DNA from: a virus
Direction: 5' to 3' (one strand)
Virus record (IMG/VR): IMGVR_UViG_3300042516_005035
Span: 1-20,915 of that record
Length of the DNA: 20,915 nt
A program made the position numbers and the translations under genes. The notes below the pieces were generated by a model. It was not told where the DNA came from. It made no database searches and was given only the letters and a program-made list of their open reading frames with translations. Below are positions 1-20,915 of the stretch, piece after piece (position 1 is the stretch's first letter; each line of letters starts with the position of its first letter).

Positions 1-591
1 AGTAAAGACTTAGTTGGAAAAGCTGGTTCTGTAACCATTAATCTTTCCACAAAAGCTATCACGGGAACTGGCACTACATTTTCTACAAGTGGATTTGAAG
101 TAGCGGCTGGTGATGTAATTGTTGTTGGAGCTGGAGCAACTTATGGTCACGCAGTAATTGCTTCGGTAACTAGTAATACTGTTGCATCGGTTGCAACTAC
201 ACAATATTTAATTCCTAACCCAGCAACTGGTCTGATTCCTGCTGGAACCTCATATTTCATCACAGAAAGACCTATTTCATCTCTTGAAAATTCTGTTTAC
301 AGGGCACCAGAAGCAAAATCGGTTGGTGCTGGCGTAAGTACAGCACACTTCACTGGAATTTTTGGTGTCGATAATACCGAGCAAGGAGTTGCTGGAGTAA
401 CAACCGTTGGTGGTAAAGCTTCCGCTTATAAACCAGCACACGCTGGTTGGGTTGGTGTTACAACTTACGTTGACTGCCACGGCAATTTTAGAGTTAAGAC
501 TGAAACTTTAGTTGCTATGGGCAGAGATTCTGCAGGTAGTGGTGGTATCACTAGTGATGCTGATGACGATACTAGATATCCAGATGCCTGA
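1..591 (+). CDS. Probable virion structural protein (5'-truncated by window edge)
   Basis: An open frame runs from the first base to TGA at 589-591, giving 196 residues with no start inside the window, so the gene begins upstream. The protein is rich in Gly, Ala, Thr, Ser and Val with alternating beta-type segments, as in phage particle proteins. The C-terminal part contains HAGWVGVTTYVDCHGNFRVK followed by an acidic tail (DADDDTR). From memory, similar HAGWVGVTTY proteins occur in T4-like cyanophages and are labelled structural; this was not checked by search. The next gene starts 6 bases downstream, so they are probably co-transcribed. The exact particle role (neck, tail or head decoration) cannot be told from sequence. 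Confidence 0.6.
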   Translation, partial: SKDLVGKAGSVTINLSTKAITGTGTTFSTSGFEVAAGDVIVVGAGATYGHAVIASVTSNTVASVATTQYLIPNPATGLIPAGTSYFITERPISSLENSVYRAPEAKSVGAGVSTAHFTGIFGVDNTEQGVAGVTTVGGKASAYKPAHAGWVGVTTYVDCHGNFRVKTETLVAMGRDSAGSGGITSDADDDTRYPDA

Positions 592-597
592 TAATAT

Positions 598-969
598 ATG
601 AGATTTGATGAGTTGAACGAAAGCAATTATATGCTTTTTGCGATTAAATTTTATGATAATCCACAATCAGTTACTAAAGAAGATTTTGATAATGATTTGA
701 AAAGGATACGTTATATAAAAAGATTGCTTAAGAGATATAAAGAAACTGGGGAACTGAAAGTACATCTTATATTAAACCATTTAATTATTTTGTTTAATGT
801 GTTTAATGATGCTACAGTTCCTTTGTTATTTTATAACTTAGAAAGAGATCTTTGGCCGTCTATAAAAAGTTTTATTATATTTTTAAATAGATTACCCGAA
901 TACCCTAAAACAGAAATTGATAGAATAGAAGAAGATAAAAATTGCCTTTCACAACTGCAATCGATCTGA
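598..969 (+). CDS. Conserved-looking phage protein of unknown function
   Basis: A 123-residue protein starting MRFDELNESN and rich in Lys, Arg, Asp and Glu, with predicted helices and a hydrophobic central stretch (HLILNHLIILFNVF). There is no signal peptide and no recognised catalytic motif. The ATG lies 6 bases after the preceding stop. The stop overlaps the next ATG (TGATG), which suggests translational coupling. It resembles small soluble proteins found near structural genes in T4-like cyanophages, but I cannot name a function. Confidence 0.7.
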   Translation: MRFDELNESNYMLFAIKFYDNPQSVTKEDFDNDLKRIRYIKRLLKRYKETGELKVHLILNHLIILFNVFNDATVPLLFYNLERDLWPSIKSFIIFLNRLPEYPKTEIDRIEEDKNCLSQLQSI

Positions 970-1202
970 TGAATAAAGTAGATAAAGTAATCAGTATATT
1001 CCGTAAATTAAAAGAAGAAACTACGGGAATGACAACTGGTAGTTCTGGACCTATTGCTGGATTTAGTGAAAAATCTCCAGCAGCAGGACCTACTTCTGGA
1101 ATCACTCCAGTAATTGGAAAAATGGCAAGAAGAAATATTTATGCTAGTGGTGGAACAGGTTCTCGTAAAAAATGGTTAGATTATTTAAATAATAAAAAAT
1201 AA
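969..1202 (+). CDS. Small phage protein, unknown function
   Basis: This is a 77-residue protein. The ATG at 969 was chosen because it overlaps the preceding TGA in a TGATG junction; an upstream TTG at 942 in the same frame is less likely. The N-terminus (MNKVDKVISIFRKLKEE) is an amphipathic helix. The middle is Gly/Ser/Pro-rich (GSSGPIAGFSEKSPAAGP) and probably disordered, and the C-terminus is basic (SRKKWLDYLNNKK). The layout would suit a small scaffold or accessory structural protein, but this is inference only. Confidence 0.65.
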   Translation: MNKVDKVISIFRKLKEETTGMTTGSSGPIAGFSEKSPAAGPTSGITPVIGKMARRNIYASGGTGSRKKWLDYLNNKK

Positions 1203-1221
1203 AAAAACATTTAGAAGGAAA

Positions 1222-1635
1222 ATGTTCAGTCAAGGATCTAAATTAGCTGTTCTAGAATCAAAACTTGCCATGTATGAAGATCTTTCCCGTGAAATGTTGG
1301 ATAAATTAGAAACTGCTGTACAAAAAATATCAGAAGGAAATAGTCGCATTGCCACAATTTTGGCAAAGCACGATGAAAGAATAGATCAAAATTATAAAAC
1401 TGATCAATTAATTATTAAAATGGTTGATGAACTGAAAGAGGAAAGTAAAGGACATTGTTCTGATTTTAAAGATAGAATTGATAAAATCGAATTGAGATTA
1501 GAAGAGTTTGTAAAATTCCGTTGGATAATAGTTGGAATAGCATTATTTGCATCTTTTGCATTTTCACAGTCTTCGGTTGTTGTGGATATTTTGACACCCG
1601 ATCTCCAACCTGCTAGAATAGAAGCAACTAAATAA
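1222..1635 (+). CDS. Coiled-coil protein with C-terminal membrane segment
   Basis: This 137-residue protein has a good ribosome binding site (GAAGGAA just before the ATG). Residues 1 to about 95 are charged and heptad-like, consistent with a coiled coil. A hydrophobic stretch follows (WIIVGIALFASFAFS), then a short tail. The layout is that of a tail-anchored protein with a long cytoplasmic or periplasmic coiled coil. A shorter protein at 19192 has the same helix-then-membrane plan. Function is unknown; a role in envelope or lysis events is possible but not shown. Confidence 0.7.
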   Translation: MFSQGSKLAVLESKLAMYEDLSREMLDKLETAVQKISEGNSRIATILAKHDERIDQNYKTDQLIIKMVDELKEESKGHCSDFKDRIDKIELRLEEFVKFRWIIVGIALFASFAFSQSSVVVDILTPDLQPARIEATK

Positions 1636-1645
1636 TGCCCTGACA

Positions 1646-2644
1646 ATGGATTTTGTTGACTCCAAATATATTGGATTGATTTCATCTCGCTTGCAAAAAT
1701 TTAAAAGGGTAAAGGTAGATCTCTACAATTTCCGATGCCCTATTTGTGGCGATTCTCAAAAGAACAAAAATAAAACAAGAGGATATATTTACGCAGTTAA
1801 AAATAATACAAATTATAAATGCCACAATTGTGGAGCTAGTTTATCTTTCAATAATTTCCTAAAGGAGTTAGATCCAACTCTCCATAAGCAATATACGATG
1901 GAGAAGTTTAAGGAGGGACATACTGGTAAAAACTTTGTGGTTGAGGAACCTAAATTTAATTTTCAGAAACCAGACTTTTTCACGAAGCGTGAAGATTCAA
2001 AAAACTTGAAAAAGTTAGATCTACCAAAGGCATCTGAAGTGCCTATAGCAAAGGAATATTTGGAGAAAAGAAAGATAGATCCAGAAAAGTTTTACTTCGC
2101 ACACAAATTTAAAGAGTGGGTAAATACTCAGAAAAAAACTTTTAGTAAAATTAATTACGAAGAATCCCGCATAATTATACCTCTATATGATTTTGAAAAT
2201 AATCTAATCGGATTTCAGGGAAGATCACTCTCCCCAAACTCTGTTAAATATATTACTGTGATGTTGAGTGAAGACTCTCCGAAAATTTATGGACTCAATA
2301 CAATTAAAAAGGATGAAACTGTTTATGTTACTGAAGGACCATTTGACAGCACGTTCATTCACAACTCAATTGCTATGTGTGGAGCTGATGCTGATATTAG
2401 TGATCTCGGTTTTAATGGGGTTGTTTGGATTTATGATAACGAACCACGAAATAAAGAGATTGTCGATAGAATTTCAAAAACAATCAATTGTGGAGGGAAA
2501 GTGATTATTTGGCCGAAGAATATCCTCGAAAAGGATATTAATGATATGGTCATCTCTGGACTTAATGTGATGGATGTGTTAGAATCAAATACCTATTCAG
2601 GTTTAGAAGCAAAAATTAAGTTTAACAACTGGAAGAAAATATGA
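1646..2644 (+). CDS. 61: DNA primase, T4 gp61-like
   Basis: This 332-residue protein matches the plan of T4 gp61 primase (about 340 residues), which makes RNA primers for lagging-strand synthesis together with the gp41 helicase. An N-terminal zinc-binding domain has CPIC at residues 31-34 and CHNC at 59-62. A TOPRIM-type catalytic part follows, with the acidic motif VTEGPFDS near residue 229 and WIYDNEP near 260. The linker between them is Lys-rich. The stop overlaps the nrdA ATG by four bases (ATGA), coupling primer synthesis with dNTP supply in one operon. The start at 1646 lies 10 bases after the previous stop and gives a family-like N-terminus. Confidence 0.9.
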   Translation: MDFVDSKYIGLISSRLQKFKRVKVDLYNFRCPICGDSQKNKNKTRGYIYAVKNNTNYKCHNCGASLSFNNFLKELDPTLHKQYTMEKFKEGHTGKNFVVEEPKFNFQKPDFFTKREDSKNLKKLDLPKASEVPIAKEYLEKRKIDPEKFYFAHKFKEWVNTQKKTFSKINYEESRIIIPLYDFENNLIGFQGRSLSPNSVKYITVMLSEDSPKIYGLNTIKKDETVYVTEGPFDSTFIHNSIAMCGADADISDLGFNGVVWIYDNEPRNKEIVDRISKTINCGGKVIIWPKNILEKDINDMVISGLNVMDVLESNTYSGLEAKIKFNNWKKI

Positions 2645-4938
2645 GCAACGGAACACAAGTCGTTAAAAGAAATGGTAAAACTGAAGCACTCGATTTAAAT
2701 AAACTCCATGTTATGGTGGAAGAAGCCTGCAAAGACTTAGCAGGCGTATCAGCATCTCAAGTAGAGATGCAATCGGGTATTCAATTCTATGATGGTATCA
2801 CTACTGCAGAGGTTCAGGAGATTCTGATCCGTTCTGCTTCTGATCTGATTGATCTGGATCACCCAAACTATCAATTCGTCGCTGCTCGCCTACTTCTGTT
2901 CGCTCTCCGCAAGCAGTTGTTTGGACGTATGCACGAATGTCCTACAGTTAAGCAACATGTGATTCGTGCAGTTGATAGAGGTGTCTATGACGCAGAAATC
3001 TTGGATTTGTATACTGATGAGGAATTTGATAAACTTGAGTCGTTTATTGATCATAGTCGTGACTATTTGTTCACTTATGCAGGTCTACGTCAAGTCGTTG
3101 ATAAGTACCTCGTGCAAGATAGAAGTTCTGGAGAACTTTATGAAACGCCACAATTTATGTACCTTTTGATTGCTGCGACAATTTTTTCAAAGTATCCTAA
3201 AGAAACACGTTTAGATTACGTAAAGAAGTACTATGACGCAATCTCAAAGCACAAAATCAACATCCCAACACCAATCATGGCGGGAGTGCGAACACCACTT
3301 AGACAATATGCTAGTTGTGTTCTTGTTGACGTTGATGACACCCTCGATTCTATCTTTAGCAGTGATATGGCTATTGGTAGATACGTTGCACAGAGGGCGG
3401 GAATCGGCATCAACGCTGGTCGAATCCGTGGCATCAACAGCAAAATCCGAGGTGGAGAAGTTCAACACACGGGTGTTGTACCATTTCTCAAGAAGTTTGA
3501 AGCAACTGTCAGATGTTGCACGCAAAACGGCATACGCGGTGGATCCGCGACAGTCCACTTCCCCATCTGGCACCAAGAAATAGAAGACATCCTTGTTCTT
3601 AAAAACAACAAAGGGACCGAAGATAATCGTGTTCGTAAATTAGACTATAGTATCCAAATCTCCAAACTTTTCTATGAACGATTCATCCGCAACGAAGAGA
3701 TTTCTCTCTTCTCTCCCCATGCAGTTCCAGGCCTTTATGATGCTTTTGGTACTGATGGATTTGATGAGTTGTATGTTCGTTATGAACGAGATCAGTCTAT
3801 TCCAAGAAAAACTATCGGCGCTCAAGAACTCTTTTTGGACCTTCTAAAAGAACGTGCAGAAACAGGTCGTCTTTATATTATGAATATCGACCATTGTAAT
3901 TCACACTCATCCTTTATGGATAAAGTTGAGATGAGTAATCTTTGCCAAGAGATTACACTCCCCACAAAACCTATTCAGCATATTGATGATCCAAATGGCG
4001 AAATTGCTCTTTGTATTCTTTCTGCAATTAACGTAGGTAAACTTAAATCTAATGATGAATTAGAAACTCTATGTGATCTTTCTATTCGTTCTCTGGATGA
4101 ATTGATTGATTTTCAAGGATATCCAGTTAAGGCAGCTGAAATTGCAACTAAAGCACGTCGTTCTCTTGGAGTAGGTTATATTGGTCTTGCCCACTTTCTA
4201 GCTAAGCATGGTGTGAAGTATGAGGATCAAAACGCTTCACAATTAGTTCACGACTTAACTGAAGCATTTCAGTATTACCTGATCCAAGCAACAGTCAATC
4301 TTGCAAAAGAAAAGGGTGCCTGCGAATATTCCCATAGAACTAAGTATGGTCAAGGTATTCTGCCAATTGATACCTATAAGAAAGATGTGGATGAAATTGT
4401 TCCTAACGAATTAAAATATGATTGGGAAGGTCTTAGAGCACAGGTCAAACAGTATGGTGTCAGGAACTCAACATTGTCCGCACAGATGCCATCGGAGAGC
4501 AGTTCCGTTGTGTCAAACGCAACTAATGGAATTGAACCACCTCGCGGATACCTGTCCGTTAAGAAATCAAAGAAAGGTCCACTTAAGCAGATTGTTCCCC
4601 AGTATCAAACACTTAAAAACAATTATACGCTTTTGTGGGATATGCCTAGCAATCGTGGGTATATTCATATTGTTGCTGTTATGCAAAAATTCTTTGATCA
4701 AGCTATTTCTGGAAATTGGTCTTACAACCCAGAAAACTATCCAGACAATGAAGTTCCCACTTCAGTAATGGCCCAAGATCTGTTGACTACATATAAGTAC
4801 GGCTGGAAAACCAGCTACTATCAAAATACTTATGACCATAAAACTGATGAGGTTGAAGAGACCCGTCAGTCACTTGAGAATTTAATTTCCGATATTCTAG
4901 AAACGGAGGAGGAAGATTGTGAGTCTTGTAAGATTTAA
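2641..4938 (+). CDS. nrdA: Ribonucleoside-diphosphate reductase, class Ia large subunit
   Basis: The 765-residue alpha subunit reduces ribonucleoside diphosphates to deoxy forms and resembles E. coli NrdA (761 residues) along its whole length. An N-terminal ATP-cone (VVKRNGKTEALDLNKLH) implies allosteric activity control. Active-site residues are visible: the redox pair C226 and C458, the thiyl radical cysteine C435 in SNLCQEITLPTKP with N433 and E437, and the radical-transfer tyrosine pair in SYYQNTYD. The C-terminus ends DCESCKI, a CxxC pair (C760, C763) where E. coli has CESGAC, so the swinging-arm cysteines are spaced more tightly. The ATG overlaps the primase stop. The gene enlarges the dNTP pool for phage DNA synthesis. 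Confidence 0.97.
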   Translation: MSNGTQVVKRNGKTEALDLNKLHVMVEEACKDLAGVSASQVEMQSGIQFYDGITTAEVQEILIRSASDLIDLDHPNYQFVAARLLLFALRKQLFGRMHECPTVKQHVIRAVDRGVYDAEILDLYTDEEFDKLESFIDHSRDYLFTYAGLRQVVDKYLVQDRSSGELYETPQFMYLLIAATIFSKYPKETRLDYVKKYYDAISKHKINIPTPIMAGVRTPLRQYASCVLVDVDDTLDSIFSSDMAIGRYVAQRAGIGINAGRIRGINSKIRGGEVQHTGVVPFLKKFEATVRCCTQNGIRGGSATVHFPIWHQEIEDILVLKNNKGTEDNRVRKLDYSIQISKLFYERFIRNEEISLFSPHAVPGLYDAFGTDGFDELYVRYERDQSIPRKTIGAQELFLDLLKERAETGRLYIMNIDHCNSHSSFMDKVEMSNLCQEITLPTKPIQHIDDPNGEIALCILSAINVGKLKSNDELETLCDLSIRSLDELIDFQGYPVKAAEIATKARRSLGVGYIGLAHFLAKHGVKYEDQNASQLVHDLTEAFQYYLIQATVNLAKEKGACEYSHRTKYGQGILPIDTYKKDVDEIVPNELKYDWEGLRAQVKQYGVRNSTLSAQMPSESSSVVSNATNGIEPPRGYLSVKKSKKGPLKQIVPQYQTLKNNYTLLWDMPSNRGYIHIVAVMQKFFDQAISGNWSYNPENYPDNEVPTSVMAQDLLTTYKYGWKTSYYQNTYDHKTDEVEETRQSLENLISDILETEEEDCESCKI

Positions 4939-4960
4939 AACAGGTTTGGAGGATAAAAAT

Positions 4961-6103
4961 ATGGTCGAGTCTATGACCGTTTTTAATTCTCAGGAGGTAG
5001 ACACCAAAAAGCAACCTATGTTCTTTGGTCAACCACTAGGAATTCAAAGATATGATTCTTACAAATATCCAATCTTCGACAAACTAACGACACAGCAATT
5101 AGGATATTTTTGGAGACCTGAGGAAGTTTCTTTGCAAAAGGATAGGGGAGATTATCAATCTCTTCGTCCAGAACAAAAGCATATTTTTACTAGTAACTTA
5201 AAGTATCAGGTTATGCTTGATTCTGTTCAAGGAAGGGGTCCTGGTATGGCATTTGCTCCATACTGCTCCCTTCCTGAACTGGAAGCGTGTATGAAGGTAT
5301 GGGAGTTTATGGAGATGATCCACTCCCGCTCATACACTTATATTATCAAGAATGTTTATCCAGATCCATCTGAAGTTTTTGATACGATTCTGAAAGAGGA
5401 TCGTATTATGGAGCGGGCCGTTAGTGTTACTGAAGCATATAATGATTTCATTAATAGTGCCCAAAATTATGGAACAAGTGATCTTTGGAAATATGCCCAA
5501 GAACAAGTTCCACAAGCACTAGGAGAACGATATGAACTCAAGCGCAAACTGTTCAGAGCAGTTGCAAATGTTAATATTCTTGAAGGTATTCGCTTTTACG
5601 TCAGTTTTGCTTGCAGTTTTGCATTTGGCGAACTCAAGCTTATGGAAGGAAGTGCAAAGATCATCTCACTAATTGCTAGAGATGAGAATCAGCATCTTGT
5701 TATCACTCAAAACATTTTAAACAAATGGAAAGAGGGTGATGATCCAGATATGGCACGGATTTCAAAAGAGGAAGAACAGTGGGTTTATAGGACATTTGAG
5801 AACGCTGTTAATCAAGAAAAACTTTGGGCAGAGTATCTGTTTAAGGATGGATCTATGATTGGTCTGAATGACAAATTGCTACAGCAGTATGTCGAATGGA
5901 TTGCCAATCGTAGAATGAAGGCAATTGGTTTTCGCCCACTTTATGACATTCCCGCAAAAAATAATCCACTTCCTTGGACTGAGCATTGGATTTCCTCTAA
6001 GGGACTTCAAGTTGCTCCACAAGAAACCGAAGTTGAGTCCTACATAGTAGGTGGGATTAAGCAAGATGTTACCAAAGATACTTTCTCAGGATTCCAATTA
6101 TGA
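4961..6103 (+). CDS. nrdB: Ribonucleoside-diphosphate reductase, class Ia small subunit
   Basis: The 380-residue beta subunit houses the diiron-tyrosyl radical cofactor and partners NrdA. All cofactor residues are present by comparison with E. coli NrdB: D87, E118, H121 and the radical tyrosine Y125 in EMIHSRSYT; the Glu in NILEGIRFY; and Glu and His in ARDENQHL. The C-terminal ETEVESY radical-transfer tyrosine and the FQL tail that docks on NrdA are intact. I chose ATG 4961 because GGAGG lies 8 bases upstream and the N-terminus then matches E. coli in length. A GTG at 4919 overlapping nrdA, also preceded by GGAGGAGG, would add 14 residues. Confidence 0.95.
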   Translation: MVESMTVFNSQEVDTKKQPMFFGQPLGIQRYDSYKYPIFDKLTTQQLGYFWRPEEVSLQKDRGDYQSLRPEQKHIFTSNLKYQVMLDSVQGRGPGMAFAPYCSLPELEACMKVWEFMEMIHSRSYTYIIKNVYPDPSEVFDTILKEDRIMERAVSVTEAYNDFINSAQNYGTSDLWKYAQEQVPQALGERYELKRKLFRAVANVNILEGIRFYVSFACSFAFGELKLMEGSAKIISLIARDENQHLVITQNILNKWKEGDDPDMARISKEEEQWVYRTFENAVNQEKLWAEYLFKDGSMIGLNDKLLQQYVEWIANRRMKAIGFRPLYDIPAKNNPLPWTEHWISSKGLQVAPQETEVESYIVGGIKQDVTKDTFSGFQL

Positions 6104-6227
6104 TGAATGGTGCGAACAGGAGATCCTGAACGCATATAAAGAAGCTGCAGAAAGTGATGAATTCTTGTTCGGTGATTATGATTATGAAAAAGAGTGGTTA
6201 GGTAAAAAGAATGATGATGTAAGTTGA
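6066..6227 (+). CDS. Small acidic protein overlapping the nrdB 3' end
   Basis: A 53-residue open frame starts MLPKILSQDSNYDEWCEQ inside the last 38 bases of nrdB, in another frame, and ends directly before a terminator. It is acidic and aromatic-rich (FLFGDYDYEKEWLG). That composition looks like a real protein, and otherwise 120 bases before the terminator would be empty. The ATG at 6066 is the only ATG in this frame. No domain is recognised. Its position suggests co-expression with the reductase, but nothing in the sequence shows function. Confidence 0.6.
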   Translation: MLPKILSQDSNYDEWCEQEILNAYKEAAESDEFLFGDYDYEKEWLGKKNDDVS

Positions 6228-6228
6228 G

Positions 6229-6253
6229 GAGGGTCTTTTGGCCCTCTTTTTTT
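6229..6253 (+). terminator. Intrinsic terminator after the primase-nrd operon
   Basis: A seven-pair stem (GAGGGTC with GGCCCTC, one G-T pair, loop TTTT) is followed by seven T residues. It lies directly after the stop of the small gene at 6066 and closes the operon. Its T-tract touches the late promoter that follows. Confidence 0.85.
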
Positions 6254-6260
6254 ATAAATA
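6253..6260 (+). promoter_or_regulatory. T4-type late promoter
   Basis: An exact TATAAATA, the consensus recognised by T4-family late sigma factor (gp55), lies 24 bases before the gene at 6285 and directly after a terminator. It should drive the two low-complexity proteins downstream late in infection. An AT-only inverted repeat (TTTATA at 6251, TATAAA at 6265) overlaps it but may be chance. Confidence 0.75.
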
Positions 6261-6284
6261 AAAATATAAAAAAAGAAAGTAAAA

Positions 6285-7547
6285 ATGTCTAGAATTACTG
6301 GTAGTGAAGCAAGATCTTTAGTTGAAGCGTATGCATCAATATATTCTTCTCATGAAAATATTACTGAAGAGATGATCCGAGAAGATTTTAATGAGTCTAT
6401 TAATCTAATTTTAGAAGATGGTTTTGATTTAAGTGACTATACATGGGAAGAAATTTATGATGCTTATTCTGAAACTTTAAATGAAGCAATTCCAGCATTA
6501 CTTGCAGCCCCAGCAGCCGCTGCAGCTATCACTGGTCTTGTAGGTGGCGCTGCTAAATTATATCAAGGTTTTCAACGTAGAAATAGTTCATCTAAATCCG
6601 AACCAGTAGATTATGGTCAAGGTGGAGGTTCTACTTTTGCTTCAACTAGAGAACAAAGATCTAAAGCTGCAGCAGAAAGATTGAGACAGAAGAGAGAAGC
6701 AGAAAAAAAAGTAGAGACTCCAGCGCCATCAACTAGATCAACTTCACCCCGCCCAAGTGTCACTGCAACTAGACCTGCAGGTTCATCTCAAACTACACCA
6801 GGACCATCTCAAAAACCACCAGCAACTCCACCAGCACCAAAACCACCAGAGACTCCACCTACCCCACCTGCTCCACCAAAACCACCAGAGACTCCACCAG
6901 CACCAAAACCACCAGAGACTCCACCTACCCCACCTGCTCCACCAAAACCACCAAAGACTCCAAGTCTTGGATTGAGAAAAGGAGCTGGTGCTTTAGTTAG
7001 AGCAGCTACTAGTCCACAAGCTAAAGGAGCAACAACTGCAGTCACTTCTAATCCCATAACAAGAGGTGTAGTTAAATATGGATCTCTTGGTCTTGGTGGA
7101 GCAACCGCAGCTGCAGATGTTTCTGGGATAAAAGCAGGAAAACCAAGCATTCTACAAGGAGTTGGTGGATTAGCTGTTGGTGGTGTGGGAAATGCTGTTA
7201 AACAAACTGGAAGAGCACTTTCTACGATCCCGACTGCAGGAACACAGTCAACTGGACAAACAATGCAACAATGGGGATCTGGAATTAAAAAATCTGGTAG
7301 TGATATTCAATCAGATAACGAAAAGAAAAAACGCAATTCATCTTCATCTTCATCTTCATCTTCATCTTCACCTTCATCGTCATCAGAACCGACTTGGGGA
7401 ACTCCTAAAGAAGAAATTGATATTTTTGATTTAGTAAAAGATCACCTTTTAGGTGAAGGATATGCTTCAACTGAGGAGCAAGCAAATGCAATTATGGCAA
7501 ATATGAGTCAATCTTGGATAACTTCAATTCTTGAGGAGAATAACTGA
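6285..7547 (+). CDS. Low-complexity (Pro- and Ser-rich) phage protein, possibly virion-associated
   Basis: This 420-residue protein has four parts. Residues 1-70 are acidic and helical (MSRITGSEARSLVEAY, LILEDGFDLSDYTWEEIYD). A hydrophobic Ala/Gly stretch follows (PALLAAPAAAAAITGLVGGAA). The middle is a long disordered linker with PPETPPTPPAPPKP repeats and a Gly/Ala-rich section. The end has a Ser tract and a C-terminal helical module (DIFDLVKDHLLGEGYASTEE, ending SWITSILEENN). The next gene ends in a similar module. Such N- and C-terminal modules recur, from memory, in T4-like cyanophage proteins of unknown or structural role. The stop overlaps the next ATG (TGATG). The upstream late promoter fits a particle or packaging protein; function is not shown. 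Confidence 0.75.
   Translation: MSRITGSEARSLVEAYASIYSSHENITEEMIREDFNESINLILEDGFDLSDYTWEEIYDAYSETLNEAIPALLAAPAAAAAITGLVGGAAKLYQGFQRRNSSSKSEPVDYGQGGGSTFASTREQRSKAAAERLRQKREAEKKVETPAPSTRSTSPRPSVTATRPAGSSQTTPGPSQKPPATPPAPKPPETPPTPPAPPKPPETPPAPKPPETPPTPPAPPKPPKTPSLGLRKGAGALVRAATSPQAKGATTAVTSNPITRGVVKYGSLGLGGATAAADVSGIKAGKPSILQGVGGLAVGGVGNAVKQTGRALSTIPTAGTQSTGQTMQQWGSGIKKSGSDIQSDNEKKKRNSSSSSSSSSSSPSSSSEPTWGTPKEEIDIFDLVKDHLLGEGYASTEEQANAIMANMSQSWITSILEENN
6825..6956 (+). repeat. 66-bp tandem duplication in the Pro-rich linker
   Basis: Two adjacent 66-base units (6825-6890 and 6891-6956) encode 22 residues each of Pro/Ala/Thr/Lys-rich sequence. By eye they differ at one base (GAG versus AAG near the end), which points to a recent duplication by slippage or unequal recombination. 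Confidence 0.9.
7341..7376 (+). repeat. TCTTCA hexanucleotide microsatellite encoding poly-Ser
   Basis: Five perfect TCTTCA units are followed by CCTTCA and a degenerate TCGTCA, coding for a run of serines just before the C-terminal module. The six-base unit keeps frame, so copy number can vary and lengthen or shorten the linker without breaking the gene. Confidence 0.9.
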
Positions 7548-8563
7548 TGAATAATATCAATGAGTCTAAAACCGAATATATTGTTGCTAGAAGAAATGGT
7601 GTACTTGGATCTGCAGTTAAAGATAAAAATGGAAAAATAATTGGTTGGAAGTCTGAAAAAGAGAGACCAATTCCAAATGCCAATAAGTCTGCGTTTTTCA
7701 AAAATGAAAAACCTTCTCTAAGACCAGAAATACAGAGATTTAAACCGGAAACAAAAGCGCAAATTGATGCCAGAGTTGCTGCTTTAAACTCAAAATCTAA
7801 ACCTACCCCACAGGCACCACAGGATCCACAGGCGTCTAAACCCGCCCCAGAGGCACCACAGGCACCTAAACCCGCCTCACAGACACCACAGGCACCTAAA
7901 CCCGCCTCACAGGCACCACAGGCGTCTAAACCCGCCTCAACGCCCGCTAAGACCTCATCATCATCAGCTTCAACCGCAGAAAAGATTAGAGGTGGGTCTG
8001 AGGTGTATAACCGTCAAATAAAGATGGGTGATATTAAGGGAGCAGAAAAAACTGGAATGGATGTTTGGAGAGCAAAATATGCTAATACTCTTGCAAAAAA
8101 TGTAACTCCAAGCGGAACTCAAAAAGGTACAGGTCAAAGTGTAATGGCAAAACAATCTGCCGAACTTCGTGCATTAAGACCTGCACCTCAAGCACCTGGA
8201 AATGAAAAACCAGGTTATTCTGGACCACCAACCCCATCAGCACCTCAAGCACAATCAAACCTAGCAGGGGGTTCTTATTCATCTGGAGCAACTAAACTAA
8301 TGTCACAGAGAACAAAAAATGTATTAGGAGTTAAAGAATCATATGATGCTTTTGATCTTGTTCTAGAGTATCTCTTCTCACAGGGGCACGTAGGAACCTT
8401 AGACGAAGCTCTCTACGTGATGATGGAAATGGATTCTGAGTGTATTAGAAGCATTGCTGAAAATGTTGAGAAAGGACCAATCCTTCCTGGTGAAAAGGGT
8501 AAGAGAGTTTATCCAAAGGGTCAAGAACCAAAACCAACTGGTGCAAAATTACCACCTGTTTGA
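7547..8563 (+). CDS. Low-complexity (Ala/Pro/Lys repeat) phage protein, related to upstream neighbour
   Basis: This 338-residue protein is translationally coupled to the gene at 6285 (TGATG). The N-terminus (MNNINESKTEYIVARRNGVL) is unlike its neighbour. The middle contains 10-residue repeats of the type APQAPKPASQ and Gln/Pro-rich disorder, with a conserved-looking patch (VYNRQIKMGDIKGAEKTGMD). The C-terminal module (YDAFDLVLEYLFSQG, then EALYVMMEM, then IRSIAE) aligns with the end of the upstream protein, followed by a basic tail of about 35 residues. The pair probably arose by module sharing. A virion or packaged protein is plausible but unproven. Confidence 0.75.
   Translation: MNNINESKTEYIVARRNGVLGSAVKDKNGKIIGWKSEKERPIPNANKSAFFKNEKPSLRPEIQRFKPETKAQIDARVAALNSKSKPTPQAPQDPQASKPAPEAPQAPKPASQTPQAPKPASQAPQASKPASTPAKTSSSSASTAEKIRGGSEVYNRQIKMGDIKGAEKTGMDVWRAKYANTLAKNVTPSGTQKGTGQSVMAKQSAELRALRPAPQAPGNEKPGYSGPPTPSAPQAQSNLAGGSYSSGATKLMSQRTKNVLGVKESYDAFDLVLEYLFSQGHVGTLDEALYVMMEMDSECIRSIAENVEKGPILPGEKGKRVYPKGQEPKPTGAKLPPV
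7831..7940 (+). repeat. 30-bp tandem repeats in the Ala/Pro/Lys linker
   Basis: Three full 30-base units (7831, 7861, 7891) and part of a fourth (7921) encode APQAPKPASQ-type decapeptides. Units differ at a few positions (GCACCT versus GCGTCT), so they are older than the 66-bp duplication upstream. Confidence 0.85.
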
Positions 8564-8585
8564 TATAAAGATCATAACATAATTC

Positions 8586-8613
8586 AAAGGGGTCTTGACA
8601 AGACCCCTTTTTT
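8586..8613 (+). terminator. Intrinsic terminator with a TTGACA box in its loop
   Basis: An 11-pair perfect stem (AAAGGGGTCTT with AAGACCCCTTT) has a 3-base loop and a T-run. It ends the low-complexity gene pair. The loop and its flanks spell TTGACA, the -35 box of a candidate promoter reading on to the next gene. Confidence 0.9.
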
Positions 8614-8624
8614 ATTGCTAGAAT
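8595..8624 (+). promoter_or_regulatory. Candidate sigma70-type promoter overlapping terminator
   Basis: TTGACA at 8595-8600 lies in the terminator hairpin, and TAGAAT at 8619-8624 follows with an 18-base spacer. It would serve early transcription of the GIY-YIG gene at 8673. The other clear promoters here have 17-base spacing, so this one is less certain. Confidence 0.55.
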
Positions 8625-8643
8625 CGCTTTGCTACCGATGAAG

Positions 8644-8681
8644 GATAAATAATAGCTCTATAAGATTACTATATGAGCTAT
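8644..8681 (+). promoter_or_regulatory. Late promoter variant plus start-codon hairpin
   Basis: GATAAATA (8644-8651, one mismatch to TATAAATA) is followed by a 7-bp inverted repeat, ATAGCTC at 8652-8658 and GAGCTAT at 8675-8681. The right arm covers the G of the start codon at 8673. In T4-type late initiation the start site would be near 8657, removing most of the left arm, so only readthrough transcripts could fold the hairpin. Confidence 0.55.
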
Positions 8682-9104
8682 GAGAATCCTTGGAGATTCA
8701 ATGGAGAAGTTTTTGAGTCTTCTGATATTGAAGATTATTTTGGTTTTGTATATCTTATATCTTGTAGTAAAACTAACCGCAAATATGTTGGTAGAAAATA
8801 TTTCTGGTCTTTCCGCAAGCCGCCAGGTAAAAGTAGACGAGTTCGAACTGAATCAGACTGGAAACGTTACTATGGTTCTTGTCCAGAGCTCAAAGAAGAT
8901 GTAGATAAGTATGGTAAAGAGTTTTTCAATAGAGAAATAATAAGTCTTCATAAAACTAAAGGTAAGTGTAATTTTGAAGAAACAAGGCAACTTTTCCTAA
9001 ATAATGTGTTGACTGAAGCACTTGACTCAGGGGAACCAGCGTACTACAATAGCAATATTCTCTCCAGATATTTTAGGAAGGATTATTTTAATGACAATTC
9101 TTGA
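8673..9104 (+). CDS. GIY-YIG-like endonuclease
   Basis: The 143-residue protein carries FGFVYLISCSKTNRKYVGRK, a GIY-YIG-type nuclease signature (VYLI ... KYVG), followed by a Trp/Arg/Lys-rich segment and ESDWKRYYGS. Proteins of this type in T4-like phages are related to Seg homing endonucleases, which cut DNA and promote their own spread, but some are repair-type nucleases. There is no zinc finger or clear C-terminal DNA-binding domain, so this is a minimal catalytic domain. Its end overlaps the next gene by 14 bases. Start-codon access may be controlled by the hairpin described at 8644-8681. Confidence 0.75.
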   Translation: MSYENPWRFNGEVFESSDIEDYFGFVYLISCSKTNRKYVGRKYFWSFRKPPGKSRRVRTESDWKRYYGSCPELKEDVDKYGKEFFNREIISLHKTKGKCNFEETRQLFLNNVLTEALDSGEPAYYNSNILSRYFRKDYFNDNS

Positions 9105-9282
9105 AAATACGCTTCGCAGTTCACATGATTGGGCAATTGATAGGATCCACACTCTTTGTGATATAAACGAAGAGCATGAATATCAGAATGCATATGCAAT
9201 TCAACAAGAATTTAATGAATGGTTAGATCCAAATATTGAAGAACACGATATTTTTTCATTAGTGTATATCGGAGAAGAATAA
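9091..9282 (+). CDS. Small acidic protein, unknown function
   Basis: This 63-residue protein starts MTILENTLRSSHDWAIDRIH. The ATG at 9091 was preferred over an in-frame TTG at 9022 because it gives a short 14-base overlap with the nuclease gene and has AGGA upstream. It is helical and acidic with no recognised motif. The stop overlaps the next ATG (TAATG), so it is coupled to the C39 peptidase gene. Confidence 0.65.
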   Translation: MTILENTLRSSHDWAIDRIHTLCDINEEHEYQNAYAIQQEFNEWLDPNIEEHDIFSLVYIGEE

Positions 9283-9983
9283 TGAAAGTAGATCTTCATA
9301 ACTTTTTTCAATATTATGATCCAAAAAATCCAAAGCACGTTGCCGCAGTTGAGCAACTTGAAAAGGATTTAGAATCTAAAAATCCAGATTTGATTGATGA
9401 TACATCAAATTGGGTTAGAATTTTTAGAACTAAACTAGAACCTGTAATTCCAGGAATTCTGAACGTTCCTTATTATCCACAGACAGATAATTACAGAGAT
9501 GCAAATAGAACCTGTAATTCATCTTCTTGTGCTATGGTATTAGAATACTTTAAACCAGGCACACTTAAGGGAGCAAAGGGCGATGATGCCTATGTTCAAA
9601 AAGTATTTGCTATTGGTGACACAACAGATCACTCAGTTCAGACAAAAGTTCTGGACTCTTATGGTGTTAAGTCACACTTTAGTTACAATCTTTCTTTTGC
9701 TGATCTTGATCGTGAGCTTGCCGCTGGGAAACCTGTCGTTATCGGGATTCTTCATCGGGGTTCTTTATCTGCACCTACTGGTGGGCACATGGTTGTAGTG
9801 ATCGGTAAGAAGGGTGAAGACTACGTTGTCAACGATCCTTATGGTTCTCTAAATGATGGATATACTGGAGCAGTTACAAATGGTAAAGGTGCTGTATATA
9901 AGAAGTCAGATCTTACTTACCGATGGTTAGATAAAGGAAAAGATAAGACTGGGTGGGGTCGTATTTTTGACGTAAAAAAGTAG
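9282..9983 (+). CDS. C39-type cysteine peptidase domain protein; probable 0-frame product of a frameshifted gene
   Basis: This 233-residue protein has an N-terminal helical region of about 60 residues, then a papain-like C39 fold. The catalytic cysteine lies in TCNSSSCAMVLEYF, the histidine in TGGHMVVVIGKK and the aspartate in DYVVNDPYG. C39-type domains cleave peptides, and in phage lysins may act on peptidoglycan cross-links. The gene ends GTA AAA AAG TAG: the slippery heptamer A AAA AAG directly precedes the stop. A lysozyme domain without its own start continues in the -1 frame. This frame is therefore likely both a stand-alone peptidase and the N-terminal half of a 396-residue fusion. 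There is no signal peptide. Confidence 0.85.
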   Translation: MKVDLHNFFQYYDPKNPKHVAAVEQLEKDLESKNPDLIDDTSNWVRIFRTKLEPVIPGILNVPYYPQTDNYRDANRTCNSSSCAMVLEYFKPGTLKGAKGDDAYVQKVFAIGDTTDHSVQTKVLDSYGVKSHFSYNLSFADLDRELAAGKPVVIGILHRGSLSAPTGGHMVVVIGKKGEDYVVNDPYGSLNDGYTGAVTNGKGAVYKKSDLTYRWLDKGKDKTGWGRIFDVKK

Positions 9984-10053
9984 AGTCAACACCGTTTAAG
10001 AATGACATCCCTCTTTGTGGTGTTCAATTAATTAAAACTTTTGAGGGATGTCA
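9974..10053 (+). promoter_or_regulatory. Candidate programmed -1 frameshift signal (slippery site plus pseudoknot)
   Basis: The heptamer A AAA AAG occupies 9974-9980 in the correct phase, followed at once by TAG. Seven bases later AACACC (9988-9993) can pair with GGTGTT (10019-10024). Interleaved with it, TGACATCCCTC (10003-10013) pairs perfectly with GAGGGATGTCA (10043-10053), giving an H-type pseudoknot topology. Loops are about 9, 5 and 18 bases. A weak purine stretch (GGGTGGGG at 9950-9957) lies upstream but is not a good Shine-Dalgarno-like stimulator. A single-base sequencing error in the A-run is the main alternative. Confidence 0.7.
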
Positions 10054-10471
10054 CCTAAATGCATATCCAGATCCTTTAACAAAAGGACCTCCCATCACAA
10101 TAGGGTGGGGCAGTACAAGGGACTTTGATGGAACTCCTTTTAAAATGGGAAGAGTGATCACTCAAAAGTATGCTGATACTTTACTTGAGTTTGATTTAAA
10201 AAATAGGTTTCTTCCATCACTTTCAAAAATACCATATTGGGGAGAGATGAATGAAAATCAACAAGGCGCAATTCTTAGCTTTGCTTATAATCTTGGCGCT
10301 GATTTTTATGGAAGCTCTGATTTTAATACGATAACAAGAGTCTTAAAACATAAAGAGTGGTCTAAAGTTCCTGATGCCTTATATCTTTATCGTAATGCAG
10401 GAACAAGAGTTGAGGTGGGATTAGCGAGAAGAAGAAAAGCAGAAGGAACTCTTTGGAATACTCACATATAA
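9980..10471 (+). CDS. GH24 lysozyme domain (endolysin), reached by -1 frameshift from C39 frame
   Basis: The frame encodes a lysozyme of glycoside hydrolase family 24, which cuts the peptidoglycan glycan chain. LIKTFEGCHLNAYPDP carries the catalytic Glu and an Asp nine residues on, the same spacing as E11/D20 of T4 lysozyme, and TIGWGST supplies the Thr region. The C-terminal half (NQQGAILSFAYNLG, then VGLARRRKAEGTLW) is typical. No ATG, GTG or TTG exists in frame before the catalytic Glu; the first ATG (10145) would give a protein lacking the active site. The frame joins the C39 frame exactly at the -1 shift site. Its end overlaps the convergent nuclease gene by 10 bases. Confidence 0.8.
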   Translation, partial: VESTPFKNDIPLCGVQLIKTFEGCHLNAYPDPLTKGPPITIGWGSTRDFDGTPFKMGRVITQKYADTLLEFDLKNRFLPSLSKIPYWGEMNENQQGAILSFAYNLGADFYGSSDFNTITRVLKHKEWSKVPDALYLYRNAGTRVEVGLARRRKAEGTLWNTHI

Positions 10472-10800
10472 GGTTCTGCTATTCCTTCGTTTAACATTCT
10501 TTCATTTACCGTGACTGGATCACCTACAAGATAAAGAGTTCCAAGTATTCTTCCATACTTGTCTTCTTTTGTTGTTTCAATAATCCACTCTCCTTCACGG
10601 GAGAGTTCTTTTTTTAGCCATTCTTTTGCAACAAGACCTTTATCTTTTTCTTCTACATTTAGAGTTCTTGTTTCTGCAGCATTAATACCTTTAAGACGAA
10701 CTCTTTGTTTGATAGTAATACCAAACCCCAAATCAATACTTAGATCAACGGTGTCTCCATCAATTACTCTGTTGATCTTCTTTATTTTGTACTGATACAT
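10462..10800 (-). CDS. Staphylococcal nuclease (SNase) homologue
   Basis: A 112-residue thermonuclease-fold protein of the Ca2+-dependent SNase type, which cuts DNA and RNA. VIDGDTVDLSID supplies the metal-site Asp residues, RLKGINAAETR has the catalytic Arg35 and Glu43 equivalents, and EDKYGRILGTLYL has the Arg87 equivalent. The metal ligand Asp40 of SNase is Asn here (I-N-A), so metal binding may be altered. There is no signal peptide, so it should act in the cytoplasm, perhaps on host DNA. The gene is the last of a leftward set; its start overlaps the membrane-protein gene at 10760-10909 by 41 bases, and its end overlaps the lysozyme end. Confidence 0.85.
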   Translation of the reverse strand: MYQYKIKKINRVIDGDTVDLSIDLGFGITIKQRVRLKGINAAETRTLNVEEKDKGLVAKEWLKKELSREGEWIIETTKEDKYGRILGTLYLVGDPVTVNERMLNEGIAEPYM

Positions 10801-10909
10801 CTTTCATCTCATCGTTTGCCATCTTAAGTATGTAGTAAATTATCCAAGCAGTAAATGCTAATCCAGTACTAAGTAGGATAAAAATTCCCCAAGGAAAATC
10901 ATGAATCAT
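10760..10909 (-). CDS. Small single-pass membrane protein
   Basis: A 49-residue protein, MIHDFPWGIFILLSTGLAFT followed by AWIIYYILKMANDEM and a charged tail. One long hydrophobic segment spans residues 8 to 28, with the acidic C-terminus probably cytoplasmic. The start lies directly next to the stop of the upstream gene at 10910, and the end overlaps the SNase gene in another frame. Tight packing and clean protein-like composition support it. The size resembles small holin or membrane-modulator proteins, but no function can be assigned. Confidence 0.7.
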   Translation of the reverse strand: MIHDFPWGIFILLSTGLAFTAWIIYYILKMANDEMKDVSVQNKEDQQSN

Positions 10910-11104
10910 TTATAATCTACCTTCTTGTTTATGAATCCAAGTCTTCAGTTCATCTAAATATTTTCTTAACATTTCTGCTTTTGTGAGGTGCCACTCATCA
11001 CCGCTCTTGAAGTACTCTTGCGTGTGATTGTCGATCGCTTTTAGAATATTGTGGATAGGAGCATTCCAAGGCTCACGCTTTGGAGTATTCCATTCTCTTG
11101 GCAT
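10910..11104 (-). CDS. Small hypothetical protein
   Basis: A 64-residue protein starting MPREWNTPKREPWNAPIHNI. It is helical, charged and Trp-containing, with no membrane segment and no known motif. The plan (AIDNHTQEYFKSGDEWHLTK, then a C-terminal helix) looks like a small soluble phage protein. It sits in the leftward operon with 6 bases to the upstream Lys-rich gene. Confidence 0.7.
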   Translation of the reverse strand: MPREWNTPKREPWNAPIHNILKAIDNHTQEYFKSGDEWHLTKAEMLRKYLDELKTWIHKQEGRL

Positions 11105-11110
11105 ATTTCC

Positions 11111-11224
11111 TCACTTTTTCTTTCCGCCGTTCTTTGCCTTCTTAGCAGTCGCATTACCTTGATTTTGTTTGGACTGCTTACCACCAGCAGAACCCTTTTT
11201 ACCCTTGTTTGGCGACTTGGACAT
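11111..11224 (-). CDS. Very basic Lys-rich small protein
   Basis: This 37-residue protein (MSKSPNKGKKGSAGGKQSKQ and a similar tail ending GGKKK) is almost all Lys, Gly, Ser, Asn, Gln and Ala. It is probably disordered and nucleic-acid binding. It is the first gene of the leftward set, with the exact late promoter at 11246-11253 about 20 bases upstream. The composition is unlike random translation, and the position supports it. Function is unknown; packaging with DNA is one possibility. Confidence 0.65.
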   Translation of the reverse strand: MSKSPNKGKKGSAGGKQSKQNQGNATAKKAKNGGKKK

Positions 11225-11245
11225 TTTTTAAAATGCGTTATAATT

Positions 11246-11253
11246 TATTTATA
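11246..11253 (-). promoter_or_regulatory. T4-type late promoter (leftward)
   Basis: Read on the minus strand this is an exact TATAAATA, 21 bases before the ATG at 11224. It should drive the four leftward genes down to 10462. Confidence 0.75.
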
Positions 11254-11278
11254 TGTACCACTTTAAAAATTGGTTTAC

Positions 11279-11307
11279 TTGACAAATCCTAAATAAAAAC
11301 TTATTAT
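11279..11307 (+). promoter_or_regulatory. Sigma70-type promoter
   Basis: A perfect TTGACA (11279-11284), a 17-base spacer and TATTAT (11302-11307) are diverged from the leftward late promoter. It should drive the long leader and the secreted lysozyme gene at 11436 using host RNA polymerase. Confidence 0.75.
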
Positions 11308-11435
11308 GGAAAAATCCCTGTTATGAGCAGGGTACTTATTATGAGATTTTGAGTTTGATTTAGAGCCGTGGAAAGTGCCCTTTGAGAAAAGGGTGTACCC
11401 CCTTTCTATACGGATGTAGAGTTCAATTAATTTTA
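11308..11435 (+). other. Structured 5' leader of the secreted lysozyme gene
   Basis: About 125 bases separate the promoter from the gene without a convincing gene. Foldable pieces are CCCTG/CAGGG with a 7-base loop near 11317-11333, an outer AAAATC/GATTTT pair around it, and a nested element in which CCGT pairs with ACGG and GAAAG with CTTTC around CCCTTTGAGAAAAGGG (11365-11413). The structure may be a regulatory leader; no known riboswitch consensus was matched. Confidence 0.4.
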
Positions 11436-12059
11436 ATGCTAAACATCTTTACTGTAGCCCTGCCTCTTCTGGCAACGGTTACAACCGCAACGGCAACACT
11501 GCCATCATCTGCTACTGCTCCTTCATATTCTATTATTAAGGAGTTTGAACCAGAGAAGACAGCGATCCTAGAGGTTGCTCCCGAAAAGCCAAAAGAGAAA
11601 AGGCTAATTTGTAAAGGGTGTAATGAAAATGAAAATGCTACCCTGGCATACTTCCAGGAGCGTGGTATTAAAGACAAAAACGCCCTTGCTACCATTATGG
11701 GTAATATTCGTCAGGAATCAACTTTTATTCCTAACATTTGCGAAGGTGGTAGCAGAACCAGTTGGAGTAACTGCGGACGTGGTTACGGACTGATTCAATG
11801 GACATCTGCCGATCGTTATTATGGATTGGGTGATTTTGCTAAGAGGTATGGTGGTTCTCCATCAGCACTTCCGACACAACTTCGATATCTAACGACTGAA
11901 GTTCAATGGAGACGAATTGAAGATAGGATGAAAACCCCTGGTAAGTCTATCAATCGTTATATGGACTATGCGTATAGTTGGATTGGTTGGGGGCATCACG
12001 GTGCCCGTACCTCATATGCTTATGATTATGCTAACAGAATGATCACCGTAGATCTCTGA
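11436..12059 (+). CDS. Secreted lysozyme-like protein (phage tail lysozyme family)
   Basis: This 207-residue protein begins with a hydrophobic signal-like segment (MLNIFTVALPLLATVTTATA), so I chose the ATG at 11436 over an upstream in-frame TTG at 11382. After a Pro/Lys/Glu linker comes a lysozyme-like domain: LAYFQERGIKDKNALATIMG, NIRQESTF (probable catalytic Glu), RGYGLIQWT, then a helical end with WIGWGHHG. This matches the phage tail-lysozyme (Phage_lysozyme2) plan, which hydrolyses peptidoglycan. The signal would place it in the periplasm, unlike the C39/GH24 product. No strong ribosome binding site is visible (AATTAATTTTAATG). A terminator follows. Confidence 0.8.
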   Translation: MLNIFTVALPLLATVTTATATLPSSATAPSYSIIKEFEPEKTAILEVAPEKPKEKRLICKGCNENENATLAYFQERGIKDKNALATIMGNIRQESTFIPNICEGGSRTSWSNCGRGYGLIQWTSADRYYGLGDFAKRYGGSPSALPTQLRYLTTEVQWRRIEDRMKTPGKSINRYMDYAYSWIGWGHHGARTSYAYDYANRMITVDL

Positions 12060-12063
12060 ATAT

Positions 12064-12093
12064 GGGGGAGTTTGAAAAAACTCCCCTTTTTTT
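12064..12093 (+). terminator. Intrinsic terminator
   Basis: GGGGAGTTT pairs with AAACTCCCC around a short A-rich loop, followed by seven T residues. It lies five bases after the lysozyme stop. Confidence 0.9.
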
Positions 12094-12105
12094 ATCTTAA
12101 ACGCT

Positions 12106-12134
12106 TATATATAATTAACCCACTTTAATTATAT
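12106..12134 (+). promoter_or_regulatory. Promoter-like AT box and leader hairpin before histone-like gene
   Basis: TATAAT at 12110-12115 lies within a 10-bp perfect inverted repeat, ATATAATTAA (12109-12118) and TTAATTATAT (12125-12134), with a 6-base loop. No good -35 box is seen at standard spacing. The repeat ends just before a strong AAGGAG ribosome binding site at 12137-12142. It may be an operator or an mRNA stem. Confidence 0.45.
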
Positions 12135-12148
12135 CAAAGGAGTGTATT

Positions 12149-12346
12149 ATGTCTGAAATCGTTCAACAAATTACTGATGCAGTAACAGCATGGCAAACTG
12201 AGGATGCGAAGTTCGCTAAAGGAAATAGTGCAGCAGGAACCCGTGCCCGTAAGGCACTACAGGAAATTACTAAACTTGCGAAAGCACGTAGAGCAGAAAT
12301 TTCTGAAGAAAAGGCAACACGTAAAGCATCAAAAGCAACTGCTTGA
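12149..12346 (+). CDS. Histone H1-like (Hc1-type) DNA-binding protein
   Basis: A 65-residue basic helical protein containing KFAKGNSAAGTRARKALQEI, a pattern seen in bacterial histone H1-like (Hc1-family) proteins with a GNKAAGTRARKALQ-type core, and a Lys/Arg/Ala tail (EEKATRKASKATA). Such proteins bind and compact DNA. In a phage it could coat replicating or packaged DNA or interfere with the host nucleoid. It has the strongest ribosome binding site in the window (AAAGGAG, 6 bases before ATG), suggesting high expression. It is flanked by the inverted repeats at 12109-12134 and 12357-12380. Confidence 0.65.
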   Translation: MSEIVQQITDAVTAWQTEDAKFAKGNSAAGTRARKALQEITKLAKARRAEISEEKATRKASKATA

Positions 12347-12349
12347 TGC

Positions 12350-12380
12350 AATAAATAGAGGGGAGTATATACTCCCCTCT
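12350..12380 (+). promoter_or_regulatory. Late promoter variant fused to 24-bp perfect palindrome
   Basis: AATAAATA (12350-12357) runs into a 24-base perfect palindrome at 12357-12380 (AGAGGGGAGTAT and its complement). The palindrome ends one base before the ATG at 12382. It may act as the terminator of the upstream gene and as a stem blocking the downstream start. A late transcript starting near 12363 would keep only half of the left arm. Confidence 0.6.
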
Positions 12381-12381
12381 T

Positions 12382-12678
12382 ATGTCTATCCAAAATCTTC
12401 CTGATGATGAGAAGGATTTTGTTAATATTGCAGCAAGAGCGGGACATCTAAAGGTTGATACTGAGATAGGTGAAATCAAACTTAACTCTTATGATGAAAT
12501 TGAAGTTCAACCTGAAGGAACTATTTTTGGAGCAAAAGTTAAAGTTGAAGAGAATGGATCAATTACTCCTACTTTAACTTTTGATACTAAAAAACTTAGA
12601 GATCCAAAAAAACATATTGATCCTAAAAGTATTATCGATTCTGCATTAGAAGACTTTTTGGAGAATAATGATGTTTAA
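12382..12678 (+). CDS. Hypothetical protein
   Basis: A 98-residue acidic protein starting MSIQNLPDDEKDFVNIAARA. Alternating beta-type segments (GEIKLNSYDEIEVQPEGTIF, then GSITPTLTFDTKKL) suggest a small beta-fold, with a C-terminal helix (IIDSALEDFLENN). No motif is recognised. The ATG lies directly against a 24-bp palindrome and no ribosome binding site is free, so translation may depend on RNA structure or transcription start. It overlaps the next gene by 11 bases. Confidence 0.7.
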   Translation: MSIQNLPDDEKDFVNIAARAGHLKVDTEIGEIKLNSYDEIEVQPEGTIFGAKVKVEENGSITPTLTFDTKKLRDPKKHIDPKSIIDSALEDFLENNDV

Positions 12679-13108
12679 AATCTTTCAAATTAAAGATGGA
12701 AAGGCATCATTTTTTCCTAGTTTAAATCCTAAAAATATTAAAGGATTTCTTATAGTTTCAATCATTATGATGTTTGCAGTAGCATTATCTGGATGGTTGA
12801 AAATTGATGAGAAAGATATTTGGAAATTTTATAATCTGTTAATTCAACAATTCGGTCTTAAACATCAGGTACCACCTATAGATCGACAAAAAGAAATAGA
12901 AGCAAGAATTGAACTGGAAGTTGATAATGCAATTAGGGATGTAACTTCCGAATACGATCGTATCATCTCAGAAGCAGATCAAAAATATAAACCAAGATAT
13001 GTTGATGGGAAGAATGATGAGAGTCTGTGTTATACGGATGAATGTAAGGCACTGGCACCTCCTATGAGAATCTGCTCCGTATGGGTTGACGACTGCCCTA
13101 AGGACTGA
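12668..13108 (+). CDS. Membrane-anchored protein with coiled stalk and Cys-rich end
   Basis: This 146-residue protein starts MMF (ATG 12668 or 12671, with TGGAG upstream). A hydrophobic segment at about 27-43 (GFLIVSIIMMFAVALSG) is followed by a helical charged stretch (KEIEARIELEVDNAI), then a C-terminal region with four cysteines (LCYTDECKAL, MRICSVWVDDC). The layout is an N-terminal anchor with an extracytoplasmic domain, possibly disulphide-bonded. An inner-membrane spanin is one possibility, but there is no paired lipoprotein gene to support it. It is the last gene before the tRNA cluster. Confidence 0.65.
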   Translation: MMFKIFQIKDGKASFFPSLNPKNIKGFLIVSIIMMFAVALSGWLKIDEKDIWKFYNLLIQQFGLKHQVPPIDRQKEIEARIELEVDNAIRDVTSEYDRIISEADQKYKPRYVDGKNDESLCYTDECKALAPPMRICSVWVDDCPKD

Positions 13109-13115
13109 TACAATA

Positions 13116-13200
13116 CTCTCATAGGCGGCAGGGGTCCAAACCTTGTGTAAGACCTGCCCCTCCCACGCCTCTCATAGAAGCGCAAACAGGGAGGTCTCTT
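13116..13200 (+). other. Structured spacer before tRNA cluster, possible terminator
   Basis: The 95-base gap has a 9-base direct repeat CTCTCATAG (13116 and 13169), nested pairs AGGCG/CGCCT and GCAGG/CCTGC, and an alternative stem CCTCCC (13159-13164) with GGGAGG (13189-13194) followed by TCTCTTTTT. It could be a terminator with competing folds, or an RNA processed with the tRNAs. Confidence 0.4.
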
Positions 13201-13203
13201 TTT

Positions 13204-13291
13204 GGAGGATTGGCTGAGTGGTTTAAGGCAGCGGTTTGCTAAACCGTCGAAGGGGTCAACCCTTCCGTTGGTTCAAATCCAACATCCTCCG
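13204..13291 (+). tRNA. tRNA-Ser (GCU anticodon)
   Basis: Acceptor arms GGAGGAT and ATCCTCC, anticodon loop TTGCTAA (GCT), a long class II variable arm (GAAGGGGTCAACCCTTC) and T-loop TTCAAATC are all present. The 3' CCA is encoded at 13292-13294. It reads AGC/AGU. Confidence 0.95.
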
Positions 13292-13294
13292 CCA

Positions 13295-13366
13295 GGGTTT
13301 GTAACTCAACGGTAGAGTAACGGGCTTTTAACCTGGAAGTTGTGGGTTCAAATCCCACTAAACCCA
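13295..13366 (+). tRNA. tRNA-Lys (UUU anticodon)
   Basis: Acceptor GGGTTTG pairs with TAAACCC, and the anticodon loop is CTTTTAA (TTT). It begins directly after the encoded CCA of tRNA-Ser, so the two share a precursor. It reads AAA/AAG, the codons of the candidate frameshift site at 9974. No CCA is encoded. Confidence 0.93.
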
Positions 13367-13369
13367 TAT

Positions 13370-13443
13370 GGGAGATTAGCTCAGTTGGTTAGAGCGCACG
13401 ACTGATAATCGTGAGGTGCCTGGTTCGAGTCCAGGATTTCCCA
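13370..13443 (+). tRNA. tRNA-Ile (GAU anticodon)
   Basis: Acceptor GGGAGAT with ATTTCCC, anticodon stem CACGA/TCGTG with loop CTGATAA (GAT), and a full T-arm (CCTGG/CCAGG). The 3' end is one base before a TTGACA promoter box. Confidence 0.95.
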
Positions 13444-13444
13444 C

Positions 13445-13473
13445 TTGACAATCAAATTCTTAACTGGTATGAT
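13445..13473 (+). promoter_or_regulatory. Sigma70-type promoter between tRNA-Ile and tRNA-Arg
   Basis: TTGACA (13445-13450), a 17-base spacer and TATGAT (13468-13473). The predicted start lies about 1-2 bases before the tRNA-Arg 5' end at 13482. Confidence 0.8.
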
Positions 13474-13481
13474 TGTCTTAT

Positions 13482-13555
<74 letters not shown>

Positions 13556-13556
13556 C

Positions 13557-13585
13557 TTGACAAACTCTTAAGGGTTTGTTAATAT
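13557..13585 (+). promoter_or_regulatory. Sigma70-type promoter between tRNA-Arg and tRNA-Gln
   Basis: TTGACA (13557-13562), a 17-base spacer and TAATAT (13580-13585), beginning one base after tRNA-Arg. It should drive tRNA-Gln and tRNA-Asn. Confidence 0.75.
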
Positions 13586-13590
13586 ATAAA

Positions 13591-13635
13591 GTGATAGAGG
13601 GTAAGTCCCTGTTATATCCTTATGAGGTATATCAC
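13591..13635 (+). other. Possible three-way-junction RNA at the transcript 5' end
   Basis: GTGATA (13591) pairs with TATCAC (13630), enclosing AGGG/CCCT (13598-13610) and a weaker ATATC/GGTAT hairpin. The promoter just upstream would start transcription at about 13592, so the fold would be the very 5' end of the tRNA precursor. Confidence 0.4.
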
Positions 13636-13651
13636 ACTTACTCCATCTTAT

Positions 13652-13723
13652 TGGGGGGTCGCCAAGCGGTAAGGCTGCGGGTTTTGGTCCCGCCATTCGT
13701 AGGTTCGATTCCTACTCCCCCAG
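13652..13723 (+). tRNA. tRNA-Gln (UUG anticodon)
   Basis: Acceptor TGGGGGG with TCCCCCA, anticodon stem GCGGG/CCCGC with loop TTTTGGT (TTG) and discriminator G. CCA is encoded at 13724-13726. It reads CAA/CAG. Confidence 0.94.
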
Positions 13724-13734
13724 CCACTTATCAT

Positions 13735-13807
13735 TCCCTTATAGCTCAATTGGCAGAGCACGGAGCTGTTAACTCTGGGGTTCCTGGTTCGAGTCCAGGT
13801 GGGGGAG
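13735..13807 (+). tRNA. tRNA-Asn (GUU anticodon)
   Basis: Acceptor TCCCTTA with TGGGGGA (G-T pairs included), anticodon loop CTGTTAA (GTT) and T-arm CCTGG/CCAGG. A 13-bp hairpin starts immediately after its 3' end. Confidence 0.93.
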
Positions 13808-14010
13808 TTGAAAGGATTGGAAATGTCCGATTCTTTCAAATTGAAAATGCTGGACAAACTTCGGAGGTAAAATCTCTAGAGTCTCCCAACCCATTTGGTG
13901 CGTTCCTGAAAACAGGAAGAATAAGGTTTGGTGTTTTCTCTTATTCACTGTCCTCTAATGCAGTGAAAATTGCAGAAAGTGTCTTCTGCGGGTGTCGGAC
14001 ACTCGATACC
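13808..14010 (+). other. Geneless spacer with a chain of hairpins inside tRNA cluster
   Basis: No convincing protein or tRNA gene is seen. A 13-pair stem (two G-T pairs) spans 13808-13839. Next come TTCCTG-AAAA-CAGGAA (13903-13918), GAATAAG/CTTATTC (13919-13946), TCACTG/CAGTGA (13945-13966), GCAGAA/TTCTGC (13972-13989) and GGTGTCG/CGATACC (13991-14010). Five hairpins end to end, within a tRNA transcript, suggest a structured non-coding RNA. Cyanophage tRNA clusters are known to carry such motifs (for example manA RNA), but I cannot match a family by eye. Confidence 0.5.
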
Positions 14011-14015
14011 CATTT

Positions 14016-14087
14016 GCCCTTGTAGCTCAGTGGTAGAGCAACGGTTTTGTAAACCGTTGGTCGTCTGTTCGAATCAGATCGGGGGCT
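14016..14087 (+). tRNA. tRNA-Thr (UGU anticodon)
   Basis: Acceptor GCCCTTG with CGGGGGC, anticodon stem ACGGT/ACCGT with loop TTTGTAA (TGT) and T-arm TCTG/CAGA. The discriminator T is also the first base of the next promoter's TTGACA box. Confidence 0.94.
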
Positions 14088-14115
14088 TGACAAATTTTCA
14101 TATTTGTCTTATATT
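14087..14115 (+). promoter_or_regulatory. Sigma70-type promoter overlapping the tRNA-Thr 3' end
   Basis: TTGACA (14087-14092), a 17-base spacer and TATATT (14110-14115). It should drive tRNA-Gly and possibly the porin gene. Confidence 0.75.
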
Positions 14116-14137
14116 CCTTTTGTGTGAAGGAAGTGCG

Positions 14138-14161
14138 GGAGAAAAGAATATTCTTTTCTCC
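14138..14161 (+). repeat. 24-bp perfect palindrome before tRNA-Gly
   Basis: GGAGAAAAGAAT is followed at once by its exact complement ATTCTTTTCTCC. It lies in the leader between the promoter and tRNA-Gly. It could be a protein-binding site, a processing stem or a weak terminator (no T-run follows). Confidence 0.8.
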
Positions 14162-14169
14162 TAAAATAT

Positions 14170-14240
14170 GCGGGAATGGTGTAGCGGTAACACGTCATCC
14201 TTCCAAGTTGAAATCACGGGTTCGATCCCCGTTTCCCGCT
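14170..14240 (+). tRNA. tRNA-Gly (UCC anticodon)
   Basis: Acceptor GCGGGAA with TTCCCGC, loop CTTCCAA (TCC) and T-arm ACGGG/CCCGT. The anticodon stem TCATC/GTTGA has a T-T mismatch at its fourth pair, so it may be a weak or partly decayed tRNA. It reads GGA/GGG. Confidence 0.85.
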
Positions 14241-14241
14241 T

Positions 14242-14278
14242 GCTCCAATAACAGGAGCTATAAATAAACTTCGTAGTT
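14242..14278 (+). promoter_or_regulatory. Late promoter with flanking hairpins before the porin gene
   Basis: An exact TATAAATA (14259-14266) directly follows the inverted repeat GCTCC/GGAGC (14242-14258). It is followed by AACT-TCGT-AGTT (14267-14278). The 11-mer ACTTCGTAGTT recurs upstream of pstS at 16179-16189. Confidence 0.65.
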
Positions 14279-14296
14279 GTAAAACTTAACAAACTT

Positions 14297-15763
14297 ATGA
14301 AACTCAAACAACTGATGCTTGCACCTGTTGCTCTGGGGATGGTTGCTCCTGTTGCTGCGAATGCGGCAGATCTTAATATGGCAGCAGTCAATCAATACTC
14401 CAGTGAACAGGTCACAAGCGTTTCGCAGTTTTCTGATGTAAAGCCCACTGACTGGGCATATCAGGCACTCAGCAACCTTGTAGAGCGTTATGGATGTGTT
14501 GCTGGTTATCCTAACGGCACCTATGGTGGTGGTAAGGCAATGACTCGTTATGAGGCAGCAGCACTCTTGAATGCTTGCCTCGACCGCGTGACCGAAGTTA
14601 CTGATGAACTGAAGCGTCTTCAGAACGAATTTGCTGCTGAACTTGCTGTTCTTCGTGGTCGTGTGGACAAACTGGAATCACAAGTCGGTGAACTTGAGGC
14701 AACTCAATTCTCCACCACAACCAAACTGCGTGGTGAAGCAAACTTCGTGATCGGCAATGTTGATGACTACAAGACTAAAGATGGTGATCAAACTCGTGCC
14801 GCATTCAATTACGATCTGCGTCTGAATCTGGATACTTCGTTTACTGGAAAAGATTTGCTTCGCACTCGTCTGCGTTCTGCTAACTTCAGTAGCGATCCTT
14901 TCGGTTCTAGTTCTTCACTATTCAAACTTGATAAGGCAGACGGTACTGTCAGCGAAGTTGGTAACAACGTAGTTATCGACCGTCTGTACTATCAGTTCCC
15001 TGTGTTTAATAACAGCACTACTATTACTGCTGGTGCTCTTGTTCGTAACACTGAAATTGCTTGGGTTCCTTCTGCTTATAACTCCAAGATCCTTGACTTC
15101 TTCCAAGTTGGCGGTACTCCTGGTGTCTATAACAAGGCAGTTGGTTCTGGTTTCGGTATCCAGTACGGCAAGAAAGGTCTTGTTGCTGGCGTAAACTATG
15201 TTGCACAAGCAGGTCAAGATAGTGAGCGTGGTGAATTTGATGAGTCTGGTGCTCTGAACACTTTGGCACAAATCGGTTATCGTGGTGATAACTACGGTAT
15301 TGCATTTGGTTACCGTTATGGTACTGAAGGCACTCGTGTTCGTACCTATAATGGTCTGAATGGTGCTTCTGGTGCTCTTGCTCCTGGTCAAACTTCTAAC
15401 GGTTATGCTCTGAACGCATACTGGCAACCTTCTCAGTCTGGTTGGGTTCCCTCTATCTCTGCTGGTTATGGTTGGAACACTGTAAGTGGCACCAAGAGTG
15501 ACGCTACCGATAGCCAGTCTTGGATGGCAGGTCTTCAGTGGGAAGATGTCTTTGTTGATGGTAATACTGCTGGTGTTGCTATCGGTCAAGCACCTACTGG
15601 AGAAGACCTTGAGAAGTCAACGATGCTTGAGTTCTTCTATAAGTATCAGGTGTCTGATAACATCAGCATCACTCCTGCAATCTTCTACGCAAGCGACAAT
15701 CAGCGTCTTGCTAAAGATTCCTCCAACTGGGGTGGTGTAATCCAGACGACCTTTAAGTTCTGA
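14297..15763 (+). CDS. Cyanobacterial-type outer-membrane porin (SLH plus OprB-like barrel)
   Basis: A 488-residue full-length cyanobacterial porin (Som type). The N-terminus has a signal peptide (MKLKQLMLAPVALGMVAPVA, cleavage after ANA). An SLH domain follows at about 44-100 (FSDVKPTDWAYQALSNLVER, then MTRYEAAALLNACLDRVTEV), which anchors to cell-wall polymer. Next is a coiled coil (LRGRVDKLESQVGELEATQF), then a beta-barrel of about 350 residues ending in Phe (IQTTFKF), the usual outer-membrane insertion signal. Such porins pass ions and small solutes. Base composition looks richer in G+C than the flanking genes, suggesting host origin. It has no clear ribosome binding site. With PstS it forms a likely uptake cassette. 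Confidence 0.92.
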   Translation: MKLKQLMLAPVALGMVAPVAANAADLNMAAVNQYSSEQVTSVSQFSDVKPTDWAYQALSNLVERYGCVAGYPNGTYGGGKAMTRYEAAALLNACLDRVTEVTDELKRLQNEFAAELAVLRGRVDKLESQVGELEATQFSTTTKLRGEANFVIGNVDDYKTKDGDQTRAAFNYDLRLNLDTSFTGKDLLRTRLRSANFSSDPFGSSSSLFKLDKADGTVSEVGNNVVIDRLYYQFPVFNNSTTITAGALVRNTEIAWVPSAYNSKILDFFQVGGTPGVYNKAVGSGFGIQYGKKGLVAGVNYVAQAGQDSERGEFDESGALNTLAQIGYRGDNYGIAFGYRYGTEGTRVRTYNGLNGASGALAPGQTSNGYALNAYWQPSQSGWVPSISAGYGWNTVSGTKSDATDSQSWMAGLQWEDVFVDGNTAGVAIGQAPTGEDLEKSTMLEFFYKYQVSDNISITPAIFYASDNQRLAKDSSNWGGVIQTTFKF

Positions 15764-15778
15764 TAAAATCTGAGATCT

Positions 15779-15802
15779 GGGAGGAGCAATCCTCCCTTTT
15801 TT
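15779..15802 (+). terminator. Intrinsic terminator after the porin gene
   Basis: GGGAGGA pairs with TCCTCCC around GCAA, followed by six T residues. The next gene's ribosome binding site begins at its end. Confidence 0.9.
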
Positions 15803-15817
15803 ATGGAGATAAAAAAA

Positions 15818-16129
15818 ATGATTAAATCTATTTTAGCTGCGTCTGCTATTGTTGCTGCCACTACATCTGCTGCATTTGCTGGTCCTGCTACCAGATTGAA
15901 TGCTGCTGATACTCCATATGGACAAACAGTCTGTATGCAAAGAGCAAAAAATAAACTTTTTATTATGGGAGTGACTGGTGTAACTTCAAATAATGTTTCT
16001 ATGTGGGGACATATTGGTGAGTCTATTATTGGAGTTTGGTGTAGAGGAACTGAAGCAATTATTGTTGTTGCTGGTAATGATAGTAGTGTATTGGATGGTC
16101 TTAGGGATGAAGTTAAGGGAGTTTTTTGA
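15818..16129 (+). CDS. Small secreted protein, unknown function
   Basis: A 103-residue protein with a clean signal peptide (MIKSILAASAIVAATTSAAF, cleavage after AFA). The ATG at 15818 was chosen because GGAG lies 9 bases upstream and the signal peptide starts there; an ATG at 15803 would add five residues. The mature part is about 82 residues with two cysteines (TVCMQRA, GVWCRG) that could form a disulphide, and ends with hydrophobic strands and a helix (AIIVVAGND, VLDGLRDEVKGVF). It resembles small secreted cyanobacterial proteins, but no family is certain. It sits between porin and pstS, so a periplasmic role in uptake or envelope is plausible. Confidence 0.75.
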   Translation: MIKSILAASAIVAATTSAAFAGPATRLNAADTPYGQTVCMQRAKNKLFIMGVTGVTSNNVSMWGHIGESIIGVWCRGTEAIIVVAGNDSSVLDGLRDEVKGVF

Positions 16130-16132
16130 TTT

Positions 16133-16189
16133 CTTAACCTATTCTTAGTGGACTTTGACTTTTACTTTTAGTAAAATTACTTCGTAGTT
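16133..16189 (+). promoter_or_regulatory. Candidate PHO box and promoter region of pstS
   Basis: CTTAACCT (16133-16140), a 3-base gap and CTTAGTGG (16144-16151) fit the cyanobacterial PHO box plan of two 8-mers spaced by 3; the first is a consensus copy and the second is partial. A hairpin TTTTACT-TTT-AGTAAAA follows at 16160-16176, with TAAAAT as a possible -10, and then ACTTCGTAGTT (16179-16189) shared with the porin leader. Host PhoB control of cyanophage pstS is established. Confidence 0.55.
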
Positions 16190-16200
16190 ATTCACTTTTT

Positions 16201-17163
16201 ATGAAACTCAAACACATTTTTGCAATTGGTCTTCTTGCTGCACCTACTGCTGCACTTGCGGGAACGACTTTGAACGGTGCTGGTGCCACCTTCCCTGCAC
16301 CAATTTATCAACGCTGGTTCCAAGATTATGCACGAACTTCTGGGAATAGGGTTAATTATCAGTCCGTTGGTTCTGGTGCTGGTGTTCGTCAATTCCTTGC
16401 GGGCACAGTTGACTTCGGAGCAAGCGACGAACCAATCAAACCAGCAGAAGCAGCAAAGGTGAAGCGTGGTGTCGTTCAGATTCCTATGGTGGGTGGAACG
16501 ATTGCTGTTGCTTATAACAAACCAGGTTGTACTCTGAAACTCACTCAGAAGCAAACTGTAGACATCTTTGCTGGTCGCATTAAGGACTGGAAGGCACTTG
16601 GATGTGCTGCTGGTCCTATTCGCACCGTATATCGTGCGGATGGTTCTGGAACCACTTATGCATTCACTAATTCTCTAGATGCTTTTGGTGGATGGAAAGC
16701 AGGTGTAGGTAAGGCAGTTAAGTGGCCTACTGGTATTGGTGCAAAAGGAAATGAAGGTGTTTCAGGATCCATTCGCCAAACTCCTGGATCTATTGGTTAT
16801 GTCAATACTGGATTTGTAAAAGCAAATAAACTCCAAGCAGCAGCAATTCAAAATAAGGCAGGTAAGTTTGTTCTTCCTACTGCTGCTTCTGGTTCTGCTG
16901 CACTGAATGGTATCAAACTAGATGCGAACCTTGCTGGTGAGAATCCAAATCCTGCAGGCGCAACTGCATATCCAATTTCAACTCTGACTTGGGTTCTTGC
17001 ATATAAGACTGGTAATGGTGAAAAGGCAGATGATATTCGTGCTGCTCTCAAGTATTCTTTGAGTTCTAAAGCACAGGGTATTGCTGATGATCTGGGTTAT
17101 GTTCCTTTGAGTGGTTCTATCCTTAATAAGGCACGTATTGCCGTAGACCGTATCACTAAGTGA
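16201..17163 (+). CDS. pstS: Periplasmic phosphate-binding protein of ABC transporter
   Basis: A 320-residue PstS that binds phosphate in the periplasm and hands it to the host PstCAB transporter. It has a signal peptide (MKLKHIFAIGLLAAPTAALA), then LNGAGATFPAPIYQRW, YQSVGSGAGVRQFLAGTVDF GASD, RADGSGTTYAFTNSL and GNEGVSGSI. These are the usual phosphate-loop segments with Ser, Thr, Asp and Arg ligands. The length is normal. The first 14 bases of the gene are identical to the start of the porin gene. No ribosome binding site is evident. A PHO box candidate lies upstream and a terminator follows. It is a known cyanophage auxiliary gene for phosphate-starved hosts. Confidence 0.95.
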   Translation: MKLKHIFAIGLLAAPTAALAGTTLNGAGATFPAPIYQRWFQDYARTSGNRVNYQSVGSGAGVRQFLAGTVDFGASDEPIKPAEAAKVKRGVVQIPMVGGTIAVAYNKPGCTLKLTQKQTVDIFAGRIKDWKALGCAAGPIRTVYRADGSGTTYAFTNSLDAFGGWKAGVGKAVKWPTGIGAKGNEGVSGSIRQTPGSIGYVNTGFVKANKLQAAAIQNKAGKFVLPTAASGSAALNGIKLDANLAGENPNPAGATAYPISTLTWVLAYKTGNGEKADDIRAALKYSLSSKAQGIADDLGYVPLSGSILNKARIAVDRITK

Positions 17164-17172
17164 TATATTCGG

Positions 17173-17197
17173 GGGGAGTTGACAAACTCCCCTTTTT
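17173..17197 (+). terminator. Intrinsic terminator after pstS with TTGACA in the loop
   Basis: GGGGAGTT pairs with AACTCCCC around GACA, followed by five T residues. The stem end and loop spell TTGACA, as in the terminator at 8586. Confidence 0.9.
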
Positions 17198-17207
17198 AAT
17201 GTATCCT
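17179..17207 (+). promoter_or_regulatory. Candidate sigma70-type promoter overlapping terminator
   Basis: TTGACA (17179-17184), a 17-base spacer and TATCCT (17202-17207). A better -10 (TATAAT, 17209-17214) lies too far from TTGACA but could work alone. It would read the small gene at 17229 and tRNA-Val. Confidence 0.5.
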
Positions 17208-17228
17208 ATATAATGAAAGAGGCAAAAA

Positions 17229-17393
17229 ATGAAAATTAATCTCTGGTACTGTAAAGATATGAATTTGTGGCGCTGGTCTCTTACTGACGATCATCGACCA
17301 ATTTGTAAACAAGAAACTGGACAGCAACCAAATCTTCGTGATGCTATGAATGATGTAGCAAATACTGTTGAATATCTTATGAGTCAATATTGA
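17229..17393 (+). CDS. Small conserved-looking protein, unknown function
   Basis: A 54-residue protein starting MKINLWYCKDMNLWRWSLTD and ending NDVANTVEYLMSQY. It is rich in Trp, Asp and Asn. It is preceded by an AGAGG ribosome binding site 6 bases before the ATG, and followed 9 bases later by tRNA-Val. From memory, similar MKINLWYC proteins recur in T4-like cyanophages; function is unknown. No membrane segment is present. Confidence 0.7.
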   Translation: MKINLWYCKDMNLWRWSLTDDHRPICKQETGQQPNLRDAMNDVANTVEYLMSQY

Positions 17394-17402
17394 CTTTTTA
17401 TA

Positions 17403-17475
17403 GGGCGATTAACTCAGCGGTTAGAGTGTCTGATTTACATTCAGAAAGTCCGCAGTTCGAATCTGCGATTGCCCA
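17403..17475 (+). tRNA. tRNA-Val (UAC anticodon)
   Basis: Acceptor GGGCGAT with ATTGCCC, anticodon stem TCTGA/TCAGA with loop TTTACAT (TAC) and T-arm CGCAG/CTGCG. It stands apart from the main cluster. A late promoter begins three bases after its 3' end. Confidence 0.95.
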
Positions 17476-17478
17476 CTT

Positions 17479-17501
17479 TATAAATACTCCAAAAAGAGTA
17501 T
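17479..17501 (+). promoter_or_regulatory. Late promoter with start-codon hairpin before Dps-like gene
   Basis: An exact TATAAATA (17479-17486) overlaps the left arm of ATACTC (17484-17489) and GAGTAT (17496-17501). The right arm carries the likely GAG ribosome binding site and ends one base before the ATG at 17503. A late start near 17492 would lose the left arm completely. Confidence 0.7.
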
Positions 17502-17502
17502 A

Positions 17503-17937
17503 ATGGAAAAACTTTATAAATTACTTAGTGATGCTCAGGCATCACTTTTTGTGCTATTTCATAAAACTTGGGCATTTCATTGGAATGTAGTAGGGTCTGA
17601 TTTCACACAACTTCACCAACTTTTTGGTGGACAATATGAAACTATGTTTGAAGAGATCGATCGTCTCTCTGAACATATGCGTTTTTTAAATGTAAAACCT
17701 TTAAGTTCTCTTTCTAGAATGCTTGAGGTTACTCAGATTAAAGAGGCAGCAAGTTCAACTACAGCAAACAATATGCTCTCAGAACTCCTTGAAAATAATG
17801 AAAAGTTTTGTGATTTATTGAAGGAAATTTCTGATGAAGCAGAAGATCAGAAGTCATATGCTACTGCTAATTTGGTTCAAGATTTAATGGAATCGCACGG
17901 TAAGTTTATTTGGATGTTAAGATCACATTTACAATAA
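17503..17937 (+). CDS. Dps-like ferritin-family protein
   Basis: A 144-residue four-helix protein with the Dps core: FHKTWAFHWNVVGSDFTQLH, then EEIDRLSEHMRFLN. Dps forms 12-mers that store iron and bind DNA, protecting it from oxidation. Comparing with E. coli Dps ferroxidase residues, H26 (H51), H38 (H63), D53 (D78) and E57 (E82) are present, but the D67 position is Gly42, so iron oxidation may be altered. There is no basic N-terminal tail as in E. coli, so DNA binding is uncertain. An exact late promoter lies upstream; a zinc-ribbon gene follows after 15 bases. Confidence 0.8.
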   Translation: MEKLYKLLSDAQASLFVLFHKTWAFHWNVVGSDFTQLHQLFGGQYETMFEEIDRLSEHMRFLNVKPLSSLSRMLEVTQIKEAASSTTANNMLSELLENNEKFCDLLKEISDEAEDQKSYATANLVQDLMESHGKFIWMLRSHLQ

Positions 17938-17952
17938 TTATTTTTTGATAAA

Positions 17953-18210
17953 ATGGAAAATTTAAGAATTAGATGCCGTACCTGTGGTAGGGAGATAGAA
18001 GGGCATCAAACAAAAACCGTATCTTGTGGTTGTTCAAATATGGCAACAGTTCGTGGAGATAAGATTTCAGCAGTTGACTTATCTCAGGTTGTTATGTTGA
18101 ATTCTTATTACCCAAAGACTAAATCAACTGTTCTCACCAATGAAGATATTCAATGGCAAGAACAGCGTCGTCAGAGAAAGGTAAAGAAATTAGATTTTGA
18201 AATTAGATAG
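17953..18210 (+). CDS. Small zinc-ribbon-like protein
   Basis: An 85-residue protein with CRTCG near the N-terminus and CGC about 14 residues later, four cysteines able to bind one zinc. The C-terminus is basic and helical (WQEQRRQRKVKKLDFEIR). A nucleic-acid or protein-binding adaptor is plausible. It is probably co-transcribed with the Dps-like gene. Its end overlaps the end of the leftward methyltransferase gene by 8 bases. The family is not recognised with certainty. Confidence 0.7.
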   Translation: MENLRIRCRTCGREIEGHQTKTVSCGCSNMATVRGDKISAVDLSQVVMLNSYYPKTKSTVLTNEDIQWQEQRRQRKVKKLDFEIR

Positions 18211-18823
18211 AATCTTTATTGTGAATTATTATTAGACCATTATTTTCTTTTGTTTCATATACTATTTCCCAGTTTTTATTCTCTAATAAAAATTCATCAA
18301 TTGCTTTTCTGATGCCACCTAAACCGTTCAAATTATTTTTTTGTGGATGATTAATGTCTGCTAATGGAGATCCTTCACCTACTTCACCATATGTGAATGT
18401 GTCATGAAACGCTATGTATTTTTTTGCTTTACTTGCGTGTAGATTTAATTCACCCTTTAGTTGATCATAGCAGTGCCAAGTATCTAAAAATAGAAAATCT
18501 GTTTCTTCTATAGATATATTGAGTACATCAGCGCCAATATATTCGCAATTAATTCCTATTTTTTTACATTCTTCAAATATTGAAATTAAATTGTTTATGT
18601 CTTCAACTAAGTGTGGTTCTGGGTTTGTGTATTGATAGTCGTATGATATGAATTTTTTTGGATTTGCATAAAGAAATGTTTTTGTACTATTTCCTCCTCT
18701 AGCACCCATTTCAGTTATATGGTTGCATTTTTTTGCATAGTACAGTAAAATAGGTAAATGGAAAAAAATATCAGAACTTGTATTATCACAAGAATTTTGG
18801 TATAATGACTTCAGATCTATCAT
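18203..18823 (-). CDS. Class I SAM-dependent methyltransferase
   Basis: A 206-residue Rossmann-type methyltransferase. The SAM-binding motif I region is HITEMGARGGNSTKTFL, with an acidic loop after beta-2 (FISYDYQ), then DFLFLDTWHCYDQLKGEL and KYIAFHDTFTYGE, which resemble the Methyltransf_24/cephalosporin-hydroxylase-like group that modifies sugars or small molecules. In cyanophages such enzymes often accompany glycosylation or fibre genes. I chose ATG 18823; a TTG at 18844 would add seven residues. The likely late promoter is at 18849-18856 on the minus strand. Low G+C and its leftward orientation among rightward genes suggest separate acquisition. Confidence 0.75.
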   Translation of the reverse strand: MIDLKSLYQNSCDNTSSDIFFHLPILLYYAKKCNHITEMGARGGNSTKTFLYANPKKFISYDYQYTNPEPHLVEDINNLISIFEECKKIGINCEYIGADVLNISIEETDFLFLDTWHCYDQLKGELNLHASKAKKYIAFHDTFTYGEVGEGSPLADINHPQKNNLNGLGGIRKAIDEFLLENKNWEIVYETKENNGLIIIHNKDSI

Positions 18824-18829
18824 CTTATT

Positions 18830-18856
18830 AATTGAATATATCAATTTTTATTTATT
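18830..18856 (-). promoter_or_regulatory. Late promoter variant plus leader hairpin for methyltransferase
   Basis: On the minus strand AATAAATA (18856 to 18849, one mismatch) is followed by the inverted repeat AATTGA-TATAT-TCAATT (18846 to 18830), six bases before the ATG. A late start near 18843 would cut the left arm in half. Confidence 0.5.
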
Positions 18857-18858
18857 AA

Positions 18859-18942
18859 GGAAAGGTGTCCGAGTGGTTTAAGGAACTTGTCTTGAAAACA
18901 AGCGTGTTAGTAGCACCGTGGGTTCGAATCCCACCCTTTCCG
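18859..18942 (+). tRNA. tRNA-Ser (UGA anticodon)
   Basis: Acceptor GGAAAGG with CCTTTCC, anticodon stem CTTGT/ACAAG with loop CTTGAAA (TGA), a class II variable arm and T-arm GTGGG/CCCAC. It reads UCA-type codons and complements the GCU tRNA-Ser at 13204. It diverges from the methyltransferase gene. Confidence 0.95.
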
Positions 18943-19045
18943 TTTTTAATTTAATATTTTTTTAATCTATGTTGTAATATTAACACATAGATGACAAGAT
19001 GAAAATATCGACTAGTATAACTAGTAGTACTAAAATAAAAAACCT
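18943..19045 (+). other. AT-rich spacer with palindromes
   Basis: A T-rich stretch after tRNA-Ser may end transcription. A hairpin ATCTATGT/ACATAGAT spans 18965-18992. Then ACTAGT-ATA-ACTAGT followed by AGTACT (19011-19031) gives three clustered 6-bp palindromes. No gene is seen. Confidence 0.5.
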
Positions 19046-19195
19046 ATGGATCAGCACACCTATAATAACTGGGTGAAGATCAAAGAGACTTTTGAAGTTT
19101 CTGGTAATACCGACAATATGTTCTATAAGAGGGCAGTTGAAATAGTTAAAACTCGGAAAGACCCTCTTGCGAAGTTTTTGGGAGATGAGAAATGA
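19046..19195 (+). CDS. Small conserved-looking phage protein
   Basis: A 49-residue protein, MDQHTYNNWVKIKETFEVSG, then NTDNMFYKRAVEIVKTRKD and a short tail. It is helical and soluble. The stop overlaps the next ATG by four bases (ATGA), a strong sign of a real gene pair. From memory, similar short MDQHTYNNWVKIKE proteins occur in cyanophages; function is unknown. Confidence 0.7.
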   Translation: MDQHTYNNWVKIKETFEVSGNTDNMFYKRAVEIVKTRKDPLAKFLGDEK

Positions 19196-19350
19196 TCGAT
19201 AAAGGTGAAATTCAAGAAATGATAGATTTGTCTATATCTAAAAAAATTAAAAATCATGAAATAAGGGTAGGTATAATCAGTGGTATTATTGGATCTTTTA
19301 TATTGTTCGGAATTGTGCATTCTATTTGGATATTGAAAAACAATATATAA
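19192..19350 (+). CDS. Small C-terminally anchored membrane protein
   Basis: A 52-residue protein with a charged N-terminal helix (MIDKGEIQEMIDLSISKKIK) and one membrane segment (VGIISGIIGSFILFGIVH) near the C-terminus. It is coupled to the preceding gene by an ATGA overlap. Its plan is like a miniature of the coiled-coil membrane protein at 1222. Possible roles include a holin-like or envelope-associated function, but this is speculation. Confidence 0.7.
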   Translation: MIDKGEIQEMIDLSISKKIKNHEIRVGIISGIIGSFILFGIVHSIWILKNNI

Positions 19351-19369
19351 ATTATTAATTAAATGATAT

Positions 19370-20248
19370 ATGGCTTCAGTTACTGCTACAATTAATCCAT
19401 CTTCTTCATACTTTAGAACCCACAGTAGTTGGGTCGCTTCCATAGTTTTTCCTGGAAGTAGTCTTAATGTGCCTGTCAATAGTACTTTGGGGCAAAATTT
19501 TGTTACTGATAGATTATACAATCCTTCTACTTGGGAAAATAGTTTTCCGTCAACCGCTTCTATAGAGACTGGAATCCAATCACCAGATGCCGACTATGAA
19601 GGTATTAGATTTTCCTGTAATAATAGTGGAAATTCTAGATTAAGAATTAACATACCAGGATTTACTCCTAATGGTACTGATACATATATCGTTAGTTTTT
19701 GGGCAAGACATGTTTTTGGATCTAAAAATGGGTGTGTGAGTAGTCTTAGTGGTGATCCATCTTTAAACAAAAATTATGGTTTAGATCTAACTGGCGAGTG
19801 GACGAGAATTTCTTATTCGGGAATACCTTCAGCGTCTTCTAAAACATTTTTAGATTTACTTGCTTCATCGAATAATGATAACATTATTGATTTTTGGGGT
19901 GTTCAAGTTGAGAGATCTATATCTTCTAGAATACTTGTATCTACTCCTGGACCAAGTGAAATGACCTTAAGTGCATCTACAGTATCTTTTGGTTCTTACG
20001 GTGGACCATATATTAGTTGGAGGGATAGAACATTATCTTCTGAACAATTTCCAACCGCAGGTAAAAGTCTTGATATTTGGTCTAACACTCTATGTGCTGC
20101 GGTAAATTCTGGTGCAACTTATCAGGATTTAGTAAATACTGGCACTTATGCTCTCAATAATGACAAATGGACAGTTTTTTATAATTATAATGTTCCATAT
20201 GGATCTCATTATGGTAAGGGCGGAAATATTGTTTTTACAACACCTTAA
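19370..20248 (+). CDS. Probable carbohydrate-binding / fibre-like structural protein
   Basis: A 292-residue, beta-rich protein full of Ser, Thr, Asn and Gly. The middle (FVTDRLYNPSTWEN, then YIVSFWARHVFGSK, then LTGEWTRISYSGIP, then IIDFWGVQVE) resembles the jelly-roll carbohydrate-binding domains used in phage fibres and cell-surface adhesins, where SFWAR and W-GVQ are typical strands. The start at 19370 follows the previous stop by 19 bases with no strong ribosome binding site. The C-terminal 80 residues look like a separate small domain. A receptor-binding or decoration role is plausible. Confidence 0.6.
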   Translation: MASVTATINPSSSYFRTHSSWVASIVFPGSSLNVPVNSTLGQNFVTDRLYNPSTWENSFPSTASIETGIQSPDADYEGIRFSCNNSGNSRLRINIPGFTPNGTDTYIVSFWARHVFGSKNGCVSSLSGDPSLNKNYGLDLTGEWTRISYSGIPSASSKTFLDLLASSNNDNIIDFWGVQVERSISSRILVSTPGPSEMTLSASTVSFGSYGGPYISWRDRTLSSEQFPTAGKSLDIWSNTLCAAVNSGATYQDLVNTGTYALNNDKWTVFYNYNVPYGSHYGKGGNIVFTTP

Positions 20249-20255
20249 TAATCAT

Positions 20256-20345
20256 ATGTCAAAGTTAATCTTTAATTTTCTAACAATCTTTGGATTAATC
20301 GGTATATTTCTTATTTGGTCACTTGATCACGCATATGTAAAATGA
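20256..20345 (+). CDS. Tiny membrane peptide
   Basis: A 29-residue peptide, MSKLIFNFLTIFGLIGIFLI then WSLDHAYVK, almost wholly one membrane helix. The stop overlaps the next ATG by four bases (ATGA). Similar tiny hydrophobic peptides are common between fibre and lysis genes in T4-like cyanophages, from memory. No function assigned. Confidence 0.6.
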   Translation: MSKLIFNFLTIFGLIGIFLIWSLDHAYVK

Positions 20346-20458
20346 TTTTTCATATTGTAGAAGCACTAGCAGCAAGTCCAGTATGGTTGGGACTTTGTGG
20401 AGCAGGCTTGACTATTGCTCCGATTATAGGTATAATGCTTATACATCGAACTAAATAA
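20342..20458 (+). CDS. Tiny membrane peptide
   Basis: A 38-residue peptide (MIFHIVEALAASPVWLGLCG, then AGLTIAPIIGIMLIHRTK) with a glycine-rich hydrophobic segment and a basic C-terminus. It is coupled to the previous tiny gene by ATGA. The pair looks like a two-component membrane set; a holin or antiholin role would be speculative. Confidence 0.6.
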   Translation: MIFHIVEALAASPVWLGLCGAGLTIAPIIGIMLIHRTK

Positions 20459-20470
20459 CGGTGTAACTAT

Positions 20471-20503
20471 TAAGTTCAAAACATATAAATAGTTTTGAAC
20501 TTA
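20471..20503 (+). promoter_or_regulatory. Late promoter inside a perfect 12-bp hairpin loop
   Basis: TAAGTTCAAAAC (20471-20482) and GTTTTGAACTTA (20492-20503) are perfect complements, and the 9-base loop contains TATAAATA (20484-20491). The HNH gene begins 14 bases after the right arm. Late transcripts, starting near 20497, would lack the hairpin; readthrough transcripts would carry it whole. Confidence 0.8.
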
Positions 20504-20517
20504 TTTGATAAGTTTTT

Positions 20518-20844
20518 ATGCCGTATTCAAATCCAGAACAACAAAAAGCCGCACAGAAGCAGTGGTATGAGAAAAACAAGTCTATTACCGCTCAAAGATC
20601 GAAAGAGGCTAGACAAAGGAAGAGAATGTGGTATAATAATATTATGGATGAAAAGTTCTGTGAGAGATGTGGGGAAAATGATAATGCCTGTCTAGACTGG
20701 CATCATCTCAATCCAAAAGAAAAAGAACACGATATTGCTTTTTTACTTTGTAATAGGAGTAAAGAATCAATTTTAGAAGAAATGCAAAAATGCATCTGTC
20801 TCTGTTCTAACTGTCACAGAAAACTTCATTACTACGGGGTGTAA
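20518..20844 (+). CDS. HNH endonuclease, probable free-standing homing type
   Basis: A 108-residue protein with a basic, helical N-terminus (NPEQQKAAQKQWYEKN) and an HNH nuclease core: FCERCG, then LDWHHLNPKEK, then CICLCSNCHRKLHY. The two CxxC pairs bind structural zinc, and WHH plus NCHRKLH supply the metal-binding His and Asn. HNH enzymes nick or cut DNA, and free-standing ones spread by homing. The stop codon lies 10 bases inside the tRNA-Pro gene, overlapping its acceptor stem. The promoter-in-hairpin upstream resembles the T4 I-TevI control scheme. Confidence 0.85.
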   Translation: MPYSNPEQQKAAQKQWYEKNKSITAQRSKEARQRKRMWYNNIMDEKFCERCGENDNACLDWHHLNPKEKEHDIAFLLCNRSKESILEEMQKCICLCSNCHRKLHYYGV

Positions 20845-20906
20845 GTCAGAGGTAGACGGCTTGCTTTGGGAGCAAGAAGACGCACGTTCGATCCGTGTCA
20901 CCCCGA
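20835..20906 (+). tRNA. tRNA-Pro (UGG anticodon)
   Basis: Acceptor CGGGGTG with CACCCCG, anticodon stem CTTGC/GCAAG with loop TTTGGGA (TGG) and T-arm GCACG/CGTGT. The D-stem is short (GTC/GAC). The 5' ten bases overlap the end of the HNH gene. It reads CCA-type codons. Confidence 0.92.
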
Positions 20907-20915
20907 TCGCCAGTT

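Follow-up and report, generated by a model that had tools for sequence, protein, structure and literature searches.

The stretch of DNA analyzed here (the window) is a 20,915-base virus sequence holding nrdA, nrdB, a GIY-YIG endonuclease gene, tRNA genes, and other genes of cyanophage-like character; the parts of the lysin locus and the tRNA-Lys gene given below lie on its plus strand. At the lysin locus, megablast returned matches to five records, from the Synechococcus phages S-SRM01 and S-PM2, and the near neighbors are nrdA, nrdB, SegE-like, and SNase genes. The zero-frame open reading frame (ORF) at positions 9282 to 9983 encodes 233 amino acids, an N-terminal module followed by a Peptidase_C39_2 domain (Pfam PF13529, residues 60 to 187, E value 8.1e-15). 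Residues C78, H169, and D185, which we take to be a papain-like triad, are invariant in an alignment of eight sequences, the window included, and the product is a predicted C39-type peptidase; a search of the PDB with the C39 profile found no sequence relative at an E value of 0.01. The N-terminal module (about 51 amino acids, 9282 to 9434) covers roughly the first 50 peptidase residues, has no Pfam match of its own, and also precedes GH24 lysozyme domains in relatives where the GH24 does not adjoin a C39.

The peptidase frame ends GTA AAA AAG TAG, with the slippery heptamer A AAA AAG in phase at 9974 to 9980 (six A's at 9974 to 9979 and a G at 9980) and the TAG stop directly 3' of it at 9981 to 9983. 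A second ORF, at 9971 to 10471, encodes a linker and a GH24 phage lysozyme (Pfam PF00959, E value 7.6e-22) in exactly the -1 frame, and its residues E22, D31, and T40, presumably the T4 lysozyme triad, are invariant in an alignment of seven sequences that includes the window. The last in-frame stop of the GH24 frame is TGA at 9968 to 9970, so the two frames overlap over 9971 to 9983 only and a shift must fall there; translation after the shift would run from 9980 and add 163 amino acids. No ATG, GTG, or TTG precedes the catalytic Glu codon (10043 to 10045) in the GH24 frame, and the first ORF opening with such a codon starts only at 10145, 100 nt past it. The initial annotation had read the heptamer, its phase, the -1 relation, and the missing start codon in this way, and each was found again on rereading the sequence.

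Two interleaved helices follow the slip site. The 5' arm of stem 1 (AACACCGT, 9988 to 9995) begins after a spacer of 7 nt and pairs with GTGGTGTT at 10017 to 10024; its core, AACACC/GGTGTT, lengthens to 8 bp when two G-U pairs are counted, and the corresponding stem covaries in relatives. The 5' arm of stem 2 (TGACATCCCTC, 10003 to 10013) lies within the loop of stem 1 and forms a perfect 11-bp helix with GAGGGATGTCA at 10043 to 10053, the first codon of which is the catalytic Glu codon; complementarity between loop and downstream sequence also occurs in relatives. The pseudoknot topology that had been described here, with a 6-bp and an 11-bp stem, is borne out, the shorter stem growing to 8 bp. 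Its crossing-pair score was reached by 2 of 3,000 dinucleotide shuffles and by none of 1,668 window tiles taken from both strands, and the 11-bp helix alone by 6 of the shuffles and 7 of the tiles. With the pseudoknot left out, the minimum-energy 60-nt fold of the window site is unremarkable (z = -0.7).

We propose that ribosomes would translate the N-terminal module and then the C39 peptidase, and that at A AAA AAG the Lys-tRNAs in the P and A sites would re-pair one base back, on AAA AAA, the slip being aided by a hairpin or pseudoknot a few nucleotides downstream (7 nt in the window). Those staying in the zero frame would terminate at TAG and release the 233-amino-acid peptidase; those that slip would continue through the GH24 to give a peptidase-lysozyme of 396 amino acids. 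Since the window GH24 has no usual start codon, it would be made only as the fusion, which would also supply it with the N-terminal module. The initial annotation had called A AAA AAG the most shift-prone heptamer known in E. coli; PMC4066793 places it, with C CCA AAG and G GGA AAG, among the three best E. coli slip motifs and not as the single best, and gives 54% as the value reached by C CCA AAG with the IS3 pseudoknot.

The locus was compared with others collected in scans that each kept the best 80 loci by likeness to the query, and all counts below describe near relatives, not all cyanophages. In a first set of 272 sources (GenBank phages, IMG/VR, and the window), with GH24 taken as adjacent when within 120 nt of the C39 domain, 164 loci with an adjacent GH24 gave 102 distinct junctions, 12 of them in-frame fusions and 90 with the GH24 in -1. 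Within two codons of the stop, 85 of the 90 carry an in-phase heptamer of the form X XXY YYZ, and the other 5 are ATGA or GTGA overlaps; another 68 distinct C39 genes in the set lack an adjacent GH24, and no heptamer occurs in their last six codons. Four more scans brought the full set to 578 sources, for which adjacency meant within 130 nt, and to 266 distinct C39 ends after 31 had been dropped (24 without a complete C39, 5 with ORFs running off, and 2 with less than 200 nt after the stop). A GH24 is adjacent at 138 of these 266 ends, always in -1 and never in +1 or in frame 0 behind a stop, and a further 22 are in-frame C39-GH24 fusions. Pairing out to 400 nt gave nine pairs in +1, none of them within the 120- or 130-nt limits.

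In this full set, the heptamer stands in phase within two codons of the stop at 132 of the 138 adjacent junctions, the window included: A AAA AAG at 114, C CCA AAG at 14, T TTT TTT at 3, and A AAA AAA at 1. All six junctions lacking it have an ATGA or GTGA overlap. None of the 58 ends with a GH24 more than 130 nt away has a heptamer so placed, nor do any of the 48 without a GH24 in the locus (0 of 106 together). The sequences are related: clustered at 80% identity, the C39 parts of the 266 junctions form 41 groups, and 22 of these include a slip-site member. Elsewhere in the C39 body, A AAA AAG occurs in phase at 5 of 52,136 codon positions; among 693 mechanical control ORFs of the first-set loci, an X XXY YYZ of any kind lies no more than two codons from the stop in 11 and a strong one in 2, neither of which leads into 80 or more open -1 codons. 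The coding capacity of the -1 frame is conserved, with the GH24 in -1 and its active-site residues invariant in the seven sequences aligned. These counts show that, among the loci examined, the putative slip site occurs only where it would be needed.

The initial annotation had raised the possibility of a misread A run. In that case the true gene would be an in-frame fusion, its six A's being a seven-A run that was miscalled or, in a recent pseudogene, mutated, and the 22 in-frame fusions fit such an origin, as do two seven-A, in-frame fusions (L072 and L228) that retain the stem and are placed among slip-site relatives on the C39 tree. Against it, the state of six A's and a GH24 in -1 is shared by 114 distinct junctions and by two S-PM2 records; C CCA AAG, T TTT TTT, and, in a sister arrangement described below, G GGA AAG cannot come from an error in an A run; and the downstream stems covary. 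On these three grounds we reject sequencing error, and an indel of either kind is vanishingly unlikely. The conserved frame break and covarying stems that the same annotation had looked to in homologous loci are both present, the break at 138 of 138 adjacent pairs.

Start codons bear on a second alternative. In the first set, the stretch of the -1 frame from its last stop to the catalytic motif is free of ATG, GTG, and TTG at 39 of the 90 -1 junctions; of the others, 16 have a start codon at the stop overlap (11 of these with the heptamer), and 35 have one elsewhere in the frame, often a TTG or GTG within the linker or at the motif; the 85 heptamer junctions divide into 39, 11, and 35 in the same order. 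In 53 of the 90, the -1 frame becomes open at the slip site itself, 10 nt ahead of the peptidase stop. Separate starts could be in use at the heptamer junctions that have such a codon (35 plus 11 of the 85), and if this were general, the GH24 would be translated by re-initiation or from a noncanonical start (e.g., ATC or ATT) after the peptidase stop, with the heptamer incidental. The six junctions with an ATGA or GTGA overlap and no heptamer fit this reading, a further 15 of the full set have overlap and heptamer together, and in S-PM2 the sequence AAGGAG sits 8 nt upstream of an in-frame ATT. Re-initiation leaves unexplained, however, why the heptamer is present at 132 of 138 adjacent junctions and at 0 of 106 other ends, why a covarying hairpin follows it, and how the GH24 would be made at the 39 junctions without a start codon. 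As a general explanation we reject separate initiation, which is very unlikely; at the 15 junctions with heptamer and overlap, the GH24 could arise by re-initiation.

RNA structure differs among these classes. The 60 nt after the stop were folded and compared with shuffles, giving mean z values of -2.91 for the A AAA AAG class (71 of 100 below -2) and -2.68 for the C CCA AAG class (9 of 14). The T TTT TTT class folds weakly (-0.83, 0 of 3), and the 15 junctions with heptamer and ATGA or GTGA overlap are without a strong hairpin (-0.70, 2 of 15). Relatives with a separate start and no heptamer, which the initial annotation had regarded as evidence against a frameshift, number only 6 of 138, with weak folds after the stop (-0.44, 1 of 6 below -2). 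Mean z is -0.41 where the GH24 lies further away (9 of 58 below -2) and -0.89 where the locus has none (9 of 48), and control windows taken from within the coding sequences of the C39 and the GH24 give values near zero.

In the first set, the best stem exceeded the 95th percentile of 533 control windows at 69 of the 85 heptamer junctions, which together hold 69 distinct pairs of stem arms. The stem starts 5 to 8 nt past the heptamer in 53 of the 85; in 21 it starts at 2 nt, with pairs that extend back into the stop codon. When 18 related sites were aligned without gaps, 98.9% of the cells were paired, compared with 97.8% for shuffled alignments, of which 1 in 500 was as high; four pairs of this same stem have changed on both sides, and slid controls are 36 to 49% paired. 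Helix 2 of the pseudoknot is 99.2% paired in this alignment, with no change on both sides. For the pseudoknot we used 62 of the 85 junctions, namely those that, among the 69 whose stem passed the 95th percentile of the controls, have enough downstream sequence. Pairing between loop and downstream sequence averages -7.2 kcal/mol, against -6.2 kcal/mol when permuted (0 of 2,000 permutations as good), and reaches -9 kcal/mol or better in 24 of the 62; one relative (L063) has a C-A mismatch in this pairing. The catalytic Glu codon, which forms part of the helix in the window, is GAG in all 18 junctions with a CCCTC or CCCCC loop, a count from which shared descent has not been removed, and elsewhere it is GAG in 9, GAA in 30, and unreadable in 5. 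A subset of relatives likely forms a pseudoknot and the rest a plain hairpin, as judged from these pairings. Upstream, a Shine-Dalgarno (SD)-like stimulator was not enriched, the mean anti-SD duplex energy being -6.30 in the heptamer class versus -6.56 and -8.14 in the classes without an adjacent GH24.

The position of the stem also bears on transcriptional slippage, in which the polymerase would restore the frame in part of the mRNA by slipping on the A run. The T TTT TTT of the cultured phage S-CAM7 lies within a run of 8 T's, as such slippage would favor. A run of six A's is, however, short for RNA polymerase slippage; C CCA AAG (14 junctions) and G GGA AAG (14 linkers) are not homopolymers; and a stem at ribosomal spacing is expected of ribosomal, not transcriptional, slippage. 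Transcriptional slippage was rejected on account of the nonhomopolymer motifs and the stem spacing, and it is extremely improbable here.

For slippage by the ribosome, the tRNA-Lys supply is of interest, a sole tRNA-Lys being given in PMC5009743 as the reason for the slipperiness of A AAA AAG, and for slippage on AAG, in E. coli. The window carries a tRNA-Lys gene of its own at 13295 to 13366, with anticodon ttt, which could read AAA and AAG and might do so at the slip site. It also encodes a PstS-like phosphate-binding protein (16201 to 17160) that is 66% identical to that of Cyanobium sp. FGCU52 and 74% identical to that of Synechococcus sp. Cruz CV12-2-Slac-r; one close match is titled Bifidobacterium breve and probably comes from a mislabeled bin. 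On the strength of its PstS, Cyanobium sp. FGCU52 may resemble the host of the phage, and it has a single tRNA-Lys gene, again with anticodon ttt, among all 40 of its 40 tRNA matches. In a draft genome (G001), 30 of 31 tRNA matches could be typed and none of these is a tRNA-Lys, which is uninformative as to a single tRNA-Lys.

Several cultured phages carry the junction in one form or another. S-PM2 has GCA AAA AAG TAA followed by an 11-bp stem, identical in the records of the wild type and of a spontaneous deletion mutant; S-CAM7 has GTT TTT TTT CCA CAG TAG, identical in three isolates; and S-SRM01 has GCA AAA AAG CAA TGA, a heptamer with an ATGA overlap. The annotated lysins of S-PM2 and S-CAM7 are GH24 fragments of 72 to 90 amino acids that start past the active site, as expected if the GH24 frame has no start codon. 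DSL-LC02/03 have the C39 and GH24 as separate genes, and ACG-2014f has them as an in-frame fusion of 405 amino acids. In phage MA01 (L012), the C39 is in frame with a different C-terminal region, in a 422-amino-acid protein with no Pfam match beyond the C39.

Programmed -1 frameshifting at a single phage gene very probably yields two lysis-type enzymes at this locus, and the case for a C39-GH24 protein made by a -1 frameshift at this heptamer appears as strong as sequence alone allows. What was observed is the anatomy, the conservation, and the covariation. That ribosomes shift here at some frequency, that both products serve in lysis, and that their ratio matters is inferred; it is plausible that both are needed, in a ratio. 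The products and setting are not those of the tail assembly chaperone frameshift of dsDNA phages: the products are C39 and GH24 enzymes, and the neighbors (nrdA, nrdB, SegE-like, and SNase genes) are not a tape-measure context.

The N-terminal module marks a second junction. In the GH24 frame it was found at none of 76 slip-site loci, none of 8 loci with heptamer and ATGA, and none of 5 loci with ATGA only. Where GH24 and C39 are separate, 42 distinct GH24 ORFs comprise 25 with the module, 6 with an unmatched region of like length, and 11 with only a short upstream sequence; among these 11, two (L126 and L145) are out of frame with a module and three (L005, L076, and L086) have the reverse gene order. 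Linkers that lead from a module directly to a GH24, with no C39 following, came to 47 distinct sequences among near relatives, 33 in frame and 14 in -1. In all 14 of the latter (L126, L145, L302, L304, L309, L315, L316, L317, L321, L338, L339, L139, L169, and L170), a CPHCGK sequence precedes G GGA AAG, where the module frame ends with TAG or TAA directly behind the heptamer; the module ORF ends CPHCGK.LGK, and a hairpin follows the stop (mean z over the 60 nt after the stop, -2.09; 7 of 14 below -2). ATG codons stand just before the GH24 in 13 of the 14, and a separate GH24 start is possible in this class. A blastn search with one such linker matched four phage records, none of them along more than 67% of the query; the class is known here from metagenomes only, with no isolate seen to carry it.

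The 33 in-frame linkers from module to GH24 (L006 and L007 among them) all hold A AAA AAG in phase. At 27 of the 33, a -1 slip would meet a stop after at most one codon, and the residues that follow vary; the fold after the heptamer surpasses shuffled sequence only slightly (mean z, -1.0; 5 of 33 below -2), in sequences that are related. These genes may possibly use an inverted form of recoding, in which the slip would release the module alone. Among the C39-GH24 fusions, ACG-2014f (L008), L121, and L118 likewise retain A AAA AAG, accompanied by a hairpin and, one codon on, by a -1 stop; a -1 shift could there give a short form. The ACG-2014f site recurs in L705, L707, L708, and L709 and, with a variant stem, in L710; L706 was unmatched by the motif. 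Of 20 distinct linkers from in-frame C39-GH24 fusions, 6 (L228, L072, L008, L513, L121, and L118) have an in-phase heptamer and 14 do not, which makes the inverted arrangement a minority among them. An AlphaFold model of the natural in-frame fusions (A6) was of low confidence (mean pLDDT, 61; pTM, 0.42).

On a FastTree phylogeny of 169 C39 sequences, the five junction states need 30 changes, which implies that recombination or switching has often separated the junction state from the C39 lineage; the slip-site state accounts for at least 8 changes forced by starred branches, and the fused state needs 4. The frameshift could be real and yet serve only as a means of expressing the fusion, the peptidase-only form being a by-product of the same mechanism. 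The existence of in-frame fusions at 22 of 266 junctions, the four changes to the fused state, and the 14 of 20 fusion linkers without a heptamer all agree with that reading, which parallels the suggestion made in PMC5009743 that phage Ig-like domains landed out of frame by chance. An in-frame fusion should be only a small step away, yet 132 junctions keep the slip site and most of them a structure, and A AAA AAG is retained, a -1 stop following within one codon, in some genes whose fusion is already in frame: in ACG-2014f and L121/L118 together with a hairpin, and in 27 of the 33 module-GH24 genes. We hold the by-product reading to be somewhat doubtful, though far from negligible.

Two-enzyme production by programmed frameshifting, which we prefer, could also be part of something wider. 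Cyanophages may keep a multiproduct lysin switch at two junctions and in both polarities, a reading that we advance tentatively and stop short of calling probable. At the C39-GH24 junction, a slip at A AAA AAG, C CCA AAG, or T TTT TTT would add the lysozyme, as would a slip at G GGA AAG at the module-GH24 junction of one group; in the inverted case, an in-frame fusion that has kept A AAA AAG would instead yield a short form (ACG-2014f, L121/L118, and the 27 of 33 in-frame module-GH24 genes). If true, selection would maintain a ratio of short to lysozyme-bearing products, and the shared module would perhaps direct both to one place at a fixed stoichiometry.

Several known systems come close to the scheme. 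Shearman et al. reportedly described in 1994, to go by the title, a lactococcal phage lysin made from two overlapping genes, and the likeness to the present case is by title only. In E. coli dnaX, the frameshift site has a downstream stem-loop and the shift shortens the protein; the lysin shift, unlike that of dnaX, would add a second enzyme domain, and no upstream SD-like stimulator of the dnaX type was found at the lysin sites. The heptamer is the same A AAA AAG, its slippage in dnaX being tied to the sole tRNA-Lys (PMC5009743). The tail assembly chaperones G and GT of dsDNA phages are similar in that a -1 shift near the end of the first gene adds a domain and gives two products; unlike that structural chaperone, which PMC5009743 describes as absent from T4, the case presented here would concern a lysis-type enzyme in T4-like cyanophages. 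Signals of the IS3 family (IS911 and IS3) likewise combine a heptamer with a hairpin or pseudoknot, generally 5 to 8 nt downstream (PMC4066793), in a transposase gene and not, as here, a lysin. The ACG-2014f lysin has the same domains in the same order, and PHROG 3617 spans both parts; unlike the window, it is in one frame, and a -1 shift at the A AAA AAG of its linker would produce the short form. With T4 lysozyme and other GH24 endolysins, the window GH24 shares the Pfam Phage_lysozyme domain, lysozyme relatives in the PDB, and invariant E, D, and T residues; it differs from them in lacking a usual start codon and in being made, on our reading, as a C-terminal extension.

The initial annotation knew of no described phage lysin made in this way, which was too strong, as PMC10885494 names lysins among the genes known to frameshift, Shearman et al. 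1994 standing first among the references that it cites at that point. In the open-license PMC literature searched, a comparison outside which the lactococcal lysin paper falls, no description of a C39-GH24 frameshift was found. The mechanism is of a known kind; in the literature searched we found no account of it serving a two-enzyme lysin in many cyanophage contigs, with motifs that change and structures that covary. Programmed frameshifting would thereby be placed in the lysin gene of T4-like cyanophages, for which that literature yielded no worked-out example, and would account for the S-PM2 and S-CAM7 lysin annotations being fragments that lack the active site. Over 100 slip-site variants occur naturally among these loci, with the three best E. 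coli motifs all in use, and relatives with fused, overlapping-start, and separate genes let recoding be set against its alternatives. Because S-PM2 has been isolated and its host strain is named, the claim can be tested directly.

Some further observations concern gene order and the rest of the window. In S-CREM1 (L005), the fusion is in reverse order, GH24 and then C39 in one frame, and in L076, L086, L089, and L092 a GH24 lies upstream at a similar distance. In the window, a second possible wall enzyme with a Phage_lysozyme2 (tail lysozyme) match and a listed TTG start lies at 11382 to 12059, 0.9 kb after the lysin. Positions 14297 to 15760 encode an OprB-family porin with an S-layer homology domain, which we judge unusual for a phage, and a ferritin-like protein is encoded at 17503 to 17934, in the same region.
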